From an uncultured Lachnospiraceae bacterium (GTDB lineage: Bacteria; Bacillota; Clostridia; Lachnospirales; Lachnospiraceae): 64,000 nucleotides of DNA. A model generated the notes under the pieces. The model worked only from the letters and a program-made list of their open reading frames with translations, was not told where the DNA came from and did no database searches. This document shows positions 1 to 64,000 of this stretch, one piece after another; the stretch's first letter is position 1, and the number at the start of each line of letters is the position of its first letter. Location of the stretch: NCBI GenBank assembly GCA_902781455.1, contig CACZJF010000012.1, forward strand, positions 1 through 64,000, given 5' to 3'. The translations under genes and the position numbers were made by a program.

Positions 1-90
1 ATCCCAAGACCCCTTAGAGAGAATGAGGTAGATAGGACAGAGGTGGAAGTGCAGTAATGTATGGAGCTGACTGTTACTAATCGGTCGCAG
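1..90 (+). rRNA. 23S rRNA, 3' end (partial)
   Basis: The first ~90 bases carry the conserved end of domain VI of 23S rRNA: the GAGGTAGATAGGACAGAGGT-like stretch, then GTGCAGTAATGTATGGAGCTGACTG-like sequence and a final TACTAATCGGTC. Most of the gene lies before the window. The exact 3' end is approximate. It is followed by tRNA genes and not by a 5S gene. Confidence 0.9.
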
Positions 91-232
91 GCTTGTCCTG
101 AGCGGAGCACTTGGCGAAACGTAAGTAGAAAGACGAAGCGTTAGCTGAGTGTGAGCCGCGCAGAACGGTTTTGGATAGAGGAACTTTGTTTTGTAGGATA
201 ACGATTTTTCGTATGCGGTTTTCAGGGTACAT
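91..232 (+). other. Spacer between 23S rRNA and tRNA-Asp; no 5S rRNA
   Basis: This 142-base spacer has none of the conserved 5S blocks (for example CCGAACACGGAAGTTAAG-type sequence). It is presumably transcribed as part of the rRNA-tRNA precursor. I see no protein gene in it. Confidence 0.6.
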
Positions 233-306
233 GGCCCAGTGGCTCAGTTGGTTAGAGCGCCGCCCTGTCACGGCGGAGGCCGTCGGTTCGAGTCCGATCT
301 GGGTCG
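233..306 (+). tRNA. tRNA-Asp (GTC)
   Basis: A 74-nt cloverleaf. The acceptor strand GGCCCAG pairs with CTGGGTC, with one G-T pair. The anticodon loop CTGTCAC gives anticodon GTC, and the T arm has GGTTCGAGTCC. No CCA is encoded. It is the first of five tRNAs trailing the 23S gene. Confidence 0.95.
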
Positions 307-333
307 CTATGAGCAAGTTGAAGATGGTTTCTC

Positions 334-406
334 GCCGATGTGGCTCAATTGGCAGAGCAGCTGATTTGTAATCAGCAGGTTATCGGTTCGAGTCCGATCA
401 TCGGCT
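334..406 (+). tRNA. tRNA-Thr (TGT)
   Basis: A 73-nt cloverleaf. Acceptor GCCGATG pairs with CATCGGC, followed by discriminator T. The anticodon loop TTTGTAA gives TGT, and the T loop is standard. No CCA is encoded. Confidence 0.95.
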
Positions 407-424
407 TTGCAATTTTATATTTAA

Positions 425-506
425 GGGTGGTTTCCCGAGTGGCCAAAGGGGACAGACTGTAAATCTGCTGGCAACGCCTTCGGTGGTTCGAATCCACCAC
501 CACCCA
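425..506 (+). tRNA. tRNA-Tyr (GTA)
   Basis: An 82-nt class II tRNA with a long variable arm. Acceptor GGGTGGT pairs with ACCACCC, discriminator A. The anticodon loop CTGTAAA gives GTA, which with the long arm fits bacterial tRNA-Tyr. Confidence 0.95.
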
Positions 507-517
507 TTTATTAATAT

Positions 518-591
518 CGCGGGGTAGAGCAGTCTGGAAGCTCGTCGGGCTCATAACCCGGAGGTCGTAGGTTCAAATCCTTCCCCCGCAA
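518..591 (+). tRNA. Initiator tRNA-fMet (CAT)
   Basis: A 74-nt tRNA with the marks of an initiator: an unpaired first position (C1 opposite A72) before the GCGGGG/CCCCGC acceptor stem, and three G-C pairs (GGG/CCC) next to the anticodon loop CTCATAA. These features separate it from elongator tRNA-Met. Confidence 0.95.
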
Positions 592-654
592 CTATGGTAC
601 GCACGTAAGACGCAAGCGGCACTTCGTTTGCTGCCGTCTAAGTGCTCCACTCAT

Positions 655-727
655 GCCCCGGTAGCTCAGTTGGTAGAGCGGAGGACTGAAAATCCTTATG
701 TCGGCGGTTCGATTCCACCCCTGGGCA
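655..727 (+). tRNA. tRNA-Phe (GAA), with two stem mismatches
   Basis: A 73-nt cloverleaf with anticodon loop CTGAAAA (GAA). Two positions do not pair. C5 faces T68 in the acceptor stem (GCCCCGG against CCTGGGC). C51 faces A63 in the T stem (GGCGG against CCACC). Related clostridial tRNA-Phe genes, as I recall them, have A5-T68 and C51-G63, so both look like single-base changes. The tRNA may still work, may be decaying, or may reflect sequence errors. Confidence 0.85.
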
Positions 728-733
728 TATGAT

Positions 734-766
734 ACGGAGATCCGATTCACGGGTCTCCGTTTTTTT
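734..766 (+). terminator. Terminator of the rRNA-tRNA operon
   Basis: A 10-bp stem (CGGAGATCCG with CGGGTCTCCG, loop ATTCA) is followed directly by seven T residues. It is a textbook intrinsic terminator seven bases after tRNA-Phe. Confidence 0.9.
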
Positions 767-933
767 CATCCTTTTCCATAGGATCATTGCTCACCTGCCA
801 CTGCCTGTCATTCAGATCAACCGCATGCCGGGACGGATACAGGGACGAGGGACGGATCCTTCGGACGACTGAGTTGTGGCAACTCAAAAAGACGACTATA
901 ATAGAAGAAGATCTTTCTCAGAGGCGATGGCTT

Positions 934-1071
934 ATGTATAAAACAATAGTGCAGGCGAGAGACCTTCTGGATCAGCTCAACATCAGTGAAAGGATGGTTT
1001 ATCCGGGTCTTGACGGGCTGTCTAAATGGCTGGAAAGACACTATTATGTAAAAGGCAGCGGCGAATTGTAA
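934..1071 (+). pseudogene. Short fragment resembling the C-terminus of an FRG-domain protein
   Basis: An open frame of 45 codons encodes a peptide with the segment YPGLDGLSKWLERHYY. From memory this resembles the C-terminal tail of FRG-domain proteins, where a [YF]PxLDGLxKWL-like motif ends the domain. The rest of such a protein is missing. A purine-rich AGAGGCG lies upstream and a promoter-like TTGTGG-17-TATAAT precedes it, so a real micro-protein cannot be excluded. I favour a gene remnant next to the rRNA operon. The family link is from memory and uncertain. Confidence 0.35.
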
Positions 1072-1190
1072 CAAACGCACGGAATCGGACTGGCTGCGCA
1101 TGGACATTTTCGTGCGAAACCGCTATGATCAAGTAGGACGTCAGTCAGTCGGGCATCTGCAGCAAAAGCGGCTGCATGGAGGAGAAGAAA

Positions 1191-1442
1191 ATGACGCATT
1201 ATGATTACAAACCAAATGGCGTATGCGCCCGGATGATTCATTTTGATCTCGATGAAGATGCGCGCGTGCACAATGTCCGCTTCGAGGGAGGCTGCGATGG
1301 AAACGCGAAGGGGTTTTCAAAGTTGGTAGAGGGACAGAAGGCGGAGGACCTGATCCGCCTGCTGGAAGGTACGCTCTGCGGCTTTAAGAAGACGAGCTGC
1401 CCGGACCAGTTTACAAAGGGGCTGCGTAAGGCGATTGGGTGA
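1191..1442 (+). CDS. TSCPD domain protein (TIGR03905-like)
   Basis: This 83-residue protein carries the motif that names its family, TSCPDQ, near the C-terminus. It also has GVCARMIHF near the start and GGCDGNAKG in the middle, all typical of the small stand-alone TSCPD proteins (TIGR03905). The TSCPD domain also occurs as a tail on some ribonucleotide reductases; the function of the stand-alone form is unknown. Conserved cysteines (VCA, GGCDG, TLCG, TSCPD) suggest metal or redox chemistry, which is inference. The start was placed at 1191 because GGAGGAG lies just upstream, inside a longer frame opening at 1176. Its end is 41 bases before deoD. Confidence 0.85.
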   Translation: MTHYDYKPNGVCARMIHFDLDEDARVHNVRFEGGCDGNAKGFSKLVEGQKAEDLIRLLEGTLCGFKKTSCPDQFTKGLRKAIG

Positions 1443-1482
1443 AAGTACATCATACAAAGGAGTCAGAGAAGGAGGAATTATC

Positions 1483-2217
1483 ATGCAGACATCACCATCT
1501 ATGTGTATTCAGATAAAGGAAGGCACGCATATCGCGAAATGTGTCCTGATGCCGGGGGATCCGCTCCGCGCGAAGTTTGTGGCGGAGACTTATCTGGAGA
1601 ATCCGGTCCTGTTCAACGATGTACGCGGCATGCTGGGATATACCGGCCTGTATGAGGGCAAGGAAGTCTCCGTCATGGGAAGCGGCATGGGAATTCCTTC
1701 CATCACGCTGTACGCGACGGAGCTGTTCAGCTTTTTCGGTGTGGAATCGATCATCCGTATCGGTTCCGCAGGAGGGATCGGTGATGACATCAAGATCCGT
1801 GATCTGGTTCTGGCGATGACTGCGTCCAGTACTTCCGCCTATTCGGACTGCCTGGCAATGCCGGGCCATGTGGCGCCCTGCGCTACGTGGGATCTTCTCA
1901 AATGTGCTTCCGATATCGCGGATGAGATGCAGATCAAGACATCAATCGGCTCTGTCCTTTCATCCGATTACTTCTACTATCCGGATCCGGATGCGAAGAT
2001 CAATGAGAAAGCGAAGGATCTTGGTATCATGGCGGTTGAGATGGAGACTTCCGGCCTGTATCTGACGGCGATGCGCCTGCACAAGAAGGCACTGGGCATG
2101 TTCCAGATTTCGGATCATGTATTTACCGGAGAGCATCTGGATCCGCAGCAGGTGCGTGAGGGATTCCATGAGATGATGGAGGTTGCGCTGAAGACAGCGG
2201 TACGCGCAGGCTCATAA
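1483..2217 (+). CDS. deoD: Purine-nucleoside phosphorylase, DeoD type
   Basis: The 244-residue protein has the usual length for hexameric DeoD enzymes, which split purine (deoxy)nucleosides with phosphate into base and (deoxy)ribose 1-phosphate in the cytoplasm. Visible motifs are GDPLRAK (phosphate-binding region), GSGMGIPS, RIGSAGGI, VEMETSGLY (ribose and base contacts) and ISDHVFTGE. The last contains the Asp of the SDH motif that protonates the purine N7. The more usual form of the second motif is VEME[AT]-[AG]LY, so TS is a mild variant. The start follows GGAGGAA. It lies between the TSCPD gene and pgi, forming a small metabolic group. Confidence 0.95.
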   Translation: MQTSPSMCIQIKEGTHIAKCVLMPGDPLRAKFVAETYLENPVLFNDVRGMLGYTGLYEGKEVSVMGSGMGIPSITLYATELFSFFGVESIIRIGSAGGIGDDIKIRDLVLAMTASSTSAYSDCLAMPGHVAPCATWDLLKCASDIADEMQIKTSIGSVLSSDYFYYPDPDAKINEKAKDLGIMAVEMETSGLYLTAMRLHKKALGMFQISDHVFTGEHLDPQQVREGFHEMMEVALKTAVRAGS

Positions 2218-2298
2218 AAAGGAGGAAACAGGATCAGGAGATTCGCGTCAGGAACGGGCCTGATCAGATCATTTTGTTTTATATAAAGGAGAGACATC

Positions 2299-3882
2299 AT
2301 GCCGGATTGGAAAAACCTGGATACCCTGAAATCTTATGAAACCCTGAAGAACCTGAAGGGAAAGGTGGACATCGCGAAGGAACTGAGCGGTCCGGACGCA
2401 GCCGCGCGCGTGCAGAAATATGTCGTGCCGATGGCGGCGGACCTGTCCTACAGTTTTGCGGCCAAGCAGGTCGATGACGAAGTGCTTCAGGCGCTTGGCG
2501 CGCTTGCGAAAGAGCAGCAGCTTCTTGAAAAGTTTGAGGTGCTCTACAACGGAGAACGTGTCAATACCGGAGAGAACCGTCTTGTGCTTCATCAGCTGTG
2601 CAGAGGCCAGCTCGGTGAGGACGTTGTGGCGGATGGCGTGAACAAGAGAGCATTTTACAAAGAACAGACCAGCCGCTGCGCTGCGTTCGCGAAGCGGGTG
2701 CACGATGGTGAGATCGTCAATGAGCAGGGCGAGAAGTTCACGATGGTCTGCCAGATCGGCATCGGCGGAAGTGACCTTGGCCCAAGGGCGCTGTACATTG
2801 CGCTTGAGAACTGGGCAAGGGCGAACGGCAGGCTGAAGATGGAAGCAAGGTTCATCTCGAATGTGGATCCGGACGACGCTTCCGCGGTCCTGATGGGACT
2901 GGACCTGGCGCACACGATGTTCATCATGGTTTCCAAGTCAGGAACCACGCTGGAAACGCTGACAAACGGTGAATTCGTGATGGATGCGCTGAAGAAGGAA
3001 GGACTGGATCCGGCGAAGCATATGATCGCCTGCACGAGCGAGACCTCCCCGCTGGCGAAGAGCGACGCATACCTGGATGCATTTTTCATGGACGACTACA
3101 TCGGCGGACGTTACAGTTCCTCGTCCGTGGTCGGTGCCGCGGTGCTGTCGCTGGCGTTCGGCGGTGATGTCTATCAGGAGATTCTGGACGGCGCGGCAGC
3201 GGAAGACCGTCTGGCGAAGAACGAGAACCTGCTGGAGAATCCGGATCTTCTGGATGCGCTGATCGGCTTCTATGAGCGCAGCGTGGAAGGATATCCTGCG
3301 ACGGCAGTGCTTCCGTATTCCCAGGCGCTGGCCCGTTTTCCGGCACATCTGCAGCAGCTTGACATGGAGTCCAACGGAAAGAGTGTAAACCGCTTCGGCG
3401 AGCCGCTTTCCTATCAGACCGGACCGGTTATCTTTGGTGAGCCCGGGACGAACGGACAGCACAGTTTCTACCAGCTCCTGCATCAGGGAACCGACATAGT
3501 CCCGCTGCAGTTCATCGGATTTAAGAACAGCCAGATCGGCAATGATGTCGTGATTGAAGATTCCACCAGCCAGCAGAAGCTCAGCGCCAATGTTGTCGCC
3601 CAGATCATGGCATTTGCCTGCGGGAAGAAGGATGACAACGCGAACAAGAACTTTGCCGGAGGAAGGCCTTCGAGCATCATCATCGGCGAGAAGCTTACGC
3701 CGGCCGCGCTCGGTGCCCTGCTTGCGCACTTTGAGAACAAGGTCATGTTCCAGGGATTTATCTGGAATGTGAACAGCTTTGACCAGGAGGGCGTGCAGCT
3801 CGGCAAGACGCTTGCGAAGAAGGTATTGTCCGGCAGCATGGACGGCGCGCTGAAGGCATACAGCGAGCTTTTAGAGATTTAA
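2299..3882 (+). CDS. pgi: Glucose-6-phosphate isomerase
   Basis: The 527-residue protein interconverts glucose 6-phosphate and fructose 6-phosphate in glycolysis. It has GIGGSDLGPRAL (phosphate-loop region) and VSKSGTTLET (second phosphate-binding segment). It also has GGRYSSSSVVG and the family signature around ESNGKSVNRFGEP, followed by GPVIFGEPGTNGQHSFYQLLHQG, which carries the catalytic His. Length and motif order match the long form of Pgi. AAAGGAGAG precedes the ATG. A strong GC-rich hairpin (3896-3924) follows the stop but lacks a T-run. Confidence 0.95.
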   Translation: MPDWKNLDTLKSYETLKNLKGKVDIAKELSGPDAAARVQKYVVPMAADLSYSFAAKQVDDEVLQALGALAKEQQLLEKFEVLYNGERVNTGENRLVLHQLCRGQLGEDVVADGVNKRAFYKEQTSRCAAFAKRVHDGEIVNEQGEKFTMVCQIGIGGSDLGPRALYIALENWARANGRLKMEARFISNVDPDDASAVLMGLDLAHTMFIMVSKSGTTLETLTNGEFVMDALKKEGLDPAKHMIACTSETSPLAKSDAYLDAFFMDDYIGGRYSSSSVVGAAVLSLAFGGDVYQEILDGAAAEDRLAKNENLLENPDLLDALIGFYERSVEGYPATAVLPYSQALARFPAHLQQLDMESNGKSVNRFGEPLSYQTGPVIFGEPGTNGQHSFYQLLHQGTDIVPLQFIGFKNSQIGNDVVIEDSTSQQKLSANVVAQIMAFACGKKDDNANKNFAGGRPSSIIIGEKLTPAALGALLAHFENKVMFQGFIWNVNSFDQEGVQLGKTLAKKVLSGSMDGALKAYSELLEI

Positions 3883-3991
3883 TCTGCTTTTTGATCTGCG
3901 CCCGGACTTAAAGACCGGGCGCAGTCTGGCTGAAAGCAGCCAAAAAGCAAAAGCGCGAAACACTTGGATGAATGGGACAGAAAGGCGCGGA

Positions 3992-4516
3992 ATGGAAAGA
4001 GCAGCCCGAACAATTCTGATCGTAGAGGACGAAGAACGTATCGCTCAGCTTATCCGGAAGTTGATCCATCTGGAGGAGCTGGGCCTTTCCTGTACAGGTA
4101 TCGCGAAAAACGGACAGGAAGGCTACGAGACCATCATGAAGGACAGGCCGGATATTGTCATCACCGATATCCGCATGCCGAGGATCAATGGACTTGATCT
4201 CATCGAGATGGTCCGGCAGCAGCTTCCGGAGGTCCGTTTTATTGTTCTCAGCGGATACAAGGAGTTCGAGTACGCGCACCGTGCTCTGCAGTATGAGGTG
4301 GATGGCTATCTTCTGAAGCCGATCAATGAAGCGGAGCTGAACGAGACGCTGGGCCGGATCGTCGGCATGCTTGACGCGCGGGAAGCGACGCATGAGGCCG
4401 GGCTGGATGACATCCCGCAGTATCTGGAAGTCGTTACCATCTATGAGGATGACGATGACGCGGTTTATGGCCGGATGAAGAAGACGATGGAATACCTGCA
4501 CCGGGTGTTCGATTGA
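3992..4516 (+). CDS. Orphan response-regulator receiver protein (YesN-type receiver, no output domain)
   Basis: The 174-residue protein starts with a CheY-like receiver: acidic pocket VEDEE, phospho-acceptor Asp near residue 59 in DIVITDIRMP, the SGYKEFEYA segment typical of YesN/AraC-type regulators, and the Lys in LLKPI. The ~50 residues after the receiver end at a stop with no AraC-type helix-turn-helix. No such domain is found in the following bases either. No histidine kinase is adjacent. It may act through protein contacts or be a truncated regulator. The start at 3992 was chosen over upstream in-frame codons (3968) because AAAGGCGCGGA sits before it. Confidence 0.8.
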   Translation: MERAARTILIVEDEERIAQLIRKLIHLEELGLSCTGIAKNGQEGYETIMKDRPDIVITDIRMPRINGLDLIEMVRQQLPEVRFIVLSGYKEFEYAHRALQYEVDGYLLKPINEAELNETLGRIVGMLDAREATHEAGLDDIPQYLEVVTIYEDDDDAVYGRMKKTMEYLHRVFD

Positions 4517-4609
4517 AAAACAGGATGACAGGATTGTGGGGCGAGAGGCGCTGGCAATCCGTAGTCGGCTTTTGGAAGGATAACGCATAGTTTACGGGAA
4601 GGGACAGTT

Positions 4610-6367
4610 ATGAGTGTCAAAAAGATTTTGAATGAAGATTCATCGAATGTCGTCGAAGTGATGCTGAATGGCTATCTGACGGCGTACAAGAGATACTACA
4701 AAAAGATCGGCGAGTACAACGCGTTCAAGTACCGCGCCGCGCGCAAGGACAAGGTTGCCATCGTGATCGGCGGCGGCAGCGGTCATGAGCCGCTGTTCCC
4801 GGGCTTCTGCGGCTCCGGCCTGGCAGACGCGGTTGCCTGCGGCAATGTATGCGCTTCCCCGAATCCCGAGCTGATCGCTGAGACAGCGAAAGCGGTGGAC
4901 CAGGGCAAGGGTGTCATTTTCATGTATGGCAATTACGCGGGAGACAACCTGAACTTTGACATGGCCGAAGAGCTGTGCCGGGCGGAAGGAATCCGTACGG
5001 CGCATGTCCGTGTCTGGGACGACTGCGCGTCCGCACCGAAGGAAAGGATTACAGACCGCCGCGGCATCGCAGGCGATGTGTATGTGTTTAAGGTAGCAGG
5101 CGCTGCCGCGGATGCCGGTCTTGATTTCGACGAGGTTCTGCGCGTCGCAGAGAAGGCAAGAGACAACATCAGCTCCATCGGCGTGTGCATTTCCCCGTGC
5201 ACGCTGCCGGGCAATGAGAAGCCGACGTTTGAGCTGGGCGATGATGAGCTGGAATTCGGCATGGGCCTTCACGGGGAAGCCGGTGTCGAGCGGACAAAGA
5301 TGATGCCCGCGCACAAGATCGTCGACCGGATGTACAGTGAGCTGCAGAAGGAAATGGATCTGAAGGAAGGCGAAGAGATCGCTGTTCTGGTCAATGGCCT
5401 TGGCTCGACGCCGCTCCTGGAGCTGAACCTGGTGTATCATGAGCTTGCGAAGCATTTTGCGAAAGACGGTCTGATTGTCCATGATGCGGAGGTCAAGATC
5501 TGGTGCACGAGCATGGAGATGGGAGGCTTCTCGATTTCCATCATGCGTCTGGACGATGAGCTGAAAGGATACATCGATGCGCCGTGCTATTCTCCGTTCT
5601 ACGCGAAGGGTGCCGTGACGGCCGAGCTGTCCGCGGATGAGGCGGACGATACATTGGAAGAAGAGCCGGAATTCGACGAGAATGATGTGGAGAAAGCACA
5701 GATCACCAGAAGCAAAGACGGGGTTCTGACGGAGCTGAACGCGGAGGATACGCGGAACATGCTGCTGTATGTGGCAGACAAGATCATCGCCGCGAAGCCT
5801 TACCTGACAGAGGTGGACAGCGCGATCGGTGACGGTGATCACGGAATCGGCATGGCCGGCGGCATGCAGAAGGCAAAGAAGAAACTCGCGCAGCGCTCAG
5901 GAGAAGAGAACGCCTACAAACTCTTTGAGGAGGCAGGACAGGCTATGCTCATGTCGATGGGCGGCGCGTCAGGCGTGATCTTCGGAAGCCTGTATCTTGC
6001 CGGCGCGAAGGGTGCGGAGCCTTCCGCGGTCATCACCGGAGAAGACCTGACACGCATGGAACGCAAGAGTCTGGAAGCGATTCAGGAAAGAGGAAAAGCC
6101 GCGGTCGGCGACAAGACCATGGTAGACGCACTTGCCCCGGCGGTGGAAGCGATGGAAGCACACGCCGGCGAAGACCTTCTGTCCATCCTGAAAGCAGCCG
6201 AGGAAGGCGCGCGTCAGGGTATGGAGAATACCAAGAATTACACGGCAAAGTTCGGCCGCGCGAAATCCTTGATGGAACGCGCGATCGGCCATCAGGATGC
6301 CGGCGCCACCAGCGTATACCTGATCTTCCAGGGAATGAGAGAGTATGTAGAAAACAGCTACGATTGA
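4610..6367 (+). CDS. DhaK-DhaL fusion: dihydroxyacetone/ketose kinase (ATP type)
   Basis: The 585-residue protein joins a DhaK domain (about 1-335) to a DhaL domain (about 380-580) by an acidic linker (EEEPEFDENDVE). DhaK carries VIGGGSGHEP and GLHGEAG, whose His near residue 221 is the residue that binds the ketone carbonyl covalently in this family. DhaL carries AIGDGDHGIGM, whose Asp residues bind Mg-ATP. The fused form uses ATP rather than a phosphotransferase partner. Because two RpiB-type isomerases follow, the substrate could be a ketotetrose such as erythrulose instead of dihydroxyacetone. That is inference from context. Confidence 0.88.
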   Translation: MSVKKILNEDSSNVVEVMLNGYLTAYKRYYKKIGEYNAFKYRAARKDKVAIVIGGGSGHEPLFPGFCGSGLADAVACGNVCASPNPELIAETAKAVDQGKGVIFMYGNYAGDNLNFDMAEELCRAEGIRTAHVRVWDDCASAPKERITDRRGIAGDVYVFKVAGAAADAGLDFDEVLRVAEKARDNISSIGVCISPCTLPGNEKPTFELGDDELEFGMGLHGEAGVERTKMMPAHKIVDRMYSELQKEMDLKEGEEIAVLVNGLGSTPLLELNLVYHELAKHFAKDGLIVHDAEVKIWCTSMEMGGFSISIMRLDDELKGYIDAPCYSPFYAKGAVTAELSADEADDTLEEEPEFDENDVEKAQITRSKDGVLTELNAEDTRNMLLYVADKIIAAKPYLTEVDSAIGDGDHGIGMAGGMQKAKKKLAQRSGEENAYKLFEEAGQAMLMSMGGASGVIFGSLYLAGAKGAEPSAVITGEDLTRMERKSLEAIQERGKAAVGDKTMVDALAPAVEAMEAHAGEDLLSILKAAEEGARQGMENTKNYTAKFGRAKSLMERAIGHQDAGATSVYLIFQGMREYVENSYD

Positions 6368-6375
6368 CGGGAATC

Positions 6376-6525
6376 CATGAGGCAGGTTCTGCTGCGTCAG
6401 ACTCGTCTGTAAGAAGCAGAGCCTGCCTCATGGGTGGCTCGTGAAGCGAGCCACCCACAGCCACAGACAAAAGCTGCGAAGCAGCGGTAGCCACGCGAAG
6501 CGTGGATGGTCTGTGGTATGTGGGG
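6376..6525 (+). repeat. Structured intergenic element, family 1, copy 1
   Basis: It begins 8 bases after the dhaK-dhaL stop. An 18-bp stem pairs 6376-6393 with 6415-6432 (one G-T pair) and encloses a core containing GCGTCAGACTCGTCTGTAAG. Next come a 10-bp GAA-type hairpin (6432-6456), an 8-bp stem 6461-6468/6509-6516, and inside it two GAA-loop hairpins: GCTGC-GAA-GCAGC (6473-6485) and CCACGC-GAA-GCGTGG (6491-6505). A weaker outer pair is CCCACA/TGTGGG (6454-6459/6519-6524). A related element lies at 11369-11562 with different arms. It may be an RNA structure or a mobile palindromic repeat. Confidence 0.75.
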
Positions 6526-6573
6526 ACGTCAATCGGAAAGAGAAAAGACCGCAATATCAGAAAGGACAAAACC

Positions 6574-7020
6574 ATGAGAAAGATAGCAATCGGATGCGAT
6601 CCAAACGCGCAGGCAGAAAAAGAAGCAATCATCAAATACATCGAAGCGAAGGGCTACGGAGAAGTCACGGACTTTGGCAGTGAGGATCCGATCTACGCGA
6701 ATGTCGCCATCCAGGTAGCAGAGGCGGTTGCCGGCGGAGAATATGAGCGCGGCGTGCTGATGTGCGGAACCGGACTGGGCGTTTCCATCGCGGCCAATAA
6801 GGTCAAGGGAGCTTACGCGGCACTGTGCTCGGATGTCTACTCCGCGCAGCGTGCCCGCCTGAGCAATGACGCAAACATCCTGTGCATGGGCGCATTTACG
6901 ACAGGAGGAAAGGTCCGCGAGCTTCTGGTGGATGCTTTCTTTACAAATGAATTTGTTCCGGGCTGCGGTTCCCAGCCGAAGGTTGACCGTTTCGTAAACT
7001 ATGACAAGGAGAGAGGCTGA
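6574..7020 (+). CDS. rpiB: RpiB/LacAB-family sugar-phosphate isomerase (first of two)
   Basis: The 148-residue protein belongs to the RpiB/LacA/LacB family, which interconverts aldose and ketose phosphates. It shows the family layout: IAIGCDPNA at the start (Asp of the substrate pocket), GVLMCGTGLGVSIAANK (catalytic Cys) and SNDANILCMGAF. It lies 3 bases before a second RpiB-type gene, downstream of a DhaK-type kinase. The set resembles tetritol and erythrulose pathways in which a kinase makes an erythrulose phosphate and RpiB-like enzymes convert it toward erythrose 4-phosphate; this is a family-level analogy. AAAGGAC precedes the ATG. Confidence 0.88.
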   Translation: MRKIAIGCDPNAQAEKEAIIKYIEAKGYGEVTDFGSEDPIYANVAIQVAEAVAGGEYERGVLMCGTGLGVSIAANKVKGAYAALCSDVYSAQRARLSNDANILCMGAFTTGGKVRELLVDAFFTNEFVPGCGSQPKVDRFVNYDKERG

Positions 7021-7022
7021 AT

Positions 7023-7403
7023 ATGAGAAACGAGAAAGTGAAGAAGATCATCATGGCGGCAGACCGCTACGGCCTTGCGCTGAAGAACGCGATTCGCGAA
7101 GACCTGGAAAAACAGGGCTATGAGGTCCACGATGTGAATCCGGATGAGCCGATGCTTTACCAGGATGCAGCCTGCGCGGTGGCCGGCGGGATCCGGAGCG
7201 GAGAGTATGACAGAGGCTTTGCGTTCTGCGGAATCGGAATGGGCGTCAGCATCATCTGCAACAAGCACAAAGGCGTGTATGCCGCGCTGGTTGAGAGTGT
7301 CTACCAGGCACGCCGCGCGAGGCAGGTCAACAACACCAACGTACTGTGCATGGGCGGCTTCCTCATCGGACACGAGATGGGCAAGGAGATGGCCAACACC
7401 TGA
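7023..7403 (+). CDS. RpiB/LacAB-family isomerase (second), cut short by an in-frame TGA
   Basis: The 126-codon frame has the RpiB family body: IIMAADRYGLALK, GFAFCGIGMGVSIICNKHKG (catalytic Cys region), RRARQVNNTNVLCMGGF. It ends after EMGKEMANT at TGA 7401-7403. The same frame then stays open for 35 more codons with family-like sequence to a TGA at 7509-7511. Many relatives have a Trp at this place (ANTWL-like), so TGG may have changed to TGA. The truncated product lacks the C-terminal helix and may not be active. It starts 3 bases after the first isomerase, so the two are co-translated. Confidence 0.8.
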   Translation: MRNEKVKKIIMAADRYGLALKNAIREDLEKQGYEVHDVNPDEPMLYQDAACAVAGGIRSGEYDRGFAFCGIGMGVSIICNKHKGVYAALVESVYQARRARQVNNTNVLCMGGFLIGHEMGKEMANT

Positions 7404-7511
7404 CTTCAGATGGAGCACATGGTTGACATGGATCCGGAGATGGCAAAGATTGTCGGCAAAGAATTCGACGCGCTGGTTGATACCGAAGCGAAGGTTTTTG
7501 CAGGGAACTGA
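7401..7511 (+). pseudogene. In-frame C-terminal remainder of the second RpiB gene
   Basis: After the TGA at 7401 the same frame reads LQMEHMVDMDPEMAKIVG and on to VFAGN before a second TGA. This fits the C-terminal helix of RpiB-type isomerases. With it the protein would be 162 codons including the internal TGA. I see no start codon with a ribosome site inside, so this part is probably untranslated unless the stop is read through. Confidence 0.7.
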
Positions 7512-7579
7512 CGGCTGCCTGCACACGGAGACAGAAAGGCTGCGCCGCCTGCCAGGGCGGGCGCAGTACCCATTGAATT

Positions 7580-7640
7580 CAAGAACGCCAACGGCGTTCT
7601 TGCCGCATCGCGCTCGGTGCGAAGCACCTTCCACTGAGAT
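7580..7640 (-). repeat. Palindromic intergenic repeat, family 3, copy 1
   Basis: A 10-bp palindrome (arms CAAGAACGCC and GGCGTTCTTG, loop AAC, 7580-7602) is followed by GCCGC, a GGTGC-GAA-GCACC hairpin and CTTCCACTGAG. Read on the minus strand, the part GAAGGTGC...CGAGCGCG...GCGGC plus a palindrome also occurs, in diverged form, at 18563-18612. The AACGCCAACGGCGTTCTTGC part recurs at 50055-50074. It looks like a short dispersed REP-type repeat. Confidence 0.55.
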
Positions 7641-7648
7641 GAAAATGA

Positions 7649-7700
7649 GGAACCGGATCTGACATGCTTCCAGATCCGGTTCCCCTGTTTTTTCTTTTTT
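7649..7700 (+). terminator. Bidirectional terminator between convergent genes
   Basis: A 13-bp stem (GGAACCGGATCTG with CAGATCCGGTTCC, 7649-7661/7671-7683) is followed by CCCTG and T-rich runs. It ends the kinase-isomerase group. On the other strand the stem follows the stop of the small minus-strand gene. Confidence 0.8.
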
Positions 7701-7703
7701 TCT

Positions 7704-7970
7704 TCAGTCTTCCTCCAGCACCTGCAGTTCCAGATAATCGAAGGGGATATCCTCCCCGACAAACGCGTCCTGCGTGAAGCGGCAGCGGGCGTGCTTCTGA
7801 AACTCACGAATCGTGGAATCGAGCCACTGCGGGTGCGGCAGGTCGAACGCCTGGCAGGCCTCATCCAGGGCACGGAATACTTTATGCGTCCGGGTGTCTT
7901 TTGTGTCGTCTGTCACGACATGGTCGCGCAGCATATGGTTGTCTTTCCATTCTTTTGCCCAGATTCTCAT
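7704..7970 (-). CDS. Conserved hypothetical protein, 88 aa
   Basis: The small soluble protein starts MRIWAKEWKDNHMLRD and ends DIPFDYLELQVLEED. I recall close relatives in many Lachnospiraceae genomes, all without a known function. The body has regularly spaced charged residues, a FRALDEACQAFDLPHPQWLDSTI segment and no membrane stretch or signal peptide. It lies 123 bases downstream of the beta-lactamase-like gene on the same strand, so the two may be co-transcribed. No function is proposed. Confidence 0.8.
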   Translation of the reverse strand: MRIWAKEWKDNHMLRDHVVTDDTKDTRTHKVFRALDEACQAFDLPHPQWLDSTIREFQKHARCRFTQDAFVGEDIPFDYLELQVLEED

Positions 7971-8093
7971 GGGGATCTCCTTCGTACGGAACGCTTTCGC
8001 CAGGCAATGATATCAGATGGTTTTGCGCGGCCGCCCTGTCCGTCTATGGAAAACGGAAGGCCGGCCGCCACCGCATGGCGGTCAGCATGACAG

Positions 8094-9557
8094 TCAGTGC
8101 TCAAAGAAGCTGTATACCGCTGTTGATATCTCCGCGACCTGCGCGTTGGCGGTATCCTCATTGCTCCAGTCGTTGGACAGGACAACCAGGATGTAATCGG
8201 CGGTAGGGCCGTAGATGACCGCAGCGTCATTTGCGATGGTATCGGTCTCTCCGGATTTGTTCCCGCATTCGACCCCTTCGGGAAGACCGCGCGGGATCTT
8301 GTAACGCGTCGCCTGATCCAGCATCATCTGTTCGATTTCATTGCAGACCTTCCGGGAGAGAAATGTCCGGTTGTAGACCCGGCTCAGCAGCAGGCCGACA
8401 TCCTTCGCCATGATGACGTTCGGGTGCGACGGATCGAGCGAAGCAGCAGGATCTTCGAAGCCGTTGTACTCGATGGTTCCCTCCGAGAATCCGCGCAGCC
8501 GGATAAATTCATTGACCTTGGCGACACCGGCTGCCAGATCTCCGTCTCCGAGCAGTGAGAGCAGACGGTTCGAAGAATCATTGCTGGAATTGATAATCAT
8601 GTTCCGCAGAAGATAAACGGTATCTTCATTGCGGGGAAGCGCGCCCCTGTCAAATGCGTCATATACGGTTTCCATGATGAAGAGCTTCATGACGCTCGCC
8701 GAACGCATGGAGGTGTCATTGACGACCAGAGCCTGACCGGTGGTGAGGTTCTGCACATAGACAGACCATGTCCCGTCATAGGCTTCGACCTGCTCCTTCA
8801 GCTGGCGGTAAAGGATATGCAGATCCTTCGGCAGCCTGGAGAGAGGATACATGCGGAGCATACGGTAGTCATAGAGGTTGATGCGCGCTTCATTCAGGCC
8901 GTCGATCTGCGGGATCGCAAATGTGCCGTGGCGCGGTACCATCACCGAGTCGTCGATCTCTCCGCTCCCCTCCTCTGTCGGAGGTGTTTCCACGGATTCG
9001 GTTTCTTCCTTGTTCTGTCCGGAATCAGATCCCCCTGCCGCGCCGGATTCGGTCTGTTCCTGGCCGGTGTAGGGAAGAGAAGCACCCATCTCAACCGGAT
9101 GGAATTCTGTCTCGGTTTCTTCCGGAAGCTCGGATTCTGTCTCCGGGACAGTTTCCGTTTCTGCCTCTGTCTCCACTTCCGTCTCTGTACCTGCTTCCGG
9201 CATGGAATTCCCGGCGGACAGCTTTGTATTGTTCCCGGCGCTTCCGGGGAAGGTTTCTCCCGGAAGAGAAGCGGGCGGTGTTTCTGAAGAATGGGAATCT
9301 GCCTGATCGCTCAGCGCCTGCTGCTGCGCATGCATGACTTCATTCAGCTGTTCCATCTGCTCAGACTGTCTGATCGCTTCTTCGACCCGCTGCGCGGCTT
9401 CACGCACCTGCTGCGCGATGGCGCCGGCTGTATCGAGGGGATTCAGCGAGACAGGGATGGCAGGAACCGGTTTTTCAGGTGTGGCGAAAAAAGCCTGCGC
9501 CGGCAGAAGGGTCAGGCATAAAAAAGAGAGCACACAGATTTTTGCGTATTTTTTCAT
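8094..9557 (-). CDS. Secreted class A beta-lactamase-like serine hydrolase with acidic linker
   Basis: The 487-residue protein has an N-terminal signal peptide (MKKYAKICVLSFLCLTLLPAQAFA-like). A helical part rich in Gln follows, then a long Glu/Thr-rich low-complexity linker (about 120-200), then a penicillin-recognising domain (about 250-487). The domain shows SVMK with the nucleophile Ser near 288 and Lys 291, an SSND segment in the place of the SDN motif, and GNKSGE in the place of KTG. It could be a beta-lactamase or a wall-modifying D-Ala-D-Ala peptidase. The linker suggests it is held away from the membrane. It is divergent from the pyrophosphatase gene. Confidence 0.85.
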   Translation of the reverse strand: MKKYAKICVLSFLCLTLLPAQAFFATPEKPVPAIPVSLNPLDTAGAIAQQVREAAQRVEEAIRQSEQMEQLNEVMHAQQQALSDQADSHSSETPPASLPGETFPGSAGNNTKLSAGNSMPEAGTETEVETEAETETVPETESELPEETETEFHPVEMGASLPYTGQEQTESGAAGGSDSGQNKEETESVETPPTEEGSGEIDDSVMVPRHGTFAIPQIDGLNEARINLYDYRMLRMYPLSRLPKDLHILYRQLKEQVEAYDGTWSVYVQNLTTGQALVVNDTSMRSASVMKLFIMETVYDAFDRGALPRNEDTVYLLRNMIINSSNDSSNRLLSLLGDGDLAAGVAKVNEFIRLRGFSEGTIEYNGFEDPAASLDPSHPNVIMAKDVGLLLSRVYNRTFLSRKVCNEIEQMMLDQATRYKIPRGLPEGVECGNKSGETDTIANDAAVIYGPTADYILVVLSNDWSNEDTANAQVAEISTAVYSFFEH

Positions 9558-9672
9558 GCCTCAATCATAACACGGCAGATAAAGATTATCCAACGACTTT
9601 TCTCCGGATTGCTGTTATACTGTAGAGTATGAAAACCAACAAGGACTGATCATATGATCAAGGGGGCCCGGT

Positions 9673-11343
9673 ATGACTGAAAAACAAACTGTCTGTGTGG
9701 TTGGACACAAAAATCCGGATACAGACTCGATCTGTTCCGCGATTGCATATGCCTGGATGAAAAACCAGCTGCAGGGAGAGGACGGAAAGAAGAAGTATGT
9801 GGCCTGCAGGGCGGGGTCCGTTTCCGCGGAAACACAATACGCGCTGAACCGATTTCATTTTTCCCAGCCAAGATATCTGGAGAATATCGGCACACGCGTG
9901 AAGGATATGGAGATCCGGAGAACACCCGGGGTGGACGGAAAGATCTCCGTGAAGGACGCGTGGGAATTCATGAAGACACACAATGTGTTTACGCTGGCCA
10001 TCACGGACAAGGAGAACCATCTGACCGGCCTGGTCACCACCAACGACATTGCCAAGTCCTATATGGATGAAAATGACTCCGCGATTGTATCCGTGGCGAA
10101 GACACCTTACCGGAATATTCTGAAGACGCTGGAGGCGGAGATGGTCGTCGGGGACGAGAACGGGATCCTCGACCAGGGCAAGGTGATTATCGCTGCCGCG
10201 AATCCGGATGTCATGGAGAATTACATTGACCCGCATGACACCGTCATTCTGGGCAACCGGTATGAAGCCCAGCTGATGGCGATTCTGGCCGGTGCGGGCA
10301 CGATTATCGTATGCCTGGGCGCGCCGGTCTCGAAGACGATCCAGCACATGGCGAAGGAACATGGAACTACTGTGATGGTGACGAAGCTTGACACTTATAC
10401 GGTGGCACGCCTGATCAATCAGAGTATGCCCATCGATTTCTTCATGAAGTCGGACAACCTGATGACCTTCGGGATGAATGACTATACGGACGTGATCCAG
10501 GAGTCCATGCTGAAGATGCGCTACAGGGACTTTCCGATCGTGGACAAGCGCGGCTGCTACGTCGGCACGATCTCACGCCGGAACCTGATGGGCGTACGCA
10601 AGAGAGCGCTGATCCTGGTGGACCACAACGAGGCCTCGCAGGCGGTCGACAACGTCGAAAATGCCGAGATTCTGGAGGTGATTGATCACCACCGCCTCGG
10701 GTCGCTGGAAACCGTTAATCCGGTCTTTTTCCGCAATGAGCCTGTGGGTTCTACCGCAACGATCATCTGGCAGATTGCCCATGAGCGGGAGGTGGAGATC
10801 CCGGAGAATATCGCAGGACTTCTGTGCAGCGCGATTCTCTCGGATACGCTGGTATTCCGTTCTCCGACCTGTACGATGCTGGACCGGGCAGCTGCGCAGG
10901 AGCTGGCACAGATCGCAGGCATCGATCCGCAGGAATACGCAAAAGAGATGTTCCAGGCCGGCTCCACGCTGCGCGATAAGTCTGCGGAAGAGATCTTCTA
11001 CAATGATTTCAAGACCTTCAACAACAACGGTCTGGTCATCGGCATCGGGCAGGTGACCTCCCTGAGCCAGCCGGAACTTGACGATATCGCGGTGCGTGTA
11101 AAACCATTCCTGGAGAAAAAATACAAGGAGAAGGGACTGGACCTTGCCTTCTTTATGCTGACCAACATTATCAATGAAGAGACCCGGCTTCTGTGCTACG
11201 GAGAATCCGCCTCAGAGCTGATCATGAACGCCTTCGGCGTGGAAGTGAAGGACAATGAGGCGCGGATGAAGAGTGTAGTCTCCCGCAAGAAGCAGATTGT
11301 TCCGGTGATCATGGATACCCTCAACCACGACCAGGATGTGTAA
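9673..11343 (+). CDS. Manganese-dependent inorganic pyrophosphatase with CBS and DRTGG domains
   Basis: The 556-residue protein is a family II (DHH) pyrophosphatase that hydrolyses PPi to two phosphates in the cytoplasm. Metal-binding motifs are GHKNPDTDS at the start, LVDHNE and EVIDHHRLG. The DHHA2 part ends with SRKKQIVPV. Between the first motif and the DHH core are two CBS repeats (about 75-130 and 245-305) with a DRTGG domain between them. In known clostridial enzymes this insert lets adenine nucleotides control activity. GGGGG lies before the ATG. It is followed by structured element family 1, copy 2. Confidence 0.93.
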   Translation: MTEKQTVCVVGHKNPDTDSICSAIAYAWMKNQLQGEDGKKKYVACRAGSVSAETQYALNRFHFSQPRYLENIGTRVKDMEIRRTPGVDGKISVKDAWEFMKTHNVFTLAITDKENHLTGLVTTNDIAKSYMDENDSAIVSVAKTPYRNILKTLEAEMVVGDENGILDQGKVIIAAANPDVMENYIDPHDTVILGNRYEAQLMAILAGAGTIIVCLGAPVSKTIQHMAKEHGTTVMVTKLDTYTVARLINQSMPIDFFMKSDNLMTFGMNDYTDVIQESMLKMRYRDFPIVDKRGCYVGTISRRNLMGVRKRALILVDHNEASQAVDNVENAEILEVIDHHRLGSLETVNPVFFRNEPVGSTATIIWQIAHEREVEIPENIAGLLCSAILSDTLVFRSPTCTMLDRAAAQELAQIAGIDPQEYAKEMFQAGSTLRDKSAEEIFYNDFKTFNNNGLVIGIGQVTSLSQPELDDIAVRVKPFLEKKYKEKGLDLAFFMLTNIINEETRLLCYGESASELIMNAFGVEVKDNEARMKSVVSRKKQIVPVIMDTLNHDQDV

Positions 11344-11368
11344 TCCTTGAATGTTGCCATTCACGGCC

Positions 11369-11562
11369 GATCTTCGTTTTGTATCTGACGCGTCAGGCTT
11401 GCCTGAAAGCGGCAGTACAAAACAAAGATCAAGCCCGCGAAGCGGGAACTTCACCCACAACCGGGAACAGGAGCCGTGAAACGGCGGTATCCACGCGAAG
11501 CGTGGATGGTTCACGGTCTGTGGGTGAAGAGGCCGTGTAAGAGACAGATATCCCGGTTGTGG
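11369..11562 (+). repeat. Structured intergenic element, family 1, copy 2 (possible switch)
   Basis: A 15-bp stem (11369-11383 with 11416-11430, one mismatch) encloses a core with GCGTCAGGCTTGCCTGAAAG. Hairpins CCCGC-GAA-GCGGG (11434-11446), GCCGT-GAA-ACGGC (11473-11485) and TCCACGC-GAA-GCGTGGA (11490-11506) follow. Two longer pairings compete: CTTCACCCACA 11449-11459 with 11519-11529 (11 bp), and CCACAACCGGGA 11455-11466 with 11551-11562 (12 bp). They share 11455-11459, and the second ends on the first bases of the GGAGGAGG ribosome site of the next gene. Compared with copy 1, arms and small stems differ but still pair. Confidence 0.75.
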
Positions 11563-11572
11563 AGGAGGTGCT

Positions 11573-12586
11573 GTGAATCGAACCGACAGAATCGAACCAA
11601 CAGAAAGAACCGACATGAAGAATCAGAGAAAACACTGGCTCTGGCTGGCGCTGGCACTGTCTGCTGCCTGCCTCACAGCTTCGGGAGCCGGATATGCGGA
11701 GGATGCGGAGGCAGACCCGGGCATCGAAGAGGACGTGGAAGATCCACCGGCTGCCGTGGAAGACGCGATGATACAGCCGGACGATTCCGCCGGGCAGGCG
11801 AGTGTGGACCCGAAAGACATTTCCGGACTGTTTGAGGACACCGGGAAGGATCAGGTTTCCCACAGCGGGGAAACCCTGGAAGAAGCACAGAGTGGACTGT
11901 ATGGATCAGACGGCGGAAGCACGGTCAATATCGGCCATCTGTATGAGGTCAACGGCGTCCTGGTACGCAATTCAGACTTCCCGTCGCAGCCCCAGGAGTG
12001 CTGGGCCTACGCGAACAACATCTACGCGAAGATCTGGGGATATAACTTTGGGGGCTATTTCAATGAATCCGATAATATGCTGCGGAATCTTCCCGACGAG
12101 GAGCTGACACTGACGCCGGAGCATCTGAAGGCTTATGTGAGTGCTGCTCCTGCCGGAGCGGCGCTGCGCGTCTGCAATGAGGACTACCTGCATGGCAATG
12201 ACATAGGCGGACACAGCCAGATTATCATCACGCATGATGAGAACGGATTCACGGTGTTTGAAGGCGGACTGTCCCTCTGGCCGCACCGGCGGGAAGCGTA
12301 TTACACCTGGAACGGATACTGTTTTTCCGGCTGGCCGGGCAGGTATCAATACATCAAATATATCAAGTGGCCCGGCGCCGGCGCATGGGTTCCGGGCGCG
12401 TCCGGCAGCAGTGCGCAGGACCTGGGGGTGTCCCGGATCGAACAGATGAAGCCGGACCTGGAAAAGAGCGTTCAGGATCTGGTCAGATATGTGGATGACC
12501 TGATTCAGGGGAAAAGGGATGTAAGCTATTATGTGCTGCGGAGCAGAATACGCAAGTGCAGCAGCAGCCTGTCTGAAGCGAAGTAG
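11573..12586 (+). CDS. Secreted papain-like cysteine-peptidase-like protein
   Basis: The 337-residue protein has a signal peptide (KHWLWLALALSAACLTASGAGYA) and then an acidic linker (about 40-110). The domain that follows carries QECWAYANNIYAKIWG (a Q-x-C-W-x-Y-A pattern as in papain-like enzymes) and GGHSQIIITHDENGFTVFEGG (His then Asn/Asp). This suggests a Cys-His-Asn triad outside the cell, possibly a peptidase or amidase; the exact family is not recognised. The GTG at 11573 sits well behind GGAGGAGG, while an ATG at 11615 would start closer to the signal peptide but lacks a good site. Its leader contains the structured element. Confidence 0.7.
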   Translation: MNRTDRIEPTERTDMKNQRKHWLWLALALSAACLTASGAGYAEDAEADPGIEEDVEDPPAAVEDAMIQPDDSAGQASVDPKDISGLFEDTGKDQVSHSGETLEEAQSGLYGSDGGSTVNIGHLYEVNGVLVRNSDFPSQPQECWAYANNIYAKIWGYNFGGYFNESDNMLRNLPDEELTLTPEHLKAYVSAAPAGAALRVCNEDYLHGNDIGGHSQIIITHDENGFTVFEGGLSLWPHRREAYYTWNGYCFSGWPGRYQYIKYIKWPGAGAWVPGASGSSAQDLGVSRIEQMKPDLEKSVQDLVRYVDDLIQGKRDVSYYVLRSRIRKCSSSLSEAK

Positions 12587-12645
12587 CAGCCGGGAAACAA
12601 AGACACCTGTGCAAGAAAAGCAAGCGTTGATCAGGGAGAAGGAAA

Positions 12646-13551
12646 ATGAGCGGAAAGATAGGGAAGGCACTTCTGGCGGCAGGAGCAGTCGGTGGAGCAG
12701 CCAACGGCGGAGCGGCGGCTGTTTTGGCCGGCAAGCTCGTGCACCCAAGGAGATTTACGCTGGAAGAAGAGAAAGCATGGCTGATCGAACACGGACTGTG
12801 GGGAGACTATGACCAGATTCCGCGGACGAATTACACGATTGCGGGCAAGGACGGATATGTCCTCCACTGCGAATATGCACCGACGAACCCGGGGAGCCGG
12901 CGATTTGTGATATTGACGCATGGATATACCTCGAACCGTTACGGATCCGTGAAGTACCTTGGCGTGTACCGTGCGCTTGGCTTCAACTGTGTTCTGTATG
13001 ACTGCCGCGGGCATGGAGAGAACCTTCCTGCGCCCTGCTCGATCGGAAACCTGGAGTCAGAGGATCTGCTTCATGTGATCGAGGATACATACCTGCGTTA
13101 CGGAGAGGACATTGAGCTGGGACTTCATGGGGAATCCATGGGCTCGGCCGCGTCCCTGAGTGTACTGAAGTTCCGCCCCAGGGTCAGATTTGTGGTGGCC
13201 GACTGCGGATTCGCCAGCCTCTATGATCTGATCGGCCGGCTCTATCGCGAGAAGCATTTCGGTTTCATGCTGGATCCCGTGAATGTGATGATGGGAAAGC
13301 GGTATCATTTTACCCTGAAACAGACCTGCCCGCGGGATGCCCTGCAGGGCAATGAGGTTCCGGTCTGTCTGATTCATGGAGAAGAGGATACCTTTATTCT
13401 GCCGCAGAACAGTGATGAGCTGGCGCAGGCGACTTCCGGATACCGGGAAGTGCACAAGGTAAAGGGAGCGGAGCACGCCCGGTCAAGATATGTGCTCGGC
13501 GAGGAAGCCTATACGAAAATCGTAGAAACCTTCCTGGAAAACCTGCAGTAA
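12646..13551 (+). CDS. Alpha/beta hydrolase
   Basis: The 301-residue protein has the alpha/beta-hydrolase plan: an oxyanion-hole region LTHGYTSNRYG, YDCRGHGEN, the nucleophile elbow GESMGSA, the acid in HGEEDTFI and the His in GAEHARS. It resembles the BAAT/YqkD-type esterases of Firmicutes. The first ~30 residues are Ala/Gly-rich and hydrophobic and may form a membrane anchor. It is 59 bases downstream of the secreted papain-like protein and probably shares its transcript. The substrate is unknown. Confidence 0.85.
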   Translation: MSGKIGKALLAAGAVGGAANGGAAAVLAGKLVHPRRFTLEEEKAWLIEHGLWGDYDQIPRTNYTIAGKDGYVLHCEYAPTNPGSRRFVILTHGYTSNRYGSVKYLGVYRALGFNCVLYDCRGHGENLPAPCSIGNLESEDLLHVIEDTYLRYGEDIELGLHGESMGSAASLSVLKFRPRVRFVVADCGFASLYDLIGRLYREKHFGFMLDPVNVMMGKRYHFTLKQTCPRDALQGNEVPVCLIHGEEDTFILPQNSDELAQATSGYREVHKVKGAEHARSRYVLGEEAYTKIVETFLENLQ

Positions 13552-13583
13552 GCAGCGCACAGAAAACCATGAGAAAGAGCACC

Positions 13584-13615
13584 GCCCGGCTGATCATTCA
13601 GCCGGGCAATCTTTG
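13584..13615 (+). terminator. Probable terminator after the alpha/beta hydrolase gene
   Basis: A perfect 10-bp stem, GCCCGGCTGA with TCAGCCGGGC around TCAT, is followed by AATCTTTG. The T-run is weak. The rest of 13552-13847 holds the CIRCE promoter region and a leader. Confidence 0.55.
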
Positions 13616-13687
13616 TGATTGTGTCTGCAAGCTGTATAAGAGGAAAAAGCCAGGATGTGTGAAGAAAATGTGAAATGTCAGAAAATA

Positions 13688-13714
13688 TTAGCACTCACCT
13701 ATTGACAGTGCTAA
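13688..13714 (+). promoter_or_regulatory. CIRCE operator (HrcA site)
   Basis: The inverted repeat TTAGCACTC-N9-CAGTGCTAA matches the CIRCE consensus (TTAGCACTC-N9-GAGTGCTAA) at 17 of 18 arm positions. It overlaps the -35 box, as expected for a site where the HrcA repressor blocks the heat-shock promoter. Confidence 0.92.
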
Positions 13715-13730
13715 TAGTCGGTGCTATAAC
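13702..13730 (+). promoter_or_regulatory. Sigma-A-type promoter for hsp20
   Basis: TTGACA (13702-13707) and TATAAC (13725-13730) are separated by 17 bases. The -35 lies inside the CIRCE site. Confidence 0.85.
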
Positions 13731-13847
13731 GGGTTCAGAACGAAGGAAACAAAAGCAGGACAAGGAACAAAGCGGAAAGGTCCTGGCAGTTTCCCGGAAT
13801 CAAAACAAGTTAAGACCTGCCGACAGGGCAGCGGAAGGAGGACAATT

Positions 13848-14315
13848 ATGATGGTACCGAGCATTTTTCATGATAATCTGTTTGACAGCTTTTTCAACGA
13901 TGATTTCTTCTGGCCGGAGATGACCCGTACAGCGGACAAGGCGGGCAGAAAGCTCTATGGGCACAGAGCGAATGAGATCATGAAGACAGACGTGAAGGAG
14001 ACGGAGAAGGGCTATGAAGTCGCGATCGATCTTCCGGGCTTCAAGAAAGAGGATGTAACCTGCGAGCTGAAGGACGGCTATCTGACCGTCAGCGCGGAAA
14101 AGAAACTGGAAGAGAACGAGAAAGACGACAACAGTAGATACATCCGCAGGGAGCGCTACACCGGCAGCCAGAGCAGAAGCTTCTATGTCGGAGAAGGCAT
14201 CCACGAAGATGACATTCATGCATCGTTCCAGGATGGTATCCTGAGACTGGATGTACCGAAGCAGCCGGCTGAGCAGGTGGAGGACAAGAGACATTTCGTT
14301 CAGATCAGCGACTAA
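13848..14315 (+). CDS. Small heat-shock protein, Hsp20 family
   Basis: The 155-residue protein has an alpha-crystallin domain (about 45-145) with DVKETEKGYEVAIDLPGFKKEDV, LTVSAEK, RERYTGSQSRSFYV and the end motif DGILRLDVPK. The N-terminal part FHDNLFDSFFNDDFF is typical of clostridial Hsp18/Hsp20. It holds unfolding proteins in solution during stress. GGAGG precedes the start; an ATG pair leaves 13848 or 13851 possible. A CIRCE site controls it, and a DnaJ-like gene follows after a weak terminator, so this is a small chaperone locus. Confidence 0.95.
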   Translation: MMVPSIFHDNLFDSFFNDDFFWPEMTRTADKAGRKLYGHRANEIMKTDVKETEKGYEVAIDLPGFKKEDVTCELKDGYLTVSAEKKLEENEKDDNSRYIRRERYTGSQSRSFYVGEGIHEDDIHASFQDGILRLDVPKQPAEQVEDKRHFVQISD

Positions 14316-14387
14316 GCCGCAGGTACAGGCGCGTCCGGATCTGCGCTGCCAGCGCATAGCCGGAACAGAAAGAAAGAATCAATCAAA

Positions 14388-14419
14388 CAGGCCCGGAGGA
14401 CAGACCCCGGGCCTGTTTT
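14388..14419 (+). terminator. Weak terminator between hsp20 and the DnaJ-like gene
   Basis: CAGGCCCGG pairs with CCGGGCCTG (9 bp) and is followed by TTTTG. Some read-through into the DnaJ-like gene is likely. Confidence 0.55.
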
Positions 14420-14448
14420 GAGGAAGACTGGAAAAGGAGGTGAGAGCG

Positions 14449-15384
14449 ATGAGCAAAAAGCGCGACTTTTACCAGGTGCTGGGCGTGGAAAAGGGCGCCT
14501 CAGACAAGGAGATCAAGAAAGCCTACCGCAGAAAAGCCCGGAAATATCATCCCGATGGCAATCAGGGAGATAAGGGGGCGGAGAAAAAGTTCAAAGAAGT
14601 CAATGAAGCATACAGCGTGCTGAGCGATCCGGAGAAACGGAAGCTGTATGATCAGTTTGGCATGGCCGCTTTTGAAGAAGGCGCTTCCTCATCGCACTCA
14701 GGCGGGGATCCCTTTGGCGGATTTGGCGGCTTCGCTTCCGGCGCAGGCGCATACGGACAAGGTGGACCTTTTGCAGGAGGCTATACGCAGGGCACTGACG
14801 GAACGTATCAGACATTTCATTTTGACGCGGACGATCCCCGCCTGAAGGAGATGTTCGGCGACCTGTTTGGTGGTATGTTCCATCATTCGTCAGAAGGCGG
14901 GAACAGCTCCGGCGCGGAGCGGTTCTATTCAGGAAGCGGCTTTGGCTCCGGCGCGCAGCAGTTCTATTCACAAAGCGGCCATGGCACAGGCGCGGAGCAG
15001 TTCTACTCACAAGGCGGCTTTGGCACCGGCACGCAGCGATCTTACCAGGAGCCGGAGAAACTGGACCTGCAGAAGGATCTGTTTATTCCATACACGACGG
15101 CCGTGTTTGGCGGAGAGGTGAAGGTTGCGACACCGGACGGGAGCGTGATGCTGAAGATTCCGAAGGGATGTCAGTGCGGAAGAAAGTTCCGCCTTGCCGG
15201 AAAGGGAAAGAAAAGCCGCAGCGGCGGCATGAGGGGCGACCTGTATGTCATTATCCAGATCACGGTGCCGAAGGACCTGAGCGCGGGAGAAGTGCGGAAA
15301 CTTCGGGAATACGAGCATATCCGCAAGGAAAAGGCGGCGGGCAAGACAGATTCCGTGAACAAAGGAAAGCACCCGGCAGCGTAA
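14449..15384 (+). CDS. DnaJ-like co-chaperone without zinc fingers (CbpA-type)
   Basis: The 311-residue protein begins with a J domain (about 1-70) including the HPD motif (YHPDGNQ), then a Gly/Phe/Ser-rich linker (about 75-195). A C-terminal DnaJ substrate-binding domain (about 200-290) follows, with [17 protein letters not shown] and [19 protein letters not shown]. The CxxCxGxG zinc fingers of classical DnaJ are absent, as in CbpA. The linker contains three 13-residue tandem repeats (G-A-[EQ]-[RQ]-FYS-x-[SG]-G...). The ATG at 14449 follows AAGGAGG. It presumably works with DnaK beside Hsp20. Confidence 0.9.
14911..15027 (+). repeat. Three 39-bp tandem repeats within the DnaJ-like gene
   Basis: Units at 14911-14949, 14950-14988 and 14989-15027 each encode a 13-residue block starting G-A-[EQ] and ending GxGx. 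A degenerate fourth begins at 15028 (GTQRSYQE). The unit length is a multiple of three, so copy-number change would keep the frame. Confidence 0.85.
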
Positions 15385-15430
15385 CCGGATGCGGACCGGA
15401 AGGAAAGGCAAGAATCCCTTCAGCGATATC

Positions 15431-15458
15431 AAAAAACCCGGCAGCAGCCGGGTTTTTT
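15431..15458. terminator. Bidirectional terminator between the DnaJ-like and MBOAT genes
   Basis: AAAAAACCCGGC-AGCA-GCCGGGTTTTTT: a 6-bp GC stem flanked by A6 and T6, so it can act in both directions. On the minus strand it directly follows the MBOAT stop codon. Confidence 0.85.
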
Positions 15459-17059
15459 CAGAATTTGGCGTAGATCGGATCGACGGGAAGATATCCCTGC
15501 CCGTAGGCGCCGAAGAGGACAATAAACAGAATTGCCACGATCCAGACGGCGGCATGAACGGCGATTCCCTTCTTCGCGATGCTTTCCCGGATCCTGACGC
15601 CCCGCTCCTGCAGAAGGGACAGGATGAAGATCATCACAAGGAAGAGCAGCAGGATCAGGTAATCCTTCTGGTCCATTCCGTAGGTGAACAGCGCATGGCT
15701 GTGCAGGGAGTCCAGCGTAAAGCTTGTGCCGATTTTTCTCAGCATGCCGACAGCTTCTCCCAGCGAGCGGGCACGGAAGATCAGCTCACCGACGCATACA
15801 AGCAGGAAGGTCCGGATGATCTGCAGGATGCGGTAGAGGAGATGATTCCGGTCAATATGAAGCTTCTGCGCCAGCCCAATGCTCAGCGGCAGGATCAGGC
15901 TGCCGGTTAAGATCAGGACAAAATGATAAAGCCCGAAGACGATATAATGCCATCCGGAGCCGTGCCAGAGCCCGTTGCAGACCCAGACGGCAAACAGAGC
16001 GATACTGCCGGAAACCAGCGGGCCATAGTGATTGCCGAAACGCCTGCGCGACCTGGAAGTGAGCTTCTTCATCGGTTTGCTCATCGAGACAGGATAGAAC
16101 AGATAATCCTTGAACCAGGTGCCCAGTGTGATATGCCATCTGGTCCAGAACTCGGAGATAGTCCGGGAGAAGAAGGGCCGACGGAAGTTTTCCGGCATGA
16201 TGATGCCGAAGATCTCACCGGTTCCGATGACCACATCCATGGTTCCGGAGAAATCCATATACAGCTGAATGGTGTAGCAGACAGCCGCAAGGCAGATCAC
16301 GAAACCATCATAGGCATCATAAGTGGTGAACACATTGTCAATCAGCAGGTTCAGCCGGTCCGCCGCCACCGTTTTCTTCATCAGGCCGTAGAGAATCCGT
16401 TCTGACCCCCGGACGAAATTCTCCCAGCGGATCTTCGGGACGTCCCAGAGCTGGGCGGCTGTATCCGAATAACGGCAGATCGGCCCTTCCATGATCTGCG
16501 GGAAAAAGCTGATAAAGAGTGCGAACCGGAACAGATTGCGGTCGGCCGGAATCTTCTGGTGATAGACATCGATCAGGTAGGAAGCGGCCTGCAGCGTATA
16601 GAAAGAAATCCCGATCGGAACCGCGAAGTTCGGGCTTTTCAGGGTGACCTGAATATGCAGGATCCGCAGCAGGGAATTGAGATTATCCGAGAAAAACGGA
16701 GAGTACTTCAATACCAGCAGGACGCCGATCTGCAGAAGGACGGCAAGGACGACAACACGCAGCAGCTTCGTGTGATAGCGGGAGCGGACTGCTTTTTTTT
16801 CACTCTTTTCACAGGCGGCAAGGGCCTGTTTCTGCGCATCCAGAATTTTGCCGATCCACAGACCGAAGGCATACACGGTCAGGGTTGCGGCAAGCAGATA
16901 GACGATCAGCTTACCGCTGACCGCCCAGAAAAATGCATAACTGAAGAACAGCAGCGTCACGCGGCGTGCTGTCTTTGGAAGCATCAGATAAAGTAAGATG
17001 CATAGCGGCAGAAGAATCAGAAGATACTCTACCGAAAAGTAGGAAGAAATGGAGAACAT
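15458..17059 (-). CDS. MBOAT O-acyltransferase, DltB/AlgI/PatA-like
   Basis: The 533-residue membrane protein has roughly ten or more hydrophobic segments. It carries the MBOAT signature: SFYTLQAASYLIDVY, FPQIMEGPI, MDFSGTMDVVIG, SEFWTRWHITLGTWFKDYLFYPV and NGLWHGSGWHYIVFGLYH with the conserved His. DltB and AlgI members move acyl groups from a carrier across the membrane onto surface polymers. It begins one base after the acyl carrier protein gene, so the carrier protein is its likely donor. The substrate is unknown, and no DltD gene is present. It is the last gene of a four-gene set. Confidence 0.9.
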   Translation of the reverse strand: MFSISSYFSVEYLLILLPLCILLYLMLPKTARRVTLLFFSYAFFWAVSGKLIVYLLAATLTVYAFGLWIGKILDAQKQALAACEKSEKKAVRSRYHTKLLRVVVLAVLLQIGVLLVLKYSPFFSDNLNSLLRILHIQVTLKSPNFAVPIGISFYTLQAASYLIDVYHQKIPADRNLFRFALFISFFPQIMEGPICRYSDTAAQLWDVPKIRWENFVRGSERILYGLMKKTVAADRLNLLIDNVFTTYDAYDGFVICLAAVCYTIQLYMDFSGTMDVVIGTGEIFGIIMPENFRRPFFSRTISEFWTRWHITLGTWFKDYLFYPVSMSKPMKKLTSRSRRRFGNHYGPLVSGSIALFAVWVCNGLWHGSGWHYIVFGLYHFVLILTGSLILPLSIGLAQKLHIDRNHLLYRILQIIRTFLLVCVGELIFRARSLGEAVGMLRKIGTSFTLDSLHSHALFTYGMDQKDYLILLLFLVMIFILSLLQERGVRIRESIAKKGIAVHAAVWIVAILFIVLFGAYGQGYLPVDPIYAKF

Positions 17060-17060
17060 A

Positions 17061-17288
17061 TCACTCTTCCATGAGACGGGTGATCAGATCCCACATCGCC
17101 TCAGCGGAGTTGAAGTTCGCCGGAACAATCTCAACCGCGGGGATGGTAATGTCAAACGCATCCTCCAGTTCGGAGATCAGAGCCAGCACAGTGAGAGAGT
17201 CAAGCAGATGATCGTCGATCAAAGCCGTCTCAGTGTGAAAGTCAACCTCCGGGTTCATTTCTTCCAAAATCTCGTAAAGCTGTTCCAT
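17061..17288 (-). CDS. Acyl carrier protein, DltC-like
   Basis: The 75-residue protein has the phosphopantetheine attachment site LLDSLTVLALISELEDAF, with Ser in DSL, and the acidic helices of carrier proteins. Its start (MEQLYEILEEMNPEVDF) and overall pattern resemble DltC more than AcpP. It lies between a PLP decarboxylase gene and an MBOAT gene, so it probably shuttles an aminoacyl-type group from the upstream ligase to the acyltransferase. Confidence 0.88.
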   Translation of the reverse strand: MEQLYEILEEMNPEVDFHTETALIDDHLLDSLTVLALISELEDAFDITIPAVEIVPANFNSAEAMWDLITRLMEE

Positions 17289-17332
17289 GATGATAATTCC
17301 TTTCTGTTTGTATCCTGCAAAAACCGCAGAGT

Positions 17333-18544
17333 TCAGACCGGATCAGCGCCGCCGTTCAGTACCCAGGTGGGTTCTGCGCCGCGAAGCAGCTCCGTCTCAC
17401 CATTTTCCTTCAGACACACAACCGCGGGGAGGTCTCTGCTCAGAAACAGGGAGATCCCTTCTGTCATGCTGTAAGCGCCTGTATTGCGGAAAATGAGAAG
17501 GTCGCCTGCCTTCAGGTCATGCAGGGGCAGTTTCTTCACAACCAGGTCATTGATCGTGCACAGCGAACCGCACAGGTTCCACTCCGGATCATCCGGCGCG
17601 GATTCTCTGGGCGGCCATAGTTCAAAGACCGGGTGCTTCATGGCCATAAACTGTCCGTAGTAGGCCAGATGGTGAATCCCGGAGTCCAGGATGGCGTAAT
17701 TTCCGGAATGATTGCGCTTCAGATCCGCGACCCGCGTGAGCAGGCTGCCGCACGAAGCCGTGATGCTCCGGCCCAGCTCCAGCATGATGGGAAGCTTGTT
17801 CCGCATCTGCGCAAGAAGCGAGGAAAACTCCTCCAGGTAAGCATCTTCATCAAAGTCCTCACCGCTGAAATACGCGACCGGGAATCCGGGGCCGTATTCC
17901 AGAAGCGGGATCTCGATCCCAAGCTCTGCACGGATCCTGTCCAGAAGATCGTCCAGCATGGAAAGCTCCCTGCGGTGTTTCTTCAGGGAGGTCTTCTGCG
18001 TGCCGGAGAAGAACTGGATGCCAGCAAGGGTCAGGAAGCTGCCTGACGCCAGAGGATCCTTGCCTGGGGCACTGATCCGCCGCAGAAGATCCAAAAGTTC
18101 CGCTTCCGACAGGCCAAACTGGTTGCCGCTGGTCAGACGCGGCAGTAGCCGGATGGGTTTTCCGTATTCTCTGGAAAGCGATGAGAGCAGTTCAAACTGC
18201 CGCACGGACTCCACGGTCAGGATGCCGTCGCACAGGCCATGCGTAAAGGCATACCGCATGGAAGGCTCATCCTTGTAGACCCCGGAGAGTACGAACTGCG
18301 CGGCAGGGATGCCCTGCTTCTCACAGATGTACATCTCACCGGGCGAGCAGATCTCAAAGCGGTCCACACAGCCTTGCAGGAAGCGGCCTAAAAAAGGATT
18401 CGCCTTCACGGCAAAGCAAAGCCCGGTTTCCTTCGGCAAGTGAGCACGAAGATACTGCACCCTTTCCTTTAACAGACGCTCTTCGAAAACATACAGCGGC
18501 GTCGGACAGCTGTCAAGAAGGTTTCTGATATCCTGTTGATTCAT
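17333..18544 (-). CDS. PLP fold-type III decarboxylase (DAP/ornithine decarboxylase-like, possibly BtrK-like)
   Basis: The 403-residue protein has the alanine-racemase-fold barrel and C-terminal beta domain of diaminopimelate/ornithine decarboxylases. FAVKANPF carries the PLP Lys, followed by EICSPGEM, a Gly-rich GPGFPVAYF, ELGRSI, the catalytic-Cys region CGSLCTINDLV and GAYSMTEG. Being between an adenylating ligase and a carrier protein, it resembles BtrK, which decarboxylates an amino acid tethered to a carrier protein in butirosin synthesis. That role is inference; it could act on a free amino acid. ATG 18544 was chosen because AGGTG precedes it; a GTG at 18553 is possible. Confidence 0.82.
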   Translation of the reverse strand: MNQQDIRNLLDSCPTPLYVFEERLLKERVQYLRAHLPKETGLCFAVKANPFLGRFLQGCVDRFEICSPGEMYICEKQGIPAAQFVLSGVYKDEPSMRYAFTHGLCDGILTVESVRQFELLSSLSREYGKPIRLLPRLTSGNQFGLSEAELLDLLRRISAPGKDPLASGSFLTLAGIQFFSGTQKTSLKKHRRELSMLDDLLDRIRAELGIEIPLLEYGPGFPVAYFSGEDFDEDAYLEEFSSLLAQMRNKLPIMLELGRSITASCGSLLTRVADLKRNHSGNYAILDSGIHHLAYYGQFMAMKHPVFELWPPRESAPDDPEWNLCGSLCTINDLVVKKLPLHDLKAGDLLIFRNTGAYSMTEGISLFLSRDLPAVVCLKENGETELLRGAEPTWVLNGGADPV

Positions 18545-18562
18545 ATGGTTCACCTGTTTGTT

Positions 18563-18612
18563 CCAGTCTGCCGCCGGCAGACTGGCCGCGCTGCGTTCGG
18601 CACCTTCGATGG
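18563..18612 (-). repeat. Palindromic intergenic repeat, family 3, copy 2
   Basis: It lies in the 93-base gap between the ligase and decarboxylase genes. A 10-bp palindrome (CCAGTCTGCC / GGCAGACTGG, loop GCC) is followed by CCGCGCTGCGTTCGGCACCTTCG-like sequence. On the minus strand its GAAGGTGC...GCAGCGCGGCC part aligns with the copy at 7580-7640, while the palindrome arms are unrelated. It would form a hairpin in the operon mRNA. Confidence 0.5.
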
Positions 18613-18637
18613 AGTTGTCGATTGCAGATTGCGTTGC

Positions 18638-20155
18638 TCAGCTGCGTTTCTTCCCAAGCGTCTCTCTGAGCGCTTTGCGGTCGATCTTGCCGCGGCCTGT
18701 GACCGGCAGCGACTCCAGCTGGTGGAGATAGCCAGGGACCATAAAGACCGGAAGCTGCTCCTTCAGCATCGTGGCCAGCTCTTTCCGTTCAATGGCGCCG
18801 CAGTAGAAACCATGCAGACGCTCTTTCTGCTCATCAAAGATGCAGCAGCTTCTCTCCACGCCCGGGATCTTGTTCATGGCAAGCTCAACCTCTGCCAGCT
18901 CAATGCGGTGTCCCAGATACTTGATCTGGTCATCCTTTCTTCCGCAGAAGAAGAGCTCTCCCTCCTCATTATAACGGCCGAGATCTCCGGTGCAGTAGAT
19001 CAGGGAAGAATACTCCGGTGTGCGGGGATCATCCCGGAACCGTTCACGGGACTGCTCCTTCATATTCCAGTAGCCAAGTCCGACCGCGGTTCCCCTGACA
19101 CAGAGTTCTCCCGTCACGCCAGGCGTGGTGATCTCGTGATCCTGCTCATCCAGAAGGAAGGTTTCTTCATTCTGGAAGGAGCGTCCGATCGGAATCCCGT
19201 CCGTATAATCCCGCGACCGGTCAATCTCATGCCAGGTACAGTTGCAGGTAATCTCCGTCGGTCCGTACAGATTGATAAACCGTGTATCCGGAAGATGCCC
19301 CATCCAGTCGTTCAGCCGCTTCAGCGGCATAACCTCGCCGCTGAACATGATCATACGGACTTTGTCCGGCACCTTGTAGTCCAGGCCGTGAAATGCGCTG
19401 ACCAGCGTCAGTGCGGAAACGGCCCAGATCATCACCGTCGTGTTCTGTTCGCACAGAAAATCCAGCAGCGGGGCCGGTGTCGTGAACAGCGGTCTGGGAA
19501 CCAGCACCAGCCTGGCGCCGGTCAGCATGGCGCTGTAGATATCCTTCACGGAGACATCGAAGTCAAAGGGTGCCTGGTTCGCTATGACGTCGTCCTCCCG
19601 GATGCCAAACTGGCGGACAAAGACACCGATAAAATCGATGACTGAGCGGTGACAGATCAGCACCCCCTTCGGCACACCTGTCGAGCCTGAGGTAAAGTTC
19701 ATATAGAGCGGATCTGTGTCCAGATGGAGCTCGCGTACTTTACGAAGACCGTCCGGATCCGGTTCCTGCTTCTGAAGAGATTCGATCTCCAGAATCGGGC
19801 TGGACGTGAACACTTCCTTAGCCTGCGCCAGATGCTCCCGGTCCGTCACAACAGGCGCCGCGCCCAGAACCTGCTGTATCTGCAGATGACGCTGGGACGG
19901 CAGCATGGGGTCAATCAGTGTATAGAAGGCTCCCGCGTAGACGATACCGAAAAACGCCGTCAGCGTGTCCGCGTTCTTTTCCATGAAAACGATCACAGGC
20001 TTTCTTCTTTCGGCATAGCGCAGAAGGCCGCTTCCTGTGCGGCGGCACAGATCAAGAAATCCGGCGCGGCTGTACGCCCTCCGATCATCGCATACAGCGA
20101 TCGGATCCGGATTCTTTCCGGCGGAAGTCTCCAGATATTCCAGTACATTGATCAT
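18638..20155 (-). CDS. Stand-alone amino-acid adenylating ligase, DltA-like
   Basis: The ~505-residue AMP-forming ligase has NFTSGSTGVPKG (ATP loop), APFDFDVSVKDIYSAM (substrate pocket, with the Asp that binds an alpha-amino group in many A domains), LYGPTEITCN, YCTGDLGRYNEEGEL, GRKDDQIKYLGHRIEL and the C-terminal Lys in GRGKIDRKAL. It should activate an amino acid with ATP and load the DltC-like carrier. It is the first gene of the ligase-decarboxylase-carrier-MBOAT set. ATG 20155 follows GGAG with good spacing; an ATG at 20182 is also in frame. The amino acid used cannot be read with confidence. Confidence 0.88.
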   Translation of the reverse strand: MINVLEYLETSAGKNPDPIAVCDDRRAYSRAGFLDLCRRTGSGLLRYAERRKPVIVFMEKNADTLTAFFGIVYAGAFYTLIDPMLPSQRHLQIQQVLGAAPVVTDREHLAQAKEVFTSSPILEIESLQKQEPDPDGLRKVRELHLDTDPLYMNFTSGSTGVPKGVLICHRSVIDFIGVFVRQFGIREDDVIANQAPFDFDVSVKDIYSAMLTGARLVLVPRPLFTTPAPLLDFLCEQNTTVMIWAVSALTLVSAFHGLDYKVPDKVRMIMFSGEVMPLKRLNDWMGHLPDTRFINLYGPTEITCNCTWHEIDRSRDYTDGIPIGRSFQNEETFLLDEQDHEITTPGVTGELCVRGTAVGLGYWNMKEQSRERFRDDPRTPEYSSLIYCTGDLGRYNEEGELFFCGRKDDQIKYLGHRIELAEVELAMNKIPGVERSCCIFDEQKERLHGFYCGAIERKELATMLKEQLPVFMVPGYLHQLESLPVTGRGKIDRKALRETLGKKRS

Positions 20156-20182
20156 AGCATTCTCCATCTGAGCATTTATCAT

Positions 20183-20469
20183 GAGTAATACTATACCACG
20201 TTTTCAGCGATTGAGGGGAAAGGGCTTGATTTTTCGGGATATGCGGTCTTTGAAAACTGGCTGGCGTATTTTTGTGAGGCTTCAGTCATGGGAGGTTCAC
20301 GTGACATGAAGTTCAGGAAGAATAAAAGTGGAATAAAATAACCATAAAATCCACCCGAACTGCCATAAATGGTACTTTAAGTGTATATTATGGTTTACAA
20401 AGTGGAAAATGTCTGGTATTATGGATTCTGGAAACAGGTTGAACAGGCAGATCTTTTGCGGAGGTGGCT
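20183..20469. other. Divergent intergenic region upstream of the ligase and the HTH-Uma2 gene
   Basis: It carries the promoter of the plus-strand gene. On the minus strand there is a TATAGT (20190-20195) just before the ligase, but without a clear -35 box. The middle part is AT-rich; I see no gene in it. Confidence 0.5.
20394..20422 (+). promoter_or_regulatory. Promoter of the HTH-Uma2 gene
   Basis: TTTACA (20394-20399) and TATTAT (20417-20422) with 17-base spacing, about 50 bases before the start codon. Confidence 0.7.
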
Positions 20470-21282
20470 ATGACGATCAGTGAGATGAAACAACGGAAGC
20501 AGGAGATGGGGTATTCCTATGCATTGATCTCTGAGAGGTCAGGCGTTCCTATATCTACGATTCAGAAGATCTTTCATGGAGAAACCGTATCTCCAAGGTA
20601 TGAAACGCTGCAGGCACTGGAGAAAGCGCTGAAGGAATCCGTGGATGCGCAGCCGGCGCTTGTGCGGGAAACACCGCTCCGGTATCGGGCAGATTCTGAC
20701 GGTCCGGAGGATGAGAAGTATCCCAGACAGGGAAGCTACACGATAGAGGACTATTATGCCCTGCCGGATGACCAGAGGGTAGAGCTGATTGACGGCGTTT
20801 TCTATGATATGGCTTCGCCGGTATCGCTTCATCAGCTGATTGCAGGGGAAGTGTACAGACAGATCGCTAACTATATTCTTGACAATGGCGGGTCCTGTAC
20901 TGTGTTTATCGCTCCGCTGGATGTGCAGCTGGACTGTGACAACCGGACGATGGTACAGCCGGATGTGATGATACTCTGTGACGATGAGAAGAATACCAAC
21001 AAGAATATCTATGGGGCGCCGGATTTTATCCTTGAAGTGATATCGCCTTCCACGAAGCGCAAAGACTGCTTCCTGAAGCTACAGAAGTATATGGACGCCG
21101 GCGTCAGGGAATACTGGATACTGGACCCATACAAAGAGAAACTGATGATATACTTCTTTGAGGAGGATGCGTTTCCGCTTATCTGCGGGCTCGACAAACC
21201 GATTCCCGTGCGGATCTATCATGGCGAGCTGGCCATCGACCCGAAGCATATTATGGGGTATATAGCCCGAAGCCGGGAATGA
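20470..21282 (+). CDS. Helix-turn-helix + Uma2-type (DUF820) nuclease-like protein
   Basis: The 270-residue protein has an N-terminal Xre/Cro-type helix-turn-helix (about 1-60; ALISERSGVPISTIQKIFHG). A linker and a Uma2 domain (about 90-255) with PD-(D/E)xK-type core residues follow: RVELIDGVFYDMASP, VQPDVMILCD, DFILEVISPSTKRKD and YMDAGVREYWILDP. Uma2 proteins are abundant in cyanobacteria and some Firmicutes, and their true role is not settled. The HTH fusion suggests DNA targeting or self-regulation. GCGGAGG is five bases before the ATG. It has its own promoter. Confidence 0.85.
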   Translation: MTISEMKQRKQEMGYSYALISERSGVPISTIQKIFHGETVSPRYETLQALEKALKESVDAQPALVRETPLRYRADSDGPEDEKYPRQGSYTIEDYYALPDDQRVELIDGVFYDMASPVSLHQLIAGEVYRQIANYILDNGGSCTVFIAPLDVQLDCDNRTMVQPDVMILCDDEKNTNKNIYGAPDFILEVISPSTKRKDCFLKLQKYMDAGVREYWILDPYKEKLMIYFFEEDAFPLICGLDKPIPVRIYHGELAIDPKHIMGYIARSRE

Positions 21283-21300
21283 ACAGATAAGACGGGACTC

Positions 21301-21424
21301 GTTACAAGTCAGATCCCGGCCAGTTTCAGGGTGGACACAGGGATTCTGAGCGTAAACTTTTGGGGGTTGGAGCGAAGAATCCCTGTGTCTGCCGCAGGAG
21401 GCTGGCCGGGGTCTGACTTGTAAC
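21301..21424. repeat. Long double-stem hairpin element, family 2, copy A
   Basis: A 23-bp outer stem (21301-21323 with 21402-21424, one G-T pair) leads through an internal loop (11 and 13 bases) to a perfect 13-bp inner stem (21335-21347 with 21376-21388). The 28-base tip (21348-21375) is GAGCGTAAACTTTTGGGGG then TTGGAGCGA. Copy B at 29986-30100 has nearly the same tip but different stems. The orientation of any transcript is not known; coordinates are given in the + sense. The stretch 21283-21651 otherwise holds only the murA promoter and leader. Confidence 0.85.
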
Positions 21425-21463
21425 CGGGATTTCCTTCGCTCTTCATCGATATGATAAAATCAG

Positions 21464-21492
21464 TTTACAGATTTGTAAAAAGTGATTATAAT
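21464..21492 (+). promoter_or_regulatory. Promoter of murA
   Basis: TTTACA (21464-21469) and TATAAT (21487-21492) with 17-base spacing. The leader to the murA start would be about 150 bases. Confidence 0.8.
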
Positions 21493-21651
21493 ATGCAGGA
21501 CGAGCAGTTTATGCTGGTCCTGTTTGCTTACTCCTGACGGGAATATGGCCTGAAGCAAGGCCTGGGAGCGGGCATACAGACATGAGGGGGAGCGCCTCCG
21601 GGTTATTAAGGGATAGAACCGGAAGGTGGAATAATTAGTAACTGAAGAGGA

Positions 21652-22950
21652 ATGAGTATGGAACAGTATATCATCAGGGGTGGTACTCCTTTGCACGGCG
21701 AGGTGGAAATCGGCGGCGCAAAGAATGCAGCCCTGGGAATTCTTGCCGCGGCAATCATGACGGACGATGAGGTCCTGATTGAGAACCTGCCGGATGTCCG
21801 CGATGTGAATGTCATGCTGGAGGCGATGAGCCAGATCGGTGTGCATGTGGACCGGCTGACGCCGCATTCGGTGATGTTGTGCGGAGCTGATATCGGCGAC
21901 GTCAACATTGAATACGAATATATCAAAAAGATCCGTGCGAGTTATTATCTGCTTGGCGCTCTGCTTGGGAAGTACAAGAAAGCAGAAGTGCCGCTTCCCG
22001 GCGGCTGCAATATCGGCTCAAGACCGATCGACCTTCATCTGAAGGGATTTAAGGCGCTGGGAGCAAAGGTTTCCATCCGGAACGGCAGTATCTGCGCGCA
22101 GGCAGAGCATCTGAGAGGATGTCACCTGTTCCTGGATACGGTTTCCGTGGGAGCGACCATCAATATCATGATGGCAGCGGCGATGGCGGAAGGCCGTACC
22201 GTGATCGAGAACTGCGCGAAGGAACCGCATGTCGTTGATGTCGCAAACTTCCTGAACAGTATGGGAGCGAACATCAAGGGCGCCGGTACCGATGTGATCC
22301 GTATCGTTGGAGTTGAGAAGCTTCATATGACGGAATACTCGATCATTCCGGATCAGATCGAAGCGGGGACTTTCATGTTCGCGGCAGCGTGCACGGGCGG
22401 AGATGTTCTGGTGAAGAACGTGATTCCGAAGCATCTGGAGGCGACGATCTCCAAGCTGCTCGAGATTGGCTGTCGTGTGGAGGAATTCGACACGGAGGTG
22501 CGGGTGATCGGACCGAAGCGTCTGTCCTGTGCCAATGTCAAGACCCTGCCGTATCCCGGATATCCGACGGATATGCAGCCGCAGATCGGCGTTGCGCTTG
22601 CGATGGCGGAAGGCACTTCGATTGTGACGGAGTCAATCTTCGAGAACCGGTTCAAGTATCTGGACGAGCTGGCCCGTATGGGAGCGACATCCAAGGTGGA
22701 AGGCAATACCGCGATTATCTCCGGAACCGACAGACTGACAGGCGCGAGAATCAGTGCACCGGATCTGAGAGCTGGTGCGGCGCTCGTGATCGCAGGTCTT
22801 GCGGCGGAAGGCGTCACGACAATCGACGACATCGTCTATATCCAGAGAGGGTATGAGCAGTTTGATGAAAAGCTGCGGGGGATCGGCGCGAAGATCGAAT
22901 GCGTCAGTTCGCAGAGAGAAGCCCGCAAGTTTACATTGATGACGGGTTGA
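21652..22950 (+). CDS. murA: UDP-N-acetylglucosamine 1-carboxyvinyltransferase
   Basis: The 432-residue protein does the first committed step of peptidoglycan synthesis, moving enolpyruvate from PEP to UDP-GlcNAc. It shows the inside-out barrel of the EPSP-synthase family: GGAKNAALGILAA (start of domain 1, with the catalytic Lys-Asn), the active-site Cys in PLPGGCNIGSRPIDLH (the residue fosfomycin alkylates), VSVGATINIM, PDQIEAGTFM, PYPGYPTDMQPQ and DLRAGAALVIAGL. GAAGAGGA precedes ATG 21652; an ATG at 21658 is also possible. Many Firmicutes have two copies, and which one this is cannot be told here. Confidence 0.95.
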   Translation: MSMEQYIIRGGTPLHGEVEIGGAKNAALGILAAAIMTDDEVLIENLPDVRDVNVMLEAMSQIGVHVDRLTPHSVMLCGADIGDVNIEYEYIKKIRASYYLLGALLGKYKKAEVPLPGGCNIGSRPIDLHLKGFKALGAKVSIRNGSICAQAEHLRGCHLFLDTVSVGATINIMMAAAMAEGRTVIENCAKEPHVVDVANFLNSMGANIKGAGTDVIRIVGVEKLHMTEYSIIPDQIEAGTFMFAAACTGGDVLVKNVIPKHLEATISKLLEIGCRVEEFDTEVRVIGPKRLSCANVKTLPYPGYPTDMQPQIGVALAMAEGTSIVTESIFENRFKYLDELARMGATSKVEGNTAIISGTDRLTGARISAPDLRAGAALVIAGLAAEGVTTIDDIVYIQRGYEQFDEKLRGIGAKIECVSSQREARKFTLMTG

Positions 22951-22980
22951 ATTCAAAAACGGATTGGAAGTATTATGATC

Positions 22981-23010
22981 GGCCGGCAGGGATGCCGGCC
23001 GGTTTGTTGT
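22981..23010 (+). terminator. Probable terminator of murA
   Basis: GGCCGGCA-GGGA-TGCCGGCC (8-bp GC stem) is followed by GGTTTGTTG. The T-run is interrupted, so strength is uncertain. A second hairpin (CTGCTCTC-AGGA-GAGAGCAG, around 23066-23085) lies between it and the convergent rsmA gene. Confidence 0.5.
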
Positions 23011-23095
23011 CTGAGAAGCACTTTGCATGGTTCAGCAACACACGGTTTGATGCCGCGTGCTGCCTGCTCTCAGGAGAGAGCAGTGAAAGGAGCAA

Positions 23096-24040
23096 TCAGG
23101 TGCCCAGATGGTCGCTCAGAGAGACGAAGTCCGCGACCGACAGCTTCTCTCCGCGTATGGACGGACTGAAGCCGAGCTGCTCCAAAGCGTCTGCGATCTG
23201 TTCCTTTGAACAGGGAACCTGCGGACTGGACGACAGTGCATTGGTCAGGGTCTTGCGGCGCTGCCCGAAGGCGGCGCGTATGATGTGATCGAACAGCTCC
23301 TCATCCTGCGCTTTTACCGGCGGCTCTTCGTACAGCTCCATCGTCACGACTGCGCTGGTAACCTTCGGGTGCGGAATAAAGGAGGACGGCGGCACCAGTT
23401 CCACGATCTGCGGAGCGGAGTAGTACTGCACCGCAACGGAGAGCGAGCCGTAGTCTTTGCTGCCCGGCTGCGCGCACATCCGGTCCGCCACTTCCTTCTG
23501 CACCATGACCGTGATGGACTGCGCAGGGACCCTTTGCCGGAACAGATTCATCAGGATCGGCGTGGTGATGTAGTAGGGCAGGTTCGCGACGATCCGGAGC
23601 GGAGCCAGCGCAGCAGGCGCTGATGCAGGTTCCCGGGAAGCGTTAGCGCCGCTGATGCTGCCGGAATCTGTATTGCCGGTATTGACTCTGCCGGCGTGAT
23701 ACTGCTGCGCAAGCGAGACCAGATCTACCTTCAGTACATCTTCATTGATTACTGCCACGTTGTCGTAATCCCGAAGGGTATCTTCCAGAATGGGAATCAG
23801 CTTCTTATCGATTTCAATCGATACGACCTGATGGGCTGCGTCGGCCAGGAACTGTGTCAGGGTGCCGACGCCGGGACCGATCTCAAAGATGACATCGTCT
23901 TTGCCGACCTGCGCCGCTTCGAGGCTTCGGCGGATGACACCCTCGTCGATGAGGAAGTTCTGCCCGAACTTCTTGTGAAAATCGAAATCATATCTGGAGA
24001 TGGTCTCCAGCATGGTGCGGGGATCTGACAGCTTACTCAT
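23096..24040 (-). CDS. rsmA: 16S rRNA dimethyladenosine transferase RsmA (KsgA)
   Basis: The 314-residue enzyme dimethylates two adenines near the 3' end of 16S rRNA using SAM. Motifs: FGQNFLID, VIFEIGPGVGTLTQFL (SAM motif I), VVSIEID, the catalytic NLPYYITTPI and FGQRRKTLTNAL. Before NLPYY there is an insertion of about 35 residues rich in Ser, Gly, Ala and Asn (about 119-152), not usual for the family and probably a loop. The ATG at 24040 follows GGAG. It is downstream of metG on the same strand, separated by ~185 bases with inverted repeats. Confidence 0.93.
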   Translation of the reverse strand: MSKLSDPRTMLETISRYDFDFHKKFGQNFLIDEGVIRRSLEAAQVGKDDVIFEIGPGVGTLTQFLADAAHQVVSIEIDKKLIPILEDTLRDYDNVAVINEDVLKVDLVSLAQQYHAGRVNTGNTDSGSISGANASREPASAPAALAPLRIVANLPYYITTPILMNLFRQRVPAQSITVMVQKEVADRMCAQPGSKDYGSLSVAVQYYSAPQIVELVPPSSFIPHPKVTSAVVTMELYEEPPVKAQDEELFDHIIRAAFGQRRKTLTNALSSSPQVPCSKEQIADALEQLGFSPSIRGEKLSVADFVSLSDHLGT

Positions 24041-24225
24041 GGCTATTCTCCTGTTTTCCTGATAGCATAACACCTCTCCCACGCGCTGCAGCGCTGAAGG
24101 AGAGGTGATTCTTATCTACGCAGCCGGTACACAGCCGGCTCTTTGGTCAGGTGGTTATCAAATGAGCCGTCCAATGCGTCATTTGATGAGACGCGTGCCA
24201 AAGGTTGATTGCGGAGGTTCCGCGC

Positions 24226-26286
24226 TTACCGTACCTCGGCGCCGGAATCAACCTCGCCCTCCGGCCGGACAAGGCTCAGGCGGCCCTGGGCGTCTTCCGC
24301 GCAGAGGATCATGCCTTCGCTCATCATTCCGGCAAGCTTTGCCGGCTTCAGGTTGGTGATGACCAGCACCTTTTTGCCGACCATCTCTTCCGGTGTATAC
24401 CACTGCTTGATGCCGGAGAGGATCTGGCGGGTCTGGCTGCCGATCTTCACCTGGCTGCACAGAAGCTTGCGGGACTTTTTGACTTCCTCGCACTTGATTA
24501 CCTCGCCGACCTGGATCTGAAGCTTCGCAAAGTCATCGATGGAAACCTCCGGCTTCGGTTCGGGTTCAGACGCATCATTCTTTGCCGCGTCAGTACCGGA
24601 ACCGTTCCCCGCAGCCTGACCGGCATCTGCCGCCTGATCGGAAGCAGGCGCGGAAGCCTTCTCCGGGTGCATCTTCGCGACCATCTCAGCGACGTCTTCC
24701 GCCTTCAGTCTCTGGAACAGAATCTGCGGCTGGTCAGTTACCTTCCGTCCGGACGGATACTGCCCGAACTGTGTCATGTTGTCGAGTCCGCGTTTTTCTG
24801 CGTTCAGCTGCGCGAGGATCTTCGCGCTGGTATCCGGCATGAAGGATTCCAGAAGCTCAGCGCCGACACAGATCGCTTCCACCAGGTTGTAGAGAACCTC
24901 GCTCAGGCGGTCCTTTGTCAGAGCGTCTACGCCCTTGGCCAGCACCCAGGGTGCCGTCTCGTCAATGTATTTGTTGCAGCGTTTGAAGAGCGCGATGACC
25001 TCGCTGATCGCGTCCGCTACCCGCAGAGCATCCATCTTTTCGATCACTGTCTTGGGCGTCTCAAGGACCATACGCTTCAGATCCTCATCGATGCTTCCGG
25101 TCTGCCCTTCGCTGACCACGCCGGCCGGGGAAACCTGCTCGTCCGTAACACCGGTCCTGTTCACGACACCGCCGAAATACTTATTTGTCATGGAGATGGT
25201 GCGGTTTACCAGATTGCCGAGCGTATTCGCCAGATCGGAGTTGAAGCGCTCCACGCACAGATCCCAGGTAATCACGCCGTCATTTTCAAAGGGCATCTCG
25301 TGCAGCACAAAGCAGCGCACCGCGTCCACGCCGAAGACATTCACAAGTTCATCCGCGTACAGGACATTGCCCTTGGACTTGCTCATCTTGCCGTCGCCCA
25401 TCAGAAGCCACGGATGTCCGAAGACCTGCTTTGGAAGGGGCTCGCCGAGTGCCATCAGGAAGATCGGCCAGTAGATTGTATGGAAGCGGATGATATCCTT
25501 TCCGATCAGGTGAAGGTCCGCCGGCCAGTACTTCTTATAATCATCGGTCGATCCGTCGGTGTCATAGCCGGCGAAGGTAATATAGTTGCTCAGCGCATCC
25601 AGCCACACATACACAACATGCTTTGGATCGAAGTCCACCGGGATGCCCCAGGTAAATGAGGTTCTGCTGACGCAAAGATCCTGCAGTCCGGGCAGAAGGA
25701 AATTGTTCATCATCTCGTTCTTGCGCGCTACGGGCTGAATGAACTCCGGATGCGTGTTGATGTGCTCAATCAGACGGTCCGCGTACTTGCTCATACGGAA
25801 GAAATAAGCCTCTTCCTTCGCCATCGTGACCGGACGTCCGCAGTCAGGGCACTTGCCGTCCACCAGCTGGCTCTGGGTCCAGAAGGATTCGCAGGGCGTA
25901 CAGTACCAGCCTTCATAGGAACCCTTATAGATATCTCCCTGATCGTAAAGCTTTTTGAATATCTTCTGGACCTTTTTCTTGTGCACCGGATCTGTCGTGC
26001 GCACGAAGCGGTCATAGCTGGTCCCCATCAGATCCCAGATCTGCCGGATGATGCCTGAATTCTGATCAACGAACGCCTGCGGTGTCATGCCGGCTTCGGC
26101 GGCCTTGATCTCGTTCTTCTGTCCGTGCTCGTCCGTACCGGTCTGGAACACGACATCATATCCTTCTGCTCTCTTGAAGCGGGCGATCGCGTCGGCCAGA
26201 ACCGCCTCATAGGTATTGCCGATATGCGGTTTGCCCGAAGAATACGCGATTGCGGTTGTAATATAATAAGGTTTTTTGTCTGCCAT
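24226..26286 (-). CDS. metG: Methionyl-tRNA synthetase
   Basis: The 686-residue class I synthetase charges tRNA-Met, including the initiator present in this window. It has the HIGH-type motif (SGKPHIGNTYEA), a zinc-binding pair (CTPCESFW and CPDCGRP), WLDALSNYI and KMSKSKGN. A C-terminal EMAP/Trbp111 tRNA-binding domain (about 585-686; VGEVIKCEEVKKSRKLLCSQVKIG) is joined by an Ala/Ser/Asp-rich linker. Length and architecture fit dimeric bacterial MetRS. GGAAGG lies before the ATG. No T-box was seen upstream. Confidence 0.95.
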   Translation of the reverse strand: MADKKPYYITTAIAYSSGKPHIGNTYEAVLADAIARFKRAEGYDVVFQTGTDEHGQKNEIKAAEAGMTPQAFVDQNSGIIRQIWDLMGTSYDRFVRTTDPVHKKKVQKIFKKLYDQGDIYKGSYEGWYCTPCESFWTQSQLVDGKCPDCGRPVTMAKEEAYFFRMSKYADRLIEHINTHPEFIQPVARKNEMMNNFLLPGLQDLCVSRTSFTWGIPVDFDPKHVVYVWLDALSNYITFAGYDTDGSTDDYKKYWPADLHLIGKDIIRFHTIYWPIFLMALGEPLPKQVFGHPWLLMGDGKMSKSKGNVLYADELVNVFGVDAVRCFVLHEMPFENDGVITWDLCVERFNSDLANTLGNLVNRTISMTNKYFGGVVNRTGVTDEQVSPAGVVSEGQTGSIDEDLKRMVLETPKTVIEKMDALRVADAISEVIALFKRCNKYIDETAPWVLAKGVDALTKDRLSEVLYNLVEAICVGAELLESFMPDTSAKILAQLNAEKRGLDNMTQFGQYPSGRKVTDQPQILFQRLKAEDVAEMVAKMHPEKASAPASDQAADAGQAAGNGSGTDAAKNDASEPEPKPEVSIDDFAKLQIQVGEVIKCEEVKKSRKLLCSQVKIGSQTRQILSGIKQWYTPEEMVGKKVLVITNLKPAKLAGMMSEGMILCAEDAQGRLSLVRPEGEVDSGAEVR

Positions 26287-26414
26287 GTTGACGCCTTCCT
26301 TCCTGCCGGACCGTCACAGACAGTCCGGGTATTTTTCTCATTTTGATCTCAGCGCGCTCCGCCGGGTCAGACGGCAGCGCGGTGTCAGCGATATACCGGA
26401 ATCAGGAGGTATGA

Positions 26415-26990
26415 TTACTTCACCGTATCCTGATCAATGATATCTTCTTCATAGATGTACTTTGATCTCAGCTCGTTGACCTTTCTGTTGGAGAGGAACA
26501 TGTAGATTCCAAGCAGCAGCAGACTGAGACCGACAAAACGGGTCAGAAGCGAAGCTGTGCTGAAGGGATCGCGGATTGCTTCTATGCCTGCGACGGCGAA
26601 GACAAGTCCGATGACCAGATGGAAAACCCAGTGCACCCCGTGAAACCTTCTTACATCAAACGCAGTCTGGATGGACCGCGCGCCTCCGAAGATCAGGAAC
26701 AGACCGAACAGAAACGGCAGTATGCTGATCACGACGGAAGAGTACAGAAGCATGAACAGTCCGGTGACAGCACAGATCAGTCCGATGGACAGGTCGTGGT
26801 TCGCCATGGCCGAGGCGGCATCCCGCGTGGTGACATAGCGCAGAATTCTGCCTGCGCCATAGACCAGAAGCACAATGCCGATGCCGTATACGATGATCTT
26901 GTTTGTCAGTGACGGCATCAGAAGCAGAACCAGGCCGACCAGAGCGACCAGGATGCTGGAAACGGATACATTGTTCAGCAGTTTTTTCAT
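26415..26990 (-). CDS. DUF308 (HdeD-like) membrane protein
   Basis: The 191-residue protein has about six hydrophobic helices arranged as repeated pairs, with polar turns such as RYVTTRD and DVRRF, which fits DUF308/HdeD proteins of Firmicutes. The family is linked to stress in enterobacteria, but its function here is unknown. The last ~25 residues (RKVNELRSKYIYEEDIIDQDTVK) are charged and probably cytoplasmic. GGGGGAGATAAAGG precedes the ATG. It lies 87 bases after a DegV gene on the same strand. Confidence 0.85.
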   Translation of the reverse strand: MKKLLNNVSVSSILVALVGLVLLLMPSLTNKIIVYGIGIVLLVYGAGRILRYVTTRDAASAMANHDLSIGLICAVTGLFMLLYSSVVISILPFLFGLFLIFGGARSIQTAFDVRRFHGVHWVFHLVIGLVFAVAGIEAIRDPFSTASLLTRFVGLSLLLLGIYMFLSNRKVNELRSKYIYEEDIIDQDTVK

Positions 26991-27077
26991 CCTTTATCTC
27001 CCCCCTTTTCTGTAACAGAAATCCCCTTAAGATGCTCCCCCTTGAAGCGGCCAAAAACCGCAGCAGCGGCATGCTGC

Positions 27078-27989
27078 TCACTGAACATCCATCCTGCAGG
27101 CGCTTTCATCGGCGTTTTCCGGAAGCTTCTTCGTGCAGGTGATGGCAAGCGCCCCGGGGCCGATGTGACAGGAAACGGAAAGAGACAGCGGTTGCATAAT
27201 GATGTTCTTTCCGGGATAAGCGTCCTGAATCTCGGACAGCCATTCCTCTACCTCTGCGTCCCGGCTTCCGGAATAGGCACCGGAGATCCAGACCATGTCG
27301 GTATGATCCGCAGCCTGGAAGCGGTCCCGGATGTCATCCTCGATCGCCTTCAGCATGGTCATCTTTGACATCTTGACTGTCCTGCACTTTGCGAAGGAAT
27401 CCAGCTTCTCTCCCTGAATCTGGAGAACCGGCTTGATCTTCAGAAGTGTGCCGAGGGCAGCAGCGGCACCCGTCACACGTCCGCCCTTCTTCAGATACTT
27501 CAGCGAGGGCAGATAGATGTAGATGGTGGAGTCAAACTTTGTCTGCTCGAGATAGGCACGGATCCTTGCCGCGTCCCAGCCCTGGTCCGCCAGCGCCATG
27601 GCATCCAGAACAGACTGCCGCTGGGTGACAGAGATCCGCTGGTTATTGACCACCTGGACCCGGCCGTCATAATCCTCCGACAGGGATGCAGCTGTCGCGC
27701 AGGAACTGGAAAGACCGCTTGACATGGGGATATATACAATCTCATCATATTCCTTCAGCAGGCTGTCCCAGCAATCCAGCACGTCACCAACGACAGGCAT
27801 GGAGGTATGAATCTCCGCGTCCGTTTCGAGATGATGGTAAAACTGCTCCTGAGAAAGTGTGATATCTTCGTAGAACAGTTCATCGTTAATATAAAATGGC
27901 ATCGGCAGCACCCGGATACCCAGTGCCTTGCCCTGTGCCTGCGTGATCCCGCTGTTGCTGTCTGTAAGGACCGCGACTCTCTTACCCAT
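27078..27989 (-). CDS. DegV family fatty-acid-binding protein
   Basis: The 303-residue protein has the two-domain DegV fold. VLTDSNSGI is at the N-terminus, then TSMPVVGD (the TSQP-like fatty-acid head-group motif), IPMSSGLSSSCATA, KYLKKGGRVTGAAAALGTLLKIKPVL and a C-terminal GPGALAI. DegV/FakB proteins hold a fatty acid so that a DhaK-like kinase (FakA) can phosphorylate it; no FakA is seen here. The start at 27989 was chosen for the AGGAG before it. It may be co-transcribed with the DUF308 gene. Confidence 0.92.
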   Translation of the reverse strand: MGKRVAVLTDSNSGITQAQGKALGIRVLPMPFYINDELFYEDITLSQEQFYHHLETDAEIHTSMPVVGDVLDCWDSLLKEYDEIVYIPMSSGLSSSCATAASLSEDYDGRVQVVNNQRISVTQRQSVLDAMALADQGWDAARIRAYLEQTKFDSTIYIYLPSLKYLKKGGRVTGAAAALGTLLKIKPVLQIQGEKLDSFAKCRTVKMSKMTMLKAIEDDIRDRFQAADHTDMVWISGAYSGSRDAEVEEWLSEIQDAYPGKNIIMQPLSLSVSCHIGPGALAITCTKKLPENADESACRMDVQ

Positions 27990-28223
27990 ATGATTGATTC
28001 TCCTCTGTAAATACCGGTGTAAGCCTGACAAACAGCGGCTTTTACCGCACCGCATGTTTTCGCGTGGCAATTATAGGACTCATCATAACAGAAAACAGAT
28101 GCCGGCGCTATATACAATCATTGTATTTGTGTCAAACGGCCGCTCTTGCTACAATTCAGTCTGGGACAGGACGGAAAAGGGCAGTACTCACCCCGGAAGG
28201 GGGCGCAGGAAAGGAAGCACGAT

Positions 28224-29075
28224 ATGTTGATCTGTGATACGCATGCACATTACGATGATGAGGCCTTCGATCAGGACAGAGAGCTCCTGCTGGGCAGCGA
28301 ACTGAAAGCAGGCGGCGTAGAATTCGTGGTTAATATGGGCGCGTCGATGGAGGGCGCCCGGGCGTCCGCGGCATATGCCCGCAGATATCCAAAGCACGGG
28401 CCTGAGAACGGCGCCGGCACTTGCGTTGTGATGTACGCAGGCTGCGGGATTCATCCCGATGACACAGGCGTCTTTGAAGGAAAGGAGACCACGTCCGGCC
28501 TTCGGTACGCCCATCCGGACGACGTCATGCAGGAACTGAGGAATCTGTGCGGTCAGGAAGGCGTGGTCTGTGTCGGAGAGATCGGCCTCGACTATCATTG
28601 GATGGTGGAGACGAAGGAGGTACAGCAGAAGTGGTTCCGGGAGCAGATGCGCCTTGCATATGAGCTGCAGCTGCCCATCAATGTGCACAGCCGCGACGCG
28701 GCGCAGGATACGTTTGACCTGATCCGGGAAAACTATGACGCAGGCCGGTTCACCGGCGGTGTCATTCACTGTTATTCAGGAAGCCTGGAGCTGGCGCGGG
28801 AATATGTGAAGATGGGATATCTGATCGGCGTCGGCGGGGTTGTGACCTTCAAAAACGCAAAGACGCTCAAGAAGGTGGTGCAGGAGATCCCGCCGGAATT
28901 CCTTGTGACAGAGACAGACTGCCCTTACCTCGCGCCGGAGCCGCACCGCGGGAAGCGGAATGACTCCCGCAATATTCGTTATGTCATCGAGGCGATTGCT
29001 GCTCTGAAAGAGATGGATACAGACACCTGCGCGCAGGTCCTGCAGGAGAATGCGCTGAGCGTGTACCGGATCTGA
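28224..29075 (+). CDS. tatD: TatD family metal-dependent hydrolase/DNase
   Basis: The 283-residue TIM-barrel protein has the metal-binding signs of TatD: DTHAHYDD at the start, GEIGLDYHW, INVHSRDA, GGVIHCYSGS and TETDCPYLAP. TatD enzymes act as 3'-5' nucleases on DNA and are also common near metG and rsmA in Firmicutes, as here. The protein has a small insertion after GIHP (DDTGVFEGKETTSGLRYAHP). AGGAAAGGAAG precedes ATG 28224. A GC-rich hairpin follows the stop. Confidence 0.93.
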   Translation: MLICDTHAHYDDEAFDQDRELLLGSELKAGGVEFVVNMGASMEGARASAAYARRYPKHGPENGAGTCVVMYAGCGIHPDDTGVFEGKETTSGLRYAHPDDVMQELRNLCGQEGVVCVGEIGLDYHWMVETKEVQQKWFREQMRLAYELQLPINVHSRDAAQDTFDLIRENYDAGRFTGGVIHCYSGSLELAREYVKMGYLIGVGGVVTFKNAKTLKKVVQEIPPEFLVTETDCPYLAPEPHRGKRNDSRNIRYVIEAIAALKEMDTDTCAQVLQENALSVYRI

Positions 29076-29080
29076 CAAAA

Positions 29081-29120
29081 AGGACCCCTGCAGGCTTTGG
29101 CGGCAGCCTGCAGGGATCCT
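29081..29120 (+). terminator. Hairpin after tatD, possible terminator
   Basis: CCCTGCAGGCT pairs with AGCCTGCAGGG (11 bp, 8-base loop), with further flanking pairs. There is no clear T-run, so it may instead stabilise the mRNA end. It lies between convergent tatD and the DUF624 gene. Confidence 0.5.
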
Positions 29121-29170
29121 CATCTGTAAAGTCAGAATCCTTTTGATCCGATCGCCTTGTCAGGAAGCAT

Positions 29171-29941
29171 TTATAATTTTTCCAGTCGCTGGTGCAGGTC
29201 TTCCGATGATCCGGAGGCTTCCTCTGCCGGCCCGTAGCCAAGGTTTGTCAGATCCGCACTCTCATCTACCGAAAATGCGTTGTCCGGTGTGACCTCATCC
29301 CCAGCATCTTCCGGCATCAGCTTTTTGATGACCGGATAGAGCAGCTGTACGTTGACGGTCGCGATTCCGGAAAAGCCGATCAGGATCCAGGCAAGGATCA
29401 GATTCCACAGGACAATCACTTCCTTCTGCATCAGCGTAAACGCAATGACTGCCGCGGTCAGGGCGATGATCGCGATGGATCTGGGGCCGTTGGCGAACAT
29501 CAGGAGGACTGCGTTGTGGAAGGTATTTTTGATCGTATTGTAGAACTTCGACTGCAGCGCGAAGGCATAGGTGGTGATCAGGTACCAGAAGATCAGTCCG
29601 ATCAGAACGATGGAGCGGACCACCGAGCCGGCCGTTCCCGCAGCTTCGCGGTACATCAGAAACTCCAGGAAGAGGATCGCGAAAAACACAAGCATGATCA
29701 GCCACATCGCAGTCGCCTGCTTCAGGTTGTCCCTGAAAGAGTGGAAGAACTTTTTGATGATATAGCCTTCTTCCTCGTCCTTTATTTTGAACAGGCAGTA
29801 GTACATCGCCGACAGGGACGCGCCGATCGTAACGATGGGAAGACTGCACACGATAAAGAGCAGATTCAGGAGCATCAGGTCCGCGATGCGCCCAAGAAAA
29901 CGCATGACCGGATTGTCCAGGTTAAAAATTCCTCTGAGCAT
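29171..29941 (-). CDS. DUF624 (YesL-like) membrane protein
   Basis: The 256-residue protein has about five membrane helices and the YesL/DUF624 pattern: NPVMRFLGRIADLMLLNLLFIVCSLPIVTIGAS at the start, then KFFHSFRDNLKQAT. The family is often found beside carbohydrate ABC transporters and two-component systems in Firmicutes, but none is adjacent here and the role is unknown. The C-terminal ~45 residues are acidic and soluble. GGAGGAATCACTC lies before the ATG. Confidence 0.87.
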   Translation of the reverse strand: MLRGIFNLDNPVMRFLGRIADLMLLNLLFIVCSLPIVTIGASLSAMYYCLFKIKDEEEGYIIKKFFHSFRDNLKQATAMWLIMLVFFAILFLEFLMYREAAGTAGSVVRSIVLIGLIFWYLITTYAFALQSKFYNTIKNTFHNAVLLMFANGPRSIAIIALTAAVIAFTLMQKEVIVLWNLILAWILIGFSGIATVNVQLLYPVIKKLMPEDAGDEVTPDNAFSVDESADLTNLGYGPAEEASGSSEDLHQRLEKL

Positions 29942-29985
29942 GAGTGATTCCTCCGCTGTTTCATGGTCATATTAAAATTCGTTAT

Positions 29986-30100
29986 CATTCACGGCCCTGC
30001 CTGAGTACCGCCACGAGGCCTGGCTTCTGAGCACAGACTTTTGGGGGGTCGAAGCGAAGAAGCCAGGTCTCGTGGCAGCGCTCGGGCGGGGCCATGAATC
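29986..30100. repeat. Long double-stem hairpin element, family 2, copy B
   Basis: The outer stem pairs 29986-30005 with 30081-30100 (one internal C-A mismatch, two G-T pairs, an unpaired end). A symmetric internal loop (TACCGC / GCAGCG) follows, then a 17-bp inner stem (30012-30028 with 30058-30074, one G-T). The 29-base tip (30029-30057) reads GAGCACAGACTTTTGGGGGG then TCGAAGCGA, almost as in copy A, although both stems are unrelated in sequence. It sits between divergent DUF624 and ileS, upstream of the ileS promoter. Confidence 0.85.
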
Positions 30101-30206
30101 GGTACAGGTATAGATCATCATACCATAGTTTTGCGCCGATCGCAGAATTTACTGCAATATGCCGTCATTTGAGCGGATCCGGCGTGTATTTTCGTGATTT
30201 CCCAAA

Positions 30207-30236
30207 TTGACATAAAAACAGATAGAACCTTATAAT
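30207..30236 (+). promoter_or_regulatory. Promoter of ileS
   Basis: TTGACA (30207-30212) and TATAAT (30231-30236) with 18-base spacing. The leader is about 65 bases and too short for a T-box; no AGGGTGGNACCGCG-like T-box sequence is present. Confidence 0.85.
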
Positions 30237-30306
30237 ACTGTGATTACTGATCAACTGGCACAGTGGGATACTGACGAGAAAGGCATCCCGCGGAGGTAAA
30301 TGACAG

Positions 30307-33300
30307 ATGCGATATGACAAAGTAAACACCGACCTGAACTTCGTTGAACGGGAAAAAGAAGTCAACCGGTTCTGGAAGGAAGCGGATATCTTCCGCAAGA
30401 GCATGAAGATCCGGGAGGGGGCGCCCTATTATACTTTTTACGACGGCCCGCCCACCGCGAACGGCAAGCCGCACATCGGCCATGTCCTGACGCGTGTCAT
30501 CAAGGACATGATTCCCCGCTATCACACCATGAAGGGCGAGTTTGTCCCGAGGAAGGCAGGCTGGGATACCCACGGTCTCCCCGTGGAGCTGGCGGTGGAG
30601 AAAGAGCTTGGCCTGAACGGAAAGGAGCAGATCGAGGAATACGGCATGGAGCCGTTTATCCAGAAGTGCAAGGAGTCCGTCTGGCAGTACAAGCAGATGT
30701 GGGAGGACTTCTCCGACACGGTTGGCTTCTGGGCCGACATGGACGATCCCTATGTCACCTATTATGACGACTATATTGAGTCCGAGTGGTGGGCACTGAA
30801 GAAGATCTGGGAGGACAAGCTCCTCTACAAGGGCTTCAAGGTTGTGCCGTACTGCCCGCGCTGCGGGACCCCGCTGAGCGCGCAGGAGGTTGCGCAGGGG
30901 TACAAGCTCGTCAAGGAGCGCTCCGCGATTGTGCGCTTTAAGGCTCTGGATGAAGACAACGTATACTACCTTGCATGGACGACAACGCCGTGGACGCTGC
31001 CCAGCAACTGCGCGCTGTGCGTGAACCCGGATGAAACCTATGTGAAGGTGAAGGCGGCGGACGGGTATACCTATATTCTTGCGCAGGCGCTTGCAGACAA
31101 GGTGCTCGGAAGACTGGCCACAGAAGATGCGCCCGCCTACGAAGTACTTGAGACTTATGTGGGAACGGACCTGGAGAGGCGTCCTTACGAGCCGCTGTTT
31201 GAGGCAGCGGGCATTGCGGCGAAGAAGCAGCACAAGGAATCACACTTTGTGACCTGCGACAATTACGTCACCATGACCGACGGTACCGGCATCGTCCATA
31301 TCGCGCCGGCCTTCGGTGAGGATGACGGACGGATCGGCAGGGAGTATGACCTGCCCTTTATCCAGTTTGTCGACGGCCAGGGCCTGATGACACCGGACAC
31401 ACCGTACGGCGGACTGTTCGTCAAGAAAGCGGATCCGGTGATCCTGAAGGATCTCGAACAGGAAGGCAAGCTGTTTGACGCGCCGAAGTTCGAGCATGAG
31501 TATCCGCACTGCTGGCGCTGCGACACACCGCTGATCTATTACGCGAGAGAATCCTGGTTCATCAAGATGACCGCGGTGCGGGATGAGCTGGTGAAGAACA
31601 ACAATACCGTCAACTGGATCCCGCCGAACATCGGGTCAGGCCGCTTCGGCAACTGGCTGGAAAATGTGCAGGACTGGGGCATCAGCCGCAACCGTTACTG
31701 GGGTACGCCGCTCCCGGTCTGGGAATGCGAAGAGTGCGGCGAGAAGATCTGCATCGGATCCCGCGAAGAACTGAAGGAACGTTCCGGGCGTGAAGACGCG
31801 CTGACGGTAGAGCTGCACCGTCCTTACATTGATGATTTCGTGTGCACCTGCCCCGCATGTCAGAAGAAGACCATGAAGCGCGTGCCGGAGGTCATCGACT
31901 GCTGGTTCGACTCCGGGGCAATGCCTTTTGCGCAGCATCATTATCCCTTTGAGAACCAGGAAACCTTCAAAAAGGAATTCCCGGCGGCGTTTATCTCAGA
32001 GGCGGTCGATCAGACCAGAGGCTGGTTCTACTCCCTGATGGCGGAGTCGACGATCCTTTTCCACCAGTCTCCGTATGAAAATGTGATCGTGCTTGGACTT
32101 GTCCTGGACGGCAACGGACAGAAGATGTCGAAGTCCAAGGGGAATGCGGTGGATCCTTTTGACGCGCTGGCGAAGCACGGCGCGGACGCGATCCGGTGGT
32201 ATTTCTACTCGAATTCCGCGCCATGGCTGCCGAACCGGTTCCATGACAAGGCGGTGCAGGAGGGACAGAGAAAGTTCCTCGGAACGCTCTGGAATACCTA
32301 CGCGTTCTATGTACTGTACGCGAACATAGACGACTTCGATCCCGCTCAGTATGAAGAGGGCTATCAGGCATTGCTCGAAAAGGTGAAGGAAGGCGAGGAC
32401 GCGCTGCCGGTCATGGACCGCTGGCTCCTGTCCCGCATGAACACCATGATCCGGGATACGGACGAGAGCCTTGCCGCTTACAAGATTCCGGAGACCGCGA
32501 GAGCGCTGGAGGAATTCGTTGACGATCTGTCGAACTGGTATGTCCGCAGATGCCGCGACCGTTTCTGGGCACACGGGATGGAGCAGGATAAGATCAATGC
32601 TTACATGACCCTGTACTATGCGCTGAAGAACCTGTGTCTGTGCGCGGCGCCGATGATTCCGTTCATGACCGAGGAGATTTACCAGAATATCGTCCGCCGT
32701 GTGGAGAAGGACGCGCTGGAGTCGATCCATCTGTGCCTGTTCCCGGAAGCGGACGAGGCACTGATCAATCCGGATCTGGAAGCGAAGATGGGCCAGGCGC
32801 TGAACATCGTCGTGATGGGCCGTGCCGCCAGAAATGACGCGAACATCAAGAACCGCCAGCCGATCGGGCGCATGTTCGTCAAGGCTGAGGTGACACTTCC
32901 GAAGTATTACGCGGATATCGTGACGGAAGAGCTGAACGTGAAAGCCATCGAATTCACAGATGACGTCAGAGCATTTACGAATTATATCTTCAAGCCGCAG
33001 CTGAGGACCGTCGGCCCGAAGTTCGGAAAACTTCTGGGCGGCATCAGGAAGTTCCTGGGCGAGGTTGACGGCAGCAAGGCGATGGACGAGCTGAATGAGA
33101 ACGGCTTTATCCGGTTCGACGTGAACCAGGAACCGGTCGAGCTGACAAGGGAAGACCTGCTGATCGAAACGGCGCAGACGGAAGGCTTCGTGACACAGCA
33201 GAACGGCGCGCTGACGGTTGTGCTTGACACGAACCTGTCTCCGGAACTGCTCGAGGAAGGCTTTGTGAGAGAGCTCGTCTCCAAGATCCAGACCATGCGC

Positions 33301-33513
33301 AAGGAAGCCGGATTTGAGGTTCAGGATCATATCGATGTTTATGAATCCAAAAATGACCAGATCAGGGCGATCCTGGAGAAGCATGAGGACCAGATGAAGA
33401 AGGAAGTGCTGGCGGAATCGGTGGTCTACGGGGACGCTCCGGCTGACGCCTATGAGAAGGAGTGGACCGTAAACGGTGAGCGCGTAACGCTTGCAGTGAG
33501 GAGAAGGAGTTAA
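30307..33513 (+). CDS. ileS: Isoleucyl-tRNA synthetase, eukaryote-like (type 2) form
   Basis: The 1068-residue class I synthetase has the HIGH motif in DGPPTANGKPHIGHV, TTPWTLPSNCALCV in the editing domain, WISRNRYWGTPLP-type sequence and KMSKSKGNAVDP. Its N-terminus (YTFYDGPPTANGKPHIGH), length and lack of a C-terminal zinc-finger tail fit the IleS2 group, which is related to eukaryotic enzymes and often less sensitive to mupirocin. It edits mischarged Val. GGAGG precedes the ATG. Glycogen phosphorylase starts 10 bases downstream, so the two are co-transcribed. Confidence 0.95.
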   Translation: MRYDKVNTDLNFVEREKEVNRFWKEADIFRKSMKIREGAPYYTFYDGPPTANGKPHIGHVLTRVIKDMIPRYHTMKGEFVPRKAGWDTHGLPVELAVEKELGLNGKEQIEEYGMEPFIQKCKESVWQYKQMWEDFSDTVGFWADMDDPYVTYYDDYIESEWWALKKIWEDKLLYKGFKVVPYCPRCGTPLSAQEVAQGYKLVKERSAIVRFKALDEDNVYYLAWTTTPWTLPSNCALCVNPDETYVKVKAADGYTYILAQALADKVLGRLATEDAPAYEVLETYVGTDLERRPYEPLFEAAGIAAKKQHKESHFVTCDNYVTMTDGTGIVHIAPAFGEDDGRIGREYDLPFIQFVDGQGLMTPDTPYGGLFVKKADPVILKDLEQEGKLFDAPKFEHEYPHCWRCDTPLIYYARESWFIKMTAVRDELVKNNNTVNWIPPNIGSGRFGNWLENVQDWGISRNRYWGTPLPVWECEECGEKICIGSREELKERSGREDALTVELHRPYIDDFVCTCPACQKKTMKRVPEVIDCWFDSGAMPFAQHHYPFENQETFKKEFPAAFISEAVDQTRGWFYSLMAESTILFHQSPYENVIVLGLVLDGNGQKMSKSKGNAVDPFDALAKHGADAIRWYFYSNSAPWLPNRFHDKAVQEGQRKFLGTLWNTYAFYVLYANIDDFDPAQYEEGYQALLEKVKEGEDALPVMDRWLLSRMNTMIRDTDESLAAYKIPETARALEEFVDDLSNWYVRRCRDRFWAHGMEQDKINAYMTLYYALKNLCLCAAPMIPFMTEEIYQNIVRRVEKDALESIHLCLFPEADEALINPDLEAKMGQALNIVVMGRAARNDANIKNRQPIGRMFVKAEVTLPKYYADIVTEELNVKAIEFTDDVRAFTNYIFKPQLRTVGPKFGKLLGGIRKFLGEVDGSKAMDELNENGFIRFDVNQEPVELTREDLLIETAQTEGFVTQQNGALTVVLDTNLSPELLEEGFVRELVSKIQTMRKEAGFEVQDHIDVYESKNDQIRAILEKHEDQMKKEVLAESVVYGDAPADAYEKEWTVNGERVTLAVRRRS

Positions 33514-33523
33514 GAGGTACAAA

Positions 33524-36001
33524 ATGGCAAAGAAAAAAGTTGAATCGAAGTTTGATAAGGGGTACTTTCAGGAACAGGTAAAGAACAATGTGCGCAGCCT
33601 CTTCCGGAAGAAGCTGGAAGAAGCGAACATGCAGGAAGTCTTCCAGGCGGTTTCCTATGCAGTGAAGGACGTGATCATCGATGACTGGATGGCGACTACC
33701 CAGGAGATGCAGGAAGAAGATCCGAAGATTCTCTACTATATGTCCATGGAATTTCTGATGGGACGAGCCCTGGGCAACTCCCTGATCAACATGACAGCGT
33801 ACCAGAACGTGAAGGAAGCGCTGGAGGAGCTTGGACTGGACATGAACGCGGTGGAAGACGAGGAGAGAGATCCCGCGCTCGGAAACGGCGGCCTGGGAAG
33901 ACTGGCGGCCTGCTTCCTGGATTCTCTGGCAACGCTCGGCTATCCGGCATTCGGCTGCGGCATCCGCTACCGCTATGGCATGTTCAAGCAGAAGATCGAG
34001 AACGGCTGTCAGGTAGAGGTCGCGGACAACTGGCTCAAGAACGGATATCCGTTTGAGCTCAAGAGACCGGAATATGCAAGAGAGATCAAGTTCGGCGGAT
34101 ACGTCCGTGTAGAATACAATGAAAAGACCGGACGGAACAGCTTTATCCAGGAGAACTGCCAGACGGTCCGCGCGGTTCCATTCGATATCCCGGTTGTCGG
34201 CTACAATAACCATGTGGTCAATACGCTGAGGGTCTGGGACGCAGAGGCGATCAATGACTTCCAGCTGGATTCCTTTGACAAGGGCGATTATCAGAAGGCC
34301 GTGGAGCAGGAGAACCTCGCGAGGAACATCGTTGAGGTCCTGTATCCGAACGACAACCATTATGCCGGCAAAGAGCTGAGACTGAAGCAGCAGTACTTCT
34401 TCATCTCCGCGTCCGTGCAGGACGCCATCGCGCATTACAAGCAGCAGCATTCCGACATCCGGAAGTTCTATAAGAAGGCGACCTTCCAGATGAACGATAC
34501 GCATCCGACGGTTGCGGTCGCTGAGCTGATGAGAATCCTGGTTGACGAAGAAGGCCTGGAGTGGGACGAGGCATGGGAGGTCACAACGAAGACCGTTGCC
34601 TATACGAACCACACGATCATGGCAGAGGCGCTGGAGAAGTGGCCGATCGAGCTGTTCTCAAGGCTGCTGCCGCGTATCTATCAGATCGTGGAAGAGATCA
34701 ACCGCCGCTTCCTGCTGGAGATCCAGAAGAAGTATCCGGGCAATCAGGATAAGATTGCAAGCATGGCGATTATCTACAACGGACAGATCAAGATGGCGCA
34801 CCTGGCCATCGTTGCCGGATATTCCGTCAACGGCGTGGCACAGCTGCACACGGAGATCCTGAAAAGCCAGACGCTGAAGGACTTCTATGAGATGTATCCG
34901 TGGAAGTTCAACAACAAGACGAACGGCATCACACAGCGCCGGTTCCTCCTGCACGGCAATCAGCTTCTTGCGGGCTGGGTGACGGACCATATCGGAGATG
35001 AGTGGGTGACGGATCTTCCGCAGATCGCGAAGATGAAGGTCTTCGCGGATGACGAGAAGGCGCAGCAGGAGTTCATGAACATCAAGTATCAGAACAAACT
35101 GCGTCTGGCAGAGTATATCAAGGAGCACAACGGAATCGAGGTTGATCCGCGTTCGATCTTTGATGTACAGGTCAAGCGTCTGCATGAGTATAAGAGACAG
35201 CTGATGAACATCCTGCATGTCATGCATCTGTATGATGTGATCAAGGATCATCCGGAGATGCCGTTCTATCCCAGGACCTATATCTTCGGCGCGAAGGCGG
35301 CGGCGGGCTACCACAGGGCCAAGCTGACGATCAAGCTGATCAATAACGTGGCGGATGTTATCAACAACGACGCGTCAATCAACGGTAAGATCAAGATCGT
35401 CTTCATCGAGGACTACCGTGTGTCGAACGCGGAGTGGATCTTCGCGGCGGCGGATGTGTCAGAGCAGATCTCAACCGCGTCCAAGGAAGCGTCCGGAACC
35501 AGCAACATGAAGTTTATGCTGAACGGCGCGCCGACACTCGGCACCATGGACGGCGCGAACGTAGAGATCGTCGAGGAAGTGGGCGAAGAGAATGCATTTA
35601 TCTTCGGTCTTTCTTCCGAGGAGGTGATCCGCTTCGAGAACGAAGGCGGCTATGATCCGAATTATTACTTCAATACCGATCAGGACATCCGCCGTGTGCT
35701 GATGGAGCTGATCAACGGCAAGTATTCGAACGGCGACATGGAGCTGTTCCGTGAGATCTATGATTCTCTGCTGACGAACAAGTACGGCAGAGCGGATCAG
35801 TACTTTATCCTGGCTGACTTCAAGGCATATGACAAGGCAAGACTCGATATTGTCGAGGCATACCAGGATGAGAAGCGCTGGGCGAAGATGGCGATCCTGA
35901 ATATGGCGTCAGCGGGCAAGTTCTCCTCTGACAGAACGATTCAGGAATACGAGGACGATATCTGGCACCAGACACCGATTAAGGTGAAGCCGCTGAAGTA
36001 A
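33524..36001 (+). CDS. glgP: Glycogen/maltodextrin phosphorylase
   Basis: The 825-residue GT35 enzyme removes glucose units from alpha-1,4-glucans with phosphate to give glucose 1-phosphate. It has the full family layout: LGNGGLGRLAACFLDSLATLGYPAFGCGIRYRYG, TFQMNDTHP, VAYTNHTIMAEALEKW, RRFLLHGNQLL, DVQVKRLHEYKRQ and the PLP site with EASGTSNMKFMLNGA. Length is normal. It directly follows ileS, an unusual partner for a storage-glucan enzyme, and pgi elsewhere in the window could take its product onward after phosphoglucomutase. Confidence 0.95.
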   Translation: MAKKKVESKFDKGYFQEQVKNNVRSLFRKKLEEANMQEVFQAVSYAVKDVIIDDWMATTQEMQEEDPKILYYMSMEFLMGRALGNSLINMTAYQNVKEALEELGLDMNAVEDEERDPALGNGGLGRLAACFLDSLATLGYPAFGCGIRYRYGMFKQKIENGCQVEVADNWLKNGYPFELKRPEYAREIKFGGYVRVEYNEKTGRNSFIQENCQTVRAVPFDIPVVGYNNHVVNTLRVWDAEAINDFQLDSFDKGDYQKAVEQENLARNIVEVLYPNDNHYAGKELRLKQQYFFISASVQDAIAHYKQQHSDIRKFYKKATFQMNDTHPTVAVAELMRILVDEEGLEWDEAWEVTTKTVAYTNHTIMAEALEKWPIELFSRLLPRIYQIVEEINRRFLLEIQKKYPGNQDKIASMAIIYNGQIKMAHLAIVAGYSVNGVAQLHTEILKSQTLKDFYEMYPWKFNNKTNGITQRRFLLHGNQLLAGWVTDHIGDEWVTDLPQIAKMKVFADDEKAQQEFMNIKYQNKLRLAEYIKEHNGIEVDPRSIFDVQVKRLHEYKRQLMNILHVMHLYDVIKDHPEMPFYPRTYIFGAKAAAGYHRAKLTIKLINNVADVINNDASINGKIKIVFIEDYRVSNAEWIFAAADVSEQISTASKEASGTSNMKFMLNGAPTLGTMDGANVEIVEEVGEENAFIFGLSSEEVIRFENEGGYDPNYYFNTDQDIRRVLMELINGKYSNGDMELFREIYDSLLTNKYGRADQYFILADFKAYDKARLDIVEAYQDEKRWAKMAILNMASAGKFSSDRTIQEYEDDIWHQTPIKVKPLK

Positions 36002-36033
36002 TAGCGCTGCGCGAACAGAGAGACAGAAAGATT

Positions 36034-36093
36034 AAGACCAGGTGTCCGGGGATTTGTGAGAGATAAGATTCTCACCCCGGACACCTGGTCTTT
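36034..36093. terminator. Bidirectional terminator after glgP
   Basis: A stem of about 16 bp (AGACCAGGTGTCCGGGG with CCCCGGACACCTGGTCT) encloses ~23 bases and is followed by TTTG; the other strand has the same arms. It separates convergent glgP and the GH18-like gene. Confidence 0.75.
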
Positions 36094-36116
36094 GTATGCA
36101 GTGGAAGCCGGCCTGC

Positions 36117-38036
36117 TTACGCCGCGGCCTGCGGACCGTCTTCGGCTTCTGTGTCTGCCTCGGTTTGTGTGGCGGCTTCTGCGCTCCCGGCGGCGGCAGC
36201 CAGATCCTGCTCCTCAAGCGTTTTGATCCGCGCGGATGCTTCCTCTTCCGTAAGGGAGAGGGTCTGTGACAGGACATCCCAGACCGTATCGTCCTGGAAA
36301 CCAAGCGCCCAGATGGCGCAGCCGCCAAGGTCATTGGCGCTGACAAGCAGGGCTTTACGCTCCAGCGAGGCAGCATCTTCGATCCAGATCTCGCACAGGA
36401 CACCGTCATCGGTGTTCCATGCGATATAGTTCTGCGCAGTGACAGGATCCCATGTCGGGGTCAGGTTCCAGGATTCGAGCGTGGCACGGACGGCGTTCAT
36501 CGAGAGCTCTTCACTGTTGATGCAGGTGTTGCCCTCGGTATCCCGGGAGGTATACCAGATCCTTGTATAGAACGGGATGGCGCTGATCAGCTTGTCAGCC
36601 GGCACGCCCATCAGCAGAAGGTTGTTGATGGCGCCTTCTTCATACCCGAGAGACGCGACGGAGCCGGCGCTCTCTGACCCGACGTAGTGCTCGTCATATC
36701 CCATATTGATGAGATAGTCACTGACAGCGGCAATCTCAGGCCGGTTCAGATAGGCGTTGAAGTCGTACGGCGGATAGGTGTCCACACTGAGGACCAGGCC
36801 AAGCTTCCTGCACACGATGGAGATCTCTCTGACAAATTCGGTGTAGGTGAAGGCATCGCCCGGATCAATATGTTCGAAGTCGATGTTGATGCCGTCAAGG
36901 CCGAGTGTCGTCGCGTAGCCGGCCAGCTGGCTGATGCAGTTGCGCCTCGCCTGGGTGGAGGCGAGCATGACGGAGTTATCCATATCCGGGGAGAAGTCAT
37001 TGACCAGTCCCCAGACCTGCAGGCCCTGTCTGTGCGCTTCTTCCACATATGTTCTGGAGCCGAGCGATTCCACGTTTCCTTCATTGTCGGTCAGGGCAAA
37101 CCAGGTCGGGCTGATGACATTGATGCCGGACATGGAAGCGATATCGTCAGGAAAGGCTTTATTGTCCTGTGTGGTGGAAATCATATGCCAGATCAGGGAG
37201 ACTTTCCCGTCCATCGGGACGGACGGGTATTCCACCGGCGTGAATCCCTCATGCTCCAGACTGACCTGGGCAGGTTCTGTCATGCGGTTTGACTTGACCC
37301 AGCCGATGAAGCCGTTCTGCGTCAGGACTTTCAGCCAGTGGTCTTCCTGCTCCAGGACGATGACCTGATCTCCCTTGAGCAGGTCCGCTACAATCGGACT
37401 CTTGATTCCGCCTCTGTAACGCACCGCGGCTTCCTTGGATGCTTCGGCGGTCAGCATGTTCCCCCACTGGGTACGGATAAATACATGCTTTGTACTTTCT
37501 TCAAAGACATAATCGATGTCCGTATACTGCGCAAGGAAATCAAGGTTCAGGTACAGCGTGTCATCGCTGCCGCGCAGGGCGATGACATCATCATACTGCG
37601 CTTTAGAAGAAGAATCGTCCGGAAGGGCGCCGTCAATTACCGTATAAGAATCCGATCCGACGGGAATCTCAAAGGTCTGCAGGGCAGTCGTAAACAGAAT
37701 CTGCGCATTCTCCTCATCCCAGAAGAAGCGCTCGTTCAGGGAATCCCTGACAAGGCTGTGCGGAAGATAGACCGCGCCGCTGTCTGAGATCATCGCATAC
37801 TGGTCTGTCAGGATCTGATCCTGAAGCACAATGGCAGCTTCGTTCTCTTTCACGGGGCCAAAGTACTCCTCGTACGGCATACGCCTGCTGGTCGGCGTAA
37901 ACCGCAGAATCAGAAATACGGCGGCTGCAGTACCCAGGATGAAGAGAAGGATCAGCAAAAGGACCCTTGCGCGAAGCTGCTTCTTCCGCCGGGCAGTGCG
38001 TTCACTGCGTTTCGTGTCTCTGTCCATGTTGTCCAT
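36117..38036 (-). CDS. Membrane-anchored GH18-like glycosidase with SH3 domain
   Basis: The ~639-residue protein has a basic N-terminus and one membrane helix (VLLLILLFILGTAAAVFLILRF) and then ~160 residues like a copper-amine-oxidase N-terminal/stalk domain (LVRDSLNERFFWDEENAQILFTT). A bacterial SH3 domain follows (about 205-255; GDQVIVLEQEDHWLKVLTQNGFIGWVK). The GH18 barrel carries LDGINIDFEHID with the catalytic Glu near 388. It resembles spore-cortex or wall-lytic YaaH/YdhD-type enzymes. The C-terminus is Ala/Glu/Thr-rich. ATG 38036 follows GAGG; an ATG at 38051 is possible. Confidence 0.85.
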   Translation of the reverse strand: MDNMDRDTKRSERTARRKKQLRARVLLLILLFILGTAAAVFLILRFTPTSRRMPYEEYFGPVKENEAAIVLQDQILTDQYAMISDSGAVYLPHSLVRDSLNERFFWDEENAQILFTTALQTFEIPVGSDSYTVIDGALPDDSSSKAQYDDVIALRGSDDTLYLNLDFLAQYTDIDYVFEESTKHVFIRTQWGNMLTAEASKEAAVRYRGGIKSPIVADLLKGDQVIVLEQEDHWLKVLTQNGFIGWVKSNRMTEPAQVSLEHEGFTPVEYPSVPMDGKVSLIWHMISTTQDNKAFPDDIASMSGINVISPTWFALTDNEGNVESLGSRTYVEEAHRQGLQVWGLVNDFSPDMDNSVMLASTQARRNCISQLAGYATTLGLDGINIDFEHIDPGDAFTYTEFVREISIVCRKLGLVLSVDTYPPYDFNAYLNRPEIAAVSDYLINMGYDEHYVGSESAGSVASLGYEEGAINNLLLMGVPADKLISAIPFYTRIWYTSRDTEGNTCINSEELSMNAVRATLESWNLTPTWDPVTAQNYIAWNTDDGVLCEIWIEDAASLERKALLVSANDLGGCAIWALGFQDDTVWDVLSQTLSLTEEEASARIKTLEEQDLAAAAGSAEAATQTEADTEAEDGPQAAA

Positions 38037-38371
38037 GTGGTGATACCTCATCCAACGGGATCAACCGTTGATTAACCGACAAAAGTCTATTCCATATCAA
38101 AACAAGTATAACAACACAGGACAGCACGTTCGACACGAAAAATCTTAAAATATCTGTAATAAATGTTAACAATTATGATGGCAGGGTCAGAAGCCTGGCC
38201 GGATCAGACTCCCTGCCTTTTGTCTCTGTGCATGACGGGGCGGCCCTGCGCAGACGGAAAAGACGGAATCTGACCGGCCGTGTGCTTCCGGTCTGCTGCC
38301 CGGTGCGGACTTTCCGCCCGGTCCACCGGCAGCGACAGGGGAAAACGAACCCCGGGTCTTCCTCAGCAGCC
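38037..38371. other. Intergenic region upstream of the GH18-like gene
   Basis: AT-rich sequence next to the GH18-like gene probably holds its minus-strand promoter; a TATACT is present without a good -35 box. A hairpin with arms GGCAGGG (38180-38186) and CCCTGCC (38211-38217), followed by TTTTG, looks like a plus-strand terminator although no plus-strand gene precedes it. No gene was seen. Confidence 0.45.
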
Positions 38372-38680
38372 TCAGGAACAATGCAGTATGGCTACATTCG
38401 GATGGGCTTCCGGGCGCGGGCTGCCTCCGGCGGCCGCATCCAGGTCGACCCTGGTAAAATCAATCTTTGCGATCTTCTGGTTCTCCGGGCTGTCCGGAAT
38501 GAAATCCATCATATAACTGACGCCTTCCCGCAGACAGGTTGCTGCGATCTGGCCGGGCTCCGCCTCCTTTCCTTCCAGGCACAGGGAGATGCCTGCCCTG
38601 GCATATTCACGCAGAAGGTCATACACGCCTCTGCACTGTTGTCTGTGACTTCCGATCTGTTCGATCTTTTCATAACGCAT
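38372..38680 (-). CDS. Small hypothetical protein, 102 aa
   Basis: The 102-residue protein starts MRYEKIEQIGSHRQQCRGVYDLL, has two further Cys (SLCLEG, ATCLREG) and a middle part LREGVSYMMDFIPDSPENQKIAKIDFTRVDL. There is no signal peptide or membrane helix. I do not recognise the family; I have the impression of similar short proteins in other Lachnospiraceae. GGAGAGGGGG lies before ATG 38680 with a somewhat long spacing. It is preceded by a promoter-like TATAAT. Confidence 0.65.
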   Translation of the reverse strand: MRYEKIEQIGSHRQQCRGVYDLLREYARAGISLCLEGKEAEPGQIAATCLREGVSYMMDFIPDSPENQKIAKIDFTRVDLDAAAGGSPRPEAHPNVAILHCS

Positions 38681-38780
38681 TGTTTGAATCCCCCTCTCCA
38701 GGTAGATGGGCCTGACCAAGGTGCAAGTGTGTGTGATGTATCTTTCCACAGTCAAAGTCCGGGCAGCGGGTGACGATTTC

Positions 38781-38810
38781 ATTATAGGTGTCTGACAGAC
38801 AGGGTCCCAA
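38781..38810 (-). promoter_or_regulatory. Possible promoter of the 102-aa gene
   Basis: On the minus strand, TTGGGA (38810-38805) and TATAAT (38786-38781) with 18-base spacing, giving a leader of about 95 bases. Confidence 0.5.
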
Positions 38811-39130
38811 GAAGTACTTATGTGACGTAGACCTTTTCAGCAGCATGGCACGAAGCTGCAGGATAAGCCCGGCAGGATGACAGGAAGGGAACACAGATTT
38901 GTGAATCGCAGACGGGAGTGGTGGATAGAATCAGAAAAATGTTACGAAAACAGGGAACGAAAATGAGCGCTGTTCAGGCATAAGAGATGTTCCAGAGAAT
39001 ATGTGTAATGATGTGTGCTGCTGCGTATCAGATACAATAAGGCAAGTTGTCAGACGTTACAGGGAAACAAAGAACAGAGCCGCTGCCGGCCTGTGCGAAC
39101 GCCAGTCCGACGAGGAGCGGCCGCACGCAT
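38811..39130. other. Gene-free stretch
   Basis: About 320 bases with no supported gene on either strand and no strong repeat. Short AT-rich and purine-rich runs are present, but nothing I can assign. Confidence 0.5.
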
Positions 39131-39159
39131 AAAAAAACCCTGCCGCATCAGCGGCAGGG
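39131..39159 (-). terminator. Terminator of the ferredoxin gene
   Basis: On the minus strand, CCCTGCCGC-TGAT-GCGGCAGGG is followed by seven T residues, 29 bases after the ferredoxin stop. Confidence 0.9.
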
Positions 39160-39187
39160 ACGAATCCTCTATTCGATTCCGGTCCGA

Positions 39188-39358
39188 TTACGGAGCTTCG
39201 ATCGCGCCGGTCGGGCATGCGTCTGCGCAGGTTCCGCACTCGATGCAGGCATCCGCATCGATCTCATACTTGCCGTCGCCTTCAGCGATTGCCTCTACCG
39301 GGCACTCAGCAGCGCAGGTTCCACAAGCAATACATGCATCAGTAATCTTGTATGCCAT
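39188..39358 (-). CDS. 2[4Fe-4S] ferredoxin
   Basis: This 56-residue protein is the classical clostridial ferredoxin. Two cluster motifs are complete: CIACGTCAAECP and CIECGTCADACP, each CxxCxxCxxxCP. It starts MAYKITDACIACG and ends ACPTGAIEAP. It carries low-potential electrons for pyruvate:ferredoxin oxidoreductase, hydrogenase or Rnf. AAGGAGG stands before the ATG, and it is a single-gene transcript with its own terminator. Confidence 0.96.
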   Translation of the reverse strand: MAYKITDACIACGTCAAECPVEAIAEGDGKYEIDADACIECGTCADACPTGAIEAP

Positions 39359-39686
39359 TGATTGATACCTCCTTATTGAAATCCTGTATTAATATCTCGC
39401 TCCCCTGCATAAGGGGGTTCTGTAAACATGATAATATAAGACTTGCAGTAAGTACAACGAAATCTTAGTTAGTCATGTAGAACGAGGAGGGGCGGCGCAT
39501 TTTCCGGAAGGAAGGGGCTGCCTTCGCGGCGATTGGCAGAGAAAAATTAAATTGTGTATAATTTACCTTGCCATTCCGGAGACTGGGGGTTATAATCCCA
39601 GAAGAAAACAAGAACAGGCCGGTTTCGGGGCAGGCGGAGGAAGCGCCGCCGTAACTGCCGGGGCCGGTAAGAGCAGGAGGTTGATT
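39359..39686. other. Divergent intergenic region between ferredoxin and the DUF1858 gene
   Basis: It contains the plus-strand promoter listed separately and, on the minus strand, the AT-rich upstream region of the ferredoxin gene (TTGTAC and TATTAT are present but only 15 bases apart). No gene was seen. Confidence 0.5.
39533..39562 (+). promoter_or_regulatory. Promoter of the DUF1858 gene
   Basis: TTGGCA (39533-39538) and TATAAT (39557-39562) with 18-base spacing, giving a leader of about 115 bases. Confidence 0.75.
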
Positions 39687-39896
39687 ATGGTTAAGATTAC
39701 GAAAGATATGACGATCGGAGAGATCCTGAACGTGGATTATGATCTGGCAAGTGTGCTGATGGGCGGCGGAATGTACTGTGTCGGATGCCCGTCCTCTCAG
39801 GCAGAGACGCTGGAGGAAGCGGCGATGGTGCACGGAATTGACGCAGAGCTTTTGCTTGCGAGACTGAATACTTACCTGGAGAGCAAGGAAGCATAA
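39687..39896 (+). CDS. DUF1858 domain protein (redox-disulfide type, TIGR03980-like)
   Basis: The 69-residue protein shows the DUF1858 pattern: [22 protein letters not shown], then a CVGC pair in [20 protein letters not shown], and a C-terminal helix. Relatives are called hybrid-cluster-protein-associated redox disulfide domains; the two Cys probably form a reversible disulfide, but the partner is unknown. AGGAGG precedes ATG 39687. It lies between ferredoxin and holB, facing the latter. Confidence 0.9.
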
Positions 39897-39921
39897 GCAT
39901 GCGGCTTTTTTCTGCCGCTCT

Positions 39922-40812
39922 TCACGCGGGGGAGGCGTTCTGAAACGCGAGGAGAAGAAGCTCCATCGTCAGATCGAACTTCACATTGGCCTTCAGCCGC
40001 CTGGCGGCATGCCGGATGCTGTCCAGCATGTACTGGATCTGTTCGAAGGACAGAGCCAGAGAGGCTTCGCGGATCGGCGCGATGTGCTCCGGAAAGAGCA
40101 GGCCGTCCGCATCCTGCGCGGACTTGTAGTAGAGAACATCTCTGTACCATGCGGTAAACAGAGCCAGAAGACTGTCCGACTGTGTTTTATAAGGCTCGAG
40201 TTCCTTGATGGCAGAGCGGATCTGTGACAGATTCCAGGAGGGGAGATCCAGCAGGATCTCCTCTCCTTTTTGATAAAGCAGAGGATCATATTCTGCCCGG
40301 CTGCCGGAAAGCTCCACTGTCTGGCAGCGGGAGCGGACGGTTTCGAGCATTGCGTCCGCGGACTGCGCAAGAAGAAGGATGACGGCATATGCCGGCGGCT
40401 CCTCCAGTGTTTTGAGCAGCGCGTTCTGCGCGTCCGGGCGCATGAGGTGGGCGTCCGGGACAATGTAAACCTTGTACTGTGAACTGAAGGGGCGGATACA
40501 GACATCCGAAATCATCGCACGGACTTCGTCAATGGAGAAGACTTTGGGCTTCTCATGAGGCCAGACAAGGATGTCCGGGTGATTGCCGTCAGATGCCTGA
40601 AGGCAGCTTTTGCAGTGCATGCAGGCTTCGGCGGTTCCCTCCGGCCTGTCTGTACACTGCAGGGCAGCGGCAAAAGCCTGCGCGAGACTGAGCAGGTCTG
40701 CGGCAGACTGCCCGGTGAACAGCCAGGCATGGCTGACCCGGTCTGCCAGGATGGCACGCTGCCAGACGGCGGACGCAGATTTTACGGTTTTTATCTGATC
40801 AAATGCTTCCAT
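39922..40812 (-). CDS. holB: DNA polymerase III delta' subunit
   Basis: The 296-residue protein is a clamp-loader delta'. It has HAWLFTGQ followed by a degenerate P-loop lacking the GK[ST], as is normal for delta', and a zinc site (CTDRPEGTAEACMHCKSC). It also has KVYIVPDAHLMRPDAQNALLKTLEEPP (SRC-type context) and VRSRCQTVEL. It helps load the beta clamp at replication forks. It is downstream of the guanylate-kinase-like gene on the same strand, with a GAA-loop hairpin in the ~70-base gap. The start at 40812 is the first ATG before EAFDQIK. Confidence 0.92.
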   Translation of the reverse strand: MEAFDQIKTVKSASAVWQRAILADRVSHAWLFTGQSAADLLSLAQAFAAALQCTDRPEGTAEACMHCKSCLQASDGNHPDILVWPHEKPKVFSIDEVRAMISDVCIRPFSSQYKVYIVPDAHLMRPDAQNALLKTLEEPPAYAVILLLAQSADAMLETVRSRCQTVELSGSRAEYDPLLYQKGEEILLDLPSWNLSQIRSAIKELEPYKTQSDSLLALFTAWYRDVLYYKSAQDADGLLFPEHIAPIREASLALSFEQIQYMLDSIRHAARRLKANVKFDLTMELLLLAFQNASPA

Positions 40813-40882
40813 AGCAACTCTCTTCTGGCCGGTAAGGCCCATGTGCCGGTGAAGCCGGCAAAGGCCTGATGCCGGTTCTGTG

Positions 40883-41494
40883 TCACAGTTGACTGCCGCC
40901 CTCGCGGACAGCGCGGATGTAGGACGCTACCTCCTGAAAACACTCCTCCCGGTCCGTCTCATTTTTAAACCGCCTCCTGATGCCGGCGGCATGGAGATTC
41001 TCCTCGGAAAAGTCTTTCTGGTCTGCCAGGAATCTGCGGCACATCTCCTCATAGCGATGGTTGCCCGGTTTGCGCTCTCGCTTCAGGGCGCGCGAAAGCC
41101 GCAGGCCGTCTTCCACCTCGATATAGACAGGAACGACGTACCCTTCCGGGTAATAATCCTTTATCTTCAGGAAGGATTCGAGCGTCCCGATGCCGATCCG
41201 GTCACAGGATGGGTGTGTCTCGTCATCAACCGTAAAATACGTCCAGGGTCCGTGCTCTGTCAGATAGGTGCGCTTTTCGATCACACGCCCCGCCTGCTCC
41301 AGGCGCCGGAGTCCTTCCTCGTCGGTAAAATGGTATTCCACACCTTCCAGCTCCTTCGCGCGGATCGGACGGGTGGTCCAGGGGATCAGCGCCTCCAGCG
41401 CAAGCGTGCTGTCCTGGAGCAGATACTCATATACGGCGTTCTTTCCGGACGCGCTTTTTCCCATCAGATAAAACAGATGATTCCTTTCGTTCAT
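40883..41494 (-). CDS. Guanylate kinase-like protein
   Basis: The 203-residue protein has a P-loop MGKSASGKN, PWTTRPIRAKELEGVEYHF (GMP-binding region of guanylate kinases) and a C-terminal lid with RALKRERKP. It is shorter in the core and more divergent than the housekeeping Gmk, so the exact substrate is unsure. It overlaps the decarboxylase gene by 4 bases (ATGA) and precedes holB, a frequent arrangement in this group as I recall. Confidence 0.85.
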   Translation of the reverse strand: MNERNHLFYLMGKSASGKNAVYEYLLQDSTLALEALIPWTTRPIRAKELEGVEYHFTDEEGLRRLEQAGRVIEKRTYLTEHGPWTYFTVDDETHPSCDRIGIGTLESFLKIKDYYPEGYVVPVYIEVEDGLRLSRALKRERKPGNHRYEEMCRRFLADQKDFSEENLHAAGIRRRFKNETDREECFQEVASYIRAVREGGSQL

Positions 41495-43050
41495 ACGCTC
41501 TCCTGAATGACGCGGATCTGCTGCAGGCTGTCATCAGCAGGTCCGGTTAACATGTATCCGCGCTGATGCATTTCCAGTGCGAAATGGATTGTCTCAGCCG
41601 GGATTCGCTCACCGGGAACCAGGAGCGGGACGCCCGGCGGATACAGCATGAGAAATTCGGTGCTGACCCTGCCTTTAGAAGCGGAGAACAGGACGTCTTC
41701 CGACCGGCTGTACAGCGCCTGGGCGATTGTGCAAAATGCTTCCGTCTTCGGCAGCGCGAAGGCCGGTCCGGTGATGCGGTCAGGCTCTGCCGGCAGTGTC
41801 TGTTCCCGCCTTGTGAGCGTTCCGGTCTTTGCCGGCAGTGTCTGTTCCTGCCTTGTGGGCGTGCCGGTCTTTGCCGGCAGTGTCTGTTCCTGCCTTGCGA
41901 GCGTGCCGGTCTTTTCCGGTTTTCCCTGCAGGGCGTTTCTGCCGGAAGAGGCCGCGGCTGCATATTCTGCGTCCAGCGTGAGGAGCGCTTCGGAGAGCCT
42001 GGACAGGCCTTCGTCGTCATCGCAGACAGAGGAGAGCAGGAGCACGTAGGACACTGCTGCCATCTCCGGCTGGAGATGAAACCGCTCCCTGAGGCTGTGA
42101 TAAAGAGGAAGGGCAGCTGCCTCAGGCGGGCGGACGAGGATCCGGGAGGGATCGTCCGTCTTCAGAAAGGACAGGCTCCTCAGTTCTGTCTTCTGATAAA
42201 ACCGCTGCAGGCGCGCGGCATAGGCATCAAACAGGCTGTCTCTTCTTTCTGAGAGAAGGCAGACGCACTGATCGATGGAAGCCATTAAAACATAGCTGGG
42301 ACTGCTGGTCTGATGAACGCTCAGCAGATAACGCAGCCGATTCCGGTCAACGAGCGGCCCGTTCACATGGATCAGCGCTGTCTGCGTGAGGGCAGGAAGC
42401 GTCTTGTGCAGGCTGTGGATCACGAGATCCGCCCCCAGCGTGACGGAAGACGCCGGAAACAGCCGGTGCATGCCGAAATGCGCGCCGTGTGCCTCGTCTA
42501 CGATCAGCGGGACACGGTGCCGGTGGGCGATCCGGGCGATCTCAGCCACATCCGAGACAACACCGTCATAGGTCGGCGATGTGATAAAGACGGCACAGAC
42601 ATCGTCCAGCTGACAGAGTGCTTCTTCCACTTTGGCAGGGTCGACCGGACCGTTCAGGTCTTGTGCCGCACGGCTGCCGTACCGTTCAGGGTACAGATAC
42701 GCTGTCCGGACTTGGTACAGGGCTGCAGCGTTGAACGCGGAGCGGTGACTGTTGCGCGCCATCAGAAGGCAGCCTCCGGGGACTGCGCACGCCCCGATGG
42801 CGGACAGGATTCCCGCCGTGCTGCCATTGACCAGAAAATGTGTCTCACTGCTGCCGTAGAGGGCGGCTGCGCGCGCCTGCGCCTCGAGCAGAAGCGACCT
42901 GGCATGGTGGAGATCGTCGAATCCATCGATCTCGGTCAGGTCGATGGAGGCAGGATCACATAAAAAAGCCGCGCGCCGCTTGTGTCCCGGCATATGAAAC
43001 GGGTAGGCGTCGGTGGAACAGTATTCAGTAAGCGCTTCGTAAAGATTCAT
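41491..43050 (-). CDS. Orn/Lys/Arg decarboxylase-family PLP enzyme
   Basis: The 519-residue fold-type I PLP enzyme resembles the short speA/cad-type decarboxylases of Firmicutes. It has FHMPGHKR near the start, GSTAGILSAIGA, RNSHRSAFNAA, FITSPTYDGVVSD, LIVDEAHGAHFG and the PLP Lys in HSLHKTLPALTQ. A C-terminal domain ends with YPPGVPLLVPGERI. Before that domain there is an inserted tract of three 14-residue repeats (KTGTLARQEQTLPA-like). It may make a polyamine precursor (agmatine or cadaverine); the substrate is not readable. It overlaps the guanylate-kinase-like gene by 4 bases. Confidence 0.9.
   Translation of the reverse strand: MNLYEALTEYCSTDAYPFHMPGHKRRAAFLCDPASIDLTEIDGFDDLHHARSLLLEAQARAAALYGSSETHFLVNGSTAGILSAIGACAVPGGCLLMARNSHRSAFNAAALYQVRTAYLYPERYGSRAAQDLNGPVDPAKVEEALCQLDDVCAVFITSPTYDGVVSDVAEIARIAHRHRVPLIVDEAHGAHFGMHRLFPASSVTLGADLVIHSLHKTLPALTQTALIHVNGPLVDRNRLRYLLSVHQTSSPSYVLMASIDQCVCLLSERRDSLFDAYAARLQRFYQKTELRSLSFLKTDDPSRILVRPPEAAALPLYHSLRERFHLQPEMAAVSYVLLLSSVCDDDEGLSRLSEALLTLDAEYAAAASSGRNALQGKPEKTGTLARQEQTLPAKTGTPTRQEQTLPAKTGTLTRREQTLPAEPDRITGPAFALPKTEAFCTIAQALYSRSEDVLFSASKGRVSTEFLMLYPPGVPLLVPGERIPAETIHFALEMHQRGYMLTGPADDSLQQIRVIQESV
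41789..41914 (-). repeat. Three 42-bp tandem repeats within the decarboxylase gene
   Basis: Units 41789-41830, 41831-41872 and 41873-41914 differ by a few bases and encode the 14-residue repeats. They sit between the large PLP domain and the C-terminal domain. The unit is a multiple of three, so copy number can change without a frameshift. Confidence 0.9.
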
Positions 43051-43116
43051 GATAGTCTTATTGTATCATGAAACAGGCTGTGTCTGGGTGATTTTGTAAA
43101 ATGCGCCGCGCGCCTC

Positions 43117-43144
43117 TTTACAAAACGGCCTCTCCCGTTATAAT
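43117..43144 (+). promoter_or_regulatory. Promoter of mecA
   Basis: TTTACA (43117-43122) and TATAAT (43139-43144) with 16-base spacing. The start codon is only 25 bases downstream. Confidence 0.8.
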
Positions 43145-43168
43145 AGTTGCATTAAGGTGGGCATGCTT

Positions 43169-43819
43169 ATGAAGATAGAGAAGATTAACGACAGACAGAT
43201 ACGTTGTGTTTTGACGAAAGAGGATCTTGAGGACAGGAAGATCAAGCTCTCCGAGCTTGTGTGCGGCGGGGAGAAAGCGCGCGGCCTGTTCCGGGATATG
43301 ATGCTCCGTGCTTCCCGGGAGCTTGGGTTCAGCCTGAACAACAATCCGCTGATGATTGAAGCAGTACCGACAGGCAAGGATCAGCTGGTGCTGATTATCA
43401 CAAGAGTGGACGACCCCGGCGAGCTGGACGCAAGGTTCAGGAACCTTTCCGGAGGACAGGAGATTTCGGGGAAGGACTTATTCGCAAAGGATACGGAAAA
43501 GAAGGAAGCGGATGATCTGCTGAGCACATCCGCAAGGTTCTATCTGTTCCGCAGCCTGGAGAATGTGCTGAACGCTTCCAGACGTGTGCCGGAGACCTAT
43601 CCGGGGGACAATGCGCTTTATAAAAACCCTGACGACGGGGCTTATTATCTGCTTGTGAAGAAGCCGGACGACGATCCGGAGCAGTTCGACCGCGTCTGCA
43701 ATATGCTGTCTGAGTATTCCATGCCGATGGACTATTCCACGGGAATGGATGAATTCTTCCGGGAGCACATGCAGGTCATCGTTGCCCGGAACGCGATACA
43801 GAATCTGCGCAGCGTGTAG
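43169..43819 (+). CDS. mecA: Adaptor protein MecA
   Basis: The 216-residue protein has the MecA pattern: MKIEKINDRQIRCVLTKEDL at the N-terminus (substrate-binding part) and an acidic middle. The C-terminal domain that binds ClpC contains RFYLFRSLENVLNASRRV, YLLVKKP and EYSMPMDYSTGMDEFFREHMQVIV. MecA brings proteins such as ComK to the ClpCP protease in Bacillus; targets here are unknown. ATG 43169 was chosen because AAGGTGG lies 8 bases before it; upstream in-frame GTG/ATG codons are too close to that site. Confidence 0.92.
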   Translation: MKIEKINDRQIRCVLTKEDLEDRKIKLSELVCGGEKARGLFRDMMLRASRELGFSLNNNPLMIEAVPTGKDQLVLIITRVDDPGELDARFRNLSGGQEISGKDLFAKDTEKKEADDLLSTSARFYLFRSLENVLNASRRVPETYPGDNALYKNPDDGAYYLLVKKPDDDPEQFDRVCNMLSEYSMPMDYSTGMDEFFREHMQVIVARNAIQNLRSV

Positions 43820-43859
43820 AGCCCTTCGCGACAGACAGACACAGAAACAGGATAATCCG

Positions 43860-43884
43860 CGCCGCGCAGAACGCGCGGCGTTTT
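43860..43884 (+). terminator. Terminator of mecA
   Basis: CGCCGCGC pairs with GCGCGGCG (8 bp, loop AGAAC), followed by TTTTG. Confidence 0.75.
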
Positions 43885-44019
43885 GCTTGCCTTATGGCCC
43901 GGATGCCGGCCGGAAGCTGGCCGGGCGGGGGCTGTTTGATACTGGAATAACCGCATCGAATCGCTTATACTATGATATAAGAGCCAAAAACAGAAAGAAG
44001 AGAAGGAAGTAATCGTTTT

Positions 44020-45111
44020 ATGATAAAGATTGTAGGAGTCAGATTCCGCAGCGCGGGAAAGGTGTATTATTTTGATCCGAAGGATCTGCAGCTGCGGATG
44101 GGAGACCATGTGATCGCAGAGACCTCCAAGGGGCTGGACTTCGGGATTGTATCCACCTGCATGAAGATGGTGGATGAGGAGCTTGTCCAGCAGCCTCTGC
44201 GCGCGCTTGTGCGCAAGACGACGCCGGAGGACGAGGAAAGAATCGAAGCACTCAAGGGCAAGGAGAAGGAAGCGCTCAAGGTCTGCCGCGAGAAGGTGCG
44301 TGAGCATGAGCTTGACATGAAGATGGTGAATGCGGAGTATTCCTTTGACGGAACCAAGGTGCTGTTCTACTTCACCGCGGATGGACGTGTGGACTTCCGC
44401 AGCCTGGTCAAGGACCTGGCGGGAATCTTCCACGTGCGGATCGAGCTGCGCCAGATTGGCGTGAGAGACGAAACCAGAATGCTGGGCGGCATCGGGATCT
44501 GCGGAAGAGAGCTGTGCTGTTCGACATTCCTTCGGGAATTCCAGCCGGTTTCCATCAAGATGGCAAAGGAGCAGAATCTGTCCCTGAACCCGACCAAGAT
44601 CTCCGGCACCTGCGGAAGGCTGATGTGCTGCCTGAAGAACGAGGAAGACACGTACGAGTACCTGAATGCGCGGATGCCGAAGCTGGGAGAAGAGGCTGTC
44701 ACGGCGGATGGTCAGATCGGAAAAGTGGTTGAGCTGGACGTACTGCATCAGAAAGTCCGTGTTCTCTTTGAGGAAGAGGATACGAAGGAGATGGAGGTCT
44801 TCCCGGTTGAGCAGCTGACCTTCCGTCCGAAGAAGAAGAAGGATCCTTCCCAGCAGGGAAAGAAGAGCAAGGCAGAAAAAGGCGAAAAGAGCGCAAAAGC
44901 CGAGAAACCGGAGAAGAGTGAGCGGCCCGGAAAGGGCGAGAAGCCGGAGAAGGGCGAGCGGCCCGGAAAGGGCGAAAGGCCGGAGAAGGGCGAGCGGCCC
45001 GGAAAGGGCGAGAAGCCGGAGAAGGGCGAGCGGTCCGGAAAGGGCGAGAAGCCGGAGAAGGGCGAGCGGTCCGGAAAGGGCGAGAAGCCGGAGAAGGCCC
45101 GGAAAGGGTGA
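44020..45111 (+). CDS. ricT: RicT/YaaT (PSP1 domain) regulatory protein, tail frameshifted
   Basis: The PSP1 core (about 1-235) is intact: KIVGVRFRSAGKVYYFDP, MLGGIGICGRELCCSTFL, SLNPTKISGTCGRLMCCLKNE. The cysteines fit the iron-sulfur cluster ligands of RicT, part of the RicAFT complex that affects RNA processing and phosphorelay in Bacillus. A Lys/Glu/Gly/Pro-rich tail of 12-residue repeats follows and ends early with EKARKG. About eight bases appear to be missing from a 36-base repeat unit at 45096/45097. The original frame resumes as a continuation that reaches TGA 45443-45445, overlapping the next gene's ATG. Confidence 0.88.
   Translation: MIKIVGVRFRSAGKVYYFDPKDLQLRMGDHVIAETSKGLDFGIVSTCMKMVDEELVQQPLRALVRKTTPEDEERIEALKGKEKEALKVCREKVREHELDMKMVNAEYSFDGTKVLFYFTADGRVDFRSLVKDLAGIFHVRIELRQIGVRDETRMLGGIGICGRELCCSTFLREFQPVSIKMAKEQNLSLNPTKISGTCGRLMCCLKNEEDTYEYLNARMPKLGEEAVTADGQIGKVVELDVLHQKVRVLFEEEDTKEMEVFPVEQLTFRPKKKKDPSQQGKKSKAEKGEKSAKAEKPEKSERPGKGEKPEKGERPGKGERPEKGERPGKGEKPEKGERSGKGEKPEKGERSGKGEKPEKARKG
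44918..45096 (+). repeat. 36-bp tandem repeats in the ricT tail
   Basis: Repeats of a 36-base unit (GAGAAGCCGGAGAAGGGCGA followed by GCGGCCCGGAAAGGGC) encode GEKPEKGER[PS]GK blocks. Sub-units of 18 bases are also visible. The last unit is short by eight bases, which breaks the frame. Confidence 0.85.
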
Positions 45112-45445
45112 GAAGCCGGAGAAGAGTGAGCGGCCCGGGAAGGGCGAAAAGCCTGGAAAGGGCGAGCGGTCCGGAAAGGGTGAGAGATCAGACCGGAGTG
45201 AGCGATTCCAGAAGGGCGAGAGATCCGATAAGCCGGCCAGAGAGGAAAACGGAGAGAAGCCGGAACGCCAGAATCCGCGCCGCAGGAGGAATCCGAGGCC
45301 GGACCAGGAGTCCAGGGGTACAGACTTCGCCGGAGACAATGAAGAGAAAACCGCGTTGAAGAAGCACAAAAGGTATCGCCCGCGTCCGAAGACGGAGGGA
45401 AGACCGCAGGGAAATGAGAAGCCGGATGGATCCGGCAGCGTATGA
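45097..45445 (+). pseudogene. Out-of-frame continuation of the ricT tail
   Basis: In the +1 frame the repeats go on (KSERPGKGEKPGKGERSGKG), then a basic region (NPRRRRNPRPDQESRG) and KHKRYRPRPKTEGRP up to a TGA at 45443-45445. The overlap of this stop with the ATG of the methyltransferase (ATGA) suggests that this was the true end of ricT. Confidence 0.7.
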
Positions 45446-46266
45446 GCCAGGAGCAGAAGGAACGGATTGATGACCTGCAGCGGGGCGGCTGCAGGATCAT
45501 TCAGCGTCCGGCGCTTTTCTGCTTCGGGATGGACGCGGTTCTTCTGTCCGCATGGGCGCAGGTGAAGAGGGGTGACCGCGTGCTGGATCTTTGTTCCGGT
45601 AACGGCATCGTGCCGATCCTGATGGACGCGCGCCTTCCGGAGGAACTTCGGCAGGAAGGCAGCATCCATTTTACCGGCGTAGAGATTCAGCCGGTCTGTG
45701 TCGATCTGGCAAGACGCAGTGCGCTGATGAACGGGCAGTCCGGGCGGATCCGCTTCCTGGAGGGAGACATCCGCAGGATCTGCTGCGCGGGTCCGGCACA
45801 GGAAACGTCTGACGGGCGCCGCGAGGACGCGGCAGCCGGGATGCATGACGAATCCTGCGCGCAGCCTGCGCCCGGCACATTTGACGTCGTGACGGTGAAT
45901 CCGCCGTACATGACGGGAGACGGCGGACTGAAGGGACCAAGCCCGGAGCGGGCGATTGCGCGCCATGAAGTGCTGTGCACGATGGAGGATACGGCCCGGG
46001 CCGCGGCGCGGGCGCTCAGGCAGGGCGGACACCTGTATCTGGTGCACCGGCCGCACCGGCTCGGAGATCTCTTCCACGCACTGCAGAAGCATGGACTTGG
46101 CGTCGGCAGGATGCGGATGGTGCACCCATTTTCGGACAAAGAGGCAAACCTGGTGCTGATTGACGCCAGGAAGGGCGGGAAGATGTACGTGCATGTGGAA
46201 GCACCGCTGACGGTCTACCGGGAAACGGGCGTGTATACGGAGGAATTGAAAGCGTTGTATGGGTGA
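45442..46266 (+). CDS. tRNA1(Val) adenine-N6 methyltransferase-like protein (TrmN6/YabB family)
   Basis: The 274-residue SAM-dependent methyltransferase has RVLDLCSGNGIVPILM (motif I), FTGVEIQPVCVDLARRS and the catalytic NPPYM (N-P-P-Y for N6-adenine). FCFGMDAVLLSAW near the start is typical of TrmN6/YabB. A small insertion (ETSDGRREDAAAGMHDESCAQPAP) precedes the catalytic strand. It overlaps the restored ricT frame and the following rsmI (8 bases), indicating one tightly coupled operon. Confidence 0.9.
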   Translation: MSQEQKERIDDLQRGGCRIIQRPALFCFGMDAVLLSAWAQVKRGDRVLDLCSGNGIVPILMDARLPEELRQEGSIHFTGVEIQPVCVDLARRSALMNGQSGRIRFLEGDIRRICCAGPAQETSDGRREDAAAGMHDESCAQPAPGTFDVVTVNPPYMTGDGGLKGPSPERAIARHEVLCTMEDTARAAARALRQGGHLYLVHRPHRLGDLFHALQKHGLGVGRMRMVHPFSDKEANLVLIDARKGGKMYVHVEAPLTVYRETGVYTEELKALYG

Positions 46267-47122
46267 ATGCGGAGTTCTGTACATGGTCGCGACACCGATC
46301 GGAAATCTGGAGGACATGACGCTGCGCGCTGTCCGGATCCTTTCCGAGGTGGATCTGATCGCGGCGGAGGATACGCGGGGAAGCATCAAACTGCTGAATC
46401 ATTTTCAGATCCACACCCCCATGACCAGCTACCACGAGTATAATAAAACCGCGAAGGCGAAGTCGCTGACGGAAGCTCTGCTTGGCGGGAAGAATATCGC
46501 CTGTGTAACGGACGCCGGAACGCCCGGGATTTCCGATCCGGGAGAGGAGCTCGTAAAAATGGCTCTGGACCACGGCATAAAGGTTGTGCCTGTGCCGGGC
46601 GCGTGCGCAGCGGTTAATGCGCTGATCTGCTCCGGACAGGGGACAAGACGGTTCTGCTTCGAAGCATTTCTGCCGCCGGAGAAGAAGGAAAGAGAGGCGG
46701 TCCTTGAGGAGCTTGTGAAGGAGACGCGGACGATCGTTCTGTATGAGGCGCCGCACCGGCTGAAGAAGACGCTGGATCTTCTGCTGGAGCGCCTGGGAGA
46801 CAGGGACATGACGATCTGCCGCGAGCTGACCAAGAAGCATGAAGAGATCCGGAAGACCACACTTGCGAAGGCAGCGGCATACTATCAGAAGCAGGAGCCG
46901 CGCGGCGAGTATGTGCTGGTGATCGCCGGACAGGACCGCAGGGAACTGATCAGGAAGAAGCAGGAAACGATCAGGGACAGTATCAGCCTTGCGGATCATA
47001 TGAAGCAGTACACGGACACGGGGATGGACCGGAAGGAAGCCATGAAGGCTGTGGCGAAAGACCGGGGGCTTTTGAAGCGGGATGTGTACCGGATGCTGCT
47101 GGAAGAAGAGGCACAGACATGA
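46259..47122 (+). CDS. rsmI: 16S rRNA 2'-O-ribose methyltransferase RsmI
   Basis: The 287-residue tetrapyrrole-methylase-fold enzyme methylates C1402 of 16S rRNA. It has VATPIGNLEDMTLRAVRIL, IAAEDTRGS, SYHEYNK, ACVTDAGTPGISDPGEELV, VPGACAAVNALICSG and YEAPHRLKKTL. Length is standard. It overlaps both neighbours (8 and 4 bases), in the usual position after the TrmN6-like gene in Firmicutes. Confidence 0.95.
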   Translation: MGECGVLYMVATPIGNLEDMTLRAVRILSEVDLIAAEDTRGSIKLLNHFQIHTPMTSYHEYNKTAKAKSLTEALLGGKNIACVTDAGTPGISDPGEELVKMALDHGIKVVPVPGACAAVNALICSGQGTRRFCFEAFLPPEKKEREAVLEELVKETRTIVLYEAPHRLKKTLDLLLERLGDRDMTICRELTKKHEEIRKTTLAKAAAYYQKQEPRGEYVLVIAGQDRRELIRKKQETIRDSISLADHMKQYTDTGMDRKEAMKAVAKDRGLLKRDVYRMLLEEEAQT

Positions 47123-47919
47123 TACAGAAGATCGAAGAGGCGGCCCGCGAGGCCGGCAGGATCATTCTCTCCGCGCATGGCACGGATCTGGGGATCGAGA
47201 ACAAAGAAGGCCATGCGAACTTTGTCACGATGTATGACAGGAAGGTGCAGGATTTTCTGACTGCGCGCCTGAGAGAGATCCTGCCCGGGGCGAAGTTCCT
47301 GGGGGAGGAGAACGGTATGGATGTCTTCGCGCCCGGGGACGACGAAGGCTGGCTGTTTGTGATTGACCCGATCGACGGGACCACGAATTTCATTCACAAC
47401 ATGCATCCTTTCGTGACGTCCATCGGACTGATGAAGGATGGAAAGCCTTACGCAGGTGTGGTGTACGCGCCGGTGACAGACCAGATGTTCAGCGCGGTGC
47501 GCGGGCAGGGCGCCTATGAGAACGGCAGCAGGATCCATTCATCTAAGGCATCTCTTGCGGACAGCATTCTGCTGTCGGGAAGTGCCGGCTTCTCCATGAA
47601 CGCATTTCAGATCGCGCAGGAGCTGACCAGGGAATTCCAGAGCAGGAGCCAGGGGGTCCGCATCACGGGAAGTGCCGAGTACAATCTGTGTATGGCGGCG
47701 AGCGGAAGGACAGGGGGGTATTATGAGATGCGCCTCGGCCTGTGGGACTTTGCTGCCGGCGGACTGATTCTGGAGGAGGCCGGCGGAAGGCTGACCGATT
47801 ATTACGGCAGGCCGCTGTCATTCAGAGGCCCGTCCAGCGTCCTTGCGCTGAGTGAAGGCGCTGCGAGGAGCGAGCTCCCCGATACAGGCGCTTATCTGGA
47901 CCGGTGGGACGGAACCTGA
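47119..47919 (+). CDS. Inositol monophosphatase family protein
   Basis: The 266-residue protein has the lithium-sensitive phosphatase motifs: GEEN, WLFVIDPIDGTTNFIHNMHPF (metal-binding DPIDGT) and LWDFAAGGLILEEAGG (motif B). It could act on inositol phosphate, a sugar phosphate or PAP. Sequence alone does not tell. Start ATG overlaps the end of rsmI by 4 bases, so it is the last gene of the ricT operon. Confidence 0.9.
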   Translation: MIQKIEEAAREAGRIILSAHGTDLGIENKEGHANFVTMYDRKVQDFLTARLREILPGAKFLGEENGMDVFAPGDDEGWLFVIDPIDGTTNFIHNMHPFVTSIGLMKDGKPYAGVVYAPVTDQMFSAVRGQGAYENGSRIHSSKASLADSILLSGSAGFSMNAFQIAQELTREFQSRSQGVRITGSAEYNLCMAASGRTGGYYEMRLGLWDFAAGGLILEEAGGRLTDYYGRPLSFRGPSSVLALSEGAARSELPDTGAYLDRWDGT

Positions 47920-47984
47920 CCAGACGGCTTTGCAGGAGCGTGAGCGCGTAGCGTCGTGGAAGACTTCACGAAAGGACCAACATC

Positions 47985-49979
47985 ATGAATTCTCGGGAAG
48001 AGACAAACAGAACGCCGCACAGGACGAGCGCCGGAAGGACAAATGCCGGAAGAACGAACGCCGGCAGAACGGGCACCGGAAGAACGAATGCCGGCAGGAC
48101 AGGCGCGGGCAGCGCGAACCGGGGGACCGGGAAGAGAAAGGTCAGCCCGGTCGTGGGAAGCGCGGACGACTGGAGAGAGCCGAACACAAAGCTTTTGATG
48201 ATTCTGGTTCTGGCCGCGCTATTCGCGGCGGCGGTATTTCTGGTGTACTGGTTTGTCCTGAGAGGAAGCTCTTCCGGGAAAAGCCCGGAGAGCAGTGCCG
48301 GGAACACCCCTGTACAGCACGAAGAACTTCATGAGGACCATCCCGGCCTTGCAGGAGCCGCGCTTGATTTCGACCTGAACGAGACAGAAGGAGCGGCCGG
48401 CGCCTTGTTCTACGCGGACGAGACGGAGCAGGACGAGGAGATTTCGTTCCAGCCGCACGCGGTGGAATCGACGAAGCCTTCCAACATGATTGAATTCGAA
48501 CAGGTCGAGGCGAATGGGCAGATTCTGTCGGGCGGGGGATATCATGCACCCAGGGAGATTTCCTTTGACAGAGGTTCGGTCTACGCACAGGCGGACGGCA
48601 TCTTTACCTTCCGGGGAAACAATTTCCGGGACACCGCGTCAGCCGGGCTTGCCGACATCAAAAAGAACCGGATCACCCAGGTGTGGAACCAGGAAACGGG
48701 CGCCACTTCCTACAACGGGAATGCCTGGACCGGCTCCGGCTGGACCGGCCAGCCCCTGATGCGCAGGTGGACGCGCGAGGAAAAGGCGCACATGAACATG
48801 GCTGACTGGGCGAAGCAGAAGGATGACCTGGTCGAGGTGATCTACGCGACCATGGATGGCAATGTGTACTTCCTCGATTTGGAGACAGGCGAGCAGACCC
48901 GGGATCCGATGTACATCGGCTGGACCTTCAAGGGCGCCGGCGCGCTGGACCCGAGAGGATATCCGATCATGTACCTGGGCGCCGGCATCAACAGCACACT
49001 CGGCGTCGCGCACGCATTTGTCATCAACCTGGTAGACTGCAGCATCCTCTATGAGTTCGGCGGAGACGACGCATTTTCCCTCAGGGGAACCTTCGGCTTC
49101 ATGGATTCCTCACCGCTGGTGGACGCGGAGACCGACACACTGATCTGGCCTGCCGAGAACGGGATCCTGTTTATGATCCACCTGAATTCGTCGTGGGATC
49201 CGCAGACCGGAACACTGACGGTGAATCCGGACAGTACCGTGAAGTGGCGCTGCAAGGGACTGCGTACTACGACGGACGGCGTCAGTCCGTACTGGGTCGG
49301 CTACGAGGACAGCTGCGCGGTCTACAAGGGATATCTGTTTGTGGCGGACAACGGTGGGCACCTGCTGTGCCTGGACCTGAACACACTGCAGCTTGTGTGG
49401 GTGCAGGATATCCTGGACGATTCCAATTCCTCGCCGGTTCTGTCGGTGGAAGACGGGCATCTGTACCTGTATATCAGTACGTCCTTCCATCTGGGCTGGC
49501 GGAGCTACAACACGGCCCCTGTGCCGATCTGGAAGATCGATGCCGAGACGGGAGAGATTGTCTGGCAGACAGAGTATGAGTGCTACACGATGGACGGCGT
49601 GTCCGGAGGCGTGCAGTCCACCATGGCGCTTGGCAAGCGGGATCTGAACGGATACATCTACGCGACGGTTGCCATGACGGGCGGACAGCTGGACGGTGTG
49701 TGTGTCTGCCTGGACTGCAGGACAGGCAAGATTGTGTGGGAGCACAAGGCCTATTATGCCTGGTCCTCACCGGTTCTTGTGTATAACAAGGACGGCACCT
49801 CGCGGCTGATCTACTGCACCTGCGGCGGTTTCATGTATATGCTTGATCCGAAGACGGGCAAGGAGCTCGCGAAGAGTGAGCTGAGCAACGGAGCGATCGA
49901 AGCGTCTCCGGCCGTATGGGGCAATTATGCGGTGATCGGAACCCGCGCCTGCAAGATCTGGGGACTGCGGCTTGACTGA
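47985..49979 (+). CDS. Membrane-anchored PQQ-like beta-propeller protein
   Basis: The 664-residue protein begins with a cytoplasmic tail of short repeats (AGRTNAGRTNAGRTGTGRTNAGRTGAG), one membrane helix (LLMILVLAALFAAAVFLVYWFVL) and an acidic linker. A beta-propeller (about 200-664) follows with repeats of the type VYFLDLETGEQ, LLCLDLNTLQLVW, WKIDAETGEIVWQ, CVCLDCRTGKIVWEH and MYMLDPKTGKEL. Such PQQ-like repeats in Gram-positives are usually non-enzymatic binding modules. The role is unknown; wall or polymer sensing is possible. It is 65 bases after the inositol phosphatase gene. Confidence 0.8.
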   Translation: MNSREETNRTPHRTSAGRTNAGRTNAGRTGTGRTNAGRTGAGSANRGTGKRKVSPVVGSADDWREPNTKLLMILVLAALFAAAVFLVYWFVLRGSSSGKSPESSAGNTPVQHEELHEDHPGLAGAALDFDLNETEGAAGALFYADETEQDEEISFQPHAVESTKPSNMIEFEQVEANGQILSGGGYHAPREISFDRGSVYAQADGIFTFRGNNFRDTASAGLADIKKNRITQVWNQETGATSYNGNAWTGSGWTGQPLMRRWTREEKAHMNMADWAKQKDDLVEVIYATMDGNVYFLDLETGEQTRDPMYIGWTFKGAGALDPRGYPIMYLGAGINSTLGVAHAFVINLVDCSILYEFGGDDAFSLRGTFGFMDSSPLVDAETDTLIWPAENGILFMIHLNSSWDPQTGTLTVNPDSTVKWRCKGLRTTTDGVSPYWVGYEDSCAVYKGYLFVADNGGHLLCLDLNTLQLVWVQDILDDSNSSPVLSVEDGHLYLYISTSFHLGWRSYNTAPVPIWKIDAETGEIVWQTEYECYTMDGVSGGVQSTMALGKRDLNGYIYATVAMTGGQLDGVCVCLDCRTGKIVWEHKAYYAWSSPVLVYNKDGTSRLIYCTCGGFMYMLDPKTGKELAKSELSNGAIEASPAVWGNYAVIGTRACKIWGLRLD

Positions 49980-50050
49980 GATTGGATGGAGACCTGATTA
50001 AGACCGGACAGAGTCTTGATTGGGAATGGATGGAGACTGGATTGACAGAT

Positions 50051-50091
50051 GCAGGAACGCCAACGGCGTTCTTGCAGCGCCGCTTCGGCGG
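50051..50091 (+). repeat. Tandem hairpins with family-3 palindrome
   Basis: GCAGGAACGCC-AAC-GGCGTTCTTGC (11 bp with one G-T) is followed by GCCGC-TTCG-GCGGC. The first shares AACGCCAACGGCGTTCTTGC with 7584-7603. It lies just after the beta-propeller gene, and a further GC stem GCGGGGCGC-ACA-GCGCCCCGC follows at 50110-50130. Confidence 0.6.
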
Positions 50092-50128
50092 CAGACAGAA
50101 GATATGACTGCGGGGCGCACAGCGCCCC

Positions 50129-50218
50129 GCGGCTTTGTTTCCCGCGGCTTTGTTTCGCGCGGCTTTGTTTCGCGCGGCTTTGCTTCATGCAGCATCGCTT
50201 CGTGCAGCATTGCTTAGT
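50129..50218. repeat. Six-unit 15-bp minisatellite at the 3' end of the rhomboid gene
   Basis: Units of 15 bases start at 50129, 50144, 50159, 50174, 50189 and 50204. The first four are GCGGCTTTG[TC]TTC[GC][CA]-like and the last two GCAGCAT[CT]GCTT[CA]GT. The rhomboid stop codon (50214-50216, minus strand) lies inside the last unit, so the array starts at the very end of that gene. Confidence 0.85.
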
Positions 50219-50786
50219 GCAGCAGGAGGAAAACCTCGGTCAGAACCATGCCGGTAATCGCACCGCCTACGTGCGCCTGCCATGCGATGCCCGGCATGAA
50301 GTTGATGAAAAGGTTCAGCACCAGCGTCATCGCGATGGAGCGAAGGCCGGACGTGGAACGGTAAGTCAGCAGGATCAGGAAATAGCCGAACATCAGACCG
50401 TACAGCCCGCCGGACAGTCCGACGGAATAACGGATTCTGGACATGGCATATTCCAGGATACTTCCGCCTATGACCGACCCGAACAGAATGACCGCAAACC
50501 AGGCATGACCGAAAAACTTCTCCAGAGAACGGAGATTATACAGGGCCAGCAGATTCATCGCGATATGCCAGGGCTGGATATGCGTGAAGCCAACTGTCAG
50601 AAGCCGCCACCACTGTCCCCGGCGGATGCGCTCCCGGTCATAGCAGCCGCACCTGACCGCGCGCGATATCTTATCCGAATTCCCCGAGGCAATGTAGAAA
50701 AATACAATTCCGCAGACGGCCAGCACGGCAAGCCATACGGACATCCCCTCGCTGAGGATGGAATTTCTTCCTGCATATGGATACAT
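50214..50786 (-). CDS. Rhomboid family intramembrane serine protease
   Basis: The 190-residue protein has about six membrane helices with the rhomboid layout: WWRLLTVGFTHIQPWHIAMNLLALYNL (H...N region), the catalytic Ser in GLSGGLYGLMFG and the catalytic His in WQAHVGGAITGM. It cuts membrane proteins within or next to their helices. GGAGGAGGAAAGAG precedes ATG 50786; an upstream in-frame start is unlikely. The stop lies in a 15-bp repeat array. Its substrates are unknown. Confidence 0.92.
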   Translation of the reverse strand: MYPYAGRNSILSEGMSVWLAVLAVCGIVFFYIASGNSDKISRAVRCGCYDRERIRRGQWWRLLTVGFTHIQPWHIAMNLLALYNLRSLEKFFGHAWFAVILFGSVIGGSILEYAMSRIRYSVGLSGGLYGLMFGYFLILLTYRSTSGLRSIAMTLVLNLFINFMPGIAWQAHVGGAITGMVLTEVFLLLH

Positions 50787-50855
50787 CTCTTTCCTCCTCC
50801 TTTGGAAACACCGGTTTCTTCCTGACAATCCCCGGCCGGCATCAGGACATCAGAT

Positions 50856-50946
50856 TGACACGATTATCCTGTATGGTATCATTCTGACCGTGGTTCAGGC
50901 AAGCTGTGAAGAAGCGGCGCGTCCGGATGCGCCCTGACCACGGTCG
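50856..50946 (+). promoter_or_regulatory. Possible promoter and leader hairpin of the beta-CASP gene
   Basis: TTGACA (50856-50861) and TATCAT (50878-50883), 16 bases apart, are followed by a long hairpin: 50887-50900 with 50934-50946 (13 bp, one bulged base) and an inner GGCGC/GCGCC stem. The leader to the start codon would be about 155 bases. Confidence 0.5.
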
Positions 50947-51046
50947 GATCAGGACAGGTCCGTATACGCGAATTCCCCGATATACATCACGGGGAAAATT
51001 TGTTAAAATATGTTAATTGCATGAATTTCAAGAAAGGAAGGGAAGC

Positions 51047-52744
51047 ATGAAATTAACATTTTTGGGTGCAACGCATGAAGTGACCGGAAGCTGTTATTAC
51101 CTGGATGCCTGCGGGAAGAAGTTCCTGATTGACTGCGGTATGGAACAGGGCCCGGATCTTTATGAGAACAAACCGATTCCTGTCCCTGTAGGTGACATCG
51201 ACATGGTGCTTCTGACCCATGCCCATATTGACCACTCGGGCCTTCTGCCGCTTCTGTATAAGCATGGTTTCCGCGGGCAGATCTTCGCGACCGGCGGAAC
51301 GGCTGCGCTGTGCCGGATCATGCTTCTTGATTCCGCGCATATACAGGAATTTGAAGCAGAATGGAAAAACCGGAAGGCCGAGCGCGCAGGCAAGGAGATG
51401 GTGGAGCCGCTCTACAGCCAGCAGGACGCGGAAGGCGCGATCTCGTGCTTTGTGGCGGTCGACTATGAAACCGAGAAGTATATCGCGGACGGGGTAAAGA
51501 TCCGGTTCATCGACGCGGGCCATCTGCTCGGATCGAGTTCCATCGAACTGACGATCACGGAAGGTGACGTCACAAAGACGGTTGTCTTCTCGGGAGATAT
51601 CGGCAACAAGAACCAGCCGCTGATCTCGGACCCGAAGTATCTGCATGCCGCTGACTATGTCATCATGGAGTCCACCTATGGAGACAGAGAGCATGAGAAG
51701 CCGGAGTACGGGGATTATGTCGGGGCGCTTGCGGACGTGATCCAGCGGACCTTTGACAGAGGCGGCAATGTGGTGATTCCTTCGTTCGCGGTCGGACGTA
51801 CGCAGGAGATGCTCTACTTTATCAGGGAGATCAAGCAGCAGGATATGATCTGCGGGCATGACAATTTCCAGGTGTATGTAGACTCCCCGCTGGCCATCGA
51901 GGCGACGAACATCTTCATGGAGCGGATGTACAGCGACTTTGACGATCAGGCGAAGCAGCTGCTGGCAGAAGGGGTCAATCCCATCGGCTTTGCCGGTCTG
52001 AAGACAGCGGTCAGCTCGGAGGAGTCCAGAGCGATCAACGATGATCCGAACCCGAAGATTATTATCTCCGCGAGCGGAATGTGCGATGCAGGACGTGTGA
52101 AGCATCACCTGAAGCACAATCTCTGGAAGGAAGAGAGCACGATTCTCTTTGTCGGCTACCAGGCAGTCGGAACGCCCGGGCGCGCGATTATTGAGGGAGC
52201 GGAGAGTATCAGGCTGTTTGGAGAGGAGATTGAGGTACGGGCTGAGATCTGCCAGCTGCCGGGCATTTCCGGGCACGCAGACAATCATGGTCTGATGGAA
52301 TGGATCAGTGCCTTCGATGAAAAGAAACCGGATATGGTTTTTGTTACGCACGGCGACGACAAGGTGACCGAGCTGTTCCGCGACCGCCTGATCCAGGAGC
52401 TTGGGCTGAAAGCCTGTGCGCCGTTCTCCGGTACGGTGTATGACCTGGCGGCTGGCGCATTTGAAGTGGAAGCAGAGCCGGTTCTGATTGAGAAGGAGAT
52501 CAGAGAGGGAATTGCCGAGGCGAAGAAGGACGGCGGCGCTGCTGTGCGCAGGAAGGGCACAGACCGCGGCGCAGCCGGACCGGTTTCCTCCAAGAACAAG
52601 AAGTCTGCAGCGATCTACACGAGACTGGTTGCGGCGGGCAATCGCCTGATGACTGTGATCAAACACAATCAGGGCGGAACGAACAAGGATCTGAACCGCT
52701 TTGCGGAGGAGATCAACCGCCTGTGTGACAAATGGGATCGCTGA
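51047..52744 (+). CDS. Metallo-beta-lactamase/beta-CASP ribonuclease (CPSF-like)
   Basis: The 565-residue protein has the MBL core LTHAHIDHSGLLPLL, GHLLGSSSIEL and VFSGDIGN, and then the beta-CASP part (about 190-440) with IPSFAVGRTQEMLYFI, VYVDSPLAIEAT, IIISASGMCDAGRVKHHL, VGYQAVGTPGR and ISGHADNHGLMEW. Relatives process or degrade RNA using two zinc ions. The C-terminal ~110 residues are charged and not recognised. ATG 51047 follows GAAAGGAAGGGAAG; an upstream in-frame codon (51017) has no such site. Confidence 0.92.
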   Translation: MKLTFLGATHEVTGSCYYLDACGKKFLIDCGMEQGPDLYENKPIPVPVGDIDMVLLTHAHIDHSGLLPLLYKHGFRGQIFATGGTAALCRIMLLDSAHIQEFEAEWKNRKAERAGKEMVEPLYSQQDAEGAISCFVAVDYETEKYIADGVKIRFIDAGHLLGSSSIELTITEGDVTKTVVFSGDIGNKNQPLISDPKYLHAADYVIMESTYGDREHEKPEYGDYVGALADVIQRTFDRGGNVVIPSFAVGRTQEMLYFIREIKQQDMICGHDNFQVYVDSPLAIEATNIFMERMYSDFDDQAKQLLAEGVNPIGFAGLKTAVSSEESRAINDDPNPKIIISASGMCDAGRVKHHLKHNLWKEESTILFVGYQAVGTPGRAIIEGAESIRLFGEEIEVRAEICQLPGISGHADNHGLMEWISAFDEKKPDMVFVTHGDDKVTELFRDRLIQELGLKACAPFSGTVYDLAAGAFEVEAEPVLIEKEIREGIAEAKKDGGAAVRRKGTDRGAAGPVSSKNKKSAAIYTRLVAAGNRLMTVIKHNQGGTNKDLNRFAEEINRLCDKWDR

Positions 52745-52754
52745 ATGAGAATCA

Positions 52755-53948
52755 TTGGCTAATCAGATGGTAAAGAAAACGCTTGCAATTCTGTTTTCCA
52801 TCGCCCTGATCGCCGGGATTCTGTTTGCTCTCGTCCCGCGGACGGTGGTAAAGCAGATGGCGGTACGGTCGGGGCTGATCGAAAACAATTATTACCACGA
52901 AGGGGATACTGAGTGGGACAACGGCGGGGTGGAGGAGTATTACTTCAACAACCTGCCGTCAAAGTACAATGAGATATACAGGGAGCTGTATTCACGGCTG
53001 TCGGCCGGAGAGGATGAAGCACAGATCTATGCCGAAGTGAGCGTGGACGATTTCTGGATCGCGTATTACTCGGTGCTGGCGGATCATCCCGAGCTGTTCT
53101 GGATCGGGTCGAGCGCGCAGGTGCAGTCGAATGCTGTCACCGGACTGGTGGCCGGCTACACGATCGAGTCGACGGTTCCGCCGAATGAGCGCATGACCAC
53201 CCGCGGCATGCTGGAGGCGGCGGCAGATGAGTGCATACGCTTAACCGATGAGACCTGGTCAGATTACGGCCGGATCAAATCGGTTTATGAATATCTCATC
53301 AACACGGTGGAATACAATGCCCATGCCCCGGATAATCAGTGCGTGCAGAGTGCGCTGCTCAACCATCAGTCCGTCTGCGCAGGGTACGCGAAAGCATTTC
53401 AGTACATCTGCCACAGGATGGGCTATTTCTGTACCTATGTGACGGGAAAGATCAACATGGGCGGAGACCACGCGTGGAACATTGTCCGCATCGACGGCAA
53501 CTATTATCAGGTTGACGTCACCTGGGGAGACCCGGTATTCGCCGGCGCCATGGAAGACGGGACGGGCATCACGGTCATGAATTATAACTATCTGTGCTGC
53601 ACGGACAGTGAGATTCTCACGACCCACACGCCGGAAACGGCCGTCACGCTTCCTTCGTGTACGGACGACAGCTACAATTATTACCGGATCAACGGGATGT
53701 ACTATGAGAACTGGGATACGGACGTTATATACAACGCGTTGATGGAGTCTGTCAGAAACGGCGAGTCTACGATTGTCATGAAGTTCGGGACACAGGATGC
53801 CTACGAAAGAGCGAAGGTGGAACTGTTTACCAACAAGCTTTATTATGACGCGGACCAGTACCTGATGGAGCAGTATGGCGTAAGCACCTGGAACAACCGC
53901 TACGCGACAGATGACGAATTCAGGGTCATAACAATCCAGTGGCTGTAG
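52755..53948 (+). CDS. Secreted or anchored transglutaminase-like protein
   Basis: The ~397-residue protein has a membrane/signal segment (TLAILFSIALIAGILFALV) and a transglutaminase-like domain with the Cys in HQSVCAGYAKAFQYICHRMG, the His in GGDHAWNIVRIDGNYYQVDVTWGDP and a following Asp. Bacterial members are often proteases or crosslinkers acting on envelope proteins. The start is unsure: TTG 52755 or ATG 52767, neither with a strong ribosome site. It is 10 bases after the beta-CASP gene and precedes an 824-residue envelope protein. Confidence 0.85.
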   Translation: MANQMVKKTLAILFSIALIAGILFALVPRTVVKQMAVRSGLIENNYYHEGDTEWDNGGVEEYYFNNLPSKYNEIYRELYSRLSAGEDEAQIYAEVSVDDFWIAYYSVLADHPELFWIGSSAQVQSNAVTGLVAGYTIESTVPPNERMTTRGMLEAAADECIRLTDETWSDYGRIKSVYEYLINTVEYNAHAPDNQCVQSALLNHQSVCAGYAKAFQYICHRMGYFCTYVTGKINMGGDHAWNIVRIDGNYYQVDVTWGDPVFAGAMEDGTGITVMNYNYLCCTDSEILTTHTPETAVTLPSCTDDSYNYYRINGMYYENWDTDVIYNALMESVRNGESTIVMKFGTQDAYERAKVELFTNKLYYDADQYLMEQYGVSTWNNRYATDDEFRVITIQWL

Positions 53949-53980
53949 GAATCAGGACATAAGAAAGGAATGTAAGACAC

Positions 53981-56455
53981 TTGAGTGAGCAGTTCAGACT
54001 CTTTCGGAATATTGTCGTCCGGGTCATAGTCTTTGTCGCAGTCTATGTGATTGCGGTACTGGCGGCCAGCCGGTATTTGAACCGTACGACGCCGGACATG
54101 GCTTCCGTCATGTCAGATTCCACATTTCCGCTTGTCTACATGCAGCAGGGCGGGATCAGCTTTAACTGCCTGCACGGCTACAGTCACGAGATGGACGTCT
54201 CGCAGATGCGTTACTCCATCACGCCCCTTACCGAAACCAGGGAGGTATCGATCCGCATACAGAACTTCGGTGCGGCCGTCGACTCGGTATCCTATGAGGT
54301 TGTGACCATCGACGGAACCCAGTCGCTGGAAAACACCAAGGTGGTGCGTCTCGAGACAGACGGAGACTATGTCACGTCGACACTGCAGCTTGGAAACAAG
54401 ATGCTGATGAATCAGGAATATGTCCTGAAGCTTCTCGTCACGACAGGCGGGCGCGGGATCTATTATTATACCCACGTGCTTCTGGCAGACGGTCTGCATA
54501 CTGCTGACTATCTGAATTTTGCCGCCGGCTTCTGGGACAAGTGTATCAATAAGACTGACCTTGACACGATCGGTGCGGCGGTGGAGCCGGACGAGACAAC
54601 GGATGCGGAGGGGACCCTCGCGCACATGGACATCCATGACAGCGTGAACCAGCTGACCTGGGCGAAGCTGAATCCGCAGATCTACTATAAGCCGACGCCT
54701 CGTCTGACGGAGATCAATGAGAGTACTGCCACCATGACGCTGGACTACCGGATCTCTGCTTCCGCCGAAAATGGGAGCACGGAGATCTACGATGTGCATG
54801 AATATTACCGGCTTCGCTTTACCGACAGCCGTGTCTTTCTGCTGAATTTTGACCGGACGACCGACCAGGTATTCAATCCGGACTCCAACGAGGTGATTGA
54901 TGAGACCGGCGTTGTCCTTGGCATCACCCAGAAGGACGTTTCCTATATGCCGGATGAGAAAAACCGCGTGGTTGCATTTGTCCAGCAGAATGTCCTGTGG
55001 ACTTACCGCAGGGATACGGACGTGTTCACCCGTATCTTCGGATTCCCCCAGCAGGAGAACATGGACGAGCGGGACTTCTATCCGGAGAATACCATCCGCG
55101 TGCTGCATGTCAGCCAGCAAGGAGATGTGATCTTTTCCGTGGGAGGCTACATGAACCGCGGACCGCACGAGGGCGGCAACGGGATCGGCGTGTACCGCTA
55201 TGATGCCGGCAGCGCGCTGGTGCGTGAGCTGTGCTTCCTGGAAAGTGCCGAAAATACGGAACGGATCCAGCGGGATATGATGGACTGCATCTATCTGACG
55301 GCAGACCTGAGCACGGTCTGGACCATGCTGGATGGTGTTCTGTACCGGATCGCACTGTCCGCCGGCGACGTGGAAGTCTACGCGGAAGGAATCCACAACG
55401 ACTGCTACCAGGGTTCCGGAAGTGGTAGATACTTTGCCTGGCTGAAGGAGGGAAAGATGTACGCGTCGCCCACGATCGAGAAGATTGACTTCGAAAGCGG
55501 TTCGGTGCATGAGATTACCGCGCCGGAAGGCGAATACCTGCGTCCGCTCACCTTTATGAAGGAGGACCTGGTTTACGGAACCGCAAGAAGCGTGGACGTG
55601 AAGGCAGAACATGGCGGAAATGCGATCTTCCCCATGTACCGTCTGACCTTTGAGGATGGCAGCGGGAATGCCGTGAAAGTTTATGAGCCGAACGGACTCT
55701 ACGTCACAGGGGTCGATCAGTCGGATAATCTGCTGAACCTGGAACGGGTCGCCTGGAACGGAACACAGTTTCAGGCAGCGTCGCCGGACCAGATCGTCTC
55801 CTCCGATACGACAGGGGATGTCAGCCTGGGCATTGCGACAAAAGAGACAGAGCGAAGACAGACGATTGTTCTTCTGCGTGTCGGAGGCACGCTTGAGAAG
55901 GGAGAGTCCGCGGTTGGCTCGAGCAAGACAATGACAGGAAGCCAGCGGTCCTTCCCGATACCGCTGAATCCGGAACCGGAGCATCTGTACTATGTCTATG
56001 CGGCCGGCGGCCTGGATGCGCTGTGTACCTACGCGAATGACGCGATTGTGAAGGCGGACGAGTTGTTTGGCGTTGTAGTGGACTTTAATCAGAATTATGT
56101 CTGGGTCCGCGGAGACAAGAAGCCGCAGCATGACATAGAACTGAAGGATGTTCCTTCTGTCATGCGGACAGGAACGATTGATCCGGATGAGCTGGAAGCC
56201 GGAATCGGCAAACAGGTGATTGACCTGACCGGCTGCACGCTGGACGAGGTTCTCTACTTTGTCTCCCATGGCCGGCCTGTGCTGGCTGTGACGAAAGAAG
56301 GCGTCAAGTGCATCGTCGGCTATGATGAGTTCAACACGCATCTGCTGAATCCGGGAGAAGAGGAGTGGTATTATTACGGGATTCAGGATTCGACGGATCT
56401 GTTTGCCATTGCGGGGAATGAGTTCTACAGCTTTACGGAATCGGCGGCGGGATGA
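53981..56455 (+). CDS. Large membrane-anchored extracellular protein of unknown function, 824 aa
   Basis: One N-terminal membrane helix (IVVRVIVFVAVYVIAVLAAS) is followed by ~790 extracellular residues. The first ~250 look like beta-sandwich sequence. The middle (about 300-650) has propeller-like strands (VIFSVGGYMNRG, VYRYDAGSALVREL, VWTMLDGVLYRIALSAGDVEV). The last ~70 (VLYFVSHGRPVLAVTKEGVKCIVGYDEFNTHLLNP) resemble a C39-like peptidase domain, but without an evident N-terminal catalytic Cys. I do not recognise the family. A TTG start with AAAGGA upstream is assumed. It is 32 bases after the transglutaminase gene, suggesting a joint envelope function. Confidence 0.75.
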   Translation: MSEQFRLFRNIVVRVIVFVAVYVIAVLAASRYLNRTTPDMASVMSDSTFPLVYMQQGGISFNCLHGYSHEMDVSQMRYSITPLTETREVSIRIQNFGAAVDSVSYEVVTIDGTQSLENTKVVRLETDGDYVTSTLQLGNKMLMNQEYVLKLLVTTGGRGIYYYTHVLLADGLHTADYLNFAAGFWDKCINKTDLDTIGAAVEPDETTDAEGTLAHMDIHDSVNQLTWAKLNPQIYYKPTPRLTEINESTATMTLDYRISASAENGSTEIYDVHEYYRLRFTDSRVFLLNFDRTTDQVFNPDSNEVIDETGVVLGITQKDVSYMPDEKNRVVAFVQQNVLWTYRRDTDVFTRIFGFPQQENMDERDFYPENTIRVLHVSQQGDVIFSVGGYMNRGPHEGGNGIGVYRYDAGSALVRELCFLESAENTERIQRDMMDCIYLTADLSTVWTMLDGVLYRIALSAGDVEVYAEGIHNDCYQGSGSGRYFAWLKEGKMYASPTIEKIDFESGSVHEITAPEGEYLRPLTFMKEDLVYGTARSVDVKAEHGGNAIFPMYRLTFEDGSGNAVKVYEPNGLYVTGVDQSDNLLNLERVAWNGTQFQAASPDQIVSSDTTGDVSLGIATKETERRQTIVLLRVGGTLEKGESAVGSSKTMTGSQRSFPIPLNPEPEHLYYVYAAGGLDALCTYANDAIVKADELFGVVVDFNQNYVWVRGDKKPQHDIELKDVPSVMRTGTIDPDELEAGIGKQVIDLTGCTLDEVLYFVSHGRPVLAVTKEGVKCIVGYDEFNTHLLNPGEEEWYYYGIQDSTDLFAIAGNEFYSFTESAAG

Positions 56456-56533
56456 GCGCCTGGTATGGCGCAAGCGGGAAAGACCTGATATACTATTGCT
56501 CTTAGAGAAAATAGAGAAGGAGACAGAAAAGCG

Positions 56534-57931
56534 ATGGACACGAAATTCGTTACTGTGAAAGAACTGTATAAGAACCCTGGTGCGTATGAGGGCAAGGTGA
56601 TTACGGTCGGGGGCTGGGTCCGTTCGATCCGTGACATGAAGTCACTGGGGTTTCTGGTACTGCATGACGGCACGTATTTTGAGACGCTGCAGGTGGTGTT
56701 TACCGCGGAGCGGCTGGAGAATTATGAGGAGATCTGCAGGTTTAACGTCGGCTCTGCCGTGATTGTGACCGGAGAACTGGTGAAGACGCCTGAGGCGAAG
56801 CAGCCGTTTGAGATCCAGGCTTCGAAGGTGGAGCTGGAAGGGGAGTCTACACCGGATTATCCGATGCAGAAGAAGCGCCATACGGTGGAATTTCTGAGAA
56901 CCATGCCGCATCTGAGACCCCGGACCAACCTGTTCCAGGCGACGTTCCGGGTGCGTTCCCTTGCGGCGTACGCGATTCACAAGTTCTTCCAGGAGAGAGA
57001 TTTCGTCTACATTCATACACCGATCATCACGGGTACGGATGCGGAAGGTGCCGGTGAGATGTTCCGTGCGACGACACTGGATCTGGAGGATCTGCCGCGG
57101 ACAGAGGATGGCGGGATTGATTTCTCCCAGGATTTCTTCGGACAGTCTACGCATCTGACCGTCTCCGGACAGCTTGATGTGGAGCCGTTTGCCCAGGCGT
57201 TCCGGAATGTCTATACCTTCGGGCCGACTTTCCGGGCGGAGAATTCGAACACGACGCGTCATGCCGCGGAATTCTGGATGATAGAGCCGGAGATCGCATT
57301 TGCGGATCTGGAGGATGACATGGATCTGGCGGAGGATATGCTGAAGTTCATCTTCCGGTATGTCCTGGAGCATGCACCGGCGGAGATGGATTTCTTCAAC
57401 CGGTTTGTGGACAAGGGCCTGCTGGACCGCCTGAACCATGTGATGAATTCTGAGTTTGGGCGCGTCACCTACACGGAAGCGGTGAAGCTGCTGGAAGCGA
57501 ACAATGACAAGTTTGACTACAAGGTCAGCTGGGGCTGCGATCTGCAGACGGAGCATGAGCGCTACCTGACGGAGCAGATCTTCAAGCGTCCGGTCTTTGT
57601 CACAGATTATCCGCGTGAGATCAAGGCGTTCTATATGAAGCTGAATGATGACGGCAAGACGGTCGCGGCGGCGGACTGCCTGGTTCCCGGAATCGGCGAG
57701 ATCATCGGCGGCTCCCAGAGAGAGGAGCGCTTCGATGTGCTGAAGGCAAGGATCGACGAGTTGGGCATGAGTGAGGATGAGTATAAGTATTACCTTGACA
57801 TCCGTAAGTATGGTACGACACGTCACGCGGGCTTCGGACTTGGGTTTGAGCGCCTGGTCATGTACCTGACAGGCGTCAGCAATATCAGGGACGTGCTGCC
57901 GTATCCAAGGACGGTCGGAAGTCTGATCTGA
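56534..57931 (+). CDS. asnS: Asparaginyl-tRNA synthetase
   Basis: The 465-residue class IIb synthetase has an OB-fold anticodon domain (about 1-110; [22 protein letters not shown]). The catalytic core carries motif 2 ([21 protein letters not shown]) and motif 3 ([15 protein letters not shown]). [12 protein letters not shown] and [13 protein letters not shown] are typical of AsnRS rather than AspRS. AGAAGGAGA stands before the ATG. Length is normal. Confidence 0.95.
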
Positions 57932-57976
57932 CGGCACAGACAGAATAGGAAAAGGACTTGAATCAGGGGAGTAAAT

Positions 57977-58960
57977 ATGGCCAGAAGACAAAGATCTTCC
58001 TCAACCGGACATCTGAATCTGAACAGCCGCGCCGGAGGCGCGGCCGGAACATTTCTGATCACATTGCTTCTCGTGGTGGCAATTGGTGTTTTCGCATATT
58101 CCGGCTGGAGGCTGTTTAGTTACTATATGGCCTACAAGCAGGGGAGTGACGAGTACAGTGATCTGAATGACGAATACATGAATACGCCTGCGCAGACGGC
58201 AGTGCCGCAGACGGACAGCCCGGCTGCGCAGGGAGAGGCGGCTTTGGGCGAGACGGAGGGAGCCATCGCGGGTGAGGCTCTGGCAGATGTCACGGCACTG
58301 GAGGATCCTGTGAAGCGGACAGCGGTTCTGGACGGGGCTTACCGGGAGGAAACAGTTGAGAACGGTAAGTCGAAAGCACTGCCGAAGCTGAAGAACCCGG
58401 TAGATTTTGCCGAGCTTCAGAGCATCAATCCGGATGTGATCGGATGGATCCGCGTGGGAGCGGTCAATATCTCCTATCCGGTCACGCAGGCGAAGGACAA
58501 CGAGTATTACCTGCACAGGACGTTCAAGAAAGTGGACAACTTCGCAGGGTGCATCTTTGAAAACTGCACCAATTCCCCGTTCTTTACAGACCAGAACACG
58601 ATCCTCTACGGGCATAACATGAAGAATGGGTCGATGTTCGGCCAGCTGAAGAAATTCAGCGAGCAGGCAACATTTGACAAGAATCCGTATTTCTGGATCT
58701 TTACGAAGGACTTCATCTTCCAGTACAGGATCTTCTCAAGTTCCGTCGTGAGTAAGATCGGCGATCCGTATATCACCCGTTTTTCGAAGGAGGATTTTGA
58801 GAAGTATATTGAAAAGGCAATCGCATCGAGCGAGATCAAGTGCGGAGACGTTCAGGTGACAGCGGACGACCGCATCGTGACGCTGTCAACCTGTACGGGA
58901 AATGACGCGACGCGGCGGATTCTTCAGGGTGTCCTGACGCAGGTGTATGTAGCAGCATAG
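57977..58960 (+). CDS. srtB: Class B sortase
   Basis: The 327-residue protein has one N-terminal membrane helix (FLITLLLVVAIGVFAYSGW), a Glu/Ala/Thr-rich spacer (about 65-125) and a sortase B domain (about 135-327). The catalytic His is in NTILYGHNMKNGSMFG, the Cys in RIVTLSTCTGN and the Arg in DATRRI. It joins surface proteins to peptidoglycan or to each other. The long secreted protein at the window end is a possible substrate, but its C-terminus lies outside. It is followed by a GC hairpin terminator. Confidence 0.92.
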   Translation: MARRQRSSSTGHLNLNSRAGGAAGTFLITLLLVVAIGVFAYSGWRLFSYYMAYKQGSDEYSDLNDEYMNTPAQTAVPQTDSPAAQGEAALGETEGAIAGEALADVTALEDPVKRTAVLDGAYREETVENGKSKALPKLKNPVDFAELQSINPDVIGWIRVGAVNISYPVTQAKDNEYYLHRTFKKVDNFAGCIFENCTNSPFFTDQNTILYGHNMKNGSMFGQLKKFSEQATFDKNPYFWIFTKDFIFQYRIFSSSVVSKIGDPYITRFSKEDFEKYIEKAIASSEIKCGDVQVTADDRIVTLSTCTGNDATRRILQGVLTQVYVAA

Positions 58961-58968
58961 GAATGATC

Positions 58969-58998
58969 GGGCCGTCTCACAGTGTGGGGCGGCCCTTT
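58969..58998 (+). terminator. Terminator of the sortase gene
   Basis: GGGCCGTC pairs with GGCGGCCC (8 bp, one G-T, further CAC/GTG pairing inside), followed by TTTG. Confidence 0.65.
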
Positions 58999-59149
58999 GA
59001 GCGCGCAGAGACTGCGCCGCGAGATGTGCGTATTGTGGAGGACGGGCGGTTATGGCCAGCCTGTTCGGTATGGGTTGAGAGGCAACAGAAAGATTATGGG
59101 ACTTGCCGGTTGGATATTTCGGTCAAAAACACGAAAGGAGCCAGTCATT

Positions 59150-59881
59150 ATGAATATGGAAAAAATTGCACAGCTGCAGGAGATCATTGACGGAAGCGAG
59201 AACATCGTTTTCTTCGGCGGTGCCGGTGTCTCGACAGAGAGCGGCATACCGGATTTCAGGAGTCAGGATGGGCTCTATCATATGAAATACAAGTATCCGC
59301 CGGAAACGATCATCAGCCATTCTTTCTTTGTGAGCAGGCCGGAGGAGTTCTATCGTTTCTACAAGGACAAGATGCTGGCGCTGGACGCGCAGCCGAACGA
59401 AGCACACCTGAAGCTTGCCAGCCTGGAGCAGGCGGGGAGAGTGAAGGCAGTCGTCACACAGAACATCGACGGTCTGCATCAGAAGGCAGGAAGCAAGGAA
59501 GTGTTGGAGCTGCATGGATCAGTGCTGCGCAACTACTGCACCAGATGCGGTGAATTCTATGACGCGGCTTATGTGAAGAATGCAGAGGGTGTCCCGAAAT
59601 GCACGAAGTGCGGGGGAACCGTCAAGCCGGATGTCGTGCTGTATGAGGAGGGACTGGACAATCAGATCATGAGTAAGTCCATTTCCTATATCAGCAACGC
59701 GGACGTGCTGATCATCGGCGGGACGAGCCTGGTTGTGTATCCGGCAGCGGGACTGATCGATTACTTCCGCGGAAGGAAGCTGGTGCTGATCAACAAGGGA
59801 GCGACGGCGCGCGACGCAGGGGCGGACCTGATCATCACGGATCCGATCGGAGAAGTGTTCTCGCAGATTGAGGTGCGGTAA
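59150..59881 (+). CDS. cobB: NAD-dependent protein deacylase, sirtuin family
   Basis: The 243-residue sirtuin has FFGGAGVSTESGIPDFRS (NAD-binding), TQNIDGLHQKAG, the catalytic His in LELHGSVLRNYC and four zinc Cys (CTRC, CTKC). KPDVVLYEEGL and GGTSLVVYPAAGL follow. It removes acyl groups from lysines at the cost of NAD. ATG 59150 follows AAAGGAG; the long upstream extension of the frame has no family similarity. Confidence 0.95.
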   Translation: MNMEKIAQLQEIIDGSENIVFFGGAGVSTESGIPDFRSQDGLYHMKYKYPPETIISHSFFVSRPEEFYRFYKDKMLALDAQPNEAHLKLASLEQAGRVKAVVTQNIDGLHQKAGSKEVLELHGSVLRNYCTRCGEFYDAAYVKNAEGVPKCTKCGGTVKPDVVLYEEGLDNQIMSKSISYISNADVLIIGGTSLVVYPAAGLIDYFRGRKLVLINKGATARDAGADLIITDPIGEVFSQIEVR

Positions 59882-59956
59882 GAACAGCGTCACACATGAT
59901 TTAGTATCCTCAAAAAAGCGAGGATACAAGACGGAAAAAATAGGCAGATTGCACCC

Positions 59957-59985
59957 TTGATTTCAGGAAAACGGTACGGTATAAT
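59957..59985 (+). promoter_or_regulatory. Promoter of rpsF-ssb-rpsR
   Basis: TTGATT (59957-59962) and TATAAT (59980-59985) with 17-base spacing. Confidence 0.8.
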
Positions 59986-60004
59986 GCGTCCTTGTGATGT
60001 ATCA

Positions 60005-60050
60005 TTTTTCCTTGCTCATCCGACTGCAAGGGTGGGCCAGAGACCATAAG
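60005..60050 (+). promoter_or_regulatory. Probable S6:S18-type ribosomal leader
   Basis: In the ~75-base leader, CCTTGC (60010-60015) pairs with GCAAGG (60026-60031) around TCATCCGACT, and GGGTGGGCCAGAGACC follows. A CCG in an internal or apical loop before an S6 gene is the mark of the leader that the S6:S18 complex binds to repress its own operon. The match is by context and CCG only, so it is tentative. Confidence 0.45.
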
Positions 60051-60064
60051 GAGGTGCAAGCAGC

Positions 60065-60277
60065 ATGAACAAATACGAACTGTGCGTAGAAGGCACTGTC
60101 ACGGATGTCGATGACTGGGGCAAGAAGAGACTTGCCTATGAGATAGAGAAGATGCATGAAGGCTTCTACTATTTCATCCACTTCGAGTCTGAGCCGGGAA
60201 CTCCTGCCCAGATTGAGGGAAGACTTCGTATCATGGACGGAGTGCTTCGGTATTTATGCGTAAGACAGGACGCGTAA
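60065..60277 (+). CDS. rpsF: Ribosomal protein bS6 with an internal deletion
   Basis: The 70-residue protein clearly is bS6 (GTVTDVDDWGKKRLAYEIEKM, GFYYFIHFESEPGTPAQIEGRLRIMDGVLRYLCVRQDA) but is about 25 residues shorter than usual. The first strand MNKYELCV joins directly to EGTVTDVDDWG; helix 1 of the ferredoxin-like fold, normally between these, is missing. The frame is kept and the start site (AAGGAGG before ATG) is good. bS6 binds bS18 on the 30S platform. This version may be partly or wholly non-functional. It is the first gene of rpsF-ssb-rpsR. Confidence 0.88.
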   Translation: MNKYELCVEGTVTDVDDWGKKRLAYEIEKMHEGFYYFIHFESEPGTPAQIEGRLRIMDGVLRYLCVRQDA

Positions 60278-60293
60278 ATAAGGAGAATATACT

Positions 60294-60818
60294 ATGAATA
60301 AAGTCATCTTAATGGGTCGTCTGACCCGTGATCCGGACGTGAGATACTCCGCCGGAACAGGGGACCAGCAGCAGGCATTTGCCAGATATACACTGGCGGT
60401 TGACCGCAGGGTCCGCCGTGACAACAACGATCCGAATGCACAGACAGCGGACTTTATCGGCTGTGTCGCGTTCGGAAGAAGTGCCCAGTTTGCGGAGCAG
60501 TATCTGCGCAAGGGAACGAAGGTCGTTGTCACCGGAAGGATTCAGACAGGAAAGTACACCAACAGGGACGGACAGACTGTCTACACGACAGATGTTGTCG
60601 TGGAAGATCAGGAATTTGCCGAGAGCAAGGCATCTGCAGACCGCTATCAGGCGGGCGGGCAGGGATCTTCCTTTATCGATTCCCAGGCTGCTTCCTATTC
60701 GGCACCAGCACCAGCTCCGATTCCGGAGCAGGCAGCACCTGCGCCGGTAACAGGGACGGGAGATGACGGTTTTATCAACATCCCGGAGGGGATCGATCAG
60801 GAACTTCCGTTCAAGTGA
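60294..60818 (+). CDS. ssb: Single-stranded DNA-binding protein
   Basis: The 174-residue protein has the OB fold of bacterial SSB (MNKVILMGRLTRDPDVRYS, FARYTLAVDRRVRRDN, ADFIGCVAFGRSAQFAEQYLRKGTKVVVTGRIQT, YTTDVVVEDQEFAE). A Gln/Ser/Ala/Pro-rich linker follows, and a C-terminal tip reading DQELPFK in place of the usual DDDIPF. The tip binds partner proteins. It sits 16 bases after rpsF. Confidence 0.95.
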   Translation: MNKVILMGRLTRDPDVRYSAGTGDQQQAFARYTLAVDRRVRRDNNDPNAQTADFIGCVAFGRSAQFAEQYLRKGTKVVVTGRIQTGKYTNRDGQTVYTTDVVVEDQEFAESKASADRYQAGGQGSSFIDSQAASYSAPAPAPIPEQAAPAPVTGTGDDGFINIPEGIDQELPFK

Positions 60819-60873
60819 TCCCTTCGACCGTACTATGTCAGATATCAACTGGCGTTTATAGAGGAGGATTCAA

Positions 60874-61131
60874 ATGGCGTTTAATAAGAGCGATGCTCCG
60901 AGACGCAGCAGCAGACCCATGCACAGACGCAAGAAGGTCTGCGTGTTCTGCGGCAAGGAGAACAATGAGATCGATTACAAGGATGCCGCGAAGCTGAAGA
61001 AGTATGTCTCCGAGAGAGGCAAGATCCTTCCGCGCCGCATCACCGGCAACTGCGCGAAGCATCAGAGAGCTCTGACTGTCGCGATCAAGAGAGCCCGCCA
61101 CGTGGCTCTGATGCCGTACGTCCAGGACTAA
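60874..61131 (+). CDS. rpsR: Ribosomal protein bS18
   Basis: The 85-residue protein matches bS18 along its length: [66 protein letters not shown]. The CxxC and NC cysteines mark the zinc-containing (C+) form. GAGGAGG precedes the ATG. It is the last gene of the rpsF operon. Confidence 0.96.
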
Positions 61132-61194
61132 TCCGATCAGAGAAAGTTATTTTCTATCATATTTACAATCAGGAATAAAGATACGTCATTTTGA

Positions 61195-61227
61195 ACCGGA
61201 GTCTTGCAGGAGGCTCCGGTATTTTTT
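61195..61227 (+). terminator. Terminator of rpsF-ssb-rpsR
   Basis: ACCGGAG (61195-61201) pairs with CTCCGGT (61214-61220), followed by ATTTTTTG. Confidence 0.85.
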
Positions 61228-61279
61228 GCTTTTTTTCTGATGTTTCTGATGTTTTTGACAATTTCACACGCATTTGCTG

Positions 61280-61308
61280 TTTACTTTTTTTTGCGGGAAG
61301 CATATAAT
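61280..61308 (+). promoter_or_regulatory. Promoter of the large secreted protein
   Basis: TTTACT (61280-61285) and TATAAT (61303-61308) with 17-base spacing. Confidence 0.7.
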
Positions 61309-61431
61309 ACCACATATATGGTCAGTGGAGAGCTGACTTCCAATCTATGGGATTAATAAGGGATGAAGTTCACAGCAGAGGGGGAGAAAGTCTGCTATGG
61401 ACTGTTTCACATTTTCCGGGAGGTTTACCAC

Positions 61432-64000
61432 ATGAAAATCAGAGCCCGCAAACTGGCGGCACTGCTGATGGCAGTGACGTTGATGAGTGCAACGGGAACT
61501 TCGGCTGTCAGTCCGGTATTCGGCGAAGAGGCGGAGGTTTTGGCGTCTGCGGAAGAGACGCCGGACGAAACGCTGGAAGAAGAACCGGAGGAAGAACCTG
61601 CCGAGGAAGAGGAGACCCCTCCTGCCGAAGAGGAAGAACCTGCCGAGCCTGAGACGATCGCGCCTGCGACGGAAGCACCGGCACCTGCGACTGAAGCCCC
61701 TGCGCCTGCGACAGAAGCGCCGCAGCAGACGGAAAGTGCTGCGCCTGCGACAGAAGCACCGCAGCAGCCCGAGAGCACTGCAGCATCTACGGAAGCGTCC
61801 GGAGAGAAAGCGACCGAGAAGCCGGCAGAGGAGGAAAAGAAGACCGACGAAGACGATGACGAGGAGGAAGAGGAAGGCAAGAGCCGTACCTTTGAAGCCA
61901 AGGTTACCAAGGGAACGATCAGCGTCAAGCTTCCGAAAGGCAAGGGCATCGTCGAGAGCGGCTCTCTGGTCTGTGACTTTGAGAAGTATGATAATGAAGA
62001 AGATAACCGCGCCAAGGTAGACAAGGCGATTCTCGGAAAGCAGAGAGTCATCACCGGCGGCCGGTTCTACAGCATCTGGCTGGATGACGGAGAAGACCTT
62101 CTTCCGCTTCCGGAAGGGACCAAAGTCACATTTACCCGTTCCGAAGGCATGGATCTCGGACTGAAGCCACAGCTTCAGTGCAAGACACACATTTATAATG
62201 TAGGGACAGATTCCGCGCAGGAGATCGGAGCCGATATTTCCCTGGATCAGAACCTTGGGGTAACCGGTTTCTCATTCACCGCGCCCGGAAAGCTGGAAGA
62301 GTTTGCCTTGATCGCAGAAGAGAACCGCGCGAATAACGGCGCGGCTGTTTCGCGTGGATCGGTGGTTTCCTCCATCGGCGAAGCCGGCAACTTTGCGGCA
62401 GTGGCAGAGTCCGTCAGCGGTAAGGTGCAGGACGAAAGTATCTCCAACAGCACAGACCTTCTGGACCAGCTCGCCGGATACAGTGTTTCTCTCGCGAATG
62501 CGCAGAGCGGATCTGACACGGCGGTCGTGAATGTCTACACTGACTCGGAAGGCAATGTCCTGACGAATGCTGACGATGAACAGGATCCGATGCGCGCTGT
62601 GCTCAGCGGCGGCCAGATCGATATCAGTGGTGGGCGGATGGTCGTGGTGAACTATGTTGTCACCAACCCGGATGCCGGTCATGTTTCCCTTCCCCATTAC
62701 GATGTGGTTTCCGACGGACAGACCGTGGACAAGAAATCCGTTCCGGAACTGGCAGGCCGGTTTGTCGTCACTGTCACAGCGATCGCGCAGGGGACAGACG
62801 GCGATTACCAGCTGAAGCCCTACACGGGAGGGGTCGACGTACCCAAACAGGCTGCCGGAACCTACCTGGTGCCGAACGGATCCATCACAACAGGTGGAAG
62901 ACTGGTCGGCGCAGCCTATGCACGCAGTGTCAGCGTTGCGTCCGGCAGAAAGATCATCAAGGCGACTGTCAAGGCCGAGTATGGTTCAGACGAGGAGAAG
63001 TCTGAGGAGAAGGAACCGTCCAGTGAGACGGAGACTGAAACAGAGGCGGAATCTGATGAGCCTGTGCTGAAGGCTGCGGAAGAGGCTGAACAGGAGACGA
63101 ATCTGGCCGAGACCGAGGCTGAGACCGAAGCTGAAACAGAGACCGAAACCGAAACCGAGACCGAGACGGAAGAAGCTGCAGTACCCATGCAGGCATCGGC
63201 GGATGGGGACAATCCTTATGCCGGCGGCGGCCTGGCTACAAGGAGTGTTGTAGTAAATAAGGTTGAGAGTGATCTGGCTACACTTGTGCCGGGTGTGACG
63301 CTCACACTGTATTCGGGTGATGCACCAATTGTTTATAAAAATAACGAGCAGACGACGGTTACAATTCCTGCGAATACGGAACTGGCTTCCCACCCATTTA
63401 TGGACGGAGATCCGGGATGGGATATTTCTGATTTTATTAAGACGGACGGACCGGAGGGGAAGCTCACCTCTTCCTATGTCATCAAGGAAACCGTCATGGA
63501 CGCGACGCAAGCCTTAACAAAGGCATGGGATTTCCACTTTACCTATGACGCTGCGACCGATACCTTAACGAAAAACGGCCCCACTGTGGATCCGGATCCG
63601 AGCATGATTGAGGGAGCCAAGCCTTCTCAAGAACCACCCAGTAAGATTAAAATCGTTGACAGTACGAAGAATGATGCGCAGAGTGCGATCATCGAGGTGG
63701 TGGATTCTGCCGATCCAAACACGAAATTAGCAGACATTCCATTCTCGATCTGGAAAGTTGCGGAGAATGGTACAGTCTTGCCGGTGGAGAATCAGATAAA
63801 GGAAGTTGAGTTTGCTTCTGCGACAACCGCATCAACAATTGATCTGTCAGGGTTGGTGAGTTTGGTTGGTACTCCAATAAGTCCCACTGACACGAAATCT
63901 ATGACATTCGAGTTTCGGGAGGGTAAAGAAGCGCCCACCTATGTGTTTGATGAGAACACAATAGAAGGTGTGACCCCTCAGGCAGGAGAGTCCTCCAAGC
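61432..64000 (+). CDS. Large secreted, low-complexity surface protein (3' end outside window)
   Basis: An open frame of 856 codons runs from ATG 61432 past the window end. It has a signal peptide (MKIRARKLAALLMAVTLMSATGTSA), then a Glu/Pro/Thr-rich region with PATEAP repeats (about 45-140). A globular part (about 145-520) follows, then a Glu-Thr tract (TEAETEAETETETETE, about 565-580). The last ~240 residues seen have beta-rich sequence such as VDSADPNTKLADIPFSIWKV, reminiscent of SpaA/Cna-B-type adhesin or pilin domains. From about 63,230 the codons turn AT-richer. GGGAGG precedes the ATG. A sortase-anchored adhesin is plausible, but a sorting signal is not visible here. Confidence 0.8.
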   Translation, partial: MKIRARKLAALLMAVTLMSATGTSAVSPVFGEEAEVLASAEETPDETLEEEPEEEPAEEEETPPAEEEEPAEPETIAPATEAPAPATEAPAPATEAPQQTESAAPATEAPQQPESTAASTEASGEKATEKPAEEEKKTDEDDDEEEEEGKSRTFEAKVTKGTISVKLPKGKGIVESGSLVCDFEKYDNEEDNRAKVDKAILGKQRVITGGRFYSIWLDDGEDLLPLPEGTKVTFTRSEGMDLGLKPQLQCKTHIYNVGTDSAQEIGADISLDQNLGVTGFSFTAPGKLEEFALIAEENRANNGAAVSRGSVVSSIGEAGNFAAVAESVSGKVQDESISNSTDLLDQLAGYSVSLANAQSGSDTAVVNVYTDSEGNVLTNADDEQDPMRAVLSGGQIDISGGRMVVVNYVVTNPDAGHVSLPHYDVVSDGQTVDKKSVPELAGRFVVTVTAIAQGTDGDYQLKPYTGGVDVPKQAAGTYLVPNGSITTGGRLVGAAYARSVSVASGRKIIKATVKAEYGSDEEKSEEKEPSSETETETEAESDEPVLKAAEEAEQETNLAETEAETEAETETETETETETEEAAVPMQASADGDNPYAGGGLATRSVVVNKVESDLATLVPGVTLTLYSGDAPIVYKNNEQTTVTIPANTELASHPFMDGDPGWDISDFIKTDGPEGKLTSSYVIKETVMDATQALTKAWDFHFTYDAATDTLTKNGPTVDPDPSMIEGAKPSQEPPSKIKIVDSTKNDAQSAIIEVVDSADPNTKLADIPFSIWKVAENGTVLPVENQIKEVEFASATTASTIDLSGLVSLVGTPISPTDTKSMTFEFREGKEAPTYVFDENTIEGVTPQAGESSK

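Follow-up and report, generated by a model that had tools for sequence, protein, structure and literature searches.

Families of dispersed stem-loops, among them ERIC and bcr1, are intergenic, form hairpins, measure ~120-160 bp and are restricted to particular lineages. A review of bacterial MITEs notes truncated members that resemble REPs (PMC10969869). For hairpins within RNA genes, a study of template switching describes reverse-complement copying between the two arms, which produces multibase compensatory changes while the loop is kept (Monttinen and Loytynoja, PMC8794818). Here we analyze two hairpins, copies A and B, in a window of 64,000 nucleotides from an uncultured Lachnospiraceae bacterium (GCA_902781455.1, contig CACZJF010000012.1), together with their relatives in other genomes; genomes and loci carry G and L numbers, G000 being the genome of the window. 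The two hairpins are probably members of a MITE-like family, i.e., palindromes that transpose non-autonomously, whose arms would be kept complementary by copying of one arm onto the other.

Two hairpins with a common tip

The preliminary description had reported two hairpins with a common tip, and folding energies, the list of inverted repeats and the tip sequences all bear this out at the places given, copy A at 21301-21424 and copy B at 29986-30100. Folding of the + strand gave z = -11.35 for copy A and z = -10.25 for copy B, with 0 of 200 shuffles equally good for either. The two hairpins rank at the top of the window's inverted repeats: I1 is copy B, with 42-nt arms that are 83% complementary (29987-30028 and 30058-30099, + strand), and I2 is the outer stem of copy A, in which 23-nt arms at 21301-21323 and 21402-21424 (+ strand) are 96% complementary. 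The tips are alike except for one inserted G and a few differing bases. That of copy A, GAGCGTAAACTTTTGGGGGTTGGAGCGAAG, occupies 21348-21377 on the + strand, its last two bases already forming part of the inner stem, and that of copy B, GAGCACAGACTTTTGGGGGGTCGAAGCGAAG, is one base longer (30029-30059, + strand).

Copy A is a full-length element of 124 bp, with its tip strand on the + strand and the ends GTTACAAG...CTTGTAAC. Its left flank CGGGACTC (21293-21300, + strand) and right flank CGGGATTT (21425-21432, + strand) are identical at six of eight bases and represent a decayed target-site duplication. Copy B had been assigned to 29986-30100, an extent that proved too short; its outer arms reach ~29981 and 30105 (+ strand, ~125 bp, ends set by eye). 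These outer arms resemble a second end type, GTTACAGTTCACTGCCC (in copy B GTTATCATTCACGG / CCATGAATCGGTAC), which is matched within 3 substitutions in locus L103. No target-site duplication was seen in the flanks of copy B. Copy A starts 18 bases past the stop codon of its upstream gene and is followed by murA, and copy B is located between two divergent genes, with ileS as the next gene.

Several other features were observed near the two copies and elsewhere in the window. In the protein encoded directly before copy A (20470-21282), a Uma2 nuclease-like domain comes after an HTH_3 domain. Each copy is separated from the next gene by a stretch containing a promoter-like site, at 21464-21492 (11/12) and 30207-30236 (12/12). 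An intergenic hairpin at 6375-6433, with 19-nt arms that are 95% complementary, has a different tip that nevertheless contains AGACTCGT like some tips of the family, and may be a distant relative. A perfect 18-bp hairpin with a 23-nt loop at 36034-36092, flanked by a gene that ends at 36001 and by one at 36117, is without the tip of the A/B family.

Every part of the full form of the element is present in copy A. An outer stem of ~20 bp, with ends GTTACA(A/G)GTCAC and their complement, is followed by an internal loop and an inner stem of 16-18 bp. The inner stem leads to a tandem G-A mismatch and then to a 2-bp helix, beyond which are a 3x3 purine-rich loop, GAC/GTC and, before the turn, two T-G steps. 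Full-length copies measure ~124 bp, have the termini GTTACA...TGTAAC and are almost wholly self-complementary. The stems are not wholly unrelated between copies, as had been thought, given that the inner stem near the tip keeps ACAGGG.T.CT / AG.A.CCCTGT with paired changes. The tandem G-A mismatch is turned into pairs in two G000 copies (L067 at 4022 and L072 at 4049) and is hence not indispensable.

Distribution, variants and mobility

Searching this genome and its relatives with a covariance model had been proposed as a check, and the search disclosed a family. The model (R1) was based on an alignment (A2) of 16 copies picked by exact tip pattern, with L015 left out. It gave 33 matches in G000, which correspond to 27 places after 6 opposite-strand re-hits were dropped. 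With re-hits removed, 6 of the 19 genomes searched in the genus yielded 113 places in all, i.e., 34 in G015, 27 in G000, 24 in G007, 12 in G010, 9 in G016, and 7 in G003, all of these genomes being incomplete (70-88%). When stricter filters were applied to 299 genomes of the family, R1 gave 16 matches in G000 and one weak match in each of two genomes from other genera (E 4.8e-4 and 9.6e-4), with no further match in the 298 genomes besides G000. The exact tip pattern was found in nine stretches of a named genome collection, from the two assemblies CADBZI01 (uncultured Lachnospiraceae bacterium RUG14439) and CAMIVF01 (uncultured Clostridia bacterium). Exact patterns for the tip, the two end types and the long-form core returned nothing from the viral collection, and one G007 copy had no match among phages and a single 37-base match among plasmids (E 0.4).

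Statistics were computed on 88 of the 113 places, comprising all of those in G000, G010, G016 and G003 (27, 12, 9 and 7), 20 of 24 in G007, and 13 of 34 in G015; the remaining G015 places were cut by contig ends or not fetched, and those at contig ends are possibly halves of one copy. One row (L070) occurred twice among the 88, and a recount was made on 87 distinct copies; copies within a species are not independent. According to our own codon-usage gene caller, 87 of the 88 places are outside predicted genes, and 13 are between divergent genes. In G015 (loci L134-L142), tandem outer-arm units surround the copies, and contig ends coincide with many copies, which is what recent, nearly identical repeats would be expected to produce. 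At L058 (around 4133) and L061 (around 3864), tandem left halves of the element precede an intact copy, and the L058 copy is seemingly nested in an older hairpin.

The family includes both longer and shorter forms. An extra tip branch is present in some copies, e.g., L074 and L075 (G000) and L118, L164 and L169 (G010). The pattern of the branch core (up to 3 mismatches) was matched nine times in G010, six times in G003, three times in G000, and once each in G008 and G015; as judged by eye from the folds, the core belongs to tip-family hairpins at eight of the nine G010 sites, and the usual ends accompany it at none of the six G003 sites. At the G003 loci L187, L192, L195, L198 and L202, a branched core, GGGGCGC(T)GAGCGTCCAGTGGACGCTC..., is set in a different context; some of these copies have a longer 3' part in common, and they perhaps constitute a separate element family. 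G007, G010 and G017 also contain shorter, tip-less palindromes built on the same outer stem. The R1 search found no tip in G017, where the end pattern was matched 114 + 99 times (up to 2 mismatches); with its >200 end-pattern matches, this genome appears to contain a large expansion of tip-less palindromes (loci L147-L153).

Both ends GTTACA(A/G)GTCAC were recognizable in 31 of the 88 copies, and the flanks of these copies bear a duplication of fixed length. Identity between left and right flanks was 0.552 at 8 bp, compared to a mean of 0.27 and a maximum of 0.359 in 1000 shuffles; at lengths of 4-7, 9 and 10 bp it stayed within the shuffles, such that the peak is confined to 8 bp. Seven or eight of the 8 bases matched in 12 of the 31 copies, 10 of which are among the 16 from G007, and the remaining 19 copies lack such a match. 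At L131 (G015), a 9-bp repeat flanks the element, and the site is empty in the sister species G016, where the target is present once, uninterrupted, with 89% identity across the site (the only locus tested); the element is also absent there from G007 and G010, but with other short differences. The family hence displays the terminal inverted repeats, fixed-length target-site duplication and empty site by which a MITE is tested. Together with the many copies and their intergenic placement, these findings favor one of the options raised in the preliminary description, that of a small mobile palindromic element.

We propose that a transposase acting in trans would recognize the GTTACA(A/G)GTCAC ends. 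Searches of the incomplete genomes with PF01797, PF00872, PF12762 and PF01610 found no autonomous partner with the same ends: the IS256 search gave one partial match in G007 (L207) without these ends, the ISL3 search gave one gene in G007 (L219), again without these ends, and there was no IS1595 match in the genomes searched. In G007, locus L159 consists of 556 bp between two opposed ends and contains one open frame of 121 aa.

Arm changes and rival explanations

Stem covariation beyond chance, another check that had been proposed, was confirmed. Standard pairs fill 92.0% of the cells of alignment A2, both partners have changed in 16 of the 25 pairs, and none of five covariation measures was reached by any of 500 shuffles; sliding the partners by 1-3 columns caused pairing to fall to 29.5-51.3%. 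Relative to their own consensus, the 20 G007 copies contain 16 two-sided Watson-Crick changes compared to 2.4 expected, and 6 of the 12 G010 copies contain 16 compared to 1.1 expected; such excesses of ~7-fold and ~15-fold are measured against an expectation of independent changes that ignores shared descent. One-sided changes number 125 in G007 and 25 in G010. Most changes in G007 are therefore uncorrected (125 one-sided vs. 16 two-sided), and a one-sided block, TAA, is observed in the right arm of several copies.

Some arms have been rewritten in blocks. The internal loop is unpaired in the consensus. The right arm of L077 nonetheless complements the left exactly, straight through this loop; L082 shows the opposite direction, its left arm being an exact complement of the right; and L086 has a shorter, partial rewrite. 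Template switching at a hairpin produces changes of this kind, in blocks, in both directions and with accompanying changes in length. From these footprints we infer that, after insertion, replication could switch template at the hairpin and so transfer a change from one arm to the other (quasipalindrome correction). The arms could thereby drift and yet stay complementary with no need of a functional RNA. Replacement of the stems had been read as pointing to selection on structure; for the stems this does not follow, since copying of arm onto arm gives the same pattern and the same covariation signal, and for the tip such selection is possible. At L071 and L125, the copies have a five-T tip in common and differ in their arms, which suggests that arms change in place. 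In seven pairings of orthologous loci between G000 and G016, the arms were identical at 18, 18, 22, 25, 26, 27 and 35 of 36 sites; a general hypervariability of the stems was dropped as an idea, given that most pairings are low but one is almost unchanged (35/36).

The covariation just described for the 16 copies of A2 would also be seen if the hairpin were transcribed, its pairing kept by selection on the RNA and its tip read by a protein, with the compensatory changes reflecting function. Such a structured RNA, likewise among the options first raised, would make sense of the G-A mismatches and T-G steps of the tip in one strand's RNA, and of the paired changes between species in the tip's 2-bp helix. 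The strand signals that it predicts are weak: orientation in tandem-gene gaps was sense in 31 cases and antisense in 16 (p = 0.04), and one-sided changes produced 53 G-T and 32 A-C mismatches (p = 0.029), both from copies that are not independent. A G-U excess is expected of an RNA helix. The observed balance is far from this, with 115 G-T vs. 109 A-C mismatches in the whole arms of 87 distinct copies and 23 vs. 15 in the inner stem (p = 0.26), the latter count being based on the 67 of 88 rows with at least 13 of 18 pairs and thus favoring paired copies; this disfavors a structured RNA. The 8-bp target-site duplications, as marks of transposition, and the block rewriting of arms also speak against it. 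In agreement with the statement that no Rfam family has such a tip, there was no Rfam match above the gathering threshold in the window and none for seven loci at E up to 0.5, while two matches in 20900-30400 at E up to 1 were far below the gathering score and attributable to chance. Overall, we consider the RNA explanation unlikely.

Two further explanations are each highly improbable. REP-like palindromes moved by a Y1 (RAYT or IS200-type) transposase would also be palindromic, intergenic and dispersed, and G000 does contain two PF01797 matches, both near contig ends. However, of the six tip-bearing genomes, five lack PF01797 (G003, G007, G010, G015 and G016), as does G017, in assemblies that are incomplete, and seven tip-less genomes have it (G002, G005, G009, G011, G012, G014 and G018). 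A Y1 transposase was rejected as the mover because PF01797 does not track the tip across genomes; moreover, the copies carry 8-bp duplications, which to our knowledge are not expected of these enzymes. Unusually strong transcription terminators would account for the high stability of both hairpins and for the start of copy A so shortly (18 bases) after a stop codon. In contrast, no site with the terminator pattern (GC-rich stem, short loop, T run) was found in 21200-21700 or 29900-30320, copy B and 13 of the 88 places lie between divergent genes, and terminators would not explain the target-site duplications.

Tip conservation and comparison with known systems

Conservation is clearly higher in the tip than in the arms. 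Across the 18 distinct G000 copies whose tips are 29 nt long, the tips had a mean identity of 0.877, compared to 0.544 in the arms, the long-tip copies L074, L075 and L118 having no arm alignment in the arm recount. Several copies are found at the same gene borders across species, including copy A and L111 of G010 beside murA, and the flanks of orthologous loci are ~83-91% identical. Among the seven G000-G016 pairings, five (from four loci) have tips of equal length, which are identical at 136 of 145 positions (0.938) over all 29 sites, and the other two differ in tip length. The tip core was identical at 23 of 23 sites in each of the five pairings once six variable sites, chosen after seeing the data, were left out. 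It is suggested that the tip is also better kept than its surroundings, its identity at orthologous loci being only slightly above that of the flanks.

This conservation is consistent with the tip being a recognition or structural feature that may serve either mobility or the host. A more specific proposal, which we regard as quite improbable, is that the element is of a new kind whose functional part is the tip, acting both as a folded single-stranded (DNA or RNA) recognition hairpin and as the fold-back point for arm copying; the element would then have its own device to stay a palindrome while its arms turn over, and would retain this device once the transposon ends had decayed.

The MITE-like reading of this family has a bearing on how structured RNAs are recognized. 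Covariation of paired bases is the usual proof of a new structured RNA, and the A/B palindrome exhibits strong covariation that stems at least partly from arm-to-arm copying of DNA. Since such copying yields covariation, dispersed hairpin families that are not RNAs can also satisfy covariation tests. As a natural archive of many parallel copies, the family would, moreover, allow template switching at bacterial hairpins to be measured in rate, tract length and direction. No account of such an element was found in the openly licensed literature, which is weak evidence of novelty.

ERIC and bcr1 are alike in size, intergenic place, hairpin formation and lineage restriction; they are not known to have the tip and ends of the A/B family. 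The REPs and the GTAG- and CGTC-tagged palindromes (PMC3733652) are likewise dispersed extragenic palindromes, but REPs measure 20-40 bp, whereas the present elements measure ~124 bp, bear 8-bp duplications and are not tracked by a Y1 transposase. The arm rewriting with a kept loop matches that described in the template-switching study (PMC8794818), there for microRNA and rRNA genes and here for a mobile element with many parallel copies. With bacterial MITEs, as characterized in the review (PMC10969869), the family shares short length, many copies, inverted terminal repeats, target-site duplications and the lack of a gene of its own. In contrast to those elements, nearly the whole length here is one hairpin, the arms are rewritten from each other, and in old copies conservation is highest in the middle and not at the ends.
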